Below are positions 1 to 64,000 of a DNA stretch of 64,000 nucleotides, one piece after another. The stretch spans positions 372,001-436,000 of the forward strand of contig NZ_ARYH01000001.1 in the NCBI RefSeq assembly GCF_000685235.1, given 5' to 3'. Every line of letters begins with the position of its first letter. Position 1 is the stretch's first letter. The notes beneath the pieces were generated by a model. That model saw only the letters and a list, made by a program, of their open reading frames with translations. It did no database searches and had not been told where the DNA came from. Source of the stretch: Hyphomonas adhaerens MHS-3. GTDB lineage: Bacteria; Pseudomonadota; Alphaproteobacteria; Caulobacterales; Hyphomonadaceae. Made by a program: the position numbers and the translations under genes.

Positions 1-707
1 TCGTCGCGGCCGATGCCTTTCGCCGCGGCGAACTCGTCCAGCGCGGACAGTTTCGCTTCGCGGCCCAGGATCGGGCGGCCGACCTCCCCTGTCAGGGCCT
101 TGCCGTCATCGACCAGCGTGTTGCCGCGATGCGTGTGAAAGCCTGCCGCCGCCGCGACGCGGGAGGTGAAATAGGTGAAGCCGCCCGACACCAATACAGT
201 TTCTGCCCCGTCCGCTTTCATCGTCTCGACCAGCGTTTTCGCGCCGGGGTTCAGCGTGATCCGCTCCGAATAGGCCTGTTCCAGGGCGTCGAGGCCGAGG
301 CCTTTCAGCATGGCGACACGGGTTGTCAGGGCGCCTTCAAAGTCCAGCTCGCCGCGCATGGCGCGCTCGGTGATGGCCGACACTTCCGCCTTCAAGCCGG
401 CAAAATCTGCCAGTTCATCAAGGCATTCCTGTCCGATGATCGTGGAATCCATGTCGGAGATCAGCAGGCGTTTGCGGCCGCTTGCGGCCGGCAGCACGGC
501 GGTATCGACCGGGTGGCCCCGCTCCGCCAGCCGGGCCCGCATGCGGGCGGCCTGGTCCTGATCGCCCGGCAGCTGCCATTCCAGCGCGACCAGCCCGTCC
601 ACGCTGCCCAGCGCGCGCGACGGGGCCACGCGGCCAAGCTCAGCCGAAACTTCCGCTTCCAGCTTCGCCGCATCCATGGCGGCGACGGCGACGATCCTGA
701 GGCTCAT
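1..707 (-). CDS. serB: Phosphoserine phosphatase SerB (C-terminal end cut off by window edge)
   Basis: SerB is the last step of serine biosynthesis, converting phosphoserine to serine in the cytoplasm. The HAD-family motif I DMDST is at about residues 85-89, with Asp85 as nucleophile and Asp87 as acid/base. A VSGGFTYF segment matches the motif II region that binds phosphate. The first 80 residues have the ACT-like N-terminal extension typical of the long SerB form. About 235 codons are visible, and the usual length of 290-300 residues means roughly 60 residues lie beyond position 1. The start at 707 gives MSLRIVAV and leaves a 71-bp divergent gap to miaA, so the two genes probably share a bidirectional promoter region. 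Confidence 0.93.
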   Translation of the reverse strand, partial: MSLRIVAVAAMDAAKLEAEVSAELGRVAPSRALGSVDGLVALEWQLPGDQDQAARMRARLAERGHPVDTAVLPAASGRKRLLISDMDSTIIGQECLDELADFAGLKAEVSAITERAMRGELDFEGALTTRVAMLKGLGLDALEQAYSERITLNPGAKTLVETMKADGAETVLVSGGFTYFTSRVAAAAGFHTHRGNTLVDDGKALTGEVGRPILGREAKLSALDEFAAAKGIGRD

Positions 708-778
708 GTCAGTCTTCCCGGGTTTTCCCGCGTCTTCATGGGTTTCCTACTGGATGACAACCCCTTACCTCTATTGGA

Positions 779-1729
779 ATGCATCCGGCTATCCTGATCC
801 ATGGCCCCACGGCCAGCGGCAAGACCGCCCTCGCCATCGAAGTCGCCCGGCGGCTCGACGGAGAGGTGATCAATGCCGATTCCATGCAGGTTTACAGAGA
901 CCTGAAAGTCATCTCGGCCCGCCCGGACGAGGACGAAATGCGCGGCGTGCCGCATCACCTGTTCGGACACGTCAACGCGGCCGAGCGCTATTCCACCGGC
1001 CAGTGGCTGGAAGAGGCGCGGGCCAAGATCCGCGTGCTCCAGAAGAAGAACAAGCGCGCCGTCATTGTTGGCGGCACGGGGCTTTACCTTCTGGCGCTGA
1101 CGCAGGGCCTGTCGGCCATTCCGCCCGTCCCCGAGGATGTCCGCGCCCAAGTCCGTGACATCGCCGAAGCCGAGGGCGCCGACGGCCTGCGCGCGCGCCT
1201 GGCCCCACACGATCCGGAAACCGCCGAACGGCTGGGCTCGGGCGACAAGCAGCGCCTGGCCCGGGCCTATGAAATCTGGCTCGCCACCGGGCGGCCGATC
1301 ACCGACTTCCACAATGAGCGCCAGCCCCCGGTCCTGCTGGACCGGGAATGGATGGGATTTGCCCTCACCCCGCCGCGCGCCAAGCTCTATTCCAAGATCG
1401 ACCGGCGCTTCGAAGGCATGCTGATGCAGGGTGCCATGGCCGAGGCCCGCGCGCTGATCGAACGGGGGCTCGACCCCGAACTGCCGGCCATGAAGGCCCA
1501 TGGCATGCCGTGGCTGGCCGCGTTTGCCCGCGGCGAGATCAGCGCCGAATTCGCCGCCGAGAACGCCAAGCGCGACACGCGGCGCTATGCAAAGAGGCAA
1601 TTCACGTGGATTGGCAGGCAATTCCCGTTCTGGCCCAGAATCCCCGGCACGGAGCTGAACGACCGCATGCGGGTGATTCTTGCCCTCTATAGGGAGATTG
1701 ACAGGGAGATGGAGGCAGATTATTCCTAG
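779..1729 (+). CDS. miaA: tRNA dimethylallyltransferase MiaA
   Basis: MiaA transfers the dimethylallyl group to N6 of A37 in tRNAs that read UNN codons. The P-loop GPTASGKT lies at residues 9-16. It is followed by the family signature NADSMQVYRDL, which carries the catalytic and substrate-binding Asp/Ser. GGTGLYL occurs near residue 100 and KRDTRRYAKRQFTW near the C-terminus, both characteristic of the IPP transferase family. The length of 316 residues is normal. The ATG at 779 directly precedes the nucleotide-binding strand. The 3' end of the gene contains the likely promoter of the downstream ilv locus. Confidence 0.96.
   Translation: MHPAILIHGPTASGKTALAIEVARRLDGEVINADSMQVYRDLKVISARPDEDEMRGVPHHLFGHVNAAERYSTGQWLEEARAKIRVLQKKNKRAVIVGGTGLYLLALTQGLSAIPPVPEDVRAQVRDIAEAEGADGLRARLAPHDPETAERLGSGDKQRLARAYEIWLATGRPITDFHNERQPPVLLDREWMGFALTPPRAKLYSKIDRRFEGMLMQGAMAEARALIERGLDPELPAMKAHGMPWLAAFARGEISAEFAAENAKRDTRRYAKRQFTWIGRQFPFWPRIPGTELNDRMRVILALYREIDREMEADYS
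1698..1726 (+). promoter_or_regulatory. Sigma70-type promoter for the ilv leader, inside the miaA 3' end
   Basis: A perfect -35 hexamer TTGACA (1698-1703) is followed after exactly 17 bases by TATTCC (1721-1726), a weaker -10. The predicted transcription start near 1733 would place the ribosome-binding GGAGGA (1741-1746) of the leader peptide only a few bases from the RNA 5' end. The position, just ahead of an attenuator-like leader, supports the call. No experimental start is known from the sequence. Confidence 0.6.
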
Positions 1730-1753
1730 CCCCCGACGTTGGAGGAAACGCAC

Positions 1754-1792
1754 GTGCGCATGTCAGAGGTACTCGTAATTAGGCACCCGTAG
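1754..1792 (+). CDS. ilv leader peptide (VRMSEVLVIRHP), transcription attenuation
   Basis: This is a 12-codon reading frame starting at GTG 1754 and stopping at TAG 1790-1792, with GGAGGA at 1741-1746 giving good Shine-Dalgarno spacing to the GTG. The peptide contains consecutive Val-Leu-Val-Ile codons (GTA CTC GTA ATT, 1769-1780), which are exactly the regulatory amino acids for an acetolactate synthase operon. Its last codons and stop lie inside the 5' arm of a hairpin, and a terminator follows. Known ilv/leu attenuators use ribosome stalling on such codons to prevent terminator folding, and the same logic is inferred here. An internal ATG at 1760 is a less well-spaced alternative start. 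Confidence 0.8.
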   Translation: MRMSEVLVIRHP

Positions 1793-1821
1793 CCGCCGTT
1801 CATCAGAACCGGTTGCGGGTG
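1784..1821 (+). promoter_or_regulatory. Pause/anti-antiterminator hairpin of the ilv attenuator
   Basis: CACCCGTAGCCG (1784-1795) can pair along all 12 bases, including two G-U pairs, with CGGTTGCGGGTG (1810-1821), leaving a 14-base loop. The 5' arm covers the last two sense codons and the stop of the leader peptide, so a ribosome that finishes translating the leader would sit on it. I could not draw a convincing alternative antiterminator by eye, and RNA folding would be needed to find one. Confidence 0.6.
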
Positions 1822-1828
1822 TGCGCAC

Positions 1829-1862
1829 AAAAGGGTCTCCGAAGGGGGCCCTTTTTCTTTTC
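1829..1862 (+). terminator. Rho-independent terminator of the ilv attenuator
   Basis: AAAAGGGTCTCC (1829-1840) pairs with GGGGGCCCTTTT (1844-1855) around a GAA triloop, and a T-rich tail follows to 1862. It sits between the leader peptide and ilvB (start 1919), the usual place for an attenuator terminator. It could also end transcripts reading through from miaA. Confidence 0.85.
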
Positions 1863-1918
1863 AGAAAACATTCCGGACAATCACCCTCCTTTCTAACCCC
1901 AGACGCCAGAGCAAAGTC

Positions 1919-3691
1919 ATGACCGTCAAAACCAAGCAGAAGACCGAAACCCGCCTGATGACCGGCGCCGAGATCGTAATCACGGCCCTACGGGAACAGG
2001 GCGTAGAGGTCATGTTTGGGTATCCGGGCGGCGCCGTCCTGCCGATCTATGACGCGCTGTTCGCAGCCGACGACATCCGCCACATCCTGGTGCGCCATGA
2101 ACAGGGCGCCGGCCACGCCGCCGAAGGCTATGCTCGCTCCACGGGCAAATGCGGTGTCGCGCTCGTCACCTCCGGCCCCGGCGCGACCAACATGGTCACC
2201 CCGATCACGGATGCGATGATGGATTCGGTCCCGCTGGTCGTCATCTCCGGCCAGGTGCCGACGCACCTGATCGGCACCGATGCGTTCCAGGAGGCCGACA
2301 CAACGGGCATCACGCGCAGCTGCGCCAAGCACAATTACCTCGTCACCGACGTCGACCAGCTGGCCCGCACGATCCATGAGGCGTTCCATATCGCGACCTC
2401 CGGCCGTCCCGGGCCTGTCGTCATCGACATTCCGAAGGACGTGCAGTTCGCGACCGGCACCTATTCCGGCAAGGAAGGCGTCCACAAGCCGACCTACTCC
2501 CCCAGGACCGAGCCGATTCCGGAGGCCATCGAGGCCGTTGCCGAACTGATCTCCATGGCTCGCCGGCCTGTTTTCTACACAGGCGGCGGCGTGATCAATT
2601 CCGGGCCGAAAGCCTGCGAAGCCCTGCGCAAGCTGCAGGCCGAGACGGGCATTCCGGTCACCTCCACGCTGATGGGCCTCGGGGCCTTCCCGGCCTCCCA
2701 CAAGGACTGGCTGGGCATGGTGGGCATGCATGGCAGCTACGAATCCAACCATGCGATGCATGACTGCGACCTGATGATCTGCGTCGGCGCCCGGTTCGAC
2801 GACCGTGTGACCGGCCGGATCGACGCCTTCTCGCCGAATTCCAAGAAGGTCCACATCGACATCGACCCCTCCTCGATCAACAAGATCGTCCGGGTCGACG
2901 TGCCGATCGTGGCCGATTGCGGCGCGGCGCTCGAAGCGCTGCTCACGGCGGTGAAACACCGCAAGGGCAAACGGCCCGACCTCAAGCCCTGGAAGGCCGA
3001 GATCGACGCCTGGCGCGCCCGTGACTGCTTTGCCTATGAGCCGTCGGACAAGATCATCAAGCCGCAATACGCGATCGAGCGCCTCTATGCCCTCACCCGC
3101 GAGCGCGAGACCTTCATCACGACCGAGGTTGGCCAGCACCAGATGTGGGCCGCCCAGTTCTTCCATTTCGACGAGCCGAACCACTGGATGACCTCCGGCG
3201 GCCTCGGCACGATGGGCTATGGCCTGCCCGCCGCCGTCGGCGTGCAGTGCGCCCATCCGGACGCGCTGGTCATCGACATTGCGGGCGAAGCCTCGATCCA
3301 GATGATGATGCAGGAATTGTCCACAGCGGTGCAGTTCTGCCTGCCGGTGAAGGTGTTCATCCTCAACAATGAATGGATGGGCATGGTGCGCCAGTGGCAG
3401 GAATTGCTGCACGGGGAGCGCTATTCGCACTCCTATTCGGAAAGCCTGCCGGACTTCGTGAAACTGGCCGAAGCCATGGGCGCCCACGGCATCCGGTGCG
3501 AGGATCCGGCCCAGCTGGACGACAAGATCCTTGAAATGATCGAGCATCCGGGCCCGGTCCTGTTCGACTGCATGATCGAAAAGGACGGCAACTGCCTGCC
3601 CATGATCCCGTCGGGCTCTGCACATAACGAGATGATCCTCGGGCAGATAACTGGTAACGAGATCAGTGAGACCGGGCGCAAGCTGGTCTGA
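1919..3691 (+). CDS. ilvB: Acetolactate synthase large (catalytic) subunit
   Basis: This ThDP-dependent enzyme condenses pyruvate with pyruvate or 2-oxobutyrate, the first common step of Val/Leu/Ile synthesis. The N-terminal ThDP domain carries the catalytic Glu61 in RHEQGAGHAAEGYAR. The middle domain binds FAD and the C-terminal domain (about 400-560) binds the pyrophosphate. The metal-binding motif reads GEAS at residues 456-459, with Glu where most families have Asp (GDG/GDA). The downstream NNEWMGMVRQWQELLHG matches the biosynthetic enzyme rather than the catabolic AlsS. At 590 residues it is full length. It is followed, after one inserted gene, by the regulatory subunit ilvH. The preceding leader suggests attenuation by branched-chain amino acids. 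Confidence 0.96.
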   Translation: MTVKTKQKTETRLMTGAEIVITALREQGVEVMFGYPGGAVLPIYDALFAADDIRHILVRHEQGAGHAAEGYARSTGKCGVALVTSGPGATNMVTPITDAMMDSVPLVVISGQVPTHLIGTDAFQEADTTGITRSCAKHNYLVTDVDQLARTIHEAFHIATSGRPGPVVIDIPKDVQFATGTYSGKEGVHKPTYSPRTEPIPEAIEAVAELISMARRPVFYTGGGVINSGPKACEALRKLQAETGIPVTSTLMGLGAFPASHKDWLGMVGMHGSYESNHAMHDCDLMICVGARFDDRVTGRIDAFSPNSKKVHIDIDPSSINKIVRVDVPIVADCGAALEALLTAVKHRKGKRPDLKPWKAEIDAWRARDCFAYEPSDKIIKPQYAIERLYALTRERETFITTEVGQHQMWAAQFFHFDEPNHWMTSGGLGTMGYGLPAAVGVQCAHPDALVIDIAGEASIQMMMQELSTAVQFCLPVKVFILNNEWMGMVRQWQELLHGERYSHSYSESLPDFVKLAEAMGAHGIRCEDPAQLDDKILEMIEHPGPVLFDCMIEKDGNCLPMIPSGSAHNEMILGQITGNEISETGRKLV

Positions 3692-3733
3692 CTTCTGACA
3701 GACCGGGAACCGGCACCGCTGCAGGGGATTGTG

Positions 3734-4432
3734 ATGGCCACAGACAACATCTGGCAGATGCTGACCGACAATGTCGGGACCGTCGTCACGGTGGTGTCGG
3801 CCATTGCCGCCGTGATCGGTGCCCTCGCCAGCCGTGCCGAGACCCGCAAGCAGCGCCAGCTGCGCACCGAGCAGCTTCGCCAGACGATCGACAGTTCCAG
3901 CCTCGACTGGGGCAATGCCGCCATCGACACGCTGGCCCGGGCCGCCATGCTGGCGCGCACCCGTCATTTTCATGGCAATGAAGGCTCCTTCCAGACGGCC
4001 AAGGCCGCAACGCTGGTCAACCTGACCGGCCTGATCGACCGGGGACGCATGTTCTTTCCCAATCTGGATGAGCATAAAAAGGGGACGGAAAAGGACGGCG
4101 CCTATCGTGGCTCGCGTCCGCCCATCCTCGACGCGATGGTCTGGGTTCATTGCGAAACGGCGGCCCTCACCCGGGAGGGCGGACCGACGGGCGACAACAG
4201 CGGCGCCTTTATCGACGACTGCCGCCGGCTCGTTGTTTCGGAACTGCAGGCCCACCTCGACCCCCGCCGGCTGAACCAGGTCGTCGGACGCTACGATGGA
4301 CAGACCCGCACCCACCAGCAGCAGGCCATCGAACGCGCTGACTCCCTCAGGCAGCAACTCTTGACTCGGCGCCCCGGGGTCGCCATCGACAACCCAACCC
4401 GCCAACCAGAACAGCCGGAGACTGTACAATGA
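3734..4432 (+). CDS. Unknown membrane-anchored protein inside the ilv operon
   Basis: I do not recognise this 232-residue protein. One hydrophobic segment at about residues 12-30 (VGTVVTVVSAIAAVIGALAS) is followed by a basic stretch, suggesting a single N-terminal anchor with a cytoplasmic helical domain. Similar short anchored proteins with an acidic, helix-rich body occur in proteobacteria without assigned function. The start is the ATG at 3734, spaced 7 bases from AGGGG, rather than the GTG at 3731. Its stop overlaps the ilvH start as ATGA (4429-4432), so it is translationally coupled to ilvH. It lies in the same transcription unit as ilvB, which makes an operon role possible, but no function can be read from the sequence. 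Confidence 0.8.
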   Translation: MATDNIWQMLTDNVGTVVTVVSAIAAVIGALASRAETRKQRQLRTEQLRQTIDSSSLDWGNAAIDTLARAAMLARTRHFHGNEGSFQTAKAATLVNLTGLIDRGRMFFPNLDEHKKGTEKDGAYRGSRPPILDAMVWVHCETAALTREGGPTGDNSGAFIDDCRRLVVSELQAHLDPRRLNQVVGRYDGQTRTHQQQAIERADSLRQQLLTRRPGVAIDNPTRQPEQPETVQ

Positions 4433-4998
4433 GCGACGGATCCGGAACGCCCACACCGAACGGGCCAAAGTCCGCCTATTTCCTCAATCATGAGGATGAA
4501 GCCGTCGAACGCCGCACGCTGGCCGTGCTGGTCGACAATGAACCGGGCGTTCTCGCCCGGGTCGTCGGCCTGTTCTCCGGCCGCGGCTACAATATCGACA
4601 GCCTGACCGTGGCAGAGGTCGACGCGTCCAGCCACAAGTCCCGGATCACCATCGTGACCCAGGGCACCCCGCACATCCTGGAGCAGATCGAAGCGCAGCT
4701 GATGCGTCTCGTCCCGGTCGGCGAAGTCGTGGACATCACCAAGTCGAAGCGCGGCATCGAACGCGAACTGGCGCTCCTGAAAGTGGCCGGCACCGGCGAA
4801 AAACGGGTCGAAGCCCTCCGGATTGCGCAGATTTTCCGGGCAAACGTGATCGACACGACAAATGAGAGCTTCATTTTCGAGATCACCGGCGCCTCCGACA
4901 AGATCAGTCAGTTCGTGGACCTGATGACGCCGCTGGGCCTCGTCGAGGTGAGCCGGACAGGCGTGCTCTCCATAAAGCGTGGTAAGGAGAAGGGATGA
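4429..4998 (+). CDS. ilvH: Acetolactate synthase small (regulatory) subunit
   Basis: This is the regulatory subunit that binds valine through an N-terminal ACT domain and activates the IlvB catalytic subunit. The ACT signature LAVLVDNEPGVLARVVGLFSG appears at about residues 25-45, followed by the RGYNIDSLTVAE element. The C-terminal half carries the ALS_ss_C region (LLKVAGTGEKRVEALRIAQIFRANVID). At 189 residues it is somewhat longer than E. coli IlvH because of an N-terminal extension of about 20 residues. The start overlaps the upstream stop by four bases and its own stop overlaps the next gene's start the same way. Confidence 0.95.
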   Translation: MSDGSGTPTPNGPKSAYFLNHEDEAVERRTLAVLVDNEPGVLARVVGLFSGRGYNIDSLTVAEVDASSHKSRITIVTQGTPHILEQIEAQLMRLVPVGEVVDITKSKRGIERELALLKVAGTGEKRVEALRIAQIFRANVIDTTNESFIFEITGASDKISQFVDLMTPLGLVEVSRTGVLSIKRGKEKG

Positions 4999-5663
4999 GA
5001 CGTCTCTTCCCCCTCCCCCTGATATCGGCCCTTCTGGCCACCTGTTTCGCCGCGCCCGCGTTCGCCGAAATACCGATGCCGGAAAGCTGTGAGCCGCGCA
5101 TTGCCGGCGTCGCCCTGGCCACGGCCAGCGATGCGGGCGAGGCGCAGCTGGCCTGCGATGTCGACCGCGCCGCCATCTATGAAGGCCGGGCGAACACGAT
5201 TTTCGGATCGGCGATCAATCCGCTCGTCAGCGTGGTCGACCTCGCGGTGTCACCCAGCGGCGCTGTCTATGTCTACGCCGTCAGCGACGTTCAGGGCGCG
5301 ATGATCCTCGATGCCCGCTCTGTCCCGGCAGACATGGACCAGCCCGGCAGTGTGCCGGTCTGCCACCTGCACACGCTGATGCCGGACGAGGCCGCAGCAG
5401 AGGTCTCCCTCGGCCTCCTCAAGGCGGCCTCCCCGGACCTGCCCGGCTATGCCGAGCGAATGGAAGTTGTCGTCAATCCGGACGGATCGCACCGGTCGGT
5501 CCTGATGCTCGATTCCCATGACGTGGTCAGCCGCGTGCAGACCGCCAGCGGTGAACGCGACTTCTCCCGCCATATCCGACAGACGGACGATGTGGCGAAA
5601 CTCAACGAATTGATCATTGGCGTCGCCAATGTCAGCAGCGGCTGGGACTGCAAAGCCCCCTGA
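4995..5663 (+). CDS. Unknown secreted protein between ilvH and ilvC
   Basis: An N-terminal signal peptide is clear: MRR, then a hydrophobic core, then AFA-E near residue 25. The mature part of about 197 residues has four or more cysteines spaced as in disulfide-bonded periplasmic proteins, including a terminal WDCKAP. No family could be recognised. The ATG overlaps the ilvH stop (ATGA, 4995-4998), so its translation is coupled to an amino acid biosynthesis gene although the product is exported. The gap to ilvC is 50 bp, so it is likely co-transcribed with it. Confidence 0.8.
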   Translation: MRRLFPLPLISALLATCFAAPAFAEIPMPESCEPRIAGVALATASDAGEAQLACDVDRAAIYEGRANTIFGSAINPLVSVVDLAVSPSGAVYVYAVSDVQGAMILDARSVPADMDQPGSVPVCHLHTLMPDEAAAEVSLGLLKAASPDLPGYAERMEVVVNPDGSHRSVLMLDSHDVVSRVQTASGERDFSRHIRQTDDVAKLNELIIGVANVSSGWDCKAP

Positions 5664-5671
5664 CCGCCTAA

Positions 5672-6733
<1,062 letters not shown>

Positions 6734-6741
6734 CGCTCTCG

Positions 6742-6774
6742 CGCCTCCGCTCGAACGCTGTTAGAGCGGAGGCG
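6742..6774 (+). terminator. Perfect 11-bp hairpin after ilvC, overlapping the next start codon
   Basis: CGCCTCCGCTC (6742-6752) pairs perfectly with GAGCGGAGGCG (6764-6774) around an 11-base loop. There is no T-run, so it is not a classical intrinsic terminator. The 3' arm contains GGAGG and ends on the first base of the GTG used by the next gene, so it could instead hide that gene's translation start or protect the ilvC 3' end. Confidence 0.5.
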
Positions 6775-7652
6775 TGACCTCGACTGGCCCCTTTCTCGTC
6801 GCCGGAGCGAACCGTCCCCTGGGGGCGCTGATCGCTCTGGACCTTGCCGCCCGCGGGCGGAAGGTCGTTGCGACGCGGCGCCATCCCAATCCGGAACTCG
6901 ACGCGCATCTGCGCGACGCCGGGATTGAGATCGCCCCCCTCGACCTGACAGACCTTCCCGCCGTCCGTGCCCTCGCGCCCGAGGTTTCGGGTGTGGTGCT
7001 GACGCCGATCCTGTCGATTTCCGGCCCGGCAGCGCATGTCTTCTCTGAAGGCGGCGTGTCGCGCGGCGTGGTCTTCTCGTCGAACAATGTCGCCATTGTC
7101 GGAGCCGACCCGGTCTATGACCGGCTGCGCGCGGCGGAAAAAGACGTGCTGGACAGCGCGCCCGGCTGGGCGATCCTGCGTCCGACCATGATCTATGGCT
7201 ATCCGGGTGACGGGAACCTGTCGAAGCTGTTGCGGTTGCTCGCAAAACTGCCCGTGTTTCCGCGCCTTGGGTCTGGCCGGGCCAGCCAGCAACCGATCCA
7301 TGTCGAGGATCTGGCGCGGCTGGCAGCCGCCCTCGTCTCGAACGACTGGGATGCAACCGGCATCCTCGCCGTGGGCGGCCCGCAAACGCTTTCGCACCGG
7401 GACCTGATCGCCACGGCCCGGCGCGCTTCAGGGCACAACAGCATCGACATTCCCATCCCGCTCGGCCCGGTGCGGGCGCTTGTTTCGCTGGTGTCCGCGC
7501 TCGGCCTGAAACTGCCGCTGAGCCCGGCGCAGCTTGCCCGCGTAAACCTCGACAAGGCCGCCATCGACCCGGCCGAGATTCCCGCCCACCTGCGGCCCCG
7601 GATCACACCGGAAGATGGCCTCACCCGCCTCGCCCGCTTGCTCGAACTCTAG
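6774..7652 (+). CDS. NmrA-like NAD(P)-binding reductase/epimerase
   Basis: A 292-residue atypical short-chain dehydrogenase. A Rossmann-type glycine motif VAGANRPLG lies at residues 9-17, an ILRPTMIYGYPGDGN segment matches the NmrA/epimerase substrate region, and IHVEDLARLAAALV matches the later conserved helix. The canonical SDR active-site Tyr-x3-Lys is not evident, as in regulatory or ubiquinone-associated NmrA relatives. The substrate is unknown. The GTG start at 6774 has GGAGG only one base away, too close for a normal Shine-Dalgarno, so initiation may be inefficient. The 3' end overlaps the convergent lysozyme gene by four bases. Confidence 0.75.
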   Translation: MTSTGPFLVAGANRPLGALIALDLAARGRKVVATRRHPNPELDAHLRDAGIEIAPLDLTDLPAVRALAPEVSGVVLTPILSISGPAAHVFSEGGVSRGVVFSSNNVAIVGADPVYDRLRAAEKDVLDSAPGWAILRPTMIYGYPGDGNLSKLLRLLAKLPVFPRLGSGRASQQPIHVEDLARLAAALVSNDWDATGILAVGGPQTLSHRDLIATARRASGHNSIDIPIPLGPVRALVSLVSALGLKLPLSPAQLARVNLDKAAIDPAEIPAHLRPRITPEDGLTRLARLLEL

Positions 7653-8320
7653 CGTTCGTCCGGAATGCGATTGAGGTCTACGAACCCGTCGACGCCCGGC
7701 ACCCGGCCCTTCATCGAATATTGCCAGATCAGCACGCCTCCCTCCGGCGGGCCGGACAGGCGGCGCATCCAGACCGGATTGCGGGGGAAGCGGTCCGCCA
7801 GCCAGTCGCGATGGAATTCCGGCGTCGTGTAGAGCACGGGCGGGGCGCCGTATTCCGCCTCCAGTGCAGTCAGGAAATCGTCTATCTCCGCCAATACCGC
7901 CGCCTTCGGGCCGTCGGGCGTGCAATTGTGGGCATATTCGAGATCCACCGCCGGAGGCAGCGTGCCATCGCGCACCTCGACCGACTGGATGAAATTCTCG
8001 GCCTGCGCCGCTCCGTTCTTGCAAAGCAGGTAAAAATGATAGGCGCCGACATGCCAGCCGCGCTGGCTCGCCTCGCGCCAGTTCTCCTGGAAACGGGTGT
8101 CCTTCCAGTCCCGGCCTTCGGTGGCCTTCAGGTAAACGAAGTCGATCGGGGCACTGCCGAGCGCCTCCCAGTTTACCCGGCCATTGTGGTGGGAAAGGTC
8201 GATGCCTTCATTGCCGGGCGCGAAAGCGCCCGCTGGCGCGGAATCTGCCGCCGTCCCGGCGGGCTGCGAACAGGCCGTCAGCACCAGAAAAAGAGATCCA
8301 ATCAGGCAGGTTATGCGCAT
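7649..8320 (-). CDS. GH25 family muramidase, lipoprotein
   Basis: A glycoside hydrolase 25 lysozyme that cuts the MurNAc-GlcNAc bond of peptidoglycan. GIDLSHHNG carries the first conserved Asp. FVYLKATEG, GAYHFY and the acidic DLEY (catalytic Asp/Glu) follow in family order, and the C-terminus has IWQYS and VDLNR. The start at 8320 gives MRITCLIGSLFLVLTAC, a signal sequence with lipobox LTAC. The enzyme is therefore a lipid-anchored envelope protein facing the periplasm. Upstream in-frame codons to 8383 would spoil the signal sequence. At 223 residues it is normal for a single-domain GH25. Confidence 0.9.
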   Translation of the reverse strand: MRITCLIGSLFLVLTACSQPAGTAADSAPAGAFAPGNEGIDLSHHNGRVNWEALGSAPIDFVYLKATEGRDWKDTRFQENWREASQRGWHVGAYHFYLLCKNGAAQAENFIQSVEVRDGTLPPAVDLEYAHNCTPDGPKAAVLAEIDDFLTALEAEYGAPPVLYTTPEFHRDWLADRFPRNPVWMRRLSGPPEGGVLIWQYSMKGRVPGVDGFVDLNRIPDER

Positions 8321-8433
8321 GTGCCGATCCAAATCCCCCGCCACGGCAGCCCTGTGGCCTGCCCCGGGTCTAATCGGGGTCAAGTCCGGGCCATATCACG
8401 GCAATTGCCCCATCCTGACCTTCACGGACACCA

Positions 8434-8449
8434 GATTCCTTATGGAATC
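8434..8449. repeat. Inverted repeat GATTCC-N4-GGAATC in a divergent promoter region
   Basis: The perfect 6-bp arms at 8434-8439 and 8444-8449 lie in the 200-bp gap between the lysozyme gene (minus) and the bactofilin gene (plus). It could be an operator for either gene. Nothing else in the gap stands out. Confidence 0.35.
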
Positions 8450-8520
8450 AACAGAGTCCACGCCTTGGGCACAATCCCTGCATAGCCGCGTCCAGATGCA
8501 AGATAAGGGCTCTGACGTCT

Positions 8521-9051
8521 ATGGCACCTGCAGATAAAATACGCGGCGGCGACGCCGTAAACCTGATCCTGAAGGACACGCGCCTTGATGGCGACCTTCG
8601 TTTCACGTCCCAGCTCGTCGTCGCAGGCCTGATCAAAGGCAATATCCGCTGCGAAAGCATGCTGGTCATCGAACGCGGCGGACGGGTCGAAGGCCGGGTC
8701 GAAGCGCCGGTCATCATCGTGCATGGGGAGCTGGAAGGCACCGTCCTGGCCACCCAATCGATCGAGATCTGGTCAGGCGCGAAAGTTGGCGGCGATGTCG
8801 CGGCGCGGTCTGTTCGCGTCGATGAAGGCGCCATGCTGACGGCCAATTTGCTGATCGCTGCAGACCTGCCAGACCATCTGGGACCACCCGAACCGGAGCA
8901 AACACCCGTTCCGGCCTCAGAGGAGCCGGTTGCCGCGGCCTCCCCGGCGCCAGCCCCCGTGGAGCCGCCCGTGACAGAGACACGGCCTGCAACGCCAATG
9001 TCGCCGCCGGTCTCCTTCCTGTCATCCGGACCGGCAACGGGCCGCGGCTAG
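8521..9051 (+). CDS. Bactofilin (polymer-forming cytoskeletal protein)
   Basis: Bactofilins self-assemble into filaments that scaffold cell-wall enzymes, and in stalked bacteria they act in stalk morphogenesis. Residues about 12-110 show the right-handed beta-helix pattern of DUF583: short repeats with G-x-(V/I/L) spacing such as LDGDLRF, IKGNIRC, VEGRVEA and LEGTVLA. The N-terminal tail is short, and the C-terminal 65 residues are a Pro/Ala/Glu-rich disordered tail ending at 176. It lies head-to-head with a peptidoglycan muramidase, which fits a wall-shaping role, but that link is inferred from position. Confidence 0.92.
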   Translation: MAPADKIRGGDAVNLILKDTRLDGDLRFTSQLVVAGLIKGNIRCESMLVIERGGRVEGRVEAPVIIVHGELEGTVLATQSIEIWSGAKVGGDVAARSVRVDEGAMLTANLLIAADLPDHLGPPEPEQTPVPASEEPVAAASPAPAPVEPPVTETRPATPMSPPVSFLSSGPATGRG

Positions 9052-9092
9052 ACGGCAGGCTTGCAGTAGACTGGCAGTCGACCGGCAGCCGA

Positions 9093-9689
9093 TCAGTTGC
9101 CGCGAATGTCTTTCAGACGCTCGAATGCGACCGAATCCGGGTCGTAGGCGCCCAGCTCGTCGAGCCGCTCACACGCCCATTGGTAATCGCGATCGCAGGA
9201 TTGCTGCAGGATGCGTGTCCCCTCGGGGACGTTCTTGCGCCCGCCCGTGCCGGAGAACAGCATGTTGCCATACCCGGCGCAGCCGCTGACCTCATCGAGG
9301 TCACAGGACTGTTTGTACAGGCGCCGGGCCTTGGCCGGATCCGCCTCCATGCCGCGGCCCAGAAGGGTCAGATAGGCCAGCGAGGCGCAGCCCTTGCCAT
9401 TGTCGCCCTTGCAGGCCCGGTCATAGGATTTGATGGCCAGCCCATAGTCCTGCACACCGCCCGTGCCTTTGCGATAGGAATCGCCCGCCGTGACGCAGGC
9501 ATCATAATCCCGGGCGGCGCAGGCGGAATTGGCTTCCTGCCGGGCGGCGCGTTGTTCAGCGAACGTCTCCTTGGCGTTTTCCAGGGCGATCTCGGCCTGG
9601 GATCTCTCGACCCGGCCAGACTGGGCCAAAGCCGGCAAGGCGATGGCGCAACAGGCCAGCGCCGTGGCAATCAGAGGGGAGCGTATCAT
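9093..9689 (-). CDS. Secreted Sel1-like repeat protein with paired cysteines
   Basis: A signal peptide (MIRSPLIATALACCAIALPALAQ) precedes three to four alpha/alpha repeats of about 36 residues. Each repeat has a Cys pair, for example CAARDYDAC, CKGDNGKGC, CDLDEVSGC and CDRDYQWAC. This spacing matches the disulfide-bridged Sel1 repeats of the Helicobacter cysteine-rich (Hcp) proteins, which act as periplasmic or secreted interaction scaffolds. Catalysis is not expected. It is transcribed away from the neighbouring SDR gene across a 167-bp gap. Confidence 0.85.
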   Translation of the reverse strand: MIRSPLIATALACCAIALPALAQSGRVERSQAEIALENAKETFAEQRAARQEANSACAARDYDACVTAGDSYRKGTGGVQDYGLAIKSYDRACKGDNGKGCASLAYLTLLGRGMEADPAKARRLYKQSCDLDEVSGCAGYGNMLFSGTGGRKNVPEGTRILQQSCDRDYQWACERLDELGAYDPDSVAFERLKDIRGN

Positions 9690-9856
9690 GGGGTCTACCC
9701 TTCCTAAGTCTTTGTTCCGTCTCTGATATAGGGACCGGGCGGGGGCGTCACCAAGGCATTGCCAGCTTAAGCTTTCTTAACCCGCACTTGTCCCCTCCCC
9801 GGCCGCGGGGCAGTATCCGCCGCTCAAAGCGAGATCGGAGACAGGGAGATATCCGG

Positions 9857-10828
9857 ATGGCTGCAGAAGACCAGACCCCGATCGGATCGGGATTCCATAA
9901 CAAGTCCACAGCAGCCGAGGTGATCGAAGGGATCGACCTGTCCGGCAAGAACGCGGTCGTCACCGGCGGATATTCCGGCATCGGACTGGAAACCGTGCGG
10001 GCGCTGGCATCGGCCGGGGCCCGTGTCACCGTCCCGGCCCGCCGGCTCGATACCGCTGAAGCCGCGCTGGCCGACGTGGCCGGCGACATCGAGATCGCCG
10101 CAATGGACCTGGCTGACCTCGCCAGCGTCGAAAAATTCACCCGGGAATATGACGAGACCGGACGGGGCCTCGACATCCTTATCAACAATGCCGGCATCAT
10201 GGCCTGCCCGCTGTCCCGGGTCGGCCCCGGCTGGGAAAGCCAGTTCGGGATCAACCATCTGGGCCATATGGCGATGAGCCTCGCCCTCGCCCCGGCCATG
10301 CAGCGCACGCAAAATGCCCGCATGGTCGCACTGTCCTCGACCGGGCACATCCGCTCTGACGTGATCTGGGACGACCCGAACTACAACGAACGTCCCTATG
10401 ACAAATGGGAAGCCTACGGACAGGCCAAGACTGCCGACGCGCTGTTCGCGCTCGGCGTGGACCGGCGCGGACGGGACATCGGCATCCGCGCCTTCTCTGT
10501 CCATCCGGGCGGCATCTTCACGCCGCTGCAGCGCCACCTGCCCGAAGAGGAAATGGTCGCGCTCGGCTGGAAGGCGCCTGACGGCTCCATTCCACCCCAG
10601 GTGCAGGCCATGTTCAAAACACCCGAACAAGGCGCCTCAACCACCGTCTGGGCGGCGACCTCGCCCCAGCTGGAAGGCCGGGGCGGCGTCTATTGCGAGA
10701 ATTGCGATATTGCCCAGTTCGCGACCGAAGACAGCCAGCGCTGGGAACATGTCCGCGCCTGGGCCTGCGACGACGACCGCGCAGAGCGCCTTTGGACCAT
10801 GAGCGAGAAAATGCTGGCGGAAGCCTGA
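9857..10828 (+). CDS. Short-chain dehydrogenase/reductase, WW-domain oxidoreductase/retinol dehydrogenase-like
   Basis: A 323-residue classical-type SDR. The cofactor motif TGGYSGIG is at about residues 38-45, NNAG near 110, a catalytic Ser in LSSTGHI near 160, and Tyr-x3-Lys as YGQAK near 194. The SVHPGG(I)FTPL segment and the long C-terminus resemble light-dependent or retinol dehydrogenase-like SDRs. The substrate is unknown. The start at 9857 has AGGGAGAT upstream at good spacing. Upstream in-frame codons from 9788 have no such site. The next gene follows after 34 bp and may be co-transcribed. Confidence 0.88.
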   Translation: MAAEDQTPIGSGFHNKSTAAEVIEGIDLSGKNAVVTGGYSGIGLETVRALASAGARVTVPARRLDTAEAALADVAGDIEIAAMDLADLASVEKFTREYDETGRGLDILINNAGIMACPLSRVGPGWESQFGINHLGHMAMSLALAPAMQRTQNARMVALSSTGHIRSDVIWDDPNYNERPYDKWEAYGQAKTADALFALGVDRRGRDIGIRAFSVHPGGIFTPLQRHLPEEEMVALGWKAPDGSIPPQVQAMFKTPEQGASTTVWAATSPQLEGRGGVYCENCDIAQFATEDSQRWEHVRAWACDDDRAERLWTMSEKMLAEA

Positions 10829-10862
10829 TCCGAATACGGACGACCTTGAGGAGGACAAGAGA

Positions 10863-11696
10863 ATGAAGCATATCGCAGCACTCAGCCTGGCCGGCACGCT
10901 GCTGGCCGCGTGCGCCACACCCGCAGCAGATCCCGCACCGGAAGCGCCCATGGCGTCTCCGGTTGCGCCCGAAGCCGATGAGGCCCCGCAGGCCAAGGTT
11001 GCGCCGGGTGAATTCGACTATGAAAGCGTGTTCGGACAGGACGACCGGCCTGAACAGGACTATGAAATGTATCCGGTTCGGAAATCGGCTGAAGTGCTCG
11101 CCTTTTCCGGCATCATGCCCGGCATGACCGTCGTGGAAATGGAAGCTGGCGATGGCTTCTATACAGAGCTGTTCTCCCGGGTCGCAGGACCGGACGGCAA
11201 GGTCTACATGCAGAACCCGCCCTCGTTCAAAGCCTTCCTTGGCGATTCCGTTTCGAAACGGGTCGATGGGCGGCTGCTGAATGTACAGATCGTGGAAAGC
11301 GCCTTCGACAATCTCTCGAATGTCCCGGACGCCGACGCCGATATCGTCACCTGGTTCCTGGGCCCGCATGAGCTCTGGTACACGCCCAAAGGCGAGCCGG
11401 AAGGCGTGCTCGGCGACCCCGACATGACGTTCGATGAGATTGCCCGTGTGCTGAAACCGGGCGGCCATCTCGTCGTTCTGGATCATATGGCGCCGGCCGG
11501 GTCACCTCCGACAACAGGCGGTGAAACCCACCGAATCGACAAGGCTGTCATCATCGCGCTGGCCGAGGATCATGGCCTGTCACTGACCGACGAAAGCGAC
11601 CTGCTGGCTAATCCGGACGATGACGGAACCGTGCAGGTCTTCGATCCGACCGTCCGGCGCAAGACCGATCGCTTCCTCCTGAAATTCGCCAAATAG
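10863..11696 (+). CDS. Lipoprotein with a class I methyltransferase-like fold
   Basis: An N-terminal signal ends in lipobox LAAC at about residue 17, followed by a Pro/Ala/Glu-rich linker to about 48. The rest resembles a SAM-dependent methyltransferase: VVEMEAGDGFYTELFS is a motif I-like segment near residue 95, and EIARVLKPGGHLVVLDH is typical of motif IV/V in class I enzymes. The lipid anchor would place it in the periplasm, where S-adenosylmethionine is not normally available. The fold may therefore be repurposed, or the localisation differs. Homologous secreted methyltransferase-like proteins are common in this group, with function unknown. AGGAGGA lies just upstream of the ATG. Confidence 0.8.
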   Translation: MKHIAALSLAGTLLAACATPAADPAPEAPMASPVAPEADEAPQAKVAPGEFDYESVFGQDDRPEQDYEMYPVRKSAEVLAFSGIMPGMTVVEMEAGDGFYTELFSRVAGPDGKVYMQNPPSFKAFLGDSVSKRVDGRLLNVQIVESAFDNLSNVPDADADIVTWFLGPHELWYTPKGEPEGVLGDPDMTFDEIARVLKPGGHLVVLDHMAPAGSPPTTGGETHRIDKAVIIALAEDHGLSLTDESDLLANPDDDGTVQVFDPTVRRKTDRFLLKFAK

Positions 11697-11759
11697 GCGT
11701 TTTTGGCACGGAACATGCATCTCTCCGGGCGAGTTTCAGTCTTGCCCGGGAGTTGTTCC

Positions 11760-12071
11760 ATGTCTGCCATTCGCTATTTCGCCGTTACGCTCGCAGCTGC
11801 CAGCGTTGCCCTGCCCGTTCTTGCCGCGGAAGGCACCCAGCTGCGCGGCCGTCTTGAAGCTGACTTCCTGCCGAAAGCCGGAACCGGCGAAGAAGCCCCG
11901 GCGGTCATGGAAACAGTGGTTGTCACGGAAAAGGACGGCTCGGACCTGCTGGTCTCGAAACCGGCCATCCTGCGCTATGATGCGGCGCCGGATGTCCCGG
12001 CCCGGACAGTGGCGGAAACGCGCGGTCAGGATCCGGATCGTGCAGGCGAGATCGCCGGCGAAGCCCGCTAG
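11760..12071 (+). CDS. Small secreted protein, unknown
   Basis: A 103-residue protein with a clear signal peptide (MSAIRYFAVTLAAASVALPVLAAEG). The mature part is short, acidic and low in hydrophobicity, with a central ETVVVTEKDGSD segment that could form a beta hairpin. No family was recognised. The start at 11760 is chosen because it begins the signal peptide; codons from 11703 would add a non-hydrophobic extension. It ends 21 bp from the convergent divL stop. Confidence 0.65.
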   Translation: MSAIRYFAVTLAAASVALPVLAAEGTQLRGRLEADFLPKAGTGEEAPAVMETVVVTEKDGSDLLVSKPAILRYDAAPDVPARTVAETRGQDPDRAGEIAGEAR

Positions 12072-12091
12072 GCTGTTCCTGCCGTTCTGTT

Positions 12092-14548
12092 TCAGGACGG
12101 AACAACATTCTCCGAAAGCAGCAGCTCGCGCTGTGCACTGACGGCACGCATGGCCTGTGCCGGCAGCCAGCACGTGACTTCCAGTCCACCGCCCTCGACC
12201 GGCTTCATGCCGACCGTGCCGCCGTGCAGGTCGACGAAATGCTTCACCAGGGCGAGGCCAAGTCCTGCGCCGCGCTGGTCGCCAGAGACAAAGCTGTCAA
12301 AACTCGTCGCGCGCTTGTCGGCCTCCAGGCCACGGCCATTGTCGCGGACGGAGAAGGTCACCATGTCGCCCATGCGCTGGGCCGAGATAACGATCTCGCC
12401 CCCGGATTCGGTGAAGCGCAGGGAATTCGAGATCAGGTTGAACAGGATCTGGCGGATACGGCGCTCATCGGCGCGTATCATGCCCAGATCGCCTGTGATG
12501 TCGGAGCGGACAGCGATCTGCGTATCCTCGGCTTTCGAGACAACCATCTCGATGCTTTCCTCGATCACGCTGCCGAGGTCGACATCTTCAAGGTCGAGAT
12601 CCATACGGCCCGCCTCGATCATGGCGAGGTCGAGAATGTTCTCGATCAGCTTCGACAGATGGTCGGAGGCTGACAGGATCGCGCTGACATAATCCTTCTG
12701 GCGCTCTGTCAAATCCCCATTGCGCTGTGTTTCCAGCAGCTCGGCATATCCGAAGATGACCGTCAGCGGCGAGCGCAACTGGTAGGAGACATTGCGCACG
12801 AATTCCGTCTTCAGCCGGTCGGCGGCCTCAAAGGCTTCAGCCCGCTCGCGCAGGGCCGACTCAACGCGCCGGGTGGCGGTCACATCGGCAAAGGCGATCA
12901 GCGTGTTTCCGTCCGGAAGCGGGTGGGTAAGATAGGTCAGGATAGAGCCGTCGGACCGGCGCATTTCGCCCGTGGTCGACTGCCGGGCCTTGGCGGACGG
13001 GTCGGTGATGTGGCTTTTCATGGCCGCCCAGATTTCCGTGTCATGGAACAGCGGAATGCACTCCTCCACCACATCGTCATAGTCCGGATGGTCTTTCAGC
13101 ATGTCCTCGCTGAGGCTCCACAGGCGCTCAAATGCATAATTGTGCAGTTTCATGCGCCCGTCAGCACCGAACACCGCGACAGCCTCGTGGAGATTGTCGA
13201 GCGTCGAGCTCTGCGTCTTCACGATGGCATTGAACTGCGTCTGCAATTCCAGCTCGCCGGTAATGTCCTTGAACAGAAGGAGCAGGCCGCCCATCGGGTG
13301 GCGCTGGCGGGTGACGGAAAGCGTGCGTTCGTCCGGAAGCGACCAGGTGTCTTCCTTCACCCCGTCGATATCGAGATAATAGGACAGCTCCTCTGCCCGC
13401 CATTCGGCATAGTTCGCCCGGGCCGGCAGTTTGCGGCGCTCGCGCAGCCGGTCCAGCAACTGGCCATGGCTGGGCCGGTCCAGCAGGAAGCTCTCATCGA
13501 GATCCCACATGTCGCGGAAGGCCTTGTTGTAGAAGGTCAGCTTCCGGTCGGCCCCGAAGATCGCGACCGCATCGGCCACATGGTTCAACGTCTCGTCATG
13601 GGCGCGGACGTGGCGGTTCAGCTCCTCGCGCGCATCTTCCTGCGCGGTGACATCGAGCGCCATCGCCCCTGCCCCGCCGGACAGCGGGAAAGTCAGGATG
13701 CGCATCGCCCGGCGTGCGCCATTGATCGTGATGTGGCGGGTTTCGTCGATGTCGATGCCTTCGCTGATCGTCTTGCGGGCCTGATCGGCGGTGGCCTGGT
13801 CCAGCATCAGCTGACGGTCGAGCACGCGGTCCAGATTGGTTCCGTCGACGGCGTCGATATAGGCCGGGTTGACCCATTGCAGCTTGCCCATGCCCGACAT
13901 GCGCCAGGCCGGGAACGGCGCCTTGCCCAGCATGTCGAGGAAGGCTGTCGGGTCGCGCGCGATGACCTGGCGGGCTTCTTCCAGCTTGCCGCGGGCCGAG
14001 CTTTCCTCAAGCCCCTTGATCGTCGCGTCGCTGACCCAGACCACGGCCCGGGCGCCGGCCGTGCGGCCATCGGCTTCGAGGAAGCGGCCGGACGGACCAA
14101 TAATCGTCAGCGAGAAAGCCTGTCCGGACTCGCGCAGCTCGCGCAGGCGGATGCGGAGGGTCGTGTCCTGTCCCGCGCTGTCGCGGGCTTCAAGATCGGC
14201 AAGGCCTTCGATGATACGAACGGCCGGATCCGGCGAGATCGCGTCATCGGTAAAGCTCAGCAGGCCCGCCAGGGCGACCGGCGACCCGTACATTTCGGGC
14301 GGGATGATATCGTCACCCTCGGCTTCGAGCGCTTCGCCCTGCCAGACGAGGATGACCCCTGGATGGGCGCCGAGGATCGACCGGTGAGCTGCGAGCGTGG
14401 TTTCAAGGTCTGCCGAACGGTCCCGATACTTGCGGGCCGCACCGCGCGCGCCGTCTGACACCCGAAGGGCCCAGAGGAGCGCTGCGAGGCCGAGTGCTGC
14501 CGCACCGGCGGCCATAATGATCGGAACCTGTTCCGCTGTAAGTGCCAT
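12092..14548 (-). CDS. divL: DivL-type cell-cycle pseudokinase (PAS domains, Tyr in place of H-box His)
   Basis: The order is one N-terminal TM helix (about residues 9-28), several PAS-like segments (clearest at about 320-430 and 445-560), an HisKA dimerisation domain and an HATPase_c domain. The H-box reads FVRNVSYQLRSPLT with Tyr589 (codon 12782-12784) where histidine kinases have the phosphorylated His, the hallmark of DivL. The ATPase N-box (NLISNSLRFT), DNGRGLE and GAGLGLALVKHF are intact. In Caulobacter DivL binds phosphorylated DivK and controls CckA, and so CtrA activity, at one pole. The length of 818 residues compares with about 770 there. A CtrA-type box lies 74 bp upstream. Confidence 0.92.
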   Translation of the reverse strand: MALTAEQVPIIMAAGAAALGLAALLWALRVSDGARGAARKYRDRSADLETTLAAHRSILGAHPGVILVWQGEALEAEGDDIIPPEMYGSPVALAGLLSFTDDAISPDPAVRIIEGLADLEARDSAGQDTTLRIRLRELRESGQAFSLTIIGPSGRFLEADGRTAGARAVVWVSDATIKGLEESSARGKLEEARQVIARDPTAFLDMLGKAPFPAWRMSGMGKLQWVNPAYIDAVDGTNLDRVLDRQLMLDQATADQARKTISEGIDIDETRHITINGARRAMRILTFPLSGGAGAMALDVTAQEDAREELNRHVRAHDETLNHVADAVAIFGADRKLTFYNKAFRDMWDLDESFLLDRPSHGQLLDRLRERRKLPARANYAEWRAEELSYYLDIDGVKEDTWSLPDERTLSVTRQRHPMGGLLLLFKDITGELELQTQFNAIVKTQSSTLDNLHEAVAVFGADGRMKLHNYAFERLWSLSEDMLKDHPDYDDVVEECIPLFHDTEIWAAMKSHITDPSAKARQSTTGEMRRSDGSILTYLTHPLPDGNTLIAFADVTATRRVESALRERAEAFEAADRLKTEFVRNVSYQLRSPLTVIFGYAELLETQRNGDLTERQKDYVSAILSASDHLSKLIENILDLAMIEAGRMDLDLEDVDLGSVIEESIEMVVSKAEDTQIAVRSDITGDLGMIRADERRIRQILFNLISNSLRFTESGGEIVISAQRMGDMVTFSVRDNGRGLEADKRATSFDSFVSGDQRGAGLGLALVKHFVDLHGGTVGMKPVEGGGLEVTCWLPAQAMRAVSAQRELLLSENVVPS

Positions 14549-14621
14549 GCCGCGTCATCCAAAAGCCCGAATCGGCCGCGAGAACGACCGAGGAAACGGT
14601 TAACGAATTGCCCCTCTAGCG

Positions 14622-14637
14622 TTAAGGGCGCGTTAAC
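14622..14637. promoter_or_regulatory. Predicted CtrA binding site (TTAA-N7-TTAA)
   Basis: TTAA at 14622-14625 and TTAAC at 14633-14637 are separated by exactly seven bases, matching the CtrA full-site consensus TTAA-N7-TTAAC. A further half-site TTAAC is at 14600-14604. The site lies in the divergent gap between divL (start 14548, minus) and the EF-hand gene (start 14742, plus), so it could control either. A link between CtrA and divL is attractive because DivL acts in the CtrA pathway. Confidence 0.65.
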
Positions 14638-14741
14638 GGAGTGCTAATGCCGGGTCTATTCCGGCGCAATATAACTGAAACCATCTGTTGCATAAACACA
14701 ACACTCGCTTAGTCTGGCCCCCTGTAGGTGGAGTAAATCCA

Positions 14742-15299
14742 ATGATCTTACGCGCGATTGCCCTGGCTGGCGCCCTGCTGATGACCACGGCCTTGCCAGC
14801 TGTCGCCCAGCAAGCCGATGACGATATCGTCCGCCTGCCCGGTCAGGGATTTACCAAAGCCGAGGCCCGCAAGCCACGGGGAACGCCCGACAGGCTGGTC
14901 GCGGGCGGCGGCCTGTTCCTGAGCTTCGACACCGATGGCGATGGCCGGATTACCCGCGCAGAGCTCGAATCCGGAACAGCTGCAGCCTTCCAGAAGGCCG
15001 ACGCCAATGGCGATGGGCACCTGACCGCGTTCGAACAGATCAACTGGGCTGAAAGCCTGCCGACGCGGGATGACACGCTGGCAAACCCTGTCCGCTTCGA
15101 TCCGAACCTTGACCGGCGCGTCAGCCCGGAAGAATTCCAGACCGTGATCGCCGAACTTGCCGACCATTATGTCGAAGAGACCAGCGATGTGATCGTCATT
15201 GCCTCGCTGAAGGCGCCCAAGCCAAAGCCTGAACGCGCCTCAAATCCGGCCCCGCCGCAAGGCCAGCGGCCACCGCGCGGCGTTCCCGGCGGCAGCTGA
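14742..15299 (+). CDS. Secreted EF-hand calcium-binding protein
   Basis: A signal peptide (ending AVAQ at about residue 23) precedes two canonical EF-hand loops, DTDGDGRITRAE and DANGDGHLTAFE. A third, partly degenerate loop DPNLDRRVSPEE lacks the usual Gly at position 6. The C-terminal 30 residues are Pro/Lys/Arg-rich. It probably binds Ca2+ in the periplasm; a partner is not evident. The start at 14742 is preceded by GGTGGAG at good spacing, while codons from 14688 would mask the signal peptide. It is convergent with aguB. Confidence 0.88.
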   Translation: MILRAIALAGALLMTTALPAVAQQADDDIVRLPGQGFTKAEARKPRGTPDRLVAGGGLFLSFDTDGDGRITRAELESGTAAAFQKADANGDGHLTAFEQINWAESLPTRDDTLANPVRFDPNLDRRVSPEEFQTVIAELADHYVEETSDVIVIASLKAPKPKPERASNPAPPQGQRPPRGVPGGS

Positions 15300-15308
15300 G
15301 GCCGTTTC

Positions 15309-16151
15309 CTAGACCAGAATGTCGTAAAGATCCGTCCGCCGGTCGCGGAAGAAGCCCCAGGCGGCCCGGTCCCGGTCAATCAGGTCCAGATCAAAGCGCA
15401 CGACCAGCACGCCTTCTTCGCTGCGCCCGAAATCAGTAACGACTTCGCCCGTCTGGTCTGTGATGAAGCTGGTGCCGTAGAAGACCTGACCGTCTTCATC
15501 CCCGACACGATTGGCCGCGACGACGGGAATGACATTTGCCACCGAATGGCCCTGCATCACGCGGCGCCAGCGCGCCGCCGTATCGAGGCTGGCATCCTGC
15601 GGCTCGGCCCCGATGGCGGTCGGGTACAGCAGCACATCCGCGCCCATGAGCGCCATGGCGCGCGCCGCTTCCGGGAACCACTGGTCCCAGCAGACGCCGA
15701 CGCCGATATGGCCCTTCATGGTCTGCCAGGTGCGGAAGCCCGTATCGCCCGGCCGGAAATAGAATTTCTCCTGATAGCCGGGGCCGTCGGGAATGTGGCT
15801 CTTGCGGTAGACGCCCAGCGGCGTGCCGTCAGCATCGATCATCACCAGCGAATTGTAATAGAGCGGCCCGTCCTTCTCATAGATCGAGACCGGGATGACC
15901 ACATCCAGCTCTGCCGCGAGGTCTGCCAGCTGCACCACGGCCGGATGGTCGTGCCAGGGCAGCGCGCGCGCAAAGTGATGCTCTTCCTGCGTCTTGCAGA
16001 AATAATGGCCGCAGAAGAGTTCCGGCGGCAGCACGACATCCGCGCCCTGCCCGGCCGCTTCGCGGATGAAGCCGGCCACGCGGTCGATATTTGCCTGCAT
16101 GTCGTCGCTCGGCGTGAACTGGATGCTGGCAACGGTGATTGTACGGCTCAT
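15309..16151 (-). CDS. aguB: N-carbamoylputrescine amidase
   Basis: This nitrilase-family enzyme hydrolyses N-carbamoylputrescine to putrescine, CO2 and ammonia. The Glu-Lys-Cys catalytic triad is visible as Glu44 (PPELF), Lys117 (YRKSHIPDG) and Cys154 (GVGVCWDQW). FYFRPGDTGF and NRVG also match the AguB subgroup. At 280 residues it is usual. It lies 16 bp downstream of aguA in the same direction, completing the two-step agmatine-to-putrescine route. Confidence 0.95.
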   Translation of the reverse strand: MSRTITVASIQFTPSDDMQANIDRVAGFIREAAGQGADVVLPPELFCGHYFCKTQEEHHFARALPWHDHPAVVQLADLAAELDVVIPVSIYEKDGPLYYNSLVMIDADGTPLGVYRKSHIPDGPGYQEKFYFRPGDTGFRTWQTMKGHIGVGVCWDQWFPEAARAMALMGADVLLYPTAIGAEPQDASLDTAARWRRVMQGHSVANVIPVVAANRVGDEDGQVFYGTSFITDQTGEVVTDFGRSEEGVLVVRFDLDLIDRDRAAWGFFRDRRTDLYDILV

Positions 16152-16167
16152 TCTCAGATCCTCCGGA

Positions 16168-17151
16168 TCAAGCGGGAATTTCGCGGGTCATGCAGTGGAA
16201 GCTTCCGCCCCCACCCAGAATATGTCCAGCCGGCAGGCCGATGATCTTGCGGCCCGGAAACAGGACCTTCATGTCGGCCAGCGCGACGAGGCTGTAATGG
16301 TCCTCATAGACCGGCACCAGCACGGCCCCGTTGGTGATGGTGAAATTCATGTGGCTCGCCGGGATCGGTTCGCCGTCGCCGCCCCGGACCAGGCCGGGTG
16401 ACGGAATGGTCGCCACGTCCAGCCCGGCATCGCGCAGCGTGGCTTCGATCTCCAGCAGGATTTCCGTATTCGGGTCACCCGCGCCAGACGGCATCTGGCA
16501 GAGCGCGCGGCCCGGCGCGATGAAGCGGGCGGTATTGTCGACATGGCCATCGGTGTGGTCGTTCAGCAGGCCGTCGCCGAGCCAGATCATCTCGTCGATG
16601 CCGAGCGCCGCACAGATTCGGGCCTCGATCTGGTCGGCGGTCAGATCCGGATTGCGGTTCGGATTCAGCAGGCACTGGCGCGTGGTCAGCAGGCGGCCCT
16701 TGCCGTCTGCGTCGATGGCGCCGCCCTCCAGAACGATCGGGTGCTGGCTGACCGGCAGGGCTTCGCTGGCCGCAATCGCCCCGGCCGTCTCTGTGTCGCC
16801 CGGCATCAGGTATTTGCCGCCCCAGCCATTGAAGCGGAAGGCCTGGGCCTCACGCGCCGCGCCCTGCCCCGTCACGATGGGGCCGGTGTCACGCAGCCAG
16901 ATGTCGCCAGCCGGGACTTCCATGACCTTCGCCACATCACCAACAGCCGAATTGGCCGATGCCAGCGCTTCGGCGGATCCCGCTGCAACCCGGACGGGCA
17001 CATGAGCCGCAGCCGCGCGGATGAAGCCGGCGATCTGCGCGCGCGGCCCCTCAAGGTTGCCGCCCCATTCATCGGCAAGATGCGGCCAGCCGCACCAGAG
17101 GGCGGCCTGCGGAGCCCATTCGGGCGGAAGGAAGGGTTTGTTGTCGCTCAT
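16168..17151 (-). CDS. aguA: Agmatine deiminase
   Basis: AguA converts agmatine to N-carbamoylputrescine and ammonia. Family landmarks of the peptidyl-arginine deiminase-like fold are GDIWLRDTGP, an EGGAID segment with the catalytic Glu, TDGHVDNTARF with the catalytic His/Asp, and the C-terminal GGGGSFHCMT with nucleophile Cys320. The 327-residue length is normal. The start at 17151 (MSDNKPFLPPEW) fits the family N-terminus; upstream in-frame codons to 17331 run back through the terminator and the neighbour's 3' end. It forms an operon with aguB. Confidence 0.94.
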   Translation of the reverse strand: MSDNKPFLPPEWAPQAALWCGWPHLADEWGGNLEGPRAQIAGFIRAAAAHVPVRVAAGSAEALASANSAVGDVAKVMEVPAGDIWLRDTGPIVTGQGAAREAQAFRFNGWGGKYLMPGDTETAGAIAASEALPVSQHPIVLEGGAIDADGKGRLLTTRQCLLNPNRNPDLTADQIEARICAALGIDEMIWLGDGLLNDHTDGHVDNTARFIAPGRALCQMPSGAGDPNTEILLEIEATLRDAGLDVATIPSPGLVRGGDGEPIPASHMNFTITNGAVLVPVYEDHYSLVALADMKVLFPGRKIIGLPAGHILGGGGSFHCMTREIPA

Positions 17152-17183
17152 CGCGCGCGCAATGCCACACCTGTCACCAAAGG

Positions 17184-17214
17184 AAAAGGGCGGCCCCACA
17201 TGGAGGCCGCCCTT
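17184..17214 (-). terminator. Intrinsic terminator of the TonB receptor gene
   Basis: AAGGGCGGCC (17186-17195) pairs with GGCCGCCCTT (17205-17214) around nine bases. Read on the minus strand, the stem is followed by TTTTCCTTT. It lies 23 bp beyond the receptor stop and ends its transcript before aguA. Confidence 0.85.
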
Positions 17215-17236
17215 CCCGAAAGGATAAGTCCGGGAC

Positions 17237-20200
17237 TTAGAATTCGTAACGAAGGCCGAAGCGGACTTCGTAACGGGACGCGTCGCCAATGCGGGATTCG
17301 CAATCGCCAAGGGCGTACTCGCCGTACTCACACGTCGACGAAGACTGGCGCATGATGCCCCATTCGTCGTTCAGCAGGTTCGTGAGGTTGTCGATCGTGA
17401 CAAAGGCAGAGGCCTTGTGATCGTAGAAACCCGGGAACTGCTGCTCGAGCCGCAGGTCGACCTTGCTCCACCAGGAGCTTTCCTGATCGTTCCGCGAGAA
17501 GCCCGGATACAGCGTGTTCTCAACACCGTCGAGGTAAGGCGTGCCGCCGAAGATGTCGAAGCTGGACACGTTGCCATCATAGACGACCGAGTACGGACGG
17601 CCCGAGTTGGCCGAAGCGAACACAGACACGATCGTGTCGTTGTCACCCCAGTAAGCCTTGCGATAGTTCGCGTAGGCCGTGAAGCGGTGCTCGATATTGT
17701 AGTCGGACGTCGCCGGCGTGGTTTCCTGCGGATCGGTGAAGGCCCGGTAGACATAGTTGGAGAACGCAACCGACGAGGTCATCGGGTGAACATCTTCCGC
17801 GTCGGTGTAGGCATAGCCGAGCGCCCAGTTCAGGCCCCAGTCATAGTCTTTCGACACAGATGCCGAGAGCTGGAGCGATTTGGCATCGTCACCGGCATTC
17901 GTCAGCACGAAGGATCCTTCACGCACGCTGTCGTAGACCGGATAGGTGCCGCCTTCCGGACCCGTGGTCGTACCGATCTGCTCGATATCGCCATGCAGCC
18001 AGACTGCGCTGTCCTTGGTGACCGTGTAGAGAATGTCAGCGTTCAGCTGATACTCACCACCGAGCGACGGAACGTCGACATACTTGGTCGCGCCAAGGGC
18101 TGCCTTGATTTCGTAAGGCAGCGTGAAGTTCGGATCGAGGTAGTTGATCTCGAAGTTCGATCCCTGGCCCGCGGCAACGGCATCAGCCATGACCTGAGGC
18201 ACACACCAGCCCGGACCGTTCGGAACACCGTCTTCACACATGGTGTAAGGGATGGTGAAGATCGACGGACCGCTGTTCTGCTCGAGACCGAAGGCGCCGC
18301 CGTCAACGCCGAACTGCTGCACGTTGTTGGCAGAGTAGGTGTTCGACAGCCAGACGTTCGGGTTACCGCCGGAGTAGACACCGATACCGCCACGCAGGTC
18401 GAGCGAATCGTTGACATCCCAAGTGAAGCCGAGACGCGGCTGGACCAGACCTTCGCCATCGAGGGTCGAGTTGTTGCCGAAGCCGTAGTCAGCGAGGAAG
18501 TCCGGGTTGACCGGCGGCTTGTCGTCGGTGGTGTACCAGTCGTAGCGCAGACCGGCCGTCACGATCAGGCCGGAGCCGAAATCGTACTCGTCCTGAGCAT
18601 ACAGCGTGTTGATGGCATAGCCCCAATCAGCCGCCGCATCGGACGGATTACCGGACGGTGCGTTGTTGTAGTTGATGTTGTCAGCATAGCCGAGTTCAAA
18701 GTTCTCGATCGCCGCATCGAACACGCCCGGAAGGGTGTATCCGCTTCTTTCATCGAAATCGATTTCGGTGCCGGTCTGCTGGACGAACAGGTTGTAGACG
18801 TCCAGGGCTTCACGCTCGTAACCGAACGAGAAGTTGTGGCTTCCGGCCGTGTAGAAACCCTTCAGGGCCAGGTTGAAGGTTTCATACTCCAGAACGTTGG
18901 AGTGACGGCTGTCGTCAGCGCCGAGATAGACGTCGACATCATCCGTTTCGACCGTGATTTCACCGAAGTCGGTGCCGCCGATGGAAAGCTGGCGGTTCTT
19001 GAGTTCGGAGTAGCCGATACGAACTTCGGTCGAGAAGTTGTCCGTCCAGTCGGAATAGAGAGAGCCGACATAGGAGTTCAGCTCAGCGCCGCGCTCATAC
19101 AGGTGGTTCGAGAATTCGAACTCGTCGGAATCACCATCCGATTCCGAGATATTGTAGCCGTCATTGTAGTTGTAGGTGAACGACGCGCGGTGATTGTTGG
19201 AGATGTTCCAGTCGAGTTTGATGAGGAGTTTCTCATCACCATTGTCGAAGCTGGTCGGGATGCCGCCCGGGTCGTAGCCATAGACGTCGCGCGCGATGCG
19301 GGCGATTTCGTCGAGTTCGGCCTGCGTGATTTTCACTTCGTTGACAGCGCCCGATCCGATCGGTCCGCGGTCGAACAGGTTCACGCCTTCAAGCTTCTCG
19401 TAAGCTGCGAAGAAGAAGAGCTTGTCCTTGATGATCGGGCCGCTGATGCCGAGGCCGTAGCGGTACTCGTCATACTCGCCGGTCGTGATGTCGTCGCCTT
19501 CGAGGCTGTCGGAACGCAGACCGTCATTGGTGTAGTCGCCAAACAGGTAGCCGTGGAACTCGTTCGAGCCCGACTTGGTGACGGCGTTGATGTTACAGGC
19601 GGAGAAGCCGCCATACTGGACGTCGAACGGTGCCAGCTCGACAGAGACCTGCTCGATGGCATCGTAGGAGAACGGAATGCGCTCGGTCGGGTAGCCGTTC
19701 GAGTTCAGACCGAAATTGTCGTTCATTTTCACGCCGTCAACCGTCAGCGAGTTGAAGCGGGAGTTCTTGCCGCCGCACTGAACCGAGTTGAGGCTGCCGC
19801 TGGCTTCGTTGACGTAGATACGCGGATCGAGGCGCAGGACGTCGGTGATGTTCCGGTTGATGGACGGTGCTTCTTTCAGCGTGTCGATGCCGAAGGTTGC
19901 CGACGGGCCGATCGCAACCGGCGCAAGCTGAGAGCCTGAAGCCGTAACGACGATTGCGTCGAGACGGGCTTCGGCGTCAGCATTGAGCGAGAAGTTGATT
20001 TGGGTCGCGTCGCCGAGGTTCAGTCCGACGTTTTCGACGGTCTGGTTCTGGTAGTCGGAAGACTGAACCTGTACCGCGTAGCCCGTCGAGACCGGAAGGC
20101 TGCGAATTGTGTACTGACCGCTAGCATTGGTGGTCGTCGAGCGCGACAGACCAGTTGTCGGGTCGGTGATGGTGACCGTTGCACCAGACACGGCGGCGCC

Positions 20201-20323
20201 GGTTTCGTCTGTCACCTGACCACGCACGCTGCCAGTGGTCACCTGCGCGGAGGCAATGCCTGCCACCGAGATCGCGATGGCTGATACAGCAGCCCCGCGA
20301 GCGAAGTTATTCCAGTTGATCAT
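17237..20323 (-). CDS. TonB-dependent receptor with N-terminal carboxypeptidase-like domain (Oar-like)
   Basis: A 1028-residue outer-membrane protein. It has a signal peptide (MINWNNFARGAAVSAIAISV, cleaved after ASAQ), then a carboxypeptidase-regulatory-like beta-sandwich (VRGQVTDETGAAVSGATVTI, about residues 35-110), a plug domain (about 130-240) and a 22-strand barrel ending in a terminal aromatic (RYEF). The organisation matches the Oar/OmpA-related TonB receptors that import large or unknown substrates. It stands alone with its own terminator. The start at 20323 has AGGGGA upstream; the extra codons to 20368 would precede the signal peptide. The substrate cannot be inferred. Confidence 0.9.
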   Translation of the reverse strand: MINWNNFARGAAVSAIAISVAGIASAQVTTGSVRGQVTDETGAAVSGATVTITDPTTGLSRSTTTNASGQYTIRSLPVSTGYAVQVQSSDYQNQTVENVGLNLGDATQINFSLNADAEARLDAIVVTASGSQLAPVAIGPSATFGIDTLKEAPSINRNITDVLRLDPRIYVNEASGSLNSVQCGGKNSRFNSLTVDGVKMNDNFGLNSNGYPTERIPFSYDAIEQVSVELAPFDVQYGGFSACNINAVTKSGSNEFHGYLFGDYTNDGLRSDSLEGDDITTGEYDEYRYGLGISGPIIKDKLFFFAAYEKLEGVNLFDRGPIGSGAVNEVKITQAELDEIARIARDVYGYDPGGIPTSFDNGDEKLLIKLDWNISNNHRASFTYNYNDGYNISESDGDSDEFEFSNHLYERGAELNSYVGSLYSDWTDNFSTEVRIGYSELKNRQLSIGGTDFGEITVETDDVDVYLGADDSRHSNVLEYETFNLALKGFYTAGSHNFSFGYEREALDVYNLFVQQTGTEIDFDERSGYTLPGVFDAAIENFELGYADNINYNNAPSGNPSDAAADWGYAINTLYAQDEYDFGSGLIVTAGLRYDWYTTDDKPPVNPDFLADYGFGNNSTLDGEGLVQPRLGFTWDVNDSLDLRGGIGVYSGGNPNVWLSNTYSANNVQQFGVDGGAFGLEQNSGPSIFTIPYTMCEDGVPNGPGWCVPQVMADAVAAGQGSNFEINYLDPNFTLPYEIKAALGATKYVDVPSLGGEYQLNADILYTVTKDSAVWLHGDIEQIGTTTGPEGGTYPVYDSVREGSFVLTNAGDDAKSLQLSASVSKDYDWGLNWALGYAYTDAEDVHPMTSSVAFSNYVYRAFTDPQETTPATSDYNIEHRFTAYANYRKAYWGDNDTIVSVFASANSGRPYSVVYDGNVSSFDIFGGTPYLDGVENTLYPGFSRNDQESSWWSKVDLRLEQQFPGFYDHKASAFVTIDNLTNLLNDEWGIMRQSSSTCEYGEYALGDCESRIGDASRYEVRFGLRYEF

Positions 20324-20585
20324 GATTTTCCCCTGTCCGAGAGAGCCCCAGCCGATGCCCTTGCACACCGTCCGGTTTCCGGTCGCATAACGATCCGAGA
20401 TGACAGATTAGTGACAGGATCTTGAAGGTTAAACACATCCTATCGGGATTTGTGTCGATGCTCGTGTTGCGATGCAAAAATGACACGGTCGTTAGAAACA
20501 ACTCGCCGCAAAACGTGTGTTTTGGGGTATATTCTGTCGGCGCAGCGTCGCATAAACCGGGCCTGCACCAAAAGGCCCGAGGCTA

Positions 20586-22316
20586 ATGATCCACACCCCC
20601 GGCGAATCGGCGACGGACTGGCGCCGCATCACCTATCTGGCCCTGATGATTCTCCTGGTCCTGCGCGTCTTGCTGCTCGCAGTGAGCCCGCTGAATCTCT
20701 ATGCCGACGAAGCCCAGTACTGGCGCTGGGGGGAAACGCTCGACTGGGGCTACTATTCGAAGCCGCCGATGATCGCCTGGGTGATCCATGCGGTCACGTC
20801 GGTTCTTGGCAATTCGGAATGGGCCGTCCGCCTGCCCGCTCCCTTCCTGCACACGGCCGGGGCGATCTTCCTGTTCCACCTCGGGCGCGCCATGTATGAC
20901 GGCCGTACCGGCATGCTGGCCGCGCTTGGCTATGCGTTGATGCCGGCGGTGATCTTGTCATCTGCTGTAATCTCGACAGATGGCGTGCTGATGCCGTTCT
21001 GGTGCGCGGCGCTGTTCTGCTTCTGGCGCCTGCGCGCCGGTCAGGGCGGCTGGGCCAGCGCTGCCGGCCTCGGCCTCGCCATCGGGGCGGGGCTCCTGTC
21101 GAAATATGCGATGATCTATTTCCTGATCGGCATCGCCCTGACCCTGCTGATCGACCGGGACAGCCGCCGGGCGCTGGTTTCGCGGCATGGGCTGGCCGCA
21201 TTCGCGCTCGCCGCGCTGGTGTTCGCCCCGCACATTGCCTGGAACGCGGCGCATGGGTTCGAGACCGTCAGCCACACGGTCGACAATGCCAATCTCGGCG
21301 GAGACCTGATCAATCCGGAGAACGCGCTGACCTTCCTGGTCGACCAGCTGGGCGTATTCGGGCCGATCAGTTTCCTCGCGCTCGTGTTCGGCCTGTTCGT
21401 GATCCGCTCCCAGGACGAAGGCCTGATGGGGCGGGATCGCTGGCTCCTCTGCTTCATCCTGCCGGTCCTGGCCATCATTCTCGGCCAGGCCGTGCTGTCC
21501 CGCGCGAATGCGAACTGGGCGGCCACGGCCTACCCCGCCGCCAGCGTGCTGGTCGCTGGCTGGCTGGTGCGGGCGCGCGCCAACCGGGCCCTCTGGTTCA
21601 TCGTGGCGGGCCTGACCTTTGTCGTCCTCCAGTTCGTTCCGGACCTCAGTGTCTGGGTACGCCTCGGCCTTGGCCTGCTTGTCGGGTGCGGGCTGCTGCT
21701 CCTGGCGACCCTTGTGAAATACCGCCCGTCGGGCCTGCTCTGGTTCAGCATCGGCCTCCACGGCATTCTGGCACTCAGCTTTGCGGTAATCTCGATGCTG
21801 CCCCTGCAGTCCTCCACGGCGCTCGGCCTCGACAATGCGTTGAAGCGCACGCGTGGCTGGGACCAGGCTGCAAAGGACGTGTTCGCCATCGCCCAGTCTG
21901 TCGGGGCAACCGCCGTCCTCGTGGATGAACGCGAGGTCTGGCACGGGCTGGACTATTATGGCCGCGACCGGACCGTGCCGCTGCTCTCTTGGCGGCGCTA
22001 TGGCGTGCCGAAGAGCTTCTCCGAAGCGCAGCCGCTGGCCGCGCCACTGGACCAGCGCGTCCTTGTCGTCTCCATCCATCCCGGCATGCGCCCGATGTTG
22101 CGGAGCGAGTTCAGGACGTTCGAACGGACGGGGGAAATTTCGGTGCCGCTGGGCAAGCGCAGCAATGGCTGCCCGCTGGCGCGGACATTCGTCCTGTACC
22201 TGGCGTCAGGGTTTGAGCCGCAGGCGCATGATGCCGCCTGGGAGAATGCGTTCAAAGGCCAGACGGAATTCCCGCCGGCCCCCTGCCCTGCAAAATCAGA
22301 AACGCCGGATCCGTAG
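20586..22316 (+). CDS. Glycosyltransferase family 39 (ArnT/PMT-like) membrane protein
   Basis: A polytopic membrane enzyme of 576 residues with about 11-13 hydrophobic segments. The first periplasmic loop has the acidic pair in NLYADEAQYWRWGETLDWGYYSKPPM (about residues 38-63), the conserved catalytic region of the PMT_2/ArnT glycosyltransferases that use polyprenyl-phosphate sugars. The C-terminal 130 residues form a soluble domain (from about 440). It probably decorates lipid A, glycolipid or protein on the periplasmic side; the acceptor is unknown. It is divergent from the TonB receptor, with a 262-bp gap that must hold both promoters; no clear box was seen there. Confidence 0.85.
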   Translation: MIHTPGESATDWRRITYLALMILLVLRVLLLAVSPLNLYADEAQYWRWGETLDWGYYSKPPMIAWVIHAVTSVLGNSEWAVRLPAPFLHTAGAIFLFHLGRAMYDGRTGMLAALGYALMPAVILSSAVISTDGVLMPFWCAALFCFWRLRAGQGGWASAAGLGLAIGAGLLSKYAMIYFLIGIALTLLIDRDSRRALVSRHGLAAFALAALVFAPHIAWNAAHGFETVSHTVDNANLGGDLINPENALTFLVDQLGVFGPISFLALVFGLFVIRSQDEGLMGRDRWLLCFILPVLAIILGQAVLSRANANWAATAYPAASVLVAGWLVRARANRALWFIVAGLTFVVLQFVPDLSVWVRLGLGLLVGCGLLLLATLVKYRPSGLLWFSIGLHGILALSFAVISMLPLQSSTALGLDNALKRTRGWDQAAKDVFAIAQSVGATAVLVDEREVWHGLDYYGRDRTVPLLSWRRYGVPKSFSEAQPLAAPLDQRVLVVSIHPGMRPMLRSEFRTFERTGEISVPLGKRSNGCPLARTFVLYLASGFEPQAHDAAWENAFKGQTEFPPAPCPAKSETPDP

Positions 22317-22345
22317 CCGCCAGATCGGTGGCCGCCAGATCAGTG
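22316..22345. repeat. Tandem 15-bp duplication at convergent gene ends
   Basis: GCCGCCAGATCGGTG (22316-22330) is repeated as GCCGCCAGATCAGTG (22331-22345) with one mismatch. It spans the junction between the glycosyltransferase stop and the msrA stop. It looks like a replication-slippage duplication without a coding consequence for the first gene. Confidence 0.7.
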
Positions 22346-22990
22346 ACCGGATGCCCCGTCCGCCCAGACCTTTTTCACCCGCGCATCCCGGCCACAGGCC
22401 GTGCGGTAGTAGCGGTATTTGAGCGGGTTCTTCTTGTAGTAATCCTGGTGATAGTCCTCAGCCGGCCAGAACGTGCTGGCGTCGAGGATCTTGGTGACCA
22501 CCGGTGTGCCCAGGACGCCGGAATGATCGATCATCTCGACTTCGGTTTCGGCCACTTCACGCTGGTCTGCATTGGCGACGAACACGGCGGAGCGATAGCT
22601 GTCGCCCTTGTCGCAGAACTGGCCGGTCGAATCGGTCGGGTCGATGTGGTGGAAGTAATAGTCCACCAGCGCATCATAACTGACCTTGTCCGGATCATAG
22701 GTGACTTTGACGGCCTCATAGTGACCCGTCTTCTTGTGCGAGACCTGTTCATAGGTCGGGTTCACCACCGTGCCGCCGGTATAGCCGGAGACGGTCGAGA
22801 CAACCCCGTCGACCTTGTCGAAGTCCGCTTCCACGCACCAGAAGCACCCACCGGCAAACACGGCCGTCGACAGACGTTTCGCGTCCGGGCTGGAAACCTG
22901 ATCCTGCGCGCCGGCGCTGGAAAAGAATCCGAGCGCCATCGCAGCGAGACCGGCCGCAAGGGCAACTGCTTGGGGTGAACGGGTACGCAT
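22340..22990 (-). CDS. msrA: Peptide methionine sulfoxide reductase MsrA, exported form
   Basis: MsrA reduces methionine-S-sulfoxide in proteins. The active-site GGCFWC motif gives nucleophile Cys49, with Glu in EADF. The YTGG and YHQDYY segments are also standard, and a C-terminal Cys (TACGRD) can act as resolving residue. The N-terminal 28 residues form a signal peptide (GFFSSAGAQD), so the enzyme repairs periplasmic proteins. No fused MsrB domain is present. The 216-residue length is normal with a leader. Confidence 0.95.
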   Translation of the reverse strand: MRTRSPQAVALAAGLAAMALGFFSSAGAQDQVSSPDAKRLSTAVFAGGCFWCVEADFDKVDGVVSTVSGYTGGTVVNPTYEQVSHKKTGHYEAVKVTYDPDKVSYDALVDYYFHHIDPTDSTGQFCDKGDSYRSAVFVANADQREVAETEVEMIDHSGVLGTPVVTKILDASTFWPAEDYHQDYYKKNPLKYRYYRTACGRDARVKKVWADGASGH

Positions 22991-23144
22991 TTCACTTCAC
23001 TCTGTTGTTCAGGCCGGACCGTTCCGGCGTCCCGTCTGATATGGGAAATGACCGATGGTCTGTAACCCTGTATTCGCAGTTCTGACAGGAATGTGTTTCC
23101 TCCGTGTTGTCTGAAAGCGGCACATTTGTGGCTTTGCCGTGTCT

Positions 23145-25205
23145 TCAGGCAGGCCCGGTCAGAACCCGGACACGCACCCGGCTCGCGCGTCCTGCAGAAT
23201 CGACTGCAGTGACCGTGTAAAAGCCCGGCCGGTCCGGCGCCCACACGGGGGCCCCGGCATCATCCGTGTCACACGGCCGGCCGTCGATGTACCAGCTCAG
23301 CCTGCCTTCGCCCCGTCCGGCCAGTACGAAGCCCCGCGCCGCGCGGCCATTCACCGGACCGGCCCACAGCTCAGCGGCTTGTGGCGGAAACAGGATCTGC
23401 GGCGGCCCGGCTTCTTCCAGCGCCTTCATCGCGCCGTGGGATTTCAGGAGACGTTTCTCGCTGGTCAGCCGCATCGTCGCCTCGCCCTCGTCCTGAAGGT
23501 GCTGGGAGACACGGTCGGCCACTTCGAACAGGATCGGCAAGGCGGTGTCGTGCCCCGTCTTGCCCGCCCGCGGCGCCCCGTCGGCCCGCCCGACCCAGAC
23601 GACAATCACGTGCTGGCCCGAGACGCCCGCCGCCCAGGCATCGCGGAAGCCATAGGAGGTGCCGGTCTTGAAGGCGATTTGCGGGGCATGCGCCGTGAGC
23701 GATCCCGGCATCCGGCCTTCGGGCGTGGGCGCCTTGCGCAGGATGTCGAGCACTTCGCCCGCGCTTTCCCCGCTGACAAGGCGTTTGCCTGCGGCCTCAT
23801 AGCTGCCGGCTTCCTCGTCGGCGCGCCAGACCAGCGGCTTGGCAACGCCCTCATCGCCCAGCGCGGCGTACAGCACGGCCAGTTCGCGCGCTGTCAGCCC
23901 CGCCCCGCCAAGCGCGATGGCGAGCCCGGCCTCATGCTCTGCCCCGCCATAGATACGCGGGCGCGCGCCAGCCGACGCCAGCTGCGCCGCGAAGCGTTCC
24001 GGGCCGACCCGGTCCAGCATGGCCACGGCGGGAATGTTCAGCGAATGCTGCAAGGCATCCGACACGCGGACATCGCCGCGGAACATGCGGTCGAAGTTTT
24101 CCGGCTGGTAGGAGGCAAAACGCGTCGGCAGGTCTGCCACGCGGGTGTCCGGCGCGGCCGTGCCATCGTCGAACGCCATGGCGTAGATGAAAGGCTTCAG
24201 CGTGGACCCCGGTGACCGCGCCTGCGCCGTCAGGTCCAGCCAGCCGCCCGGCCGGTCACGCGAGGCAGAGCCCGCAATCGCCCGCACCGCCCGCGTCGGG
24301 ACATGCACGACCAGAACCGAGACCTGCACATCCTCGCCTTCGGCTTCGGCGCGGGTCAGCGCGATACGCTCCACCTCTGCCTGCAGCCCGGCATCGAGCG
24401 TTGAGCGCACATCCTCGCGCGGGCCTTCTGCCAGTGCCTTGGCGGTGCCGTGCCAGGCCCGGTCCGGAAAGTCCCGCCGGCGTCCGGGTACGGACAGCGT
24501 GGCGACATCGTCGACATCACCGGCGGTGAAGACGTCATAGCGATGAAGTTTCTCGGCGACCCAGTTGCGGGCCCGCTCGGCTGTTTCCGGATGCCGGTCA
24601 GGGCGGCGGACCTCCGGCGATTGCGGCAGGGCGATCAGCAGCGCGATCTCGTCCTTCGACAGCTTGTCCGCCTCGTGTCCGAAATAGCTCCAGCTCGCCG
24701 CGCGAACGCCTTCGAGGTTCCCGCCATAGGGCGTCAGGGACAGGTAAAGCGACAGGATCTCGTCCTTGGTCAGCCGCCGCTCCAGCTGCCAGGCACGGGC
24801 AATCTCGATCAGTTTGGAGCCGATATTACGGTCACGCGGTTCCAGCATGCGCGCGGTCTGCATCGTCAGCGTCGAACCGCCGGACACGATGCGCCCGGCA
24901 AACAGCGAGTCGATAGCCGCCCGGCTGAGCCCCATCCAGTCCGTCCCGCGATGCTGATAGAAACGCTTGTCTTCCACGCGGATCAGCGCATCGACGAAGT
25001 CCGGATCGATCCGGTCCAGGTCTCCGGCAAAGCGCCAGCGGCCATCCGGCGTCGCAAAGGCCCGCAGCGGCTTGCCGTCCCGGTCTGTAACGAGGGCGGA
25101 CAATCCCCCCGCCCTTTCAAGCGGCGGAGGGAAAAGCCTGTCCGCAATCACCACGGCGAGGAACAGCGCAAAGATGCCGAGGAAGATCCGGCGCGCTGTC
25201 AGCAT
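23145..25205 (-). CDS. pbpC: Penicillin-binding protein 1C (bifunctional transglycosylase/transpeptidase)
   Basis: PBP1C polymerises and cross-links peptidoglycan. After an N-terminal TM helix (about 5-22) the GT51 domain shows RVEDKRFYQHRG with catalytic Glu78, GGSTLTMQ and RKLIE-like helices. The transpeptidase domain has SxxK as S334TLK337, SLN and KTGTSYGFRDAW. A C-terminal BiPBP_C domain (about 600-686) completes the PBP1C layout. The start is 4 bp after the stop of the alpha-2-macroglobulin gene. This pairing is conserved in proteobacteria and suggests joint envelope defence and repair. Confidence 0.95.
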   Translation of the reverse strand: MLTARRIFLGIFALFLAVVIADRLFPPPLERAGGLSALVTDRDGKPLRAFATPDGRWRFAGDLDRIDPDFVDALIRVEDKRFYQHRGTDWMGLSRAAIDSLFAGRIVSGGSTLTMQTARMLEPRDRNIGSKLIEIARAWQLERRLTKDEILSLYLSLTPYGGNLEGVRAASWSYFGHEADKLSKDEIALLIALPQSPEVRRPDRHPETAERARNWVAEKLHRYDVFTAGDVDDVATLSVPGRRRDFPDRAWHGTAKALAEGPREDVRSTLDAGLQAEVERIALTRAEAEGEDVQVSVLVVHVPTRAVRAIAGSASRDRPGGWLDLTAQARSPGSTLKPFIYAMAFDDGTAAPDTRVADLPTRFASYQPENFDRMFRGDVRVSDALQHSLNIPAVAMLDRVGPERFAAQLASAGARPRIYGGAEHEAGLAIALGGAGLTARELAVLYAALGDEGVAKPLVWRADEEAGSYEAAGKRLVSGESAGEVLDILRKAPTPEGRMPGSLTAHAPQIAFKTGTSYGFRDAWAAGVSGQHVIVVWVGRADGAPRAGKTGHDTALPILFEVADRVSQHLQDEGEATMRLTSEKRLLKSHGAMKALEEAGPPQILFPPQAAELWAGPVNGRAARGFVLAGRGEGRLSWYIDGRPCDTDDAGAPVWAPDRPGFYTVTAVDSAGRASRVRVRVLTGPA

Positions 25206-25209
25206 GGCC

Positions 25210-28200
25210 TTATTTGCCTCCTTCGGCCCCGCTCTGAGCCGGAGCGATGATCACGCGGCCGGCTTTCGAGCGGGCGAACACGGCCGGGCGGTACATGTCC
25301 TCGGCGACGACGCCCGGAATGGCGAAGTCACCCGGTGTCACCGCGCGAACCACATAGGCCATGGTCACCGAATTCGAGTAGACATCGACAGCGGCCACGT
25401 AGCGGTCATCCTGCGCCTGGGCGGTCTGGACATTTGCCAGGTCGCCCAGATAGGCGAACGCGCCGGACTGGCCATATTCCTGGCGGCCATCGGCCGGGCG
25501 CAGCACCGTCTCGATCTCGAAACCGGCAGGCAGCAGGTCCGCGACGATCACCGGGTTCAGGCGGCGTTCCTCCGGTGAAACGGTCAGCTTCACGACCAGT
25601 TGGTCACCCTGGCTGACACGGGCAAGATCCACCCGGCCGCCCGTCAGCGTGTAGAACCGCTTGTCGACCTTCATCTTCGACGTTGCCGCAGGCGGGGCGC
25701 TTGCCGGTGCGCCGGAGACCAGCACAGTCCGGAACATCGGCGCGTCGCCGCCCAGCGTAAAGGTCACGCCTTCGCGGGCCTGGTCTTCGGTCAGGGCATA
25801 TTGGCGGTCATTGTCATTGCCGCGGCCAAGGCCTTCGACATCCAGACGGAAGCCCTTGTCCCCGGCGCCGAGATCGTTGACCGCCTGCAGGAGGAAAGAT
25901 TTCTCCTGCGTGGTCAGGCGGCCCGGGTCCGGCGTCTCTTTGCCGAGCTTGTCAGAGAGACGTGTCATTGTCTCTGTCTCTCCGGCCTCTGCGGCAAGGG
26001 CGAGGACACCGGCGAGATCGCGCAGCGGCGTCTGGTAGTAGTCGCCCGTATTGTCGTAGCCGATCGACGCTTCGGCAGCCCTGAAGGCCGAATTGGCGCG
26101 GGCCTTGTCGCCCAGCTGCGCCAGCGCCGCGCCGATATGGGCCCGGGCCAGCGGGCTGCGGATCGACTTCAGCTCCCGGTCGTGCAGGTAACGCAGGCGG
26201 GAGATGTCCGCCTTGCCGGCCTTGGCCAGCACATAAAGCGCATAGGCCGAGGACCGTTTCATCATCTGGTCGACCGTGTCGTTGGAATACCGGCTCTCAT
26301 AGACATCGGTGTTGTAGCCATAGACCCGCCAGGCATCGCCCGTCGCAATCTGGCGCAGGGCGCCATAGGCCCGGTCCATCGCCTCGTCCGGCACGGCATA
26401 ACCGGCTTCCTTGGCACGATAGATGAAGTCCGTCGCATAAGCGCCGAGCCAGGGGGAAGCATAGCCATCCCCTTCACGCCAGAGACCGAAGGCCCCGTCC
26501 GCCCCCTGACGGTTCAGCAGCGTGTTGACCGCCACCTGCACCTTCGTCTTCGGATCGTCATTGGCATCCTTTGCCCCCATGGCGACCAGTTGTTCCGAAT
26601 AGAGCAGCGGCAGCGCGCGGCTCGTCGTCTGTTCGGTACAGCCATAGGGATAGCGGTCCAGCGAGGCATAAAGCGACGCGGCATCCACCGGGATGGACGA
26701 GAAACCCACCGAGACGAAGCCCGAACCCTGTACGAGGCCGGACAACAGGTCCGGATCGACAGAGAAGGCATCGCCCGGCTGCATCAGTTTCGAGGACACA
26801 CGGGTCACCGGCAGATAAGGCGACCGCGTCTGGATCTGATACGTCCGGTCCACGGCATACTTGCCGGGGCCTTCGACATCGAGCCGGACGGTCGAGATGC
26901 CTTCATCCTCGGCCTCGACGCGGACCGGCAGGTCTGTCCGCTCGCCGGTTTTCAGCATGCGGGTCAGCTTGCCATCGGAAATCGAGACGCCCTTTGTGGC
27001 ACCGACCAGGGCTGAGAATTCGCCATCGGCCAGCTCCACATTGTCAATGCTGGCCGTGAGGACCGCCTCATCGCCCGGTGCCAGGAAACGCGGCATGATC
27101 AGGTCTGCCGGAGCTTCGTCGCGCACGGTCATGGTGGAGACCGCCGAGCCGAGCCCTGTCTTCGACCAGGCCACCGCCATCAGGCGCAGCTCGCCATTGA
27201 ACTCAGGCATATCGAAGCGGATTTTCGCCTTGCCGGAGCGGCCGACATCCACGAGCCCCGAGAACAGCGCCACGGATTTGACCGGAACAACCGACAGGCC
27301 TTCCCCGCCCAGCTGGTCACCGCCTGTGCGCACTTCCGCCGGCAGGCCCATATTCGGGTCCAGCAGGCGGCCATAATCGTCGTAGAGTTCCACGCCGAGG
27401 GCCTTCTTGCCGTAATAATACGACACCGGATCCGGGCTCTTGAACTTGGTGAGACGCAGGATGCCTTCATCCACAGCGGCCAATGTCAGGTAGACCGGCT
27501 CGCGCGGGCCCTCCCCGATATTGACCTCGACCACCTGCTCGCCGCGCGGGCGGGCGGTCTTCGGGGCATCAATCGACATCTCGAAGGTGCGCTCGTCCAT
27601 GTTGAGCGGCACATAGGTTACGCCAACCGCGCGGCGCGGCTTTGCCCGCAGCACCGGATCGCGCTCGGTGAACACAGAGACCATCACATAGGCGCCGTCG
27701 CCCCATTCATCATTCACCGGCAACGTCACCTGCGTGCCGCCTTCGGTGACAGCGATGTTCTGCACGGAGAGCACCTTGTCGGTGGCCACCACCACCTGCG
27801 CCTGGCCGTCATAGGGCGGGACAATGGTGATTTCAGCCGTCTGGCCGGACGCCGGGGCCTTGGCCGGGCCGGTCACTTTCACGCGGTCCGGAGCCTCGAC
27901 ACCGTCCTCGGAGACATAGCCGCCCCAGCCGACATAGAAATTGTCGCTGGCCGAGGTGCCGGACGCGGCGCCCGTGCCCTCAATGACCAGTTCATGGCTG
28001 CCCCAGTCGAGCCCGGACACAGTGATCTCACCCGTGCCGCCTTCCGGCGTGGTCAGCACGCCTTCATTCACCTTGGTCACGGTGCGCGACCGGCGCCAGC
28101 GCCAGCGGTCTCCATCATTATACCAGTCATAGTGCCAGTCGATTGCCAGCACTTTCCATGTCAGGTCCTCTGCCACGGCATTGCCATCGGCATCCATGGC

Positions 28201-30186
28201 GACGACCTGATAGGTCGCATCCCCGCCCCGCTCGACCGAATAGTCGAAGCCGGGCTTCAGGCCGAGATATAGACTCTCGGGCCGGTAAGGCACGCGCACG
28301 CTTTCCGAAACGGCCCGGCCGCCCGGCTCCAGCACGGAGACAACAGTGTTCAGGCGCAGCGGCACGCCGGCATTGCTGCCCGCATTGCCGGGCTGCAGGC
28401 GGATCAGGGCATCGCCTGCGCCGTCCGTCGTCACATCGTCGAATTCGAGAATGCGTTCCTGGAAGGTCGAATCATGGCGGCCGAAGGTGAAGCCTTCAAA
28501 GGCCGGGAACGGATTGGGCTGGCGTTCGACACGCGCCTCCGCCTTCACGGTCAGGCCTGCGCCCGGGGCGCCATAGAGGAAGCGCGACGACACTTCGATG
28601 TCGCGTGTGCCACCCAGCTTGATGGGGGTCTCTTCATCGGCGGCAAGGTCCACAGCGATCCGCTGGGGCACAAAGTCCTCCACCGAGAAGCGGACCGCAC
28701 CGGAATTGCCGGACAGTCCGTCCATCTGGACCTCGACCCGCCACTCGCCGCGCGAGGCGCCTTTGGGCAGCTCGAAATCGTGCAGCACGGACGCAGAATC
28801 CTGGCCTTCAAAACGGATCTTCTCAGAAATCAGGCCATTCGGACGGTAGAGCAGCAGATTGCCGGCCCGGTCCGTCACGGCTTCGCCGGTCGAATCCCGC
28901 AGCATGGCCGTCAGCCTCACCGTTTCACCCGGCCGGTAAATCCCGCGATCCGTATACAGATAGGCATCGACAAGCCCCGGCATGCGGCGCCCGCCGATTG
29001 CCTCTTCCGACAGGTCGACCGGCGCGCGGGTCAGGTCCAGCGCTGCCAGTTCGCCCTTGGCGGTCAGCGCCATGATCAGCTTCGGCGCCATGTTGCCCTG
29101 CCCGTTCGTCAGCTCTGCCGGGAACACGACACGGCCCTGCTGGTCTGAACGGCCTTCTGCGAGGATGTCATTGTTGCGGGCGACCAGCTGCACGGTCGTA
29201 TCGGAGATCGGGCGGCCGTCCTTCAGGGAGCGCAGCGTGACGTCGAGCCCGTTGCCGCCCTCATACGCCGTGATGGCGAGGTCGGTCAGCATGATCCAGC
29301 GGCTGGTCGATGCCGGCGGGCCAACGGCCTCGCCGATATCGTCCGCGTCCTTCACGGTCACGAAATAGGCGCCCGGCTCCAGTGTGCCGATCGTGGCTTC
29401 CAGCGGGAAAACGGTGATCACCGGCGCGTTCTGTTCACGCGCGACATCCACCGTGCCCTTGAACAATTCTTCCTTCACATCGTCCGGGTCGTTCTCGCCC
29501 CAGGTCCAGGAATGGCTTCCCTGTGCGGACGTCGTGCCCTGGCTGATCCGCTTGAAGGCCAGCGCGCGGTCATTGATGCGCGAGACCGTCACTTCGATCT
29601 TGTCGACATTCACAGTCTCGATCGGCAGGCCGTCGGCATTCTCGCGCGGCAGGATCACGCCGGTGCCCTTGAAGCCCACATAAGGCGGGCGGTCAGCGAA
29701 ATCGATCGGCACTTCTTCCTGGTTTTTCAGGGTCCGGCCATCGGCCGACGGCAGGCCCGAGAGCAGCGTCGCCGTCCGCTCCGTCCCGAAGGACAGGCCG
29801 CCAACACACAGCTCGCGCCCCTCAACGCTCAGCGACGGATTGAAAGCCGGGCGGAATTCGACATAGGGGGAATAGTCCGCTTCCGGGTCCAGCGCAGCGG
29901 AGAAGACGAAACAGGCCAGCGGCGCGTCCTGGCTGGTGTCGATACGGTAGCGGAAATAGGAGAAGTCCTGATCGCGGGCATCCATTGCGGCCTGGCGCCG
30001 TTTTTCGCGCTGGCGAGCGGCCACGCTGTCGGCGGGCGAGAGCTGCACGACCGCGCCTTCTTCACTGCCACCCGATCCGGAGCGGTCTGTCTTGCCGCCT
30101 CCTCCACATGCCGCGAGAACACTCACGAGCAACGCCATCAGCATTGCCTTGCCGTATCCCCCCTGGCCCGGGATGAAGTGCGTCAT
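25210..30186 (-). CDS. Bacterial alpha-2-macroglobulin (YfhM-like), lipoprotein with thioester
   Basis: A large (1658-residue) periplasmic protease trap. The signal sequence ends in lipobox LAAC (about residue 28) followed by a Gly-rich linker. A chain of MG domains follows (including LYTDRGIYRPGETVRL and the MG7-like region). The thioester motif CTEQ has Cys1183 in PYGCTEQTTSRALPL. A helical TED domain and C-terminal MG10-type domain end it. The intact CxEQ means it can covalently trap attacking proteases, unlike thioester-less paralogues. The start at 30186 has AGGAGAGG upstream; codons to 30270 would precede the signal. It pairs with pbpC. Confidence 0.94.
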   Translation of the reverse strand: MTHFIPGQGGYGKAMLMALLVSVLAACGGGGKTDRSGSGGSEEGAVVQLSPADSVAARQREKRRQAAMDARDQDFSYFRYRIDTSQDAPLACFVFSAALDPEADYSPYVEFRPAFNPSLSVEGRELCVGGLSFGTERTATLLSGLPSADGRTLKNQEEVPIDFADRPPYVGFKGTGVILPRENADGLPIETVNVDKIEVTVSRINDRALAFKRISQGTTSAQGSHSWTWGENDPDDVKEELFKGTVDVAREQNAPVITVFPLEATIGTLEPGAYFVTVKDADDIGEAVGPPASTSRWIMLTDLAITAYEGGNGLDVTLRSLKDGRPISDTTVQLVARNNDILAEGRSDQQGRVVFPAELTNGQGNMAPKLIMALTAKGELAALDLTRAPVDLSEEAIGGRRMPGLVDAYLYTDRGIYRPGETVRLTAMLRDSTGEAVTDRAGNLLLYRPNGLISEKIRFEGQDSASVLHDFELPKGASRGEWRVEVQMDGLSGNSGAVRFSVEDFVPQRIAVDLAADEETPIKLGGTRDIEVSSRFLYGAPGAGLTVKAEARVERQPNPFPAFEGFTFGRHDSTFQERILEFDDVTTDGAGDALIRLQPGNAGSNAGVPLRLNTVVSVLEPGGRAVSESVRVPYRPESLYLGLKPGFDYSVERGGDATYQVVAMDADGNAVAEDLTWKVLAIDWHYDWYNDGDRWRWRRSRTVTKVNEGVLTTPEGGTGEITVSGLDWGSHELVIEGTGAASGTSASDNFYVGWGGYVSEDGVEAPDRVKVTGPAKAPASGQTAEITIVPPYDGQAQVVVATDKVLSVQNIAVTEGGTQVTLPVNDEWGDGAYVMVSVFTERDPVLRAKPRRAVGVTYVPLNMDERTFEMSIDAPKTARPRGEQVVEVNIGEGPREPVYLTLAAVDEGILRLTKFKSPDPVSYYYGKKALGVELYDDYGRLLDPNMGLPAEVRTGGDQLGGEGLSVVPVKSVALFSGLVDVGRSGKAKIRFDMPEFNGELRLMAVAWSKTGLGSAVSTMTVRDEAPADLIMPRFLAPGDEAVLTASIDNVELADGEFSALVGATKGVSISDGKLTRMLKTGERTDLPVRVEAEDEGISTVRLDVEGPGKYAVDRTYQIQTRSPYLPVTRVSSKLMQPGDAFSVDPDLLSGLVQGSGFVSVGFSSIPVDAASLYASLDRYPYGCTEQTTSRALPLLYSEQLVAMGAKDANDDPKTKVQVAVNTLLNRQGADGAFGLWREGDGYASPWLGAYATDFIYRAKEAGYAVPDEAMDRAYGALRQIATGDAWRVYGYNTDVYESRYSNDTVDQMMKRSSAYALYVLAKAGKADISRLRYLHDRELKSIRSPLARAHIGAALAQLGDKARANSAFRAAEASIGYDNTGDYYQTPLRDLAGVLALAAEAGETETMTRLSDKLGKETPDPGRLTTQEKSFLLQAVNDLGAGDKGFRLDVEGLGRGNDNDRQYALTEDQAREGVTFTLGGDAPMFRTVLVSGAPASAPPAATSKMKVDKRFYTLTGGRVDLARVSQGDQLVVKLTVSPEERRLNPVIVADLLPAGFEIETVLRPADGRQEYGQSGAFAYLGDLANVQTAQAQDDRYVAAVDVYSNSVTMAYVVRAVTPGDFAIPGVVAEDMYRPAVFARSKAGRVIIAPAQSGAEGGK

Positions 30187-30345
30187 GAAGCCTCTCCTAC
30201 GTGTATTGTGAACACTCTTACACATCTTCGCGGGGGCGCGAACAGGGCGCGAATTGGACAATTCCGACATTATTCAGGGTTTTCGCCGGTGCGGCACCGC
30301 CAAACCCAGCTTGCCAGCCGCGGCACCACGCGCCATCGTCGCGTC

Positions 30346-30711
30346 ATGTGGAGCTGGCGCATCCTCGGATTGATTTCGTTCGTGTTTGGCGCGATCGGCC
30401 TGTTTCTGCCTATCTGGCCCACCACAGTGTTCTGGATTGTCGCCGCGCTGGCCTTCGCCCGCTCGAACCCGGCCTGGGCGGAATGGATCTATGCCCGCCC
30501 GAAGATCGGCCCACCGATCCGCATCTTTGTCGAGACCGGCGCGCTCAGCCATGCCGGCAAGGCCGCCGCCCTCGGCGGCATGGGCCTGTCGGCGGCCGTG
30601 ATCGGCCTGGCATTCTGGAAACGGCCCGTACCGCTGGGCATCGGCCTGTCGATCCTCGCATTCGGGGCCTTGTTCGTGGCGACGCGCCCGCGCGCCCGCA
30701 TCGACGACTGA
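30346..30711 (+). CDS. DUF454/YbaN family inner-membrane protein
   Basis: A 121-residue protein with three to four hydrophobic segments. The N-terminal LGLISFVFGAIGLFLPIWPTTVFWIVAALAFARSNP fits the DUF454 signature (G-x-x-LP-x-x-PTT-F-x-x-x-A-x-x-x-F-x-R-S). The function of the family is not established. The start at 30346 is placed at the conserved N-terminal MWSWRILG; the open frame extends far upstream, but that part is antisense to the alpha-2-macroglobulin gene and is noise. It converges with the channel gene. Confidence 0.85.
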   Translation: MWSWRILGLISFVFGAIGLFLPIWPTTVFWIVAALAFARSNPAWAEWIYARPKIGPPIRIFVETGALSHAGKAAALGGMGLSAAVIGLAFWKRPVPLGIGLSILAFGALFVATRPRARIDD

Positions 30712-30721
30712 CCGTCCGGTC

Positions 30722-31606
30722 CTAGTCCCCCAGCCCGCCATCTGTGCCCGGCAGGGGCACTTTCCCGTCCGGGGTCCGCTCGGCCTGTGAGGAATAGGCG
30801 TGGCTGGCGGCCTGTTCCTTCGCCTCCTGGCGCGCGCGCAGCTCATCGGAGAAGGCGCTGGCGAATACCCCGGCCGGAAGGGCCACAACCCCGATCCCGG
30901 CAATCGCGATGACCGACGCAAACATCCGGCCCAGCGGCGTGACCGGATAGACATCGCCATAGCCAACCGTCGTCAGCGTCGCGATCGCCCACCAGATGGC
31001 ACGCGGGATGGAGGCGAAGCTTTCCTGCTGCTCACCGCCGACGCCTTCGATGAAGTAAAGCGCGACCGCGGAGACATAGACCAGCACCAGCGCCATCGCG
31101 AGCGCCATCAGGAGCTGCATGCCCGCCCGCTTCACCGCCGCGCCGAAAATGTCGAACGCAGGCACGAAACGGGCAATCTTGATCAGCCGGAACAGCCTGA
31201 GGACCCGCAGCGCGATCAGCGGAATGCCGAACCCGGCCAGCATCACGATCAGTTCCGGCAGGAAGGCCAGCAGGTCCGCGATGGAATAGAATCGCGTCAT
31301 GTATTTCAGCCGCCCGCCGACGCCCCGGTATTCCGGATCCAGCCCGGCGACAAAGACGCGCAGCACGTACTCCACCGCAAAGGCCGCAACGACAAAGACA
31401 TTGAAAACCCTGAACACCGCCCGCCATCCGGGCTGCGAATTCAGGGCAGGCTCGGTCTCGAGGGCCAGGAACAGGAAACTCAGCAGGACCAGCGCAACGA
31501 TGAAGAGATTGGTGACCGAAATGCCCCGCAAACGGGCTTCCGGCACCAGTTCCCGATACAGGCCGTAGCGCAGTCCCTTCTGCACCAGCAGCTGCTGCTC
31601 CACCAT
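30722..31606 (-). CDS. Voltage-gated-type potassium channel
   Basis: A 294-residue six-TM ion channel subunit. The S4-like voltage sensor is RVLRLFRLIKIAR (about residues 134-146) with Arg/Lys at every third position. The pore loop carries TTVGYGD (212-218), the K+ selectivity filter. S5 and S6 flank it (LMALAMALVLVYVSAVALYF and VIAIAGIGVVALPAGVFAS). The C-terminal 50 residues are a short coiled, charged tail without an RCK domain. It is probably a homotetrameric Kv-like channel. Confidence 0.93.
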   Translation of the reverse strand: MVEQQLLVQKGLRYGLYRELVPEARLRGISVTNLFIVALVLLSFLFLALETEPALNSQPGWRAVFRVFNVFVVAAFAVEYVLRVFVAGLDPEYRGVGGRLKYMTRFYSIADLLAFLPELIVMLAGFGIPLIALRVLRLFRLIKIARFVPAFDIFGAAVKRAGMQLLMALAMALVLVYVSAVALYFIEGVGGEQQESFASIPRAIWWAIATLTTVGYGDVYPVTPLGRMFASVIAIAGIGVVALPAGVFASAFSDELRARQEAKEQAASHAYSSQAERTPDGKVPLPGTDGGLGD

Positions 31607-31634
31607 GTCCGGCCTCGTTACGTTCCCCTGTGGC

Positions 31635-34028
31635 TTACCCTCTTAGCACACCGCCACAGCCTTTGGCGACGGCCGCGACGACCTTGTCCATCAGGGCCTG
31701 GATGTCTTCATCCTTCAGCTTTTCCTTCGGCTGGATCGTCATCTCGAAGGCGACCGACTTCTTGTCGTCCGGCACCCCCTTGCCCTGATAAACGTCGAAC
31801 ACTTCGACCAGGTTGATCAGCTGCTTGTCGGCGCCCTTGGCGAAGCGGACGATGTCGGCCGCCGGGACGGTTTCGTCCACGAGGAAGGCAAGGTCCCGCC
31901 GGATCGGGGTCAGGTCCGACCGTTCGAGGACGGATTTCGTCTTGGTGGCCTTCGCCTTCATCACCGGCAGGGCGTTGAGGTTCAGCTCGAACCCGAAGGC
32001 CGGGCCTTCCACGTCCAGCTGTTTCAGCACGCCGGGATGCAGCGCGCCGAAATGCGCCACGGTGACTTTCGGGCCGAGCTTCAGCGCAGCCGCCTGCCCC
32101 GGATGCCAGTGCCCCTGCGACGGCGCCGCCACCTGGAACCGGTCCCCCGGCTGGCCGAGCGCTTCGAGCACGGCGAACAGGTCTGCCTTCGCGGCGTAGG
32201 AATCATAGGGCTTCGGCGCCCCTTGCCAGTGGCGTTCGCTGACCGGGCGGACAAGCGCGGCAACCACCGTGCGCTGGTCGTCCGGCCCGTCGCCCAGATA
32301 GATCGGGCCGGCCTCGAAGAAGCGCGCGCCAGGCTCGCCCCGGTTCGCAGCGCGTTGTGCGGCGCTGGCGAGGTTCGCCAGGATCGACGGACGCATCTGG
32401 TCCAGATCGCTGGCCACGGGATTGGCAACGGTCAGGCTGTCCGGTGTCTTGCCGAACAGGGCCGCATTGGCCTTCGACATGAAGCTCCACGTCACCGCTT
32501 CGAGGAAGCCGCGCGCCGCCAGCACGCGCCGCGCCGTGCGCACGCGCGCCTGCATCGGGGTCGTGATGGCGCGGATGCCACCCTCAGGCGCCGGCAGCGA
32601 TTCCGTCGGCAGCTGGTCGTAACCGACCATGCGGGCAATCTCTTCCACGATGTCGGCGGAATGTTCCATATCGAAGCGGAAGCTCGGCGGCATCAGATAC
32701 CAGGCCTCGCCTGCGTCTTCGATGGCGAACTCCAGATCCTTCAGGATACGGCGCATGTCGGCGCTTTTCACCTTCAGGCCGGTCAGGCGGTCCACGTCTG
32801 CCGGATAGAATGTCACCTTGTCGGCGCGGGCCGGGATCATGCCTGCCACATTGGGCTTCGACACGGTGCCGCCGCCGAACTCCGTGATCAGCGCCAGAGC
32901 GAGGTTCAGCCCGTCGACGCAGGATTGCGGATCGACGCCGCGCTCGAACCGGTAGCGCGCATCGGAATGGATGCCGGTCGCCCGCCCCGTCCGTGCGGTG
33001 CGCAGCGGGTCGAACCAGGCGCTCTCGATGAACACGTCCGTCGTCTCTTCCGAGACCGCCGTGGACTCGCCGCCCATCACGCCGCCAAGGCCGATGGCGC
33101 CGCTGTCGTCAGCGATCACGCACATCTCTTCGCCGATGTCATAGGTCTTGCCGTCGATGGCGACGAGCTTCTCGCCTTTCTTGCCAAGCCGCGCCGTGAC
33201 CGTGCCTTGCAGCTTTGCCGCATCATAGGCGTGCAGCGGGCGGGCCCGGTCGAGCGAAACGTAATTGGTCACGTCCACCAGCAGAGAGCGCGGCTGGATG
33301 CCGACGGCTTTCAGACGCTGCTGCATCCAGTCCGGTGACGGACCATTTTTCACGCCCTTGACCAGCGCCCCGGCAAACATCGGGCAGGCTTCAGGTGCGT
33401 CCAGCCTGATCTCCACCGGGCAGTCGAAGCTGCCGGAGATTTTCTTCACGTCATGCGGGATGAAGCGCCCTGCCCCGGCTGCGGCGAGGTCGCGCGCGAT
33501 GCCCTGCACACCCAGCCAGTCCGGCCGGTTCGGCGTCACTTCGAAATCGATCACCGGATCGGCAAGGCCAAGCGCCTCGGCCGCAGGCGTGCCGAGCGGG
33601 ATCGCCGCGTCGAGGTCGGCGATGCCGTCATGGTCTTCGCCGGCTTCGATCTCCTTGGTGGAGCACATCATGCCATGGCTTTCCACGCCGCGGATCTTGC
33701 GGGGCTTCTTGTCCAGCGCGAAGTCGAGCCCCGGAATCCAGGTGCCCAGCGGGGCATAGATGGCCGTCATGCCCGCGCGGGCGTTCGGTGCACCGCAGAC
33801 GATCTGCTTCATGCCGTCCACGGTTTCCACCTTGCACACGCGCAGCTTGTCCGCATCCGGATGAGGCTCGGCTTCCAGCACCTTGCAGACGGTGAAGGCC
33901 TTCAGCGTCTCGCGCGGATCGTGCACGTCCTCGACCTCAAGGCCGGCCTTCAGCATGCAGGCAAGAATATCCTCCAGCGTCGCCTTGGAGGCGATATGGT
34001 CGCTCAGCCAGGAAAGGGTGAATTTCAT
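31635..34028 (-). CDS. pheT: Phenylalanine--tRNA ligase beta subunit
   Basis: A 797-residue PheT. It begins with the EMAP/tRNA-binding domain (about 40-150), then B3/B4 editing and B5 domains (SRSLLVDVTNYV-like region and RFERGVDPQ), a core synthetase-like domain and a C-terminal ferredoxin-fold anticodon domain (about 700-797, SDLTPIRRDLAFLVDE). It forms the alpha2-beta2 enzyme with PheS. Its ATG overlaps the pheS stop by one base (TGATG), indicating translational coupling. The start at 34028 yields the conserved MKFTLSWL. Confidence 0.96.
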   Translation of the reverse strand: MKFTLSWLSDHIASKATLEDILACMLKAGLEVEDVHDPRETLKAFTVCKVLEAEPHPDADKLRVCKVETVDGMKQIVCGAPNARAGMTAIYAPLGTWIPGLDFALDKKPRKIRGVESHGMMCSTKEIEAGEDHDGIADLDAAIPLGTPAAEALGLADPVIDFEVTPNRPDWLGVQGIARDLAAAGAGRFIPHDVKKISGSFDCPVEIRLDAPEACPMFAGALVKGVKNGPSPDWMQQRLKAVGIQPRSLLVDVTNYVSLDRARPLHAYDAAKLQGTVTARLGKKGEKLVAIDGKTYDIGEEMCVIADDSGAIGLGGVMGGESTAVSEETTDVFIESAWFDPLRTARTGRATGIHSDARYRFERGVDPQSCVDGLNLALALITEFGGGTVSKPNVAGMIPARADKVTFYPADVDRLTGLKVKSADMRRILKDLEFAIEDAGEAWYLMPPSFRFDMEHSADIVEEIARMVGYDQLPTESLPAPEGGIRAITTPMQARVRTARRVLAARGFLEAVTWSFMSKANAALFGKTPDSLTVANPVASDLDQMRPSILANLASAAQRAANRGEPGARFFEAGPIYLGDGPDDQRTVVAALVRPVSERHWQGAPKPYDSYAAKADLFAVLEALGQPGDRFQVAAPSQGHWHPGQAAALKLGPKVTVAHFGALHPGVLKQLDVEGPAFGFELNLNALPVMKAKATKTKSVLERSDLTPIRRDLAFLVDETVPAADIVRFAKGADKQLINLVEVFDVYQGKGVPDDKKSVAFEMTIQPKEKLKDEDIQALMDKVVAAVAKGCGGVLRG

Positions 34029-35119
34029 CAGCTCAGCCCTCCGCTGACAGATGGTGTAGACCACGGCGCGAAGCCGTAGTGGCGGGTCCATTGCGGATCG
34101 GCCTCGAAATACGGGCGCAGGTCGGGCATGCCATATTTCAGCATGGCCAGACGGTCGATCCCCATGCCGAAGGCGAAGCCCTGATATTCATCCGGATCGA
34201 TGCCGCAATTGCGCAGCACGTTCGGATGCACCATGCCGCTGCCAAGGATCTCCATCCAGCTGTCACCGGCGCCGATCTCGATCGTCTCGCCCTTGCGGGT
34301 ATATTTCACGTCCATCTCGGCCGATGGCTCCGTGAACGGAAAGAAGTGCGGGCGGAAGCGGGCTTCCACACTATCCACCTCGAAGAAGGCCCGTACGAAG
34401 TCGATCAGGCAGCCTTTGAGATGCCCCATATGGGTGCCCTTCTCGATGACGAGGCCTTCGACCTGGTGGAACATCGGCGTATGCGTCGCGTCCCAGTCGT
34501 TCCGGTAAACCCGGCCCGGCACGAGAATGCGGATCGGCGGTTTCTGCTTCATCATGGTGCGGACCTGCACAGGCGAGGTATGCGTGCGCAGCACTTTCGG
34601 CGTGTCGCCTTCCTGCGCCTTCATGAAGAAGGTGTCGTGCGTCTCGCGCGCCGGGTGGCCTTCCGGGAAGTTCAGCGCGGTGAAATTGTGCCAGTCGTCT
34701 TCCACGTCCGGGCCTTCGGCCACGGTGAAGCCCATGTCGCCGAAGATGGCCGCGACTTCCTCGAACACCTGCATCACCGGATGCAGCGCGCCGGCCTTCG
34801 GGCCGGGGGCCGGCGGCAGGGTCAGGTCCAGCGTTTCGGTGACGAGCTGTTTCTCCAGCGCCTCGGCTTCCAGTTCGGTCTTGCGGGCGGTGACGGCATC
34901 GTTCACGCGGTTCTTCAGCGCGTTCAGCTTCGGGCCGTTTTCCTTGCGCTCTTCCGGGCTCATCTTGCCGAGCGAGCCCATCAGGCCGGAGACCCTGCCC
35001 TTCTTGCCCAGCTCTGCAACGCGCACCGCGTCCAGGGCGTCCAGGTCAGCTGCCGCGGCAATCGCCTCCAGCGCTTCTTTTTCGATCGTCGTGATATCGG
35101 ACAAGGTCTTGCCCCTCAT
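34028..35119 (-). CDS. pheS: Phenylalanine--tRNA ligase alpha subunit
   Basis: PheS is the catalytic class II subunit. The N-terminal coiled-coil (to about residue 90) precedes motif 1 ([19 protein letters not shown]), motif 2 (FMKAQ...[10 protein letters not shown] through [16 protein letters not shown]) and motif 3 ([17 protein letters not shown]). The ATG at 35119 has no Shine-Dalgarno. The TTG at 35104 has AGGGG seven bases upstream and gives [10 protein letters not shown], matching the usual family start, so the true start may be 35104. It follows the translation block after a terminator, so it may have its own promoter. Confidence 0.95.
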
Positions 35120-35173
35120 ATGGTTCCGCGGGCTTTGTAGGCGCTTCGCGGGATCATGCAAATCTGGAAATAG

Positions 35174-35200
35174 AAAAGCCCGGCGCGATGGCCGGGCTTT
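35174..35200 (-). terminator. Intrinsic terminator between the ribosomal protein block and pheS
   Basis: AAAGCCCGGC (35175-35184) pairs with GCCGGGCTTT (35191-35200) around six bases. Read on the minus strand, the 3' arm ends in a T-run (CTTTTC). It closes the infC-rpmI-rplT-small protein unit upstream of pheS. Confidence 0.85.
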
Positions 35201-35264
35201 CTCTTATTCGGTTCGGCGGCAGCCTTTTCAGGCGGTCACCGGCGGCGCGGGGCCAACAGAAAGC

Positions 35265-35426
35265 TTACTTGCCGGCAGCTTTCTTGCGGGCGAGACGCGC
35301 ACGCTTGGTGTTGCCAAACACGCGGACTTTCGACCGCTTGCCGAGATTGGCCGTCCAGGTCGCGTTGCGGCGCTTGACGCGCGGCTTCTTGGCCGGGTGC
35401 AGGATGGAATTCGGGGACTTCGACAT
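35265..35426 (-). CDS. Small, very basic protein between rplT and pheS, unknown
   Basis: A 53-residue open frame with ATG 35424-35426 and stop TAA at 35265-35267. AGGA lies about eight bases upstream of the ATG. The product is strongly basic: the central KKPRVKRRNATW and the terminal KRARLARKKAAGK give about 20 Lys/Arg. Its composition and place in a ribosomal-protein operon suggest a ribosome-associated or RNA-binding protein. I do not recognise it as L28, L32-L36, S21 or Thx. It ends about 65 bp before the terminator and is likely co-transcribed with rplT. Confidence 0.7.
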   Translation of the reverse strand: MSKSPNSILHPAKKPRVKRRNATWTANLGKRSKVRVFGNTKRARLARKKAAGK

Positions 35427-35460
35427 GAGGTCGTTCCTGTAGCTTCAGTCTTTGGAGAAC

Positions 35461-35823
35461 TTAGGCGAGTGCCGATTTGGCCTGAGCAACCAGGGCGCCG
35501 AAAGCGTCCGGGTCCTTGATGGCGATGTCGGACATCACCTTGCGGTCGACTTCGATACCGGCCTTGGTCAGGCCGTTGATGAACTGCGAGTAGTTCATGT
35601 TTTCGTCGTGCAGGCGGACAGCGGCGTTGATGCGCTGGATCCAGAGCGAGCGGAACTTCCGCTTCTTCACTTTACGGCCGACATAGGCGTACTGGCCGGC
35701 TTCCCAGACGGACTGGTGCGCGATGCGGAACGTATTCTTGCGGCGGTTACGGAAACCCTTGGCCTGCTTCAGGACTTTCTTGTGGCGGGCATGGGCAGGA
35801 ACTTTAGCGCGGGAGCGGGGCAT
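35461..35823 (-). CDS. rplT: 50S ribosomal protein L20
   Basis: L20 (bL20) binds 23S rRNA early in assembly. The N-terminal extension is basic ([20 protein letters not shown]), then the family core [42 protein letters not shown] and the C-terminal YSQFINGL and IAIKDPDAF segments follow. At 120 residues it is standard. GGAGG lies seven bases upstream of the ATG. Gene order rpmI-rplT is universal in bacteria, and L20 commonly autoregulates the operon through its leader mRNA. Confidence 0.98.
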
Positions 35824-35869
35824 CTGAGCCTCCTTCTTTCAAGATCTTGTTTAAGTCAGCGACGGCGGC

Positions 35870-36070
35870 TTAGAGGCCGTACGGCAGGAACTTTTTCACA
35901 CGGGCTTCATCAGCCTTGGCACCGACGGACGTGCCGCGGTTCTGGCGGATGTATTTCGCGTTGTGGCTGATCAGGCGGTGGCGCTTGCCGGCGACGCCGT
36001 GCTTCAGCTTGCCCGAGGCGGTGATCTTGAAGCGCTTTGCAGCGGCCTTCTTGGTCTTCATCTTCGGCAT
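35870..36070 (-). CDS. rpmI: 50S ribosomal protein L35
   Basis: L35 (bL35), 66 residues, MPKMKTKKAAAKRFKITASGK with the family's C-terminal HNAKYIRQNRGTS element. The start at 36070 has AAGGAG at good spacing. Codons to 36124 would add an unrelated extension. It is followed after 47 bp by rplT. The 270-bp leader upstream (36071-36343) contains the terminator at 36258-36286 and otherwise nothing recognisable. Confidence 0.97.
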   Translation of the reverse strand: MPKMKTKKAAAKRFKITASGKLKHGVAGKRHRLISHNAKYIRQNRGTSVGAKADEARVKKFLPYGL

Positions 36071-36257
36071 TTCATTCTCCTTGTTTCGTGGAGCTCGCAC
36101 CCTTGCGGGCGGCCCGGTTTTCATGAGTGGAGGGCATGCCGTTCGCCAGCACCACTCGGAAGTGGCGGCTTATGGCGGATTGGGACAAGGGAATCAAGGG
36201 GTGAAAGCGGCTGGAAATGCACTGGGATTTTTCCCGGAAATCCCCCACAGGAACGGG

Positions 36258-36286
36258 AAAAGCCGGCAGGGTCCGCCCAGCCGGCT
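36258..36286 (-). terminator. Terminator downstream of the displaced infC 3' end
   Basis: AGCCGGC (36261-36267) and GCCGGCT (36280-36286) form the stem, extended inside by GGG/CCC across one A-A mismatch with a four-base loop. On the minus strand it is followed by TTTTCCC. It sits 58 bp beyond the displaced infC stop at 36344, so it was probably the original infC terminator/attenuator ahead of rpmI. Confidence 0.8.
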
Positions 36287-36343
36287 CTTGAGGGTGTATA
36301 GACGGTGTCTAGAAGGTGTTGATGAGGGTGTGCAGCGCCCCGT

Positions 36344-36411
36344 TCAGCGCGGCGTCAGGACCATCGTCATCTGGCGGCCTTCGAGCTTCAGCTCCGGCTC
36401 GACTTTCGCCA
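36344..36411 (-). pseudogene. Displaced copy of the infC 3' end
   Basis: This stretch reads [21 protein letters not shown] and then a stop, nearly identical to the end of the intact infC product ([21 protein letters not shown]). DNA identity is perfect over 42 bp and then about 80% over a further 22 bp. The sequence upstream of it is unrelated to infC, so it is a remnant, not a gene. It lies next to the terminator expected for infC. Confidence 0.85.
36348..36389. repeat. Direct repeat copy 1 (42 bp, infC 3' end)
   Basis: The 42-bp sequence beginning CGCGGCGTCAGGACC at 36348 is identical to 36819-36860, a spacing of 471 bp. It lies in the displaced infC 3' end. It resembles an attachment-site duplication. 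Confidence 0.9.
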
Positions 36412-36818
36412 GATCGAACCGATCTGGACTGCTGTGACTGGCCCGCACTTTCCGGAACTGGGAAGGTAGCCAATCAGCGTTAGGACGGGCGCATTCGAAT
36501 GGCACAAGTTCTGGCAGATTCCCGAGCCACATCACCGGCTTTCTCGGCGCTGCTAAGGCCATCACCAATGAGAGGCACAAAGTCCCAATATGTGTAGTGT
36601 GGCTTCGATTCTGTTACTGTGCAGCGACAGAATTCCCGTTTGTTGACGGAATCCGGCAGAGGAAGGTCCTGTGCCATACAGATGTTATCCATCTTTCGGT
36701 AAGCCAGTTGTTGGGATACTGCTGCCCATCCCAAAGCGATGATGGCGAGCAGGGCCATGGTTTTGAGGTACCCAAAGCCCCGCTCAATCTCGTTTTCACT
36801 CTCCGGATCCGCCTTCAC
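36390..36818. mobile_element. Small lower-GC insert at the infC 3' end
   Basis: About 430 bp between the two copies of the infC 3' end have visibly lower GC than the neighbourhood, and the segment carries one small membrane-protein gene. Duplication of a host gene's 3' end around inserted DNA is the typical trace of integration into a 3'-terminal attachment site. No integrase remains, so this could be a decayed or very small element; a tandem duplication followed by gene capture is the alternative. Confidence 0.45.
36480..36818 (-). CDS. Small one-TM protein in the infC insert, unknown
   Basis: A 112-residue product starting at GTG 36818 that overlaps the infC stop (GTGA), so translation may be coupled to infC. 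One TM helix at about residues 20-38 ([19 protein letters not shown]) precedes a domain with Cys47, Cys64, Cys66 and Cys105, probably periplasmic with disulfides. No family was recognised. The codon use and base composition differ from neighbouring housekeeping genes, consistent with a foreign origin. Confidence 0.6.
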
Positions 36819-37354
36819 CGCGGCGTCAGGACCATCGTCATCTGGCGGCCTTCGAGCTTCGGCTCCAGCTCCACCTTCGCCATTTCGTCGAAGTCTTCCT
36901 TCACCCGGTTCAGCAATTCCATACCCAGATGCTGGTGCGCCATTTCCCGGCCGCGGAAGCGCAGGGTAACTTTCACCTTGTCGCCCGCTTCGAAAAAGCG
37001 CGTCATCGCCTTCGCTTTGACTTCATAGTCGTGCGTGTCGATGTTCGGACGCATCTTGATTTCTTTGAGCTCGGAATTCTTCTGCTTTTTCTTCGCAGCG
37101 GCTTTCTTCTTCCGCTCTTCGAAACGCAGCTTGCCATAGTCTAGAATCTTGACGACGGGCACTTCCTGGTTCGGCGAAACTTCGACGAGATCCATGCTGG
37201 CTTCACGCGCAGCATCCAGAGCTGCTGCCAGCGGCATCACTCCCTGTTTCTCACCGTGTTCGTCGATCAACAGGACCTTGGCGGCCTTGATGTCGTCATT
37301 GGTGCGCGGTCCCTTTTCCTTCTGGGGCGCTTCATTCATTGGTCTGCGAGCTAT
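36815..37354 (-). CDS. infC: Translation initiation factor IF-3
   Basis: IF-3 keeps 30S subunits free and checks the start codon. The N-terminal domain ([18 protein letters not shown]...[12 protein letters not shown]), basic linker ([14 protein letters not shown]) and C-terminal domain ([16 protein letters not shown]...RFRGREMAH) are all present. The start is probably ATA at 37352-37354, with AAAGGAGA eight bases upstream, giving (M)[10 protein letters not shown], the usual family N-terminus. The ATG at 37339 has no Shine-Dalgarno. Non-standard AUU/AUC/AUA starts are the known basis for IF-3 autoregulation. The 3' end is duplicated downstream. Confidence 0.95.
36819..36860. repeat. Direct repeat copy 2 (42 bp, inside intact infC)
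   Basis: This copy is identical over 42 bp to 36348-36389. It encodes the last residues of the intact infC product. Confidence 0.9.
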
Positions 37355-37451
37355 GGCCGATCTCCTTTGTGGCTGTTCTCGGATGCCTGAATATGCCTGT
37401 GGTTGCTGGTATATTCAAGAAAAAGCGCACTCGGCAAAATTTGCGGTGCGG

Positions 37452-38486
37452 TCAAGTGGGAAGCACACCCAGCGCCAGAATTGACCGCCAGACCGTGTCG
37501 ATCTCCAATTCTGCCAGCGTCGGTGCCGAATTGATGATCGGCGAACGGGCCCCGCGCGGGGCCGCATGGTCCGGATTGCTTTCACTGGTGGCGAACAGCG
37601 CAACGCCCGGCGCGCCTGCGATTGCAGCCATGTGCATCGGGCCGGTATCGTTGCCGACGACAAAGGCGGCTTTCTCCGCCAGGGTGACGATCTGGAACAG
37701 GTCTGTCCGTGTGACGAGGCTTTTGGCCCGCTTCTCCAGCTTCATGATGTCCTGCGCGATCTTGCCCTCGGCCTTGCCGCCGATGATGGCGGGCGTCACC
37801 CCCGCATCGGCGACCCGTTTGGCCAGTTCGGCAAACCGTTCCACCGGCCAGCGCTTGGCTTCCCGGTGTTCGGACGCGCCCGGGATCAGCAGCATGTACG
37901 GTTGTTCCAGCCCGAAATAGGCCGGCTGCAGCCGCGGGGCATCGCGCAGTTTCGGCCGCACCCAGCTGAGGTCCGGCTTCGGGAAATTCTGGCGGTTCCA
38001 GCGCCCTTCCGGCGCCACGCCCGCAACCGCCAGCTGTTCGGCCAGCCGGTCGATCGAGTGCATGGTCGCCCGGTCCGGATTGTCATGGAAGAAGGCCGCC
38101 TTCTCATGGTGGCCGGACCAGAGCGGCGCCTTCCCGGCCCGGTTCAGCACGGTGAAATAATTCTTCGTGCGCCCGGAGGTCTGGAAGTCATAGATGATGT
38201 CGTATTTCGTCTTGCGGATCCGGTTCAGCAGCGCTGTCGTCGCCTTCATCGTGGCGGGGCGGCCATCGGTTTCGACCCGGTCGAAATACGGGCAATGCTT
38301 TGCGAAATCCTCGAAAGGCGGCGTGGTCAGCAGCGTGATCCGGGCGGAGGGGTGAAACTCCCGCACGGCCTTCATCGCGCCAAGGGCCAGCACAAAGTCC
38401 CCGAGCGCGCTCAGCTTGATGACCAGAACTTCCTTGGCGCCAGCCCCCGGATTGACCGGGCTGGCGAGCTTTGCGGTTTTTACCAT
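37452..38486 (-). CDS. Glycosyltransferase family 9 (heptosyltransferase-like)
   Basis: A 344-residue GT-B enzyme of the LPS heptosyltransferase family. KLSALGDFVLALGAMKAVREFHP at about residues 24-46 is the N-terminal signature. LLIPGASEHREAKRWPVERFAEL (about 200-222) and VVGNDTGPMHMAAIAGAP (about 287-304) form the nucleotide-sugar binding site. It probably adds a sugar to lipopolysaccharide core on the cytoplasmic side; the exact position is unknown. It is followed upstream by a GT4 gene in the same direction with an 18-bp gap, forming a likely envelope polysaccharide pair. Confidence 0.9.
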   Translation of the reverse strand: MVKTAKLASPVNPGAGAKEVLVIKLSALGDFVLALGAMKAVREFHPSARITLLTTPPFEDFAKHCPYFDRVETDGRPATMKATTALLNRIRKTKYDIIYDFQTSGRTKNYFTVLNRAGKAPLWSGHHEKAAFFHDNPDRATMHSIDRLAEQLAVAGVAPEGRWNRQNFPKPDLSWVRPKLRDAPRLQPAYFGLEQPYMLLIPGASEHREAKRWPVERFAELAKRVADAGVTPAIIGGKAEGKIAQDIMKLEKRAKSLVTRTDLFQIVTLAEKAAFVVGNDTGPMHMAAIAGAPGVALFATSESNPDHAAPRGARSPIINSAPTLAELEIDTVWRSILALGVLPT

Positions 38487-38504
38487 GCCTACCTCGTCGG
38501 TCCC

Positions 38505-39662
38505 CTAACCGATCAGGCGCTTATAGACGCCGAGGGTGGCCATCTGAAGCCCCCGCTTGGAGAAATGGCTGCGCACATGCGCCTGGCCGGCCTGGCCCAT
38601 GCCCGCGCGGGCGGTTTTCCCAACGGCCAGCAGCGCCCGGATTGCGCCCGCCAGCGCCGCCGCATCGCCCGGCTGGAAGCGGGCGCCGGTCTCCCCGTCG
38701 AGCACGGTTTCGCGGCCGCCGCCATGATCGGAGACGATCACCGGCCGCGCCATGGCGGAGGCTTCCGCCGCCACCCGCCCGAAGGCTTCCGGCCGGGTCG
38801 AGGGGGCCATCACAATGTCGCTGGCAAGGTAAGCGGCCGGCATGTCTGTCTCGTGGCCCACGACCAGCACCTGCCCATCCAGCTGTAACTTGCGGATCGT
38901 GTCATAGATCCGGCCCTCATAGGCATCGCGGCCCTGCGCATCCCCGGCCAGGACAAGGACCAGCCCGTCCCGCTCTTCCGGCGCCAGCAGGCCCAGCGCC
39001 TCAATCGCCAGCAACTGGCCTTTCCACTCGGTCAGGCGGCCCGGCAGGAACAGGGTCAGGCGCGTGTCGTCCTTCAGGCCCCAGCGCGCGCGGACCTCGT
39101 CGATCCGCGTCTGCGCGACGGCGGCCGGGTCGAACGCTTCGAGGTCCACACCGCGCGGAATGGTCACGATCCGCTCCGGTGGGATATCGTGAACCCGCCG
39201 CACGTGTTCGGCGATCCACTGGGAATTGGCGATCACCAGATCGCCCTTGGCCATGACGGAATTGTACTTCCGCTTCAGGCCTTCCTCGCCGGAATAAGCG
39301 CCGTGATAGGTGGTCACGAACGGCACGCCGGCGGCTTTCGCGGCTGCATAGGCGCTCCAGGCCGGCGCGCGGGACCGGGCATGAACAAGGTTCACCCCCT
39401 CGGCCCGGATGATCCGTTTCAGCTTGCCTTCATTGGCTTTCAGCACCAGCGGGTTCTTGGATTTGGCATCCATGCGGAACAGCTGGCCGCCCAGTTTTTC
39501 GAACTCGCCCTCCAGGCGACCGCCACGGCTGGCCAGCAGCGCCCGGCCGCCCGCCTGCACGATGGCTTCGGTCACTTCCAGAACAGTACGTTCCACGCCG
39601 CCTGCAGACAGTTCGGGGGCGACCTGCAGGATCGTCTTGCCGGTCAGGTCGAGGCCGGTCAT
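38505..39662 (-). CDS. Glycosyltransferase family 4
   Basis: A 385-residue GT-B enzyme. The N-terminal domain begins VAPELSAGGVERTVLE. The C-terminal domain has LFLPGRLTEWKGQ, then the E-x7-E motif in RPEAFGRVAAEASAMARPVIVSDHGGG (about 292-318), which binds the nucleotide sugar. It is a retaining sugar transferase of the lipopolysaccharide/exopolysaccharide type. The start at 39662 (MTGLDLTGK) is conventional but has a weak ribosome-binding site; a GTG about 25 codons upstream is possible. It is divergent from the hydrolase gene with a 73-bp gap and forms an operon with the downstream GT9 gene. Confidence 0.88.
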   Translation of the reverse strand: MTGLDLTGKTILQVAPELSAGGVERTVLEVTEAIVQAGGRALLASRGGRLEGEFEKLGGQLFRMDAKSKNPLVLKANEGKLKRIIRAEGVNLVHARSRAPAWSAYAAAKAAGVPFVTTYHGAYSGEEGLKRKYNSVMAKGDLVIANSQWIAEHVRRVHDIPPERIVTIPRGVDLEAFDPAAVAQTRIDEVRARWGLKDDTRLTLFLPGRLTEWKGQLLAIEALGLLAPEERDGLVLVLAGDAQGRDAYEGRIYDTIRKLQLDGQVLVVGHETDMPAAYLASDIVMAPSTRPEAFGRVAAEASAMARPVIVSDHGGGRETVLDGETGARFQPGDAAALAGAIRALLAVGKTARAGMGQAGQAHVRSHFSKRGLQMATLGVYKRLIG

Positions 39663-39735
39663 GTCGGGGAGAGGTTCCAAGTCGCGTGCCACCCATTCGC
39701 TTGACAGGCGAGAGAGATGGCGGAACGGACAGGTT

Positions 39736-40500
39736 ATGACAACCGAACATTTCATCTCCCCTCACGGCAGACAGCTGGCCTATCGCCGCTGCGCCCCCGC
39801 CCGCAGCAACCTGACCTATGTGTGGCTGTGCGGTTTCAAGTCCGACATCACCGGCTCCAAGGTCATGTACCTGGAGCAATGGGCGAAAGACGAAGGCCAT
39901 GGCTTCCTCGCTTTCGACTATTCCGGCCACGGCGAATCAGGCGGCGCGTTCGAGGACGGCACGATCTCCCAATGGCGCGAGGATGCGCTGGACGCGATCG
40001 ATGCGTTGACGGACGGGCCGCTGGTCCTGGTCGGCTCCAGCATGGGCGGATGGATGGCGCTGCTCTCCGGCCTCGCCCGGCGCGAACGGCTGGCCGGCAT
40101 GGTGCTGATCGCACCCGCCCCTGACTTTACCCAAAAGCTGATGTGGCCCGAATTCACGCCCCGCCAGCAGGAAGAGATCATGGAGACCGGTTTCACCCTC
40201 CGCCCGTCGGACTATGGCGACCCCTACCCGATCACGAAGGCGCTGATCGAGGATGGCCGCGACTGGCAGCTGCTGGACGCGCCCATCGAACTCGATTGCC
40301 CCGTGCGCATCCTGCAGGGCGCCGAGGATCCGGATGTGCCATGGCGTCATGCCTTCCGGCTGGTCGAGGCAATGATTTCGGCCGATCTCGTCTTCACCCT
40401 GATCAAGGATGGCGATCACCGCCTCTCCCGCGACCAGGACATCGCCCGCCTGCTGGCGACCTGCGGGGAAATTGCCGGAATACCAAAAATGCCAGGATGA
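39736..40500 (+). CDS. Alpha/beta-hydrolase (serine esterase-like)
   Basis: A 254-residue alpha/beta-hydrolase. The nucleophile elbow is G100-S-S102-M-G104. FDYSGHGES fits the oxyanion region, a likely acidic residue is in LQGAEDPDVPW, and the catalytic His is in KDGDHRLS. It resembles the ABHD10/acyl-protein thioesterase-like branch, but the substrate is unknown. The ATG at 39736 starts the conserved N-terminus. The 3' end lies 7 bp from the convergent Rieske gene. Confidence 0.88.
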   Translation: MTTEHFISPHGRQLAYRRCAPARSNLTYVWLCGFKSDITGSKVMYLEQWAKDEGHGFLAFDYSGHGESGGAFEDGTISQWREDALDAIDALTDGPLVLVGSSMGGWMALLSGLARRERLAGMVLIAPAPDFTQKLMWPEFTPRQQEEIMETGFTLRPSDYGDPYPITKALIEDGRDWQLLDAPIELDCPVRILQGAEDPDVPWRHAFRLVEAMISADLVFTLIKDGDHRLSRDQDIARLLATCGEIAGIPKMPG

Positions 40501-40507
40501 AGGGTGC

Positions 40508-41623
40508 TTAGGCGCCCATCTTGCCGAGCCACCACTGGTTCATCTGCCAGATCGACTTTTCCAGCGGCGACAGCGGCCCGGCGCGCGACAGCGGCGCGTT
40601 GAGGCCGGCCCAGACAAGGTCGTTGGCGGCGATGTCTTCCTCGTGCACGCCGCGGATGGAGGCTTCAGCCCCGTCCACGATGGCGGCATAGTCATCCAAG
40701 CCCTGCATCCAGTCCGGGAAGCAGAGATGGATCTTCAGGTCCAGCTGGCCCGCCGCCAGCGGCGTCATCTGGTACCAGGCCATGAACGGTCCCTGCATCG
40801 CCAGCATCAGGCCCGGAAAGGCGATGGCGGCGATCAGGTCGCGCAGCTGCCAGTCTTCGAGGCCCGGCACGGGCGGCTGCGGCGCCTCCCGGTCGGCGGC
40901 CGGCATGTGCAGGACGGACCAGGGCTGGTCTGTGTCCGGCACCTGCGAGTCGCGGGCATGGTAGCCCGGCTCCAGCGTTTTCGAATGGGCGGCGATATGG
41001 TGGTAGGCTTCCATGAAATTCTCGGCCAGCACCTTCCAGTTCCAGCCATGGGCATAGTCCAGCGTGCGCGCCACGACGAAACCGCCAAGATTGTAGTTCG
41101 CCAGATAGTCGGCGAGGCCACTGACCTGCGGGGCAAAGGCCGGCGCGTCCGCGTCCAGCGTCGCCATGACAAAGCCTTCCCAGATCTCCGAGCGGATCTC
41201 ACGCAGGCCGAGCATGGCCGGATCGAAGCCCTCCGAGCCCTCCATCAGCGGCGCGCGCACCAAGGCGCCTGCCGTGTCATAGGACCAGGCATGGTAGGGA
41301 CAGGTGAACAGCTTGCGGCAGCCCTGCCCTTCCGCCACCAGCGCGGCCCGGTGGCGGCACACGCGGGACAGCACGCGCACCGCGCCATCCTCCCCGCGCA
41401 CCACCATCACCGGCTCGCCGCCGAGGTCTGCCGAGAGGTAATCCCCCGCCTCCGGCACTTGGTCGAGCCGTGCCAGCGGCAGCCAGCTGCGCGCCAGAAC
41501 GCGGGCTTTCTCGACATGCCATAGTCCCTCGTCTGTATAGGCGGCGGGTGGCAAGGTGAGTGCTTCGGCCAGCGGCCTGCGGCTCGCAGCGACGTCGGCG
41601 GGAGATAGAAATTCCTGAGTCAT
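40508..41623 (-). CDS. Rieske non-haem iron ring-hydroxylating oxygenase, alpha subunit
   Basis: A 371-residue oxygenase. The Rieske [2Fe-2S] cluster ligands are Cys89-x-His91 and Cys108-x2-His111 (CRHR and CPYH). The mononuclear iron site is in ENFMEAYHHIAAH (about 199-211), with a later Asp. No ferredoxin or reductase gene is adjacent, so it must use partners elsewhere. Relatives include glycine-betaine and carnitine oxygenases and aromatic dioxygenases; the substrate cannot be read from the sequence. The start at 41623 follows a short leader. Confidence 0.92.
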   Translation of the reverse strand: MTQEFLSPADVAASRRPLAEALTLPPAAYTDEGLWHVEKARVLARSWLPLARLDQVPEAGDYLSADLGGEPVMVVRGEDGAVRVLSRVCRHRAALVAEGQGCRKLFTCPYHAWSYDTAGALVRAPLMEGSEGFDPAMLGLREIRSEIWEGFVMATLDADAPAFAPQVSGLADYLANYNLGGFVVARTLDYAHGWNWKVLAENFMEAYHHIAAHSKTLEPGYHARDSQVPDTDQPWSVLHMPAADREAPQPPVPGLEDWQLRDLIAAIAFPGLMLAMQGPFMAWYQMTPLAAGQLDLKIHLCFPDWMQGLDDYAAIVDGAEASIRGVHEEDIAANDLVWAGLNAPLSRAGPLSPLEKSIWQMNQWWLGKMGA

Positions 41624-41671
41624 GCCCCACCTTCAGAAAAGGTGACGCATGCGTCAAGTTTTTTTCCGGGG

Positions 41672-41878
41672 TTAATGCGGGCCTGCATCGGCAGGCGTGT
41701 CATGCTCCAGCCGAACGAGGCGGGCCAGCATGCCGCGCGCGGCGATGGCGGGAGCGGTGGAGCGCACTTCATCGGTCATGGCCTGCATGCGGTAGCGCGT
41801 CGTCAGCAGGTGGCCGTCCGTTTCATAGCTGCCCTTGTAAGTCTTGCCTTCGATCTCGATTTCAATCGGGGTCGGCAT
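41672..41878 (-). CDS. Small unknown protein
   Basis: A 68-residue protein starting at ATG 41878 with GGAGGAA five bases upstream, which strongly supports translation. The N-terminal half looks like a beta-hairpin (IEIEIEGKTYKGSYETDGHLLTTRY) and the rest is helical (LARLVRLEHD). No family was recognised. It lies upstream of the Rieske gene in the same orientation with a 48-bp gap, so it may be in that operon. Confidence 0.7.
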   Translation of the reverse strand: MPTPIEIEIEGKTYKGSYETDGHLLTTRYRMQAMTDEVRSTAPAIAARGMLARLVRLEHDTPADAGPH

Positions 41879-41951
41879 GGTGTTCCTCCAATTTTATATG
41901 GAAAGGATTCTTGTGTCCTTTCCTGGAGCGAAGTCTAACATGGGCGGCGAG

Positions 41952-42437
41952 ATGTCCAAATTATTGATCGTTTATCATTCCCGCACGGGTGGCACGCGCC
42001 AGATGGCCGAAGCCGCCTTCGCCGCCGCAAAAGAAGAGGCCGATGCCGTTCTGATGCGCGCGGACGAGGCCATGCCGGAGGACCTGCTGGCCGCCGACGG
42101 ATACCTCTTCGCCGGGCCGGAAAACCTCGCCGCGCTGTCCGGCGCGATGAAGGAATTCTTCGACCGCTGCTATTATCCCGTCCTCGGACAAATCGAGGGC
42201 CGCCCCTATGCGCTGATGATCTGCGCAGGCAGCGACGGAGACAGCGCGGCCCGCCAGGCCGCACGTATTGCAAAGGGCTGGCGCCTGCGCGAGGTGCAGC
42301 CGCCCCTGATCGTCAACACCCGCGCGCAGACCCCGGAAGAGATTCTCGCAGAGAAGACCATCCCGGACGCGGAGCTGGATAAGTGCCGCGAACTCGGCGC
42401 CGCGCTGGGGGCCGGTCTGAAGATGGGCGTCTTCTGA
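41952..42437 (+). CDS. Flavodoxin-like NAD(P)H-dependent FMN protein
   Basis: A 161-residue flavodoxin-fold protein. The FMN phosphate loop YHSRTGGTRQMAEAAF lies at residues 8-23, and the second loop FAGPENLAALSGAMKEFFDRCYY at about 54-76 resembles the WrbA/NADPH-dependent FMN reductase type. GSDGDSAARQAARIAKGWRL is likely part of the flavin/partner surface. In-frame ATGs at 41940 and 41900 are alternative starts. A degraded copy of this gene occurs at 45317-45475. It converges with the downstream TonB receptor gene, leaving a 10-bp gap. Confidence 0.82.
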   Translation: MSKLLIVYHSRTGGTRQMAEAAFAAAKEEADAVLMRADEAMPEDLLAADGYLFAGPENLAALSGAMKEFFDRCYYPVLGQIEGRPYALMICAGSDGDSAARQAARIAKGWRLREVQPPLIVNTRAQTPEEILAEKTIPDAELDKCRELGAALGAGLKMGVF

Positions 42438-42447
42438 GGCCCGCGCC

Positions 42448-44700
42448 TCAGAACGAAACCTCCACCCCCATCAGGAATTCGAACGGCTTGCCGGGCCGGA
42501 GGCCTGCCGGATCGATCGACGCGACATAGACCTCGTCGAACAGGTTCTCGGCCTTGGCCCGCACGCGGATGCGGTCGGTCAGGTCCACCCAGACAGCCAT
42601 GTCGGCCACCCAGCGCGCCTCGATCCGTTCGCGTTCCGGAATGCTGCCCTGCCCGGCGCGCGCGCGCGCATCGGAGACATAGTTGCCGGAGAGGCTCGCG
42701 CCCCAGCGGCCGGTTTCCAGACCGGCGCTCAGCGTCAGCTGCTGGTCGGCGATGTAAGGCAGTTCGTCCCCGGCAGCGACATTGCCCCAGGGCTCATAGT
42801 CGCTCTCGAAGCTCGTCTGGAATTCGGCATCAGTCAGCGTGTAGACGAGGCTCAGCGGAATGGAGAGATCCGTCTCCAGAGCGGAGCCCGCGTCCCAGCT
42901 GGCGGTGACTTCGAGGCCCTGCACATCGACGTCGCCGCCATTGAACTGGTCGCCCACTGCACAGCCGCCGCCGGACGAGGCCGTGCACGTGCCGAGCAGG
43001 TTCGAATAGTCGTTGAAATAGGCAATCGCTTCCAGCTCGAAGCCGCCGCGCGAATAACGCCCGCCGGCTTCCCAGTTGACGCTTTCCTCGACATCGGCGT
43101 CCGTCGTGCCGGGGCTGGCGATCGCGAAGCCGCGATGCACGCCGGCCAGCAGCGTCGTCGTCTCGCTAAGCTCGTAAAGCGCGCTGAGGCCGGGCACGAC
43201 CACCGTATCGGACAACTCCCTTACCCGGCTCGGCCCGGCCGCTCGGGCCGGGTCGCTGGTGGCATAGTCTTCCCGTGTCAGCTTGTAATCCTCGAACCGC
43301 GCGCCGCCGGTGACCGAGAGCCGGCCAATCGTGAACTTGTCCTGCACGAACAGTGCGAGCGCCTCTCCGGAAGAGATGCGGTTCGCCTGGCTGCCGGCTG
43401 CCCCGGCGGCCGTGAGAACCAGCTGCCCGCCGTCGAGGCGATAGGCGTCTTCCTCCTGGAACCGGTCTTCCTCATCCTGGTGGATACGCGCCCCGATGGT
43501 CAGGTCGTGGTCAATGCCGCCAAATGCGGTCTTCCAGTTGAGGACGGACTGGACGCCTTCGCTGTAATAGGCGCGCCGGTTGGCGCGGTAGACGATGGAA
43601 TTGTCGAGGCTGGCGGTGCCCACGGCGAGATCATATTCGGCGGCATAGGTCACCGGATCGGCCAGCACGCTGGAGATGGACACATCCCCGCTCGCCCCGG
43701 TGCCGCCTGAATTGATGCCCTGCAGCTTGTACCAGTTGCGGGCGAAATCGTGATGATAGGCAATCGTCGTCAGGCTGAGGTCCGGCGACAGGTCGATCCG
43801 GTGGGTCAGCTGGAACAGCTCGTTCTCGCCATTGAACTGGTCATCCGTACTCGCATCATAGCGCCGGTAAGGGTCTGCCCGGAAATCGTCCAGCGTCAGG
43901 CCGAGATAGGTCTCGTTCGAGGTCTCTTCCCGCGTCTGGTATTTCAGCTCCACGCTCTGCGGCATGGCCCCGCCGGCCTTGTAGGCGCCGAGCTTCACGA
44001 CAAGATCGTCGGCGTCGAAGCCGGTCGGGCCGCCATTGTCCAGCCGCTTGAAACCGTCCGTCTCGTCGGTGAACACTTCGACGAGCCCGCCCAGCTGCCA
44101 GCCCGCCGCGGCATCCGCCTTGCCGCCCAGCCAGAGGTGCGCACGCTGGCGGTCATTGGTGCCGAACATCACCTGGCCATAGCCCTGCTGGTCATCCGGC
44201 ACGGGCGTGGAGAACATGTTGATCGCCCCGCCCGTGGTGCGCGGGCCGTAGAGGATGGCCGCCGGCCCCTTGGTCACTTCGATGGCGCTCATCCGGGCGA
44301 TGGTCGGGAAGTAATAGGCGGACGGCGAGGCATAAGGCGCCGGCGAGATCGGCACGCCATCCTCCATCAGCGCCACGCGCGAGGAGCGATCGGACCCTGA
44401 GCCCCGCAGGCCGATATTCGGGCGCAGGCCATAGCCATCCTCTTCCTGGATGTTGACGCCCGGCACGGCGCGCAGGATGCGCAGCACGTCGCTCTGCGCC
44501 TGCACCGACAGGTCTGCGTCGGTCAGGAAGGACACCGAGCCCGCCACGTCCTGCGCCGCTTCGGACGATCCTGTGACCACAACAGTCGACAACAGGCGAT
44601 AGCGGTCGTCCCCTTCTGCTGCGTCAGGTGATTCCGCCCCGGCCGAAAGCGCCAGCGCCGCCGCCGACGCCATCAGGAAACTGCTCTTGTTACGGCTCAC
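42448..44700 (-). CDS. TonB-dependent receptor, FecA-like
   Basis: A 750-residue outer-membrane receptor: signal peptide, TonB box region (LSTVVVTGS), plug domain (DVLRILRAVPGVNIQEEDG, then RPNIGLRGS...LMEDGVPIS...YGPRTTGGAINM, about 70-170) and a barrel to the terminal Phe (MGVEVSF). The plug sequence resembles ferric-dicitrate-type (FecA) receptors, so iron chelates are the most likely substrate, but other TonB substrates share this pattern. No FecR/FecI-type regulator genes are adjacent, and the N-terminal signalling extension is absent. It is convergent with the flavodoxin gene, 10 bp apart. Confidence 0.9.
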   Translation of the reverse strand: MSRNKSSFLMASAAALALSAGAESPDAAEGDDRYRLLSTVVVTGSSEAAQDVAGSVSFLTDADLSVQAQSDVLRILRAVPGVNIQEEDGYGLRPNIGLRGSGSDRSSRVALMEDGVPISPAPYASPSAYYFPTIARMSAIEVTKGPAAILYGPRTTGGAINMFSTPVPDDQQGYGQVMFGTNDRQRAHLWLGGKADAAAGWQLGGLVEVFTDETDGFKRLDNGGPTGFDADDLVVKLGAYKAGGAMPQSVELKYQTREETSNETYLGLTLDDFRADPYRRYDASTDDQFNGENELFQLTHRIDLSPDLSLTTIAYHHDFARNWYKLQGINSGGTGASGDVSISSVLADPVTYAAEYDLAVGTASLDNSIVYRANRRAYYSEGVQSVLNWKTAFGGIDHDLTIGARIHQDEEDRFQEEDAYRLDGGQLVLTAAGAAGSQANRISSGEALALFVQDKFTIGRLSVTGGARFEDYKLTREDYATSDPARAAGPSRVRELSDTVVVPGLSALYELSETTTLLAGVHRGFAIASPGTTDADVEESVNWEAGGRYSRGGFELEAIAYFNDYSNLLGTCTASSGGGCAVGDQFNGGDVDVQGLEVTASWDAGSALETDLSIPLSLVYTLTDAEFQTSFESDYEPWGNVAAGDELPYIADQQLTLSAGLETGRWGASLSGNYVSDARARAGQGSIPERERIEARWVADMAVWVDLTDRIRVRAKAENLFDEVYVASIDPAGLRPGKPFEFLMGVEVSF

Positions 44701-44763
44701 GCTGCCCTCGCTCCGTTTATTTTCTATACAGGTCGCGGCTGTTTATTGGAGCAAGATTGAGAA

Positions 44764-44784
44764 TGCAAGTGCGACCTATTTGCA
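44764..44784. promoter_or_regulatory. Inverted repeat TGCAA-N11-TTGCA upstream of the FecA-like receptor
   Basis: TGCAA (44764-44768) and TTGCA (44780-44784) form a perfect 5-bp dyad 64 bp ahead of the receptor start, where an iron-responsive operator would be expected. The sequence does not match the classical Fur box, so the assignment is only positional. The rest of the 213-bp gap shows nothing. Confidence 0.3.
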
Positions 44785-44913
44785 AAAATTCCGCAAAGTG
44801 CACGACTTCCTCCAGCAACCTGCCACGGCCGGACCGTCAGGCTGAACAGACGGCATTCAGCGCTGTACCGGATATGGCTGCGCGACCTGAACGGGGAAGC
44901 CGGGAGGGGGCGA

Positions 44914-45282
44914 TCACCCGCCCAGCGGCTTCATGTAGGTGGCGAGGTCGAAATAGTCGCGCCAGGCGGCGATCTTGCCATCTTTCATTTCGAAAACCCC
45001 ACAACAAGGCAGGTCGATCTGCTTGCCATGCGCGACGGTCCGGTCGAGGCGTTCGGCGATCACCCTGTCCCCGGCAGACATCAGTGTGAGGACATCCCAG
45101 GTCGTCTCGCTCCATCCATTGATGAACGTGCCGATAAACTTGCGCAGCGCCGCGTGCCCCTGCACCGGCTCCGTCGGCATGTTGTGATAGATGCCGTCCT
45201 CGGCAAAGAAGCCCACCAGCTCCTCCACATCCAGCCGCGACCAGGCCGCGATAAACTCCCGGATCACCTGTTCATTGCTCAT
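44914..45282 (-). CDS. SnoaL-like/limonene-1,2-epoxide hydrolase family protein
   Basis: A 122-residue cone-fold (NTF2-like) protein. The N-terminal IREFIAAWSRLDVEELVGFFAEDGIYHNMPTEPVQGHAALRKF is typical, with Arg/Asp pairs in ERLDRT and the later AAWRDYFDL. These match the limonene-epoxide hydrolase catalytic Asp-Arg-Asp triad, but the family includes many non-hydrolase members, so function is open. It is upstream of the FecA-like receptor in the same direction. Confidence 0.78.
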   Translation of the reverse strand: MSNEQVIREFIAAWSRLDVEELVGFFAEDGIYHNMPTEPVQGHAALRKFIGTFINGWSETTWDVLTLMSAGDRVIAERLDRTVAHGKQIDLPCCGVFEMKDGKIAAWRDYFDLATYMKPLGG

Positions 45283-45316
45283 GGCGTGCCTCCCTGTTTT
45301 TTATGGCTGTAAAATC

Positions 45317-45475
45317 GCCCAATGATTGATCGTACATCATACCCGCCCCGGTGGCACGCACCAGCTGGCCGAGGCCGCCTTTGCCGCACGTCAATAGGCT
45401 GGCGCCTGCGCGACATGCCGCCTCCCCCTGATCGCTAACACCCGAGCTCAGAGCCCGGAAGAAGATGAGAGTGCA
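45317..45475 (+). pseudogene. Internally deleted copy of the flavodoxin-like gene
   Basis: Two blocks match the intact flavodoxin gene. 45320-45386 resembles 41964-42030 (TGATCGT-CATCATACCCG and the run to the GCCGCC-like end), and 45390-45475 resembles 42278-42363 (GGCTGGCGCCTGCGCGA, then the AACACCCG stretch). About 250 bp of the middle are missing, and the reading frame meets a stop after a few codons. Similarity is strong but imperfect, so the copy is old. It abuts the AT-rich island. Confidence 0.8.
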
Positions 45476-45540
45476 TTGAAATTAACCAGAAATGGAATAC
45501 CAATAACTCGTTTAATCATCGCCAAATCATTGGATCAGCT

Positions 45541-47046
45541 ATGGCGCAGTCTAAGCCGCATACAACCAGAACTCTCGGACCGATTCATTTTGAAGATCTG
45601 GAGCCACATCGTTTTGAAGATCTCATACGCCAGCTAATATATGACTTCAAAACATGGCATTCCATAGAAGCGACTGGCCGTTCAGGATCCGATGATGGCT
45701 TCGACGCCAGAGCGTTTGAAACAAGCCAACGCCCTACTTTGGATGTAAACGACGAGGCCGAAACTGAACCAACTAACGAAGTCGCCGGCAACCAGTGGAT
45801 GATCCAATGTAAAAGAGAAAGCCGCATAGGACCTGCAGCGTTAAAAAAAATCGTTGCCGACGTGGACCTACTAAACCCTCCGTATGGATACATACTCGCA
45901 GCGCCAACGAACTTTTCAAAAAAGTCTTATGATGCTTTTCGCGAACTCCTTCGAGAAAAAGGAGTAATGGAATTTCATCTTTGGGGAAAAGCAGAACTGG
46001 AAGACATGCTATTCCAACCAAAGAATGACCGAATTTTATTCGCTTTCTTCGGCATTTCACTCGCGGTTAGAAAGCGCTCGCGCACCTCGGAAGTTCGCTC
46101 CATCGTTTCGGTCAAGAACCGCCTCTACAAAGTGTTAGATTCTGGCCCACAAGGGTCATTCTCGCGCGGCCTGCTGTTACGAGACATCAATGACAAGAAT
46201 TACCCCGACGAAAGCGCCTATTTGGACTTTGAACACATCCCAAGATGGGTCCACCGCACCGCGAAGCACTTCGAGCCCACCGGATTGGTGATCCACTACA
46301 GGACATACCTTGCTTTTGTAGATCCGGGAAAAAAGGAATGGGACTACACGACGCTCGTCGACCTAGCGCATCCTCCCGAAGACTTCGCTTCTCGAGAAGC
46401 TTGGAAAATTCAGTCAAACAAAGCATCGGACTGCATGTTTGGCCAACCCCGGTTTCGACAAGGTAGGCTCCAATGTTACGGGTTACTCCAATTCTCAAAT
46501 ATTCTCCTGATCGACCCAGAAGGTGACTCATTGTTTCCAATACCACACATATATTCCGACTTCGGACCTAATGGTCCGTACTCCGAATCGTTTGCTCGAT
46601 TGTATGTGCACAACCATGAGATCGATTGGGGCAACGAATGGACACGAATAAAGTTCTTTCCGGAAAAAATGCCGGAAGAAGAACGCAAATCAGAACGCCC
46701 GAAGAAAAAATTACTTAAGGCAAATCGCTCGGCATTTCAGGACGATAGAGGCAGGAGAAAACACTTCAATGTGTTGTATTTTGAACTGGACACTTCACCT
46801 AATCTGAAAGCTGGGTCGGTTCATGAGCTGGAGAAGTGGTCTGAAGGAGATGATCGAACATTCATTCGTATCACTCACGCTGGAATCCATAAGTTTGGAC
46901 TGTACACAAAATTGCTACGGGACGAGTGGGCAGAGCTAGAAAATGCAGAGCAGCAGTTAAATAGAATGCCGGAAGCTGATGAAAAAATTTTCGTCGTTGA
47001 GTTTGAATTTGCCTATCCTCATCAGTGGGACAGTAGTGAAGATTGA
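45541..47046 (+). CDS. Mrr-like nuclease-domain protein in an AT-rich island, possible defence gene
   Basis: A 501-residue protein in DNA of much lower GC than its neighbours. Residues about 20-110 resemble an Mrr/PD-(D/E)xK nuclease core: HRFEDLIRQLIYDF, then GRSGSDDGFDAR with Asp55 and a Q89CK91R motif, which are the metal- and catalysis-type residues. A helical SRIGPAALKKIVADVDLL segment follows. Residues about 200-500 form a second domain that I do not recognise, with several Trp and Asp-rich motifs. No methylase or helicase is adjacent, so it may be a stand-alone defence nuclease. The start at 45541 has a weak ribosome-binding site. Confidence 0.7.
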   Translation: MAQSKPHTTRTLGPIHFEDLEPHRFEDLIRQLIYDFKTWHSIEATGRSGSDDGFDARAFETSQRPTLDVNDEAETEPTNEVAGNQWMIQCKRESRIGPAALKKIVADVDLLNPPYGYILAAPTNFSKKSYDAFRELLREKGVMEFHLWGKAELEDMLFQPKNDRILFAFFGISLAVRKRSRTSEVRSIVSVKNRLYKVLDSGPQGSFSRGLLLRDINDKNYPDESAYLDFEHIPRWVHRTAKHFEPTGLVIHYRTYLAFVDPGKKEWDYTTLVDLAHPPEDFASREAWKIQSNKASDCMFGQPRFRQGRLQCYGLLQFSNILLIDPEGDSLFPIPHIYSDFGPNGPYSESFARLYVHNHEIDWGNEWTRIKFFPEKMPEEERKSERPKKKLLKANRSAFQDDRGRRKHFNVLYFELDTSPNLKAGSVHELEKWSEGDDRTFIRITHAGIHKFGLYTKLLRDEWAELENAEQQLNRMPEADEKIFVVEFEFAYPHQWDSSED

Positions 47047-47097
47047 CACCTATGGTTCCATTCTCGATCTCAGCATCAACCGACCATTCCCTTGCAC

Positions 47098-47226
47098 ATG
47101 ACCTGGACTGAGATCGCGGGCTTTGTCACGGGCGCGCTTTGCGTGTGGCTGGTGGTGAAGCGGAATATCGGGAATTTTCCGGTCGGAATCGCAAATTTGT
47201 ATTTTATTCTTTGTACTGCTCATCTA
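47098..47226 (+). pseudogene. Truncated N-terminal fragment of PnuC-type nicotinamide/vitamin transporter
   Basis: ATG 47098 begins MTWTEIAGFVTGALCVWLVV, then KRNIGNFPVGIANLYFIL, the N-terminal TM region of the PnuC family (EIxGFxxGALCVWLxVxxNIxNFPVGIAN). Homology stops at about residue 38; the frame then runs into the 3' end of the next gene and ends at 47277. A full PnuC has about 180-240 residues, so this is a remnant, probably left when the AT-rich segment arrived or when the rest was deleted. Confidence 0.75.
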
Positions 47227-48128
47227 GGTGCTGGACCCGCCTCCCCCGCCAAAATCGCGGCCAGCCCTTCGCGGTAGGTGGGGTATTGGGGGCGCCAGTT
47301 CAGCGCCGCCTTGGTGCGGGCGTTGGAGATGCGTTTGCACTCGGCATAGAAGCTGCGGGCCATGGGGCTGAGGTCTGCGTCCTCGAACGGCAAATCCGGC
47401 GGCGGGTCCATGCCGAGCAGGTCCGCGGCGTGGGCAATCACATCCTGCGGCGGGGCGGGTTCGTCGTCGCAGAGATGGAACACGCCCCCTGCCCGCGCGG
47501 CGGCTTCCGGGCGCTGGTGCAGGGCCAGCAGGCCGCTCGCGATATCGTCCACATGCACGCGGGAGAAGACCTGCCCCGGCTTCACGATGCGCCGGGCCGT
47601 GCCCTCCCTCAGCCGGTCGAAGGCAGAGCGGCCGGGGCCATAGATGCCCGGCAGGCGCACGATGCTCACGCGGCCGCCGGTCGCCGCGCGCCACTGGTCT
47701 TCGGCGAGGGCCCGGGCTTTGGCGCGGCGGCTCTGCGGGTGGGTCGCGCTCCACTCGAATGCCCAGCCGCCGGCCAGGTCTCCATAGACGCCGGTGGTCG
47801 ACAAATAGGTCACGCGGAGATCATGGCTTAGTCCGGTATGATCATGGTCCGGTCCGGTATCGTCATGGCCGGGTCCGGTATGCACATGGCGTAATACGGG
47901 GCAGCCATGCGCATCGGGCGGGATCGTCACCAGAAGGCATGCCTTATCGGGCAGCTGGAGCGGGCTGTCGCCATCCCAGACGCGGGCGTCGATGCCGCTG
48001 GCCCGCAGCGCCTCCGCCTTGGCCTCGCTGCGCACCGTGCCGGCCACCGGCCCCGGCCAGATCCGCGCCAGATGTGTGGCACTATAGCCAAGCCCGGCGA
48101 CAAAAAGCAGAGATGGCTGAACTGTCAT
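47220..48128 (-). CDS. NAD-dependent epimerase/dehydratase-like protein (YeeZ-like) with a repeat insertion
   Basis: A 302-residue extended SDR. The N-terminal Rossmann segment LLFVAGLGYSATHLAR, YLSTTGVYGD and RLPGIYGPGRSAFDRL are family landmarks. RVHVDDIASGLLAL and FHLCDDEP continue the order. Between about residues 78 and 103 there is an insertion of three 7-residue repeats, (H/D)TG(P/L)xHD, encoded by three 21-bp DNA repeats. The insertion falls in a loop between the Rossmann fold halves and is rich in His/Asp. Function and substrate are unknown. The 3' end overlaps the pnuC remnant. Confidence 0.85.
   Translation of the reverse strand: MTVQPSLLFVAGLGYSATHLARIWPGPVAGTVRSEAKAEALRASGIDARVWDGDSPLQLPDKACLLVTIPPDAHGCPVLRHVHTGPGHDDTGPDHDHTGLSHDLRVTYLSTTGVYGDLAGGWAFEWSATHPQSRRAKARALAEDQWRAATGGRVSIVRLPGIYGPGRSAFDRLREGTARRIVKPGQVFSRVHVDDIASGLLALHQRPEAAARAGGVFHLCDDEPAPPQDVIAHAADLLGMDPPPDLPFEDADLSPMARSFYAECKRISNARTKAALNWRPQYPTYREGLAAILAGEAGPAPR
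47832..47894. repeat. Three tandem 21-bp repeats inside a coding region
   Basis: Units begin GTCCGGTAT at 47832, 47853 and 47874, a constant 21-bp period. Each contains CATG at the same place, and variants are ATGATCATG, ATCGTCATG and ATGCACATG. A partial unit precedes them. The period keeps the reading frame and yields the HTGPxHD repeats. It probably arose by slippage. Confidence 0.85.
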
Positions 48129-48189
48129 TTGCCTCGCCCGAGCCCATTGTATCTATGGGGTTTGTTACAGGTTCCGGAGTGTCCGATCC

Positions 48190-48873
48190 ATGCCCCTTCT
48201 CACCGCTGCCGCCGTTTCGCTCGTCCTGCTGCAATCGGCCGGAGAGCGTATCGCAGCTGAGGAACAGGCCCGGCTGGAGGCCTGCCTCGCCAAGATCGAG
48301 ACCGATCCGGACGACGCCTATGAAGACGGCCTCGCCTGGCTTTATCAGGGCAACCGCCCCGGCGCGCGCCAGTGCACGGCCATGGCGCTGATCGCCCTCG
48401 GGCATCAGGCGGAAGGCGCGGAACGGCTGAAAAACCTCGCAAATTCAACGGATGGCGGCACGCTGGCGCAGCGCGCGGCCTATCTCTCGCAGGCCGGAAA
48501 TGCGTGGATCGAGGCCGATGACCCGGACTCCGCCCTGCAGGCGTTCGACGGCGCCCTGAAGATCGCGCCCGATGCGCCGGAACTGCTGCTGGACCGGGCG
48601 TCGGCCCACATGCTGCTGGAGAATTTCGACAAAGCCATCGAAGATCTCGACGCCGTCCTGCTGCGCGTGCCGGACCATGCCGAAGCCTACCAGATGCGTG
48701 GCGCCGCCTGGCTCGCCAGGGGCGATCCGGACAAGGCCATGCTGGACGTGAACGCGGCCCTGGAGGCCAATCCGGAAGACATCAACACGCTGGTCCTGCG
48801 CGGCCAGGTGCGCGAAGCGTTGCGCCTGCAGGCCGACGCCGGCGGGCCGATTGAACGGATCGAAACCGACTAG
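48190..48873 (+). CDS. TPR repeat protein, secreted or anchored
   Basis: A 227-residue protein with a short N-terminal hydrophobic stretch (AAAVSLVLLQSAG) that may be a signal sequence. At least two clear TPRs follow: AGNAWIEADDPDSALQAFDGALKIAPDAPELLLDRASAHMLL and the next, NFDKAIEDLDAVLLRVPDHAEAYQMRGAAWLARGDPDKAMLDVNAALEANPEDI. It is a protein-protein interaction module without known partner. It is convergent with arsC, 4 bp apart. Confidence 0.82.
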   Translation: MPLLTAAAVSLVLLQSAGERIAAEEQARLEACLAKIETDPDDAYEDGLAWLYQGNRPGARQCTAMALIALGHQAEGAERLKNLANSTDGGTLAQRAAYLSQAGNAWIEADDPDSALQAFDGALKIAPDAPELLLDRASAHMLLENFDKAIEDLDAVLLRVPDHAEAYQMRGAAWLARGDPDKAMLDVNAALEANPEDINTLVLRGQVREALRLQADAGGPIERIETD

Positions 48874-48876
48874 GCG

Positions 48877-49296
48877 TCAGCCCACGCGCTGGCCGTTTTC
48901 ATCGATCAGCAATTCCCCGTCTTCCTTGCGGAACGGGCCCGGTGGCAGCGTTTCCAGCAGGTCCAGCACCGCCTCGCTCGGCCGGCACAGGCGCACGCCT
49001 TTCGGGCCGCAGACGATGGGCCGGTTCACGAGAACCGGGTGTTCCAGCATTGCCTCAAGGATCACCTCATCGCTGACACCGGGCTCCAGCAGGCCAAGCT
49101 CTTTGGCCGGTGATTTCGTTTCGCGGAGGGCGCTACGTGGCGTCAGGCCGGCGGCGGCGAACAGGCCCAGCAGCTGCGGGCGGGTCCAGCCTTCCTTGAG
49201 ATATTCGATCACGACAGGCACCTCGCCGCCCGCCTCAATAGTGGCCAGCACGTTCCGGGACGTGCCACAGTCCGGATTGTGATGGATGACAATCAT
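48877..49296 (-). CDS. arsC: Arsenate reductase (glutaredoxin type)
   Basis: ArsC reduces arsenate to arsenite with glutathione/glutaredoxin. The active-site Cys10 in [13 protein letters not shown] and basic residues in KSPAKELGL and VLVNRPIV match the plasmid R773 ArsC family (Arg60, Arg94 and Arg107 equivalents). At 139 residues it is standard. Its ATG overlaps the acr3 stop by four bases, and it is the last gene of the arsR-arsI-acr3-arsC operon. Confidence 0.93.
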
Positions 49297-50336
49297 GGTG
49301 CGGCCGCCTCCTCTTCTGCGGGCCCGAAAGCGGATCGCGTCCGGTTGGCGAACGCGACGAGCGACAGCATCACTGGCACTTCGACCAGAACGCCGACCAC
49401 CGTCGCCAATGCGGCGCCGGAATTCAGGCCAAACAGGCTGATCGCGACGGCCACCGCCAGTTCAAAGAAATTGGAGGTCCCGATCAGGGCGCAAGGCGCG
49501 GCGATCCGGTGGGGCACTTTCCACATCCAGGCCGCCGCATAGGCCAGCGCGAAGATACCGTAGGACTGGATCAGGATCGGCACGGCGATCAACGCGATGA
49601 CCGCCGGTTGCGCCAGGATGGTCCCGCTCTGGAAGCCGAACAACAGGACGACGGTGGCCAGCAATCCGATCACGGAGAGCGGCTTGATCCGGTGCGTGAA
49701 GCCCGTCACGGCCGCTTCCCCGCCCTGATGGGACAGGGCATTGCGCGCAAGAACACCGGCGATCAGCGGAATGACAACATAGAGCCCCACCGACAGCAGC
49801 AGCGTTTCCCACGGGACGCTGATCTCGGTCACCCCCAGCAGGAAGGCGACAATCGGCGCGAAGGCGAACACCATGATCGCGTCGTTCACACTGACCTGCA
49901 CGAGCGTGTAGTTCGGATCCCCGCGTGTCAGCTGCGACCAGACGAAAACCATGGCCGTGCAAGGTGCCGCGCCCAGCAGGATCAGGCCTGCAAGATAGCC
50001 CTCTGCGTCTGCCGCCGGGATCAGGCCGGCAAAGACATGGCGGAAGAACAGGACGCCCAGCATGGCCATGGTGAAGGGCTTGATCAGCCAGTTCACAACC
50101 AGCGTGATGATCAGGCCTTTCGGCCGTTCGCCAACCCGGCGCATGGCCGAGAAGTCGATCCCGATCATCATGGGCCAGACCATCGCCCAGATCAGGACCG
50201 CGACGGCGAAATTCACATTCGCATATTCAAGGGCCGCCAGCGCGGAGAATGCACCAGGGACAAACGCCCCCAGTCCGATCCCGGCCAGAATGCAAAGCCC
50301 GACCCAGACCGACAGGTATTTCTCAAACGCCCCCAT
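49293..50336 (-). CDS. acr3: Arsenite efflux transporter, ACR3 family
   Basis: A 347-residue membrane protein with about ten TM helices that expels arsenite using the proton gradient. The conserved Cys126 in [15 protein letters not shown] is the essential arsenite-binding residue of ACR3 proteins. [13 protein letters not shown] and [14 protein letters not shown] are further family motifs. It lies between arsI and arsC and is probably co-transcribed with them under ArsR control. It is often annotated arsB, but the sequence is ACR3-type. Confidence 0.95.
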
Positions 50337-50340
50337 CAGA

Positions 50341-50829
50341 TCAGCCGCAACAGCCGGAGTTTTGCGGTTCTGCGGCCGCTGGCGTGCAACACGCGCCTTT
50401 CACGGCCATACCGGTCGGCGTCGAGGCCAGCCGTCCGTCATTCAGTTCCGGACCGCCGCCATAGACGGCGCTGTCACCGGTCGTGTGAAACACTTCCCAC
50501 GGCACGCCGGCCGGATCGGAAACCCAGCTCTTTTCGGATTGGGCGTAGCAGCAGACCGTCTCCCCTTCTTCGAGGACGGGCGCATCTGCCTGCTTCAGGC
50601 GGTCGTAAACTTCGGCGAGCTCACCGGAATCCTCCGCCTGAATGCCAAGATGCTCGACACCCGGCGCCGCGCCGCGGGCACTGATGGCGAGGTTCACTCG
50701 TGGATCGTCCAGCATCCACTTTGCGTAGTCATCCTTCAGCACGCTCGGCGGTGCGTCGAACAGAGTGGAGTAGAAGTCGATCGAGCGCTGGAGGTTATCC
50801 ACGGCGATGTGAACATGCAGGCGTTTCAT
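50341..50829 (-). CDS. arsI: ArsI/CadI-type vicinal-oxygen-chelate protein (organoarsenical lyase candidate)
   Basis: A 162-residue glyoxalase-fold protein. The vicinal Cys93-Cys94 in [13 protein letters not shown], the metal-ligand candidates His5 or His7, His60 and Glu112 ([10 protein letters not shown]), and [10 protein letters not shown] are the ArsI/CadI signature. ArsI cleaves the carbon-arsenic bond of trivalent organoarsenicals, while CadI is associated with Cd resistance. A C-terminal Cys-rich tail (GACCTP, SGCCG) is present. The start at 50829 fits [10 protein letters not shown]. Position between arsR and acr3 supports an arsenic role. Confidence 0.88.
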
Positions 50830-50851
50830 GGGGCGTCCTTTCCAGTGAACT

Positions 50852-51187
50852 TCAGCAGCAGGCCGATTGCGCGGCCGCCATGATGGGGCTGCAAACCTCT
50901 TCACGGCCCTGACAGCAGTCTTCCATCAGGAACACGATCAGTCCACTGATGGCGTCGTAGTTTGCCGTATAGATGATGGAGCGCCCCTGCCGGTTGCCTT
51001 CAACGAGGCCCGCATTCGACAGAATGTTGAGCTGGGATGACAGCGTGTTCGGCGGCACACCAAGCGCCGCCGCGATATCCCCGGCGGGCAGGCCGTCATG
51101 CCCAGCTTTCACCAGAAGACGGAACACAGCCAGCCGGTTTTCCTGAGCGAGCGCGGACAATTGCGAGAGGGCGTTTTTTGATTCCAT
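50852..51187 (-). CDS. arsR: ArsR family transcriptional repressor
   Basis: A 111-residue winged-helix metalloregulator. The recognition helix region is PPNTLSSQLNILSNAGLVEGNRQGRSIIY (about 45-73). Cysteine ligands are C-terminal: Cys91-Cys92, Cys99 and Cys110-Cys111, an arrangement seen in type II or III ArsR proteins rather than the N-terminal helix site of R773. It is the first gene of the operon and probably represses it by binding the dyads just upstream of its own start. Confidence 0.94.
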   Translation of the reverse strand: MESKNALSQLSALAQENRLAVFRLLVKAGHDGLPAGDIAAALGVPPNTLSSQLNILSNAGLVEGNRQGRSIIYTANYDAISGLIVFLMEDCCQGREEVCSPIMAAAQSACC

Positions 51188-51222
51188 ATTTCCACGATAA
51201 TGGAATTATAGAATTCGTCAAC
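51181..51222 (-). promoter_or_regulatory. Promoter/operator region of the ars operon
   Basis: Perfect dyads ATTCCAT (51181-51187) with ATGGAAT (51200-51206), and TTCCA-N6-TGGAA (51190-51205), cover the start of arsR and its leader. Read on the minus strand, TTGACG and TATAAT elements overlap these dyads at close spacing. An ArsR bound to these repeats would block transcription initiation. The exact -35/-10 pair cannot be fixed by eye. Confidence 0.55.
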
Positions 51223-51254
51223 ACCCTCCCGATCGGGCGCCGACTTCTTGATTT

Positions 51255-52616
51255 TTAGCGGTAGCGCGTTTGCAGCATCGCCCAGACGGCGCGCAGGCCA
51301 CAGGCAGCCGCGCCTTCCGGACGGCCATATTTGCCTTTGCGCCAGGCCCAGACATCGAAATGCGCCCAGCTCTTCGCATCGACGAATTGTTTCAGGAACA
51401 ATGCAGCGGTGATGGAACCACCGAAGCCACCGCCGGAATTCACAAGGTCCGCAATCGGGCTCTTCAGGTCCGCCAGGTACGGATCCCACATTGGCATACG
51501 CCAGACCGGATCCCCGGACTCTGCCGAGCCGGCAAGGACGTCCGCCACCAGTTGATCGTCATCGGAATAGACCGGCGCAAGATCCGCCCCGAGCGCGACG
51601 CGGGCCGCGCCCGTGAGCGTTGCAAAGTCGAGCAACAGATCCGGATCGCATTCCGACGCGCGCGTCAGCGCATCGGCCAGGATCAGCCGGCCCTCCGCAT
51701 CGGTATTATCGATCTCCACCGTCAGCCCCTTGCGGGACGACAGGATATCGCCCGGCCGGAAAGCATCGCCGCTAATGGCGTTTTCCACTGTCGGGACGTA
51801 CAGCTTCAGGTGCACCGGCAGGTTCGTGGCCATGACCAGACGTGCGAGCGCGATGACGTGAGCAGAGCCCCCCATATCCTTCTTCATGATCCGCATGCCG
51901 CTGCCCGGCTTGATGTCCAGACCGCCGGAATCGAAGGTCACGCCCTTGCCGACGAGGGCCAGCTGCGGCTTTGACGTATCGCCCCATTCCAGTTCCAGGA
52001 AACGCGGTGCGGCGGCTGCGGCCCGGCCCACGGCATGGACCATGGGGTAATTCTGTTCCAGCAGGTCATCGCCCACGATGGCCGTCAGTTTTGCCCCGAA
52101 TTCTTCGGCGAGATTTGCAACGACGTCCTGAATGCCTGCCGGGGTCATGTCACCGGCCGGTGTATTCACGAGGTCCCGCAGAAGCGCGATTGAGTCAGCT
52201 TCCGCCGAAAGCGCCTCACCCGCGTCCCCTTCCGGGATCGCCAGTTGCGGCGGGCTGGACTTGTCCTTCAGATACCGGTCGAACCGGTAGGCCCCGTCTG
52301 CCCAGCCAGCCGCGATGGATGCGACGGACAGGCCGCCATCGGCCGCGACCTTGTACACGCCTTCAGGCAGCTTCCCGGACAGGGCCGCGACGGCCAGCGC
52401 GTCCTCGCCATCGCCGATTCCCCCCAGCACATGCGCCACTCCGCCATCCGTGCCCGGCACCAGCGCCATCTGCCCTGCCCCGCCAGTGAAGCCCTGCGCT
52501 TTCGCAATGGCGCGGGCGGAAGGGAACGGATCGTTCTCGAGCGATTTGAAGGCGTCAGACGTATACAGCCAGACGCTGACGGCGGCATCGGCACCGGTGG
52601 TGAAACTCTTGTGCAT
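51255..52616 (-). CDS. M17 family leucyl aminopeptidase
   Basis: A 453-residue cytosolic metalloaminopeptidase. The C-terminal catalytic domain shows GVTFDSGGLDIKPG (Lys- and metal-ligand region) and the signature NTDAEGRLILADALT with the Asp/Glu ligands and catalytic Arg. MKKDMGGSAHVI completes the two-zinc site. The N-terminal domain is shorter than in E. coli PepA, fitting PepA-like proteins of alphaproteobacteria. It is transcribed on the minus strand next to arsR, but the two do not form an obvious unit. Confidence 0.93.
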   Translation of the reverse strand: MHKSFTTGADAAVSVWLYTSDAFKSLENDPFPSARAIAKAQGFTGGAGQMALVPGTDGGVAHVLGGIGDGEDALAVAALSGKLPEGVYKVAADGGLSVASIAAGWADGAYRFDRYLKDKSSPPQLAIPEGDAGEALSAEADSIALLRDLVNTPAGDMTPAGIQDVVANLAEEFGAKLTAIVGDDLLEQNYPMVHAVGRAAAAAPRFLELEWGDTSKPQLALVGKGVTFDSGGLDIKPGSGMRIMKKDMGGSAHVIALARLVMATNLPVHLKLYVPTVENAISGDAFRPGDILSSRKGLTVEIDNTDAEGRLILADALTRASECDPDLLLDFATLTGAARVALGADLAPVYSDDDQLVADVLAGSAESGDPVWRMPMWDPYLADLKSPIADLVNSGGGFGGSITAALFLKQFVDAKSWAHFDVWAWRKGKYGRPEGAAACGLRAVWAMLQTRYR

Positions 52617-52734
52617 GAAAATGGCCTCGTACGGGCAAGTGTTAATGGAGTCTGCGCTGGCGTTAACCCATCCTTGACGCCCACAGGTCCAGACTCACGC
52701 GGGAATGACCCTGATTCAAACCCGGAGCGGTCCC

Positions 52735-53628
52735 ATGTCCAGAGCCAAAACCTCGCTGGCTGCACTTGCTGTCGCCCTGGCCGGTATAACGGCCTGCGCT
52801 TCAACGCCCGATCCGGATGCCCAGGCCGCCGCGGAGCTGCAGGCCGCCATGGTGGAAGCGATGAAGCCCGCAACGCCGGAAGAAATCGAGGCCGCCAATA
52901 ATTCAGACCCGCTGACCAAGGCTAATTTCTGGTCGAAGGAATACGCCAAGGATGCCGAAAATCTGGACAATGCGCTGACCTTCGCCAATGCCCTGCGTGG
53001 CATCGGCTCCACGGAAAGAGCCATTGAAGTGCTGTCCGAGGTGCTGGTCATTTATCCGGGCGAACCGCGCATCCTGATGCCGCTTGGCCGGGCACTCGCC
53101 GTAAATGGTAATCAATTGGGCGCAGCGCGTGCGTTCGAACAGGTGGCCGTGGCCGATCCCGGACGTGCCGAAGCCTGGGCAGCGCTCGGCACCGCCCTGG
53201 ACCAGCTTGAAAACCATCAAGGCGCGCAGGCCGCCTATGACAAGGCCTTGGCGATCGAGCCGGAGCGCGCCTCAACGCTCGCCAATTACGGCCTCTCCCT
53301 CGCATTGACGGGTGACCTGACCGGCGCTGAAGGAAAACTCCGCCAGGCTGCCTCCACGGCCCCTGGCGATATTCGCATCCGCGAAAATCTGGCGCTGGTG
53401 CTGGGCCTTCAGGGCCGGTTTGACGAGATGCAGAAAACCAGTGCCGGCTATGCGCCGGACGCGGTGGTCGAACAGAATGTCGAACTCTTGAAGGACATGA
53501 TCCAGTCCGCCCCCGCCCCGGAAGCGTCACGGGAAAAGACCGCGATACAGGCCGCTGCTTCCGAACCGGAAAAAGCCGCGCCCCCGGCTGAATCAACAGG
53601 TCTGCGCCTGCGCCGCAGCGGCGGCTGA
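52735..53628 (+). CDS. tadD: TPR lipoprotein, TadD-like pilus assembly protein
   Basis: A 297-residue lipoprotein with lipobox ITAC (about residue 20) after a signal peptide. Three to four TPRs occupy about 60-220 (ERAIEVLSEVLVIYPGEPRILMPLGRALAVNGN, AFEQVAVADPGRAEAWAALGTALDQL, and the next). TadD is the outer-membrane lipoprotein that helps assemble the Tad secretin. Its place next to tadC supports this, although the orientation is convergent rather than within the operon. The start at 52735 gives the signal sequence, with GGAGCGG upstream. Confidence 0.82.
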   Translation: MSRAKTSLAALAVALAGITACASTPDPDAQAAAELQAAMVEAMKPATPEEIEAANNSDPLTKANFWSKEYAKDAENLDNALTFANALRGIGSTERAIEVLSEVLVIYPGEPRILMPLGRALAVNGNQLGAARAFEQVAVADPGRAEAWAALGTALDQLENHQGAQAAYDKALAIEPERASTLANYGLSLALTGDLTGAEGKLRQAASTAPGDIRIRENLALVLGLQGRFDEMQKTSAGYAPDAVVEQNVELLKDMIQSAPAPEASREKTAIQAAASEPEKAAPPAESTGLRLRRSGG

Positions 53629-53657
53629 AGTATCAGACCTTGAAACCGGCTGCCTGA

Positions 53658-54737
53658 TCAGCCCAGGACGCGAACCTCTACGCGCGGATCATTGCCCATC
53701 ATGTCACTGGCGTCAGCCCGGCGTTCATTGCCACGGCGCTCCTGCGTGAGCGCGGGTGCGTCGTCATTCTTGCCCTGCATTTTCTGGTACTTGATGTAAG
53801 CCGGACCGAGAACGACCAGGAACAGGACCGGCAGGAAGAAGACGATCATCGGCACCGTCAGCTTTGCGGGCAGCGCGGCCGCCTTCTTCTCCGCTTCGGA
53901 CATGCGCATATCGCGATTTTCCTTGGCCATCACCCGAAGCGCATCGCCCAGTGGCGTCCCGTAGCGTTCAGCCTGGCCCAGCGCCATACAGACGGCTTTG
54001 ACGCCTTCGTGCCCGGTCCGATTGGCAAGGTTTTCATACGCCATGCGGCGTTCCGGGAGATAGGACAGTTCCGCAACGGTGAGGGCAAATTCCTCGGCCA
54101 GTTCGGGAGACGCAGATCCGATTTCCTGACTGACCTTGTGAAACCCGAGCTCGATCGACATGCCGGCTTCGACACAAATCAGCAGCATGTCGAGGGCATC
54201 AGGAAAGGCCCGCATGAGAGAATGCTGCCGCTTTTGCGCCAGATTGGAGACGTACATGTTCGGCGCGTAGAAGCCAGCCGCGGCCCCAAACAGGATGGAA
54301 CCGTACTTCATCATGGGCTGCATGCCATGATCGTTGACAAAAAACACATACACGAACACGAGCAGCATCCCCACGAAGGGCAGCGTCATCCGGGCAAAGT
54401 AGAATGCGGATACCGGTCCGGGACCCCGCATGCCGGCCTTGTTCAGCGTGTCCTGAAGGTTCGGGTCTTCCAGGGCTTTGGCAAGATTGAGGCGCGAGGA
54501 AATATTCCCGATTGTGGAGTCGTCCTTGCGGCGCAAACCCTTCTTGTGTTCGAGCGCTGCGCGGTTTTGCTTGCGCAATTTCTCCCGCTGCATCGAAACC
54601 GATTTTAGACGCGTTTCAAGCTTGTTGCCCTGCAGGTAGGGCATGAACATGGTGACCATCGTGCCAAACACGGCAACCGCGACCAGCAGGGATGCCAGCG
54701 CTTCAGGCTTCGCCAGGGAAAGGAGAATCTCGTACAC
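53658..54737 (-). CDS. tadC: Tad pilus inner-membrane platform protein TadC (CpaH)
   Basis: A 359-residue T2SS-F family protein with TM segments at both ends. The cytoplasmic core is DALDMLLICVEAGMSIELGFHKVSQEIGSASPELAEEFALTVAELSYLPERRMAYENLANR, the GspF/TadC signature. It has an N-terminal basic region (about 35-75) of the long alphaproteobacterial form. Together with TadB it forms the platform that extracts pilins and connects to the ATPase CpaF. It is the last gene of the pilA-cpa operon. Confidence 0.93.
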   Translation of the reverse strand: MYEILLSLAKPEALASLLVAVAVFGTMVTMFMPYLQGNKLETRLKSVSMQREKLRKQNRAALEHKKGLRRKDDSTIGNISSRLNLAKALEDPNLQDTLNKAGMRGPGPVSAFYFARMTLPFVGMLLVFVYVFFVNDHGMQPMMKYGSILFGAAAGFYAPNMYVSNLAQKRQHSLMRAFPDALDMLLICVEAGMSIELGFHKVSQEIGSASPELAEEFALTVAELSYLPERRMAYENLANRTGHEGVKAVCMALGQAERYGTPLGDALRVMAKENRDMRMSEAEKKAAALPAKLTVPMIVFFLPVLFLVVLGPAYIKYQKMQGKNDDAPALTQERRGNERRADASDMMGNDPRVEVRVLG

Positions 54738-54746
54738 TGCGTCCGC

Positions 54747-55781
54747 CTAGATATCGAAGTTGATCATCTTCTTCATTGTCATGATGCCCGTGAACATCAG
54801 GGTCGAGCCTGCTGCCAGGATGACGTGCCCGGTCTCGTTCCGGAACAGCTCCATGATGTATTCAGGCGTCGTCAGAAAGACGAGCAGGCCGACGGCGAAA
54901 GGCAGAGAACCAATGATCATCCCTGACGCTTTGGCTTCCGAAGACATCGCCTTGATCTTTTCTCGCATCATTTTGCGTGAACGGATCACGGTGGACAGGT
55001 TACCCAGCGCCTCCGACAGGTTACCGCCTGCCTTGGCCTGGATCAGCAGCACAATCATGAAAAAGTTCACTTCCTGCAGCGGAACGCGCCGGTACAACAG
55101 GTTGAGCGATCGCTCAGTCCCCGCCCCCATCGCCAGATTGTCTGCAAGCGTAGCAAACTCTGTCCGAAGAGGCTCCGAGCTCTCCTTCGAAATAATCCGG
55201 ATACACTCATTCAACGGCAGGCCGGACTTCACACCGCGCACAATGATATCCAGCGCATCTGCGAACTGGTTGAGCATCTTCTTGTGGCGGCTCTTGATCA
55301 TGACGTTAAGGATGAATCGCGGCAAGCCGAATGCGCCACCAAAGAATGCCCCGGCCACAAGCACGGGTCGACTGTGCAAGGAGATGCCTGAAATGGTCAG
55401 CCCCTCGAAGCCTGACAGGAACAGCAGCGCGGCACATACGAGGCCCAGCAGTACGGAAAACATCCAGAACGCAGACAGAGGGATGTCGAGACCGGCCTGA
55501 ACCAGCTTGGCCTTGATCGTCTGGGCCCGGCTCGTCTTCCGGCGCGCTTCGCCTTGCTTACGCAGCGAATCGAGCATTTCCTGAGTCTTGGCGCGGCGTT
55601 TGGCCGAGTCGTCCAAGACCTTTGCCGCCCGCCCCTTCCCGGCCACGGTTGCGCCCGCACCGATTGCCCGGGCGCGCTTGCGCGCAGCATCCTTGTCACC
55701 GCTGGAAAACGCGAACCCGATTCCGGCGATCGCCAGAAATGCCAGCGTTGCAATTGCGATGGTCAGCAGGTTCTGGTCCAT
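54747..55781 (-). CDS. tadB: Tad pilus inner-membrane platform protein TadB (CpaG)
   Basis: A 344-residue T2SS-F family protein. The conserved core is KMLNQFADALDIIVRGVKSGLPLNECIRIISKES...FATLADNLAMGAGTERSLNLL, with several TM segments before and after (about 5-20, 100-150 and 290-335). TadB forms the platform with TadC. The 9-bp gap to tadC and the 2-bp gap to cpaF indicate one operon. Confidence 0.93.
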   Translation of the reverse strand: MDQNLLTIAIATLAFLAIAGIGFAFSSGDKDAARKRARAIGAGATVAGKGRAAKVLDDSAKRRAKTQEMLDSLRKQGEARRKTSRAQTIKAKLVQAGLDIPLSAFWMFSVLLGLVCAALLFLSGFEGLTISGISLHSRPVLVAGAFFGGAFGLPRFILNVMIKSRHKKMLNQFADALDIIVRGVKSGLPLNECIRIISKESSEPLRTEFATLADNLAMGAGTERSLNLLYRRVPLQEVNFFMIVLLIQAKAGGNLSEALGNLSTVIRSRKMMREKIKAMSSEAKASGMIIGSLPFAVGLLVFLTTPEYIMELFRNETGHVILAAGSTLMFTGIMTMKKMINFDI

Positions 55782-55783
55782 GG

Positions 55784-57283
55784 TCAGCCTCCCAGCTCAT
55801 CAAGCGCTGCGGCAAGCTCGCGCTCGAGATTGTAGTAGGAGGCCCGGTCCCAGAAGCGTGGCCGGCCAATACCTGTACCGCGGTGCTTGCCCAGGACGCG
55901 GCCGTTTTCATCTTCGCCGTCGATTTCGTATTTCAACACGTCCTGCAGCACGATCGTATCGCCTTCGAGACCGAGAACTTCGGTCACATTCATGATGCGG
56001 CGGGACCCATCCCGCAGACGGGAAGCCTGAACCACAACATCGATCGATCCAACGATCATCTCACGGATCGTTTTCGCAGGAAGCGAGAAGCCGCCCATTG
56101 TAATCATCGATTCCACACGGCTGAGGGCTTCGCGCGGGCTGTTGGCGTGGAGCGTTCCCATTGAGCCGTCGTGACCTGTGTTCATGGCCTGCAGGAGGTC
56201 GAATGCCTCCGGACCACGCACCTCGCCCACGATAATCCGTTCCGGACGCATACGCAGACAGTTCTTCACGAGATCACGCATGGTGATCTCGCCACTCCCC
56301 TCAATATTCGGAGGACGGGTCTCAAGCCGGACGACATGCGGCTGCTGAAGCTGGAGTTCGGCCGAGTCTTCGCAGGTAATAACGCGTTCGCCCGGCTCAA
56401 TGAATCCGGTGAGACAGTTGAGCAATGTCGTCTTGCCCGAACCGGTACCGCCTGAAATCAGAACGTTGCAGCGCGAGTGACCGATGATCCGGAGCAGTTC
56501 TGCACCTGGCTCGCTGATCGAGCCAAAATTCACCAGGTCCTGAAGGCGTAGCTTGTCCTTCTTGAACTTACGAATGGTCAGGGTCGGCCCGTCGATCGCC
56601 AGTGGCGGTGCAATGACGTTCACACGGGAGCCATCCAGAAGACGCGCGTCACAGATGGGCGAGGAATCATCAACCCGGCGGCCGACCTGGCTCACGATCC
56701 GCTGACAGATGTTCATCAGCTGAGCGTTGTCACGAAAACGAATGTTCGTGCGTTCGATCTTGCCGTTGACCTCGATATAGGTCGTATCGGCACCATTGAC
56801 CATGATATCGGCAATGTCGTCGCGCGCCAGAAGTGGCTCCAGCGGACCGTACCCCAGAACATCGTTACAGATGTCGTCAAGCAGCTGTTCCTGCTCTGAC
56901 AGCGACATGACAACATTCTTGATGGAAATGATTTCGACGACGATGTCGCGGATTTCCTCGCGCGCACTTTCGGAGTCGAGCTGGGCCAGCTGCGACAGGT
57001 CAATCGTGTCGATCAGCGCGTTGAAGATTGTCGTCTTCGTTGCGTAGTATTGCTCAGACTGCTGTGAAACCTGGCGGACTTTCTCCTGCTTCGGCTCCGA
57101 CGGTGCAGGCGCCGGCGGTGGTGGTGCCTTGGGTGCACCTTTCACGGCCACAGGTTTTGGCACAGGCGCCTTTGCTGCCACTTTGGGGCGCGGAGTTGCT
57201 GGCGCAGGCGCAGCCTTCGGCGCCGGCGCAGAGGCCGGTGCCGCTGGCGGTGTCGCAGAAGGTGAACGTTTCCCGAATGCCAT
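55784..57283 (-). CDS. cpaF: Tad pilus assembly/retraction ATPase CpaF (TadA)
   Basis: A 499-residue type II/IV secretion ATPase of the bifunctional Tad motor. The Walker [13 protein letters not shown] lies at about residues 276-287, followed by an acidic Asp box, Walker B-like [29 protein letters not shown] and the His box. The N-terminal ~70 residues are Ala/Pro-rich (low complexity) and precede the helical N domain. CpaF powers both extension and retraction of Tad pili. It lies directly upstream of tadB. Confidence 0.96.
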
Positions 57284-57307
57284 CCGATTATCCCGCTTTG
57301 CCAGACC

Positions 57308-58711
57308 TTACTTGCCCAGCAGTTTCTTGATGAAGGATTTCTGCTGATCCGCGACCGCGCGCCCGGTCAGCAACGAAGCCATATGATCGATTGCCTGAGC
57401 TGAACGCGATGCCCCATCCGTCTCGGAAATCATTTGTCCATTGTTCGCCGCCGTCCCGAACAGTTCGGGCTCAAACGGCAGGATCACTTCCGGTTCGACA
57501 CCGATGGCCGCGCCAAAGTCCTTCACCGGAATTTCCGGCCGCTTGGGAACGCCGGACATGTTGATGACCAGCCGGGGCGGATTGTCATTCGGACGCGCCG
57601 CTTTCAACTGGTCGATATAGTTCTTGCCGTTGCGCAGGGACGCCAGATCCGGCTGGCAGACGATGATCACCTCATCAGACGCAACCAGAGTGCGCTGAAC
57701 CCAGCGGCTCCAGACATGTGGCAGGTCCAGCACCAGGAAGGGAACGTTCCGGCGGACGACCTCGATCACGGACAGATAGGAATCGTCCGGGATATCCATG
57801 ATCTGGCTGATCGAAGCCGGCGCCGTGAACAGCGAAAGCCGGTCGCTCGCCTTGGCGAGAAGGCGTTCGATCACAGCGTCATCAGCCCGCTCCGGCTGAA
57901 GCAAAGCGTCGGCCACCGTTTGCGAAGGCTCCTGGTTGAAATCGAGGGCCGTGGTGCCGAATGACAGATCAAGATCGACAAGCGTCGTGTTGACCTTGGT
58001 GTTTTCTGCCATCGCCCAGGCCAGATTGTGCGCAAACGTGGAAGCCCCTACCCCGCCCTTTGCGCCGACCACCGAAATCTGCTTGCCGACAAAAGGCGCA
58101 TCCGGGTCGGCGAACAGGCCGGAGATCGTCCGGAGGATCTGCAGAGGCTGGAATGGTGGCACCACATATTCACTGACACCACGCGCAACAAGCTGACGAT
58201 AAAGTGAAATATCGTTGATCGCGCCGATCACCATAACCTTGACCGTCTCGTCGCAGTGCTCCGCCAGCTGATCTATCTCGGACAGCAATTGGGCCGATCG
58301 GGCGGAGGATTCGATGATGAGAAGATTGGGTGTCGGATTCGCACTCATATACTCAATGGCGCTGGCGATACCGCCACCATGTGCTTCGATCGTGGCACGG
58401 CCCATACGCCGGTCACGCTCGCACACTTCCATGAGCAAGCGCGTCTCATCCCGTTCATAGAAAACCTGAATGGAAATGGCCGGCAGCACAGAATCGCCGC
58501 CCAGCCCGTCTTCCGGCGCAGAGAAGACAGGTTGATCAAACTCAACCTCGCGCGCTGGCGTCTCCAGATCCACCATCACGGGTGCATCTTCTACATCATC
58601 GGCGATCGGGTCTTCCTTCGGAAGAACCAGGTCAGCCATTGGGTCATCGGCGAAGACGTCTTCGAAATCAGATTCGAAATCGGACTCGTGGAGCGGCTTT
58701 TCACTGGACAT
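57308..58711 (-). CDS. cpaE: Tad pilus localization protein CpaE (TadZ)
   Basis: A 467-residue ParA/MinD-like protein that positions the Tad machinery at the pole. An N-terminal pseudo-receiver-like domain (about 80-200) precedes the ATPase domain, where the deviant Walker A reads VVGAKGGVGASTFAHN. The Lys in KGG remains but the Lys-Thr/Ser end (GKT/S) is Ala-Ser, as in many TadZ/CpaE proteins with reduced ATPase activity. LDLDLSFGTTALDF and LVLDLPHVW follow. In Caulobacter CpaE recruits CpaC and the rest of the apparatus. The gene lies downstream of cpaD. Confidence 0.93.
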   Translation of the reverse strand: MSSEKPLHESDFESDFEDVFADDPMADLVLPKEDPIADDVEDAPVMVDLETPAREVEFDQPVFSAPEDGLGGDSVLPAISIQVFYERDETRLLMEVCERDRRMGRATIEAHGGGIASAIEYMSANPTPNLLIIESSARSAQLLSEIDQLAEHCDETVKVMVIGAINDISLYRQLVARGVSEYVVPPFQPLQILRTISGLFADPDAPFVGKQISVVGAKGGVGASTFAHNLAWAMAENTKVNTTLVDLDLSFGTTALDFNQEPSQTVADALLQPERADDAVIERLLAKASDRLSLFTAPASISQIMDIPDDSYLSVIEVVRRNVPFLVLDLPHVWSRWVQRTLVASDEVIIVCQPDLASLRNGKNYIDQLKAARPNDNPPRLVINMSGVPKRPEIPVKDFGAAIGVEPEVILPFEPELFGTAANNGQMISETDGASRSAQAIDHMASLLTGRAVADQQKSFIKKLLGK

Positions 58712-58737
58712 GGCTTTTCTATTCCTTGTCTTTCGCT

Positions 58738-59451
58738 CTAGTTCGAAACGGCTTGGGAAACGGTCCCGGATTCGCTACTGCTGCGGGACGATCCTGTAGG
58801 CTCGCCCTTGCGGAATTTCTCAAGAATGACACCGCGGCGAAGCGGATCGGCTTTATCCAGCGGCCGGGTACCAAGAAGGTCGCCCGGATCGGCAATCATC
58901 GCAGCAAGGTTCGAGCGGACCGCACAGCCAAGCGTGGACCGTTCATTGTTGGTACTGATGTCCGCAAAGTTGATCGACGCCTGTGACGGACAGTCCGGCG
59001 CGATGGCTTCATAGGCCTGGAAAGCCAGGATCATCGGTTCGGAGACGAGCGAGTCTTCGCCGTGATGCGTTCCCTCGATCTCCTCGTACTGGACCCCGTT
59101 CTCGTAAGCGATTGCCCGGGCTTCCGCGACGGCTGCCACGGCCAGCTGAGGGTTGGCCGATGATGCCGGCAGGGACATGACCAGTGGGCCATGGCCGTGG
59201 TCACGATAAGCAGAGACGAAGTTGGAAATCGCAGCCTTGTCAGCGAGACTGACTTCAGACGCTTGTGGGTGGATGGCGATTTCCAGGAATTCGGTCTTCT
59301 TTTCCACGCCGATCGCATTCCGGTCCAGCGCCGTTCCCTCGAGGTAGGAAGCAGGCACGTTCGATGGCGCCATGCTCGAACAGGCACTCAGCGCGGTCAG
59401 GCAAATGCCGGCAGCAATCAGTGTAGCGGTGGGTTTCAGGATTCTGGTCAC
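58738..59451 (-). CDS. cpaD: Tad pilus lipoprotein CpaD
   Basis: A 237-residue lipoprotein with lipobox LSAC (about residue 23). A CpaD-family domain of about 200 residues follows. It contains YLEGTALDRNAIGVEKKTEFLEI and a Cys pair (DCPSQASI and LGCAVRSNLAAMIADPGDL), which is the CpaD signature. CpaD is required for Tad pili and is thought to help the secretin at the outer membrane. It lies between cpaC and cpaE in one operon. Confidence 0.92.
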   Translation of the reverse strand: MTRILKPTATLIAAGICLTALSACSSMAPSNVPASYLEGTALDRNAIGVEKKTEFLEIAIHPQASEVSLADKAAISNFVSAYRDHGHGPLVMSLPASSANPQLAVAAVAEARAIAYENGVQYEEIEGTHHGEDSLVSEPMILAFQAYEAIAPDCPSQASINFADISTNNERSTLGCAVRSNLAAMIADPGDLLGTRPLDKADPLRRGVILEKFRKGEPTGSSRSSSESGTVSQAVSN

Positions 59452-59462
59452 CTTCTGGTCCC

Positions 59463-61019
59463 CTATTCCTCAATAAAGCCCACAGGGGCACGATAATCCG
59501 ATGCCGAAACGGGCTCTCCGTCGCGGCCATATTGTTCATTCAGCTTGCCAAAGAAGATTGTCTTCGCATCCGATGCGTTCGCATATCCGTCCGCTGGCGT
59601 ACGAAGCTGGTCCTTGTTGGTCGGGTCCACCAGATAAGGCGTCACGATCACAACCAGCTCCGTCTCTTCCTGAATGAAGTCGCGGGACTGGAACAAGGCG
59701 CCAAGGATCGGCAGTTTCTTCAGTCCCGGAATCTGGTCGAGGCTCTGACGGGATTTCGACTGGATAAGACCGGCCATCATCATCGACCCGCCCGACGGCA
59801 ATTCGATTACGGATTCAGCCCGGCGAACCGACAGTGCCGGCAGTGTCACACCTTCAAACGTGGTGGTATTGCCCTGGTTGTCGACAACCGTGCTGCTCTC
59901 GCCCTGAAAAGCCCCTTCGGAGCTGAGCTCTGAAACTTCGGTCGACACTTTCAACGAGATCCGGCCTTCGGACAGCACCACAGGGGTGAAGCCAAGACCG
60001 ACGCCGTAAGGCTTGAATTCAACCGTGATCCGCCCGTTCTGATCCTGGCCGACCGGTACCGGGAACTCGCCGCCCGCAAGGAACTTGGCGCTCTCGCCCG
60101 ACATCGCAACAATGTTCGGCTCGGCCAATGTCTTCACAATACCGATCCGCTCAAGCGCGTTCAGTTCCACGCCCACACTCGATTGAAGGTCTGATCCGAC
60201 ATAGTTGCTGTACGTAGCACTTCCAGACAACCCGCCCAGAGACCGCCCCTGAAGCGGAAAGCCGACGCTGGATCCGACCTTCCCCGACACATCGAAAGGC
60301 AGGCCAGGCAGCAGAGCGGTCGTTTCCGCGTTGACCGGCGGGTTACCGGTATAGAGCTGCCGCTCCACCAGGTTCCCGAGGTCCCCAAAGCTTGGCGAGC
60401 CTGTGAGATTGATCCCGAGTTGTTTGATTGCATTGCGCTGCATTTCGACGATGCGAACTTCAAGAAGAACCTGATCCTTGGCCGCGATGTCGATCATGTT
60501 CACGATCTTGGTGTTGTCGTCTGCACCCAGATACGCTTCCACCAGGCGCTGAACCGCGTCGGCCTCGGAAAGGCTGTCCGTCGATCCCGTGATCACCACA
60601 TTGCCGTTCAAGCCTTCGATCTTGACCCGGGCGCCCGGTACGTGACGGGCGATGAGGGCTTCGATAGTGGCCATGTCCATCTCGACATTGATTTCGAGAT
60701 TGAGAAGCTGGTTACCGTGACGGTCGAAGACAAAAGCGTTTGTCTGGCCATATTTTATGCCGCGGAAGATGATGCGTTGCGACGTCTGCACCACAGCGTC
60801 AGCAATCTCCGGATTGGTGATCACGACATCGGCTGCGGGCGCCCCCAGATCGATGATCGTCGATTTGTTCAGTCCCAGCACGACCCGCTCGCTGAAGGCC
60901 GATTCGCCCGGCTGGGTAATCTGTGTTCCAAATCCATTCGGCCCGGCAAAAGCCGCCGGCCCGATCATGACGGTCAGCGCGATTGCAGCTGCCGTTCTGG
61001 CTGTCAGAAGGGCCTTCAT
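59463..61019 (-). CDS. cpaC: Tad pilus outer-membrane secretin CpaC (RcpA)
   Basis: A 518-residue secretin. A signal peptide is followed by a pilus-assembly N-terminal domain (VVLGLNKSTIIDLGAPAADVVITNPEIADAVV), a BON/STN-like region (about 110-190) and the C-terminal secretin domain (VELNALERIGIVKTLAEPNIVAMSGESAKFLAGGEFPVPVG; LPALSVRRAESVIELPSGGSMMMAGLIQ). The secretin forms the outer-membrane channel of the pilus. A stand-alone gene with the first domain lies at 63079. Confidence 0.95.
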   Translation of the reverse strand: MKALLTARTAAAIALTVMIGPAAFAGPNGFGTQITQPGESAFSERVVLGLNKSTIIDLGAPAADVVITNPEIADAVVQTSQRIIFRGIKYGQTNAFVFDRHGNQLLNLEINVEMDMATIEALIARHVPGARVKIEGLNGNVVITGSTDSLSEADAVQRLVEAYLGADDNTKIVNMIDIAAKDQVLLEVRIVEMQRNAIKQLGINLTGSPSFGDLGNLVERQLYTGNPPVNAETTALLPGLPFDVSGKVGSSVGFPLQGRSLGGLSGSATYSNYVGSDLQSSVGVELNALERIGIVKTLAEPNIVAMSGESAKFLAGGEFPVPVGQDQNGRITVEFKPYGVGLGFTPVVLSEGRISLKVSTEVSELSSEGAFQGESSTVVDNQGNTTTFEGVTLPALSVRRAESVIELPSGGSMMMAGLIQSKSRQSLDQIPGLKKLPILGALFQSRDFIQEETELVVIVTPYLVDPTNKDQLRTPADGYANASDAKTIFFGKLNEQYGRDGEPVSASDYRAPVGFIEE

Positions 61020-61021
61020 GC

Positions 61022-61861
61022 TCAGCTACCCCCAAGGCCGGCAGCTGCCTGGCCGTTGCGATAAATTGTAATGCCATTTCCGGGCGATCCGCCGCGCAGG
61101 AGATCCGTTCGCGCACCGCGCGACCCCGTGTCACCTGCATCCGACCAGGGCCGGAGCGACAATGACAGCGTGCCGAGCCGCTGCGCATGCGCAATCAGCT
61201 CCGCCTCATCCGGTTTCACTTCCAGGGTGGCCGTATTGCCGATCTGCGAAGCGGATTCGGATTCCCCCTGGTAAAAGACCTGGTCAATCGCCAGCACCCG
61301 GACATTCTTTAGAATGGTCTCGGTGACAGGGCGGTCCAGAACCGCCTCCGCCATGGCCACCTGCGATTGGTAGGTCAGGATGACATCCACCCTGTCGTCC
61401 GGAAGGATGAAACCGCCCGATGCTGATTCGGTCGAGATTTCGACAGAAATCGCCCGCATACCGGGAGACAACAGCGCCGCCATGAAACCTGTCTCACCCT
61501 TCATCACGAGCTTTTGCGGAAGAATGGGCTCTTCGGCGTAGATCGGAATGCGTACGACGGTGCCCGAGAGTTCGTTGATCGCATCCGCATTGGCTTCTTC
61601 GGTCCTGTACCCATCGACAACATTTCTCTTGGGCCACGGCGCCCATTCAAAATCATCCGGGGACAAAAGATCTCCGACCATCAAGTCACGTTTGGCGACC
61701 AGGACGTGCGTTTCCGAGACTTCCTGCGTCTGCACCACCGTCTGTTGCTCGGTGACCGTCCGCGTCACGGTCTCCGGCTGGGTCATCCCCCGGACGAGAA
61801 ACGCTGCAGCTATCGCCGCAGCGGCAGCGCCAATCAGGATAATAAGACGCATCGGTGACAT
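61022..61861 (-). CDS. cpaB: Tad pilus assembly protein CpaB (RcpC)
   Basis: A 279-residue envelope protein. One N-terminal TM helix (about 5-22) is followed by a Thr/Glu-rich linker, then SAF-like and RcpC-type domains: LVAKRDLMVGDLLSPDDFEWAPWPK and GTVVRIPIYAEEPILPQKLV, GMRAISVEISTESASGGFILPDDRVDVILT. The start at 61861 has GGGGAG nine bases upstream. CpaB acts with the secretin. Its 3' end overlaps no gene and cpaC follows after 2 bp. Confidence 0.92.
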   Translation of the reverse strand: MSPMRLIILIGAAAAAIAAAFLVRGMTQPETVTRTVTEQQTVVQTQEVSETHVLVAKRDLMVGDLLSPDDFEWAPWPKRNVVDGYRTEEANADAINELSGTVVRIPIYAEEPILPQKLVMKGETGFMAALLSPGMRAISVEISTESASGGFILPDDRVDVILTYQSQVAMAEAVLDRPVTETILKNVRVLAIDQVFYQGESESASQIGNTATLEVKPDEAELIAHAQRLGTLSLSLRPWSDAGDTGSRGARTDLLRGGSPGNGITIYRNGQAAAGLGGS

Positions 61862-61960
61862 GGAGTGTAACTCCCCTAAATTACGATACACAGGGACTCT
61901 GGCCGGTCAGCTCGTATCCCCATCCAGAACGCAGATTCCCACAGCTCGCCTAAAGCAACG

Positions 61961-62476
61961 TTAACCGATTAGTCCGGCTGTTCTTAACGTTTGAGAAAGG
62001 ATTGGAGACGCGGGGCTTGCCATGAAGGCACCGGCGGCGATGGCAACCCCATACGGAACACCGGCATTCTCTTCGAACGGGGCCCGGATCGGTCCCGGCA
62101 GGACAACCGCTGGCACCGTGTTTCGCACAAGCACAATAACTATTGCACAGAGGCCGCCGACGAGTGCCATCGTAAAGATGAATTCCAGGGACGCCGATGG
62201 CCCAACCCAGAGCATGACGGCAGGGATCATTTTTGCGTCCCCTCCCCCAAAAATGCGGAAAGCAAAAAGACCGAAAGCAATGACAAATGTCGCCAGGCCG
62301 ACCAGCACATGTCCGAAAATGATTTCCATGGGGAGACCGGAAAAAGCCGCGGCGGGTACGAACAGACCGGCAAGCGTCAGATTCAACCAGTTGGGAATCG
62401 TCAGGCTGTTGACGTCGTGAAGTGCCGCGAAAAGGCAAAGCGCGAGGAATACCCCGCCCAGGATGACCAAAATCAT
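61961..62476 (-). CDS. cpaA: Tad prepilin peptidase CpaA (TadV)
   Basis: A 171-residue polytopic aspartic protease of the A24 family that cleaves Flp prepilins. Catalytic Asp residues are in DVNSLTIPN (first) and GGGDAKMI (second, the GxGD motif). About six TM helices are present. The start at 62476 follows GGGGAG at 7 bases. It lies downstream of pilA after a terminator and so is probably expressed at a lower level than the pilin. Confidence 0.93.
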   Translation of the reverse strand: MILVILGGVFLALCLFAALHDVNSLTIPNWLNLTLAGLFVPAAAFSGLPMEIIFGHVLVGLATFVIAFGLFAFRIFGGGDAKMIPAVMLWVGPSASLEFIFTMALVGGLCAIVIVLVRNTVPAVVLPGPIRAPFEENAGVPYGVAIAAGAFMASPASPILSQTLRTAGLIG

Positions 62477-62559
62477 GTCCGCACTCCCCAACTGAAAGAC
62501 TGCGGCGGACCCTGCCTGCTAATTCCTAAGGAATACTGATCGGCCAGCTGAAGATATCC

Positions 62560-62597
62560 GAACAAAGAAAAAGGCCGCCGGGTTACCCCGGCGGCCT
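62560..62597 (-). terminator. Terminator after pilA
   Basis: AGGCCGCCGG (62572-62581) pairs with CCGGCGGCCT (62588-62597), extended by one G-C with a TTAC loop. On the minus strand the stem is followed by TTTTTCTTT. It lies 27 bp beyond the pilA stop and ahead of cpaA. Partial read-through here would give high pilin but low machinery expression. Confidence 0.9.
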
Positions 62598-62623
62598 CTT
62601 CTTGGTCGAATAACGCCTAGCTA

Positions 62624-62785
62624 TTAGGCGCCAGACATTTTGTCAGACACTGTCGTGAACGTCGCGTTGGCGTTCGTACCGAGGGCGGAAACACCACCGA
62701 TAATGGCGACAGCGATCAGAGCGGCGATAAGGCCGTATTCGATAGCGGTCGCACCCGATTCATCTTTCAGAAAACGTGCAAACAT
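62624..62785 (-). CDS. pilA: Flp/PilA type IVb pilin
   Basis: A 53-residue prepilin, MFARFLKDESGATAIEYGLI, then AALIAVAIIGGVSALGTNA. The short basic leader ends with Gly before ATAIEYGLIAA, the Flp prepilin processing site with Glu at +5 and Tyr at +6 (IEYGLIA motif). The hydrophobic helix that forms the fibre core follows. GGGAG lies six bases upstream of the ATG. It is the first gene of the cpa operon, as in Caulobacter. No TTAA-N7-TTAA box was seen in the 293-bp upstream gap. Confidence 0.95.
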   Translation of the reverse strand: MFARFLKDESGATAIEYGLIAALIAVAIIGGVSALGTNANATFTTVSDKMSGA

Positions 62786-63078
62786 TGGAAACTCCCATCA
62801 TGCATTTGTTCGCGCCCCGGTCTTGTTTGTCTGCCGGAACAGATCAAACCCTACGCGATTATTGTTCACATCGAGTTGAGAGAAACAGAAATTCTATGAA
62901 GGGGTTACAGGGATTTGTTTACTACCTAAATCCGGGGACGGACAGGTTCGGCGCCCTGCGGCCGATCGCAGATTCCTTATATACATGGCTGGTCTGAAAA
63001 AGCGAGCTCTTTGGCGGTTAGCACTCGTGAAACTTTCTTCAGACAAATTGCACGAAATCATTCCTGGAGTGACCGGAC

Positions 63079-63522
63079 ATGAAAACTTTCGCCCGGACCT
63101 GTGCATTTGGCCTGGCTGCCACCGTGATGGTCCTCCCGGCCATTGCCGGACCATTGACTGTCGAAGCCAACAAGACCGTTCCGCTTAAAATGAAGGGAAC
63201 GGCAGCAAGCGTCGTCCTCGGAAACCGGAATATCGCAGATGTTGCCGTTCATGACGAACACCTGATCTTTATCACCGGCAAATCATTCGGCACCACCAAT
63301 CTCATGGTGTTCGACCGGTCCGGCAATCAGATCCTGAATACGGAAGTCGTCGTGACGGTAAATTCGTCAAATCTTGTCACGGTCAACCGTAGCGGGTCGA
63401 ATTACACCTATGACTGCGCCCCTGCGTGCCGCCCGGTTATGAGCCCGGGTGACAATCCAGACTATTTCGACGGATTGATACAACAGCAAATGGGCATGCA
63501 GAGCCTCACAAACGCCGACTGA
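63079..63522 (+). CDS. Stand-alone CpaC N-terminal-domain protein
   Basis: A 147-residue secreted protein with a signal peptide (ending AIAG at about residue 23). The body VEANKTVPLKMKGTAASVVLGNRNIADVAVHDEHLIFITGKSFGTTNLMVFDRSGNQIL has the same pattern as the first domain of CpaC (T2SS-III N domain). No secretin domain follows; the C-terminus has two Cys (DCAPACRP). It may act as a periplasmic partner of the Tad secretin. It is divergent from pilA, 293 bp away, and precedes a TadE-like gene by 139 bp. Confidence 0.82.
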   Translation: MKTFARTCAFGLAATVMVLPAIAGPLTVEANKTVPLKMKGTAASVVLGNRNIADVAVHDEHLIFITGKSFGTTNLMVFDRSGNQILNTEVVVTVNSSNLVTVNRSGSNYTYDCAPACRPVMSPGDNPDYFDGLIQQQMGMQSLTNAD

Positions 63523-63661
63523 CCCTTCCCGTTCCTCAGTTATAAGAAAGACAGTTAGCCCCCGGTACACAGTTCGTTGAAATTTTAGAGAACTTCGAAA
63601 CGGGCGGCAAACCCAAGTCTGGTAATCAAGAGACTGAGCGACTCTGAGAGAGGGGTTTGGG

Positions 63662-64000
63662 ATGCGTTCGTTGAATGCGGGAATTCTGACATCCAGACTG
63701 CAGCGCAGGTTTTCGGAATGGGCGACTGAACGTCGCGGTACGACCGCGGTGGAGTTTGCATTGATCGCCGCGCCTTTCTTCTTCATCATTTTCGGCCTGC
63801 TGGAGATCTGCCTGATCTTCATCATGTCGACGGTCCTGGAAAATGCGGTATCCGACTCTGCGCGGGAGATACGGACCGGCCAGGCGCAAGAGGCCGGCTT
63901 TTCCATGGTCGAGTACAGGAAATCTGTCTGCGACAGCCTGTTCGGCCTGATGGGATGCGATTCAAACCTGCACGTTGATGTGAAACGGCTGGACAGCTTC
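63662..64000 (+). CDS. TadE-like minor pilin/pseudopilin (3' end cut off by window edge)
   Basis: At least 113 residues. The N-terminal region ERRGTTAVEFALIAAPFFFIIFGLLEICLIFIMSTVLENAVSDSAREIRTGQ is the TadE/TadG signature with a prepilin-like hydrophobic helix. A Gly-containing leader site is not clearly defined. The C-terminal part runs off the window. TadE-type proteins are processed like pilins and are minor components of Tad pili. The 139-bp gap upstream has no recognisable elements beyond the ribosome-binding region GAGAGGGG. Confidence 0.88.
   Translation, partial: MRSLNAGILTSRLQRRFSEWATERRGTTAVEFALIAAPFFFIIFGLLEICLIFIMSTVLENAVSDSAREIRTGQAQEAGFSMVEYRKSVCDSLFGLMGCDSNLHVDVKRLDSF

Follow-up and report, generated by a model that had tools for sequence, protein, structure and literature searches.

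The 3′ end of infC (IF-3) in Hyphomonas adhaerens MHS-3 is present twice, and the two copies enclose a single small gene that starts within the infC stop codon and that close relatives lack at this site. In the window, the whole stretch of 64,000 nucleotides that was analyzed, this arrangement resembles a scar left by recombination more than a mobile element inserted by an integrase. Among the genomes searched, the insert is a single event in the MHS-3 lineage. A homologue of the inserted gene lies directly behind infC in a second member of the genus (G024), where no repeat accompanies it.

Read in the direction of infC, the order of features is infC, the 112-aa ORF, a spacer, a second infC tail, a terminator-like hairpin and rpmI (Table 1). 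The last ∼68 bases of infC recur 471 bp away, with 42 consecutive identical positions. When aligned in full, the tails make up a direct repeat of 79 nt with 89% identity and a spacing of 471, of which the first copy consists of the last ∼73 bases of infC. Counting the stop codon, the final 64 bases of the tails differ at five sites. The duplication gave a local alignment score of 111, whereas 30 shuffled versions of the stretch never exceeded 27. The 42-bp identity between 36348–36389 and 36819–36860 given in a preliminary description of this DNA is thus confirmed as part of a longer repeat. The same description placed the true infC end upstream and a remnant downstream beside the terminator, which holds on the − strand (from 36815 upward for the former, the displaced tail for the latter); the order of the two tails is reversed in + coordinates.

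Table 1. Features of the infC-rpmI region of MHS-3 (positions in the window)
Feature	Position	Strand	Basis or remark
infC (IF-3, 174 aa), intact	36815..37339	−	ORF list; Pfam IF3_N and IF3_C
ORF of the insert, 112 aa, GTG start in the infC stop codon (GTGA)	36480..36818	−	
Spacer of the insert, ORF stop to displaced tail	36412..36479	−	No match in 41 other genus genomes
Perfect hairpin (8-bp arms, 3-nt loop), edge of displaced tail	36409..36427	not assigned	
Displaced infC 3′ tail, ending CGC TGA	36344..36411	−	Runs into the empty-site sequence of relatives
Terminator-like hairpin	36258..36289	−	Fold
rpmI, next core gene	35870..36070	−	

The terminator-like hairpin gave a fold z-score of −1.87, with an equally good fold in 8 of 200 shuffles, and was not listed by a simple consensus terminator scan. 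Its sequence is also found 3′ of infC in four relatives (G019, G020, G040 and G039), and in close relatives a terminator-like hairpin lies ∼50 bases past the infC stop codon. Rfam, tRNA and promoter/terminator scans returned nothing useful.

Comparison with related genomes established the state of the site without the insert. infC was found in all 42 genomes of the genus, split across two contigs in one of them (G031). In G019, G020, G040 and G039, the sequence that follows the displaced tail in MHS-3 stands directly 3′ of the infC stop codon and is followed by the terminator and rpmI. Accordingly, the preliminary expectation that strains lacking the insert would show a single infC 3′ end with the terminator directly behind it was borne out in close relatives. 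The analysis also supports a foreign insert at the infC 3′ end and a single displaced tail. The infC-rpmI gap measures 744 bp in MHS-3, 284 bp in G019, G020 and G040 and 273 bp in G039, and spans 261–284 bp in seven close relatives. The excess over G039 (744 − 273 = 471 bp) is exactly the spacing of the repeat. In alignments of up to 12 kb with six relatives, G039 was nearest or tied for nearest in 22 of the 36 250-bp windows between 33000 and 42250 that had G039 data. A separate observation concerns the DNA beyond this segment. When positions 42250–44000 were compared with loci L079 and L081, the alignment with G039 and G040 ended at ∼42.3 kb and that with G020 and G019 continued; the region beyond this point is another variable region.

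No second infC tail was detected in the infC-rpmI gap of the 41 other genus genomes (scores of 14–29). Four of these (G005, G035, G030 and G029) scored 1–3 points above the best of 30 shuffles and a fifth (G034) equaled it; these near-shuffle scores are taken as chance. In G017, rpmI was not in reach, so the tested stretch was extended to the contig end. A search of the order with the 25-aa tail matched 384 of 398 genomes and returned two matches only in MHS-3 and in G067. The second tail of G067 was rejected as a genuine case, being due to two overlapping contig ends that carry the same region. No second genuine duplication of the infC tail was found in the 384 matching genomes, a search that strongly diverged tails could escape. 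Together with the 41 genus genomes, this is the basis for regarding the insert as a single event.

With regard to composition, the GC content of the insert is 0.52 against ∼0.60 in the surroundings. The lower GC noted in the preliminary description is therefore real, but alone it is a weak sign of foreignness because infC itself falls to 0.51. GC3 is clearer. Its value in the insert ORF is 0.566, compared with 0.81–0.84 in four neighboring genes. infC has a value of 0.731 and the homologue in G024 one of 0.625.

As previously described, the insert carries one gene, a single GTG-started ORF. Its predicted product contains a hydrophobic segment, Cys47, a Cys64-x-Cys66 pair and Cys105. The product is probably a membrane protein, given that the hydrophobic stretch falls within a long N-terminal helix of a moderate-confidence structure model (three sequences; all helical, mean pLDDT 73.8, pTM 0.52). 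No fold in the PDB matched this model at E ≤ 0.001, and no family was assigned in sequence searches of Pfam, PHROGs, NCBIfam and the PDB, in which P0002 gave one match far below the cut-off. Among ∼5.8 billion proteins, two relatives were recovered: P0001, a metagenome protein on a 1182-bp contig that is 91% identical to the ORF product, and P0002, which is nearly identical to the G024 protein. Genomes with a match, MHS-3 included, numbered 2 of 42 in the genus, 3 of 105 in the family and 5 of 398 in the order. Weak matches in G043, G177, G266 and G151 were discarded; they contain internal stop codons, and no infC was found in the surrounding stretches that were inspected. The ORF gave no match in phage and plasmid collections at the sensitivity used and has no relatives in viral contigs, which also lack any exact 20-bp piece of the infC tail. 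A donor sequence for the insert was sought and not found. A sigma-70 consensus scan of the − strand, which cannot prove absence, yielded no promoter for the ORF. The gene probably shares the infC transcript, which would end at the old terminator, and its translation would start by coupling at GTGA; both expression and coupling are predictions.

The only sound genomic homologue of the ORF, with 22–23% identity, is that of G024. This copy likewise starts in a GTGA overlap directly after infC, and no infC repeat accompanies it. Both proteins share the four cysteines and have, as judged by eye, a hydrophobic segment near the N terminus. Whereas the ORF proteins of MHS-3 and G024 are 23% identical, the infC proteins are 95% identical. 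Given that the homologue shows the same overlap in the absence of a repeat, infC and the gene seem to move together. In G024, the first ∼120 bases of the gap found in relatives, terminator included, are absent; infC, the ORF and rpmI may therefore be read as a single unit in this genome (L010/L070).

The alleles of the two tails were then compared with those of relatives. At positions −58, −55 and −1, six, five and six, respectively, of eight close relatives have the allele found in the displaced copy, which mildly favors the view that the displaced copy represents the resident tail. The intact copy shares its alleles at all three positions with G024. Against this assignment, G039 has the allele of the intact and not of the displaced copy at −55. 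The base of the displaced copy at −44 occurs in none of the 41 other genomes and that at −50 in six of 41, all of them more distant; these odd bases fit both a remnant freed of selection and a foreign tail. Compared with G019/G020/G040, two mismatches occur in the final 64 bases of the displaced copy and three in those of the intact copy. By total mismatch count, G019/G020/G040 and G041 are nearer to the displaced copy, and G039, G011 and G024 to the intact one. No mosaic segment of infC stood out in 250-bp windows.

The insert was probably acquired by homology-anchored insertion, either through a crossover within infC combined with an illegitimate join in the resident tail or through a single crossover of a small circularized fragment. 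This explanation is favored because the 42-bp identical run is ordinary, because no integrase lies near and because the G024 homologue has no repeat. We infer both the source of the DNA and the order of the crossovers: a fragment of a related chromosome, comprising an infC end, the overlapping small gene and the spacer, would have reached the cell and recombined there, with homology in infC as its anchor. The infC tail, present in both copies, is the candidate for homology at one end. The other end of the fragment would have been joined illegitimately inside the resident infC 3′ end and not beyond it. The present infC end, which overlaps the new gene, would be a tail that probably came in with the fragment, and the resident tail and its terminator would have been pushed 471 bp downstream, the tail as a non-coding remnant. 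In a close variant of this scheme, a single crossover with a small circularized fragment would leave an identical scar. Micro-homology of 3–10 bp often accompanies homology-anchored illegitimate joins. In MHS-3, a perfect hairpin with 8-bp arms spans the join, at the edge of the displaced tail, and hairpins of this type are expected at ∼0.02 per 70 bp in the window. No deletion of resident DNA was observed: the empty-site sequence is kept after the displaced tail, apart from small indels that also separate the relatives.

In the part of the study available for Escherichia coli (PMC3240628), incoming DNA homologous at the lacZ end gave a PCR product diagnostic of duplication in 56 of 60 Lac− clones, and the end duplication was confirmed in all 14 Lac− clones sequenced. 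There, the duplications were attributed to a single crossover of circular molecules short of part of the end, and not to homology-facilitated illegitimate recombination (HFIR). According to the same text, HFIR proper usually gives deletion and not duplication, which counts against an HFIR-type route in the present case. For Vibrio cholerae T6SS arrays, the available part of the relevant report (PMC5361080) proposes that displaced gene 3′ ends arose by a homology-anchored illegitimate join. No literature linking natural transformation with Hyphomonas was found.

The preliminary description saw in the locus the pattern of integration at a gene 3′ end (attL/attR-like). In the corresponding site-specific explanation, a tyrosine recombinase, acting in trans or later lost, would have integrated an element with the infC 3′ end in its attP, leaving attL/attR-like repeats and a restored infC. 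Integrative elements at gene 3′ ends characteristically leave attL/attR direct repeats round foreign DNA, a restored gene and empty sites in relatives, and such a reading requires a shared core and a recombinase. The MHS-3 insert resembles these elements in its direct repeat equal to the infC 3′ end, its extreme 3′ location, the 42-bp identity, the intact infC frame, the empty site in relatives and the foreign composition, and four Phage_integrase matches occur elsewhere in the genome. Unlike them, the insert is tiny, has no recombinase beside it and no special core, and its gene has a homologue elsewhere without repeats. A PF00589 search revealed no integrase in or beside the insert; as the description had remarked, no integrase is visible, the nearest match being ∼153 kb away and none lying within ∼150 kb. 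No re-use of the infC tail as a site was found in the 384 matching genomes of the 398 in the order, and the ORF lacks a match in phages, plasmids, viral contigs and PHROGs and overlaps the infC stop codon. In addition, the putative 42-bp core is no better kept than infC tails generally: a run of at least 42 identical positions within the last 90 is shared by 28 of 861 genus pairs, and the longest run identical to the intact tail is 53 bp in G019/G020/G040 and 71 bp in G011. Given that orthologous infC tails have identical runs of this kind in any case, this explanation no longer leads, and with the repeat-free G024 copy and the lack of a second case we now consider it unlikely. The majority alleles at −58 and −55, 5′ of the core, are on the displaced copy, the reverse of what a crossover within the core predicts, an argument that is weak because the closest relative, G039, agrees at one site only. 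A possible phage link was also pursued. Matches to the infC tail at E values up to 10 were obtained in 11 phage and 35 plasmid records (including MT121966, MT835512 and MT837319), and reading frames were analyzed in two of these 46. MT121966 has complete infC, rpmI, rplT and pheS frames in chromosomal order and MT835512 a complete infC frame, and the link was rejected on these grounds. In the available portions of the literature on genomic-island integration sites, infC figures only as a phylogeny marker gene.

The remaining explanations fared less well. An ancestral gene behind infC in the clade, lost several times, with the infC end duplicated locally at a later stage, would account for the homologous ORF at the same place in G024. 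We consider this improbable, given the disparity between ORF and infC protein identities noted above, the 40 of 42 genus genomes that have no ORF match and the empty-site sequence past the displaced stop codon. The flanking direct repeats might also be read as the target-site duplication of an IS relic or a non-autonomous transposon, which is very unlikely. Usual target-site duplications are shorter than the ∼68-base repeat observed here, the 5′ part of which has diverged. None of four inverted-repeat pairs of at least 14 nt lies at the insert ends (a shorter hairpin is present at one end), and the insert is a single copy in the genome, with only three matches of 24–37 bases in the 41 other genus genomes. 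Assemblers can be misled by direct repeats, and an assembly artefact would be conceivable on that account. It is nevertheless barely credible here, in a 2.5-Mb contig with a short repeat whose copies differ at five of the last 64 bases, and with a 91%-identical protein present in a metagenome.

The favored scheme, a homology-anchored insertion, can be set beside known systems. In common with the HFIR and single-crossover gene-end duplications of PMC3240628, the infC case shows a foreign stretch and a partly duplicated gene end, and it would share the one-sided homology. Whereas the cases described in the accessible part of that study are selected laboratory recombinants, the present one is natural and involves an essential gene and a short insert. 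The Vibrio cholerae T6SS effector/immunity arrays, as far as the available text of PMC5361080 describes them, are alike in that a conserved part serves as the anchor for a new 3′ segment and the old 3′ end is displaced as a remnant, and the same likeness applies to the rhs C-terminal displacement named there. In those systems, however, the displaced end encodes the variable effector part; at infC, the encoded C terminus is retained and the sole gain is a downstream gene. With its empty sites in close relatives, the MHS-3 locus would be a clean example of a gene added to an essential operon in one step with no integrase at hand. In the proposed addition, infC homology would serve as the anchor and the stop codon as the new start, with the old terminator staying in place. 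Direct repeats at gene 3′ ends are, by themselves, no evidence of att sites.

The infC-rpmI gap ranges from 188 to 2593 bp in 41 of the 42 genus genomes and was not measurable in G017. A gene of at least 112 aa starts in the infC stop codon in 11 of the 42; two of these belong to the family of the insert ORF (GTGA overlap) and nine are lipoprotein-like (ATGA overlap). Given these small overlapping genes, the infC end is repeatedly occupied by accessory genes. The gap-cargo listing took the longest ORFs first, which hid some infC-overlapping genes (in G005 and G008); the value of 11 of 42 comes from the overlap count. A more speculative and rather doubtful extension is that the infC 3′ end could serve as a docking place in the genus, at which unrelated genes for small envelope proteins are repeatedly coupled translationally to an essential translation factor. 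In that case, the displaced tail would record a single docking event, and the insert might even represent a minimal cassette mobilized by a recombinase acting in trans. Further gap cargo tested (L035, L039 and other gaps) included a Peptidase_S10 protein and an HWE histidine kinase. The nine lipoprotein-like genes are at L036, L037, L038, L040, L041, L044, L046, L053 and L067, in genomes G002, G003, G005, G007, G008, G014, G018, G029 and G031, and the one protein tested among them matched the Pfam peptidase-inhibitor family Inhibitor_I78.
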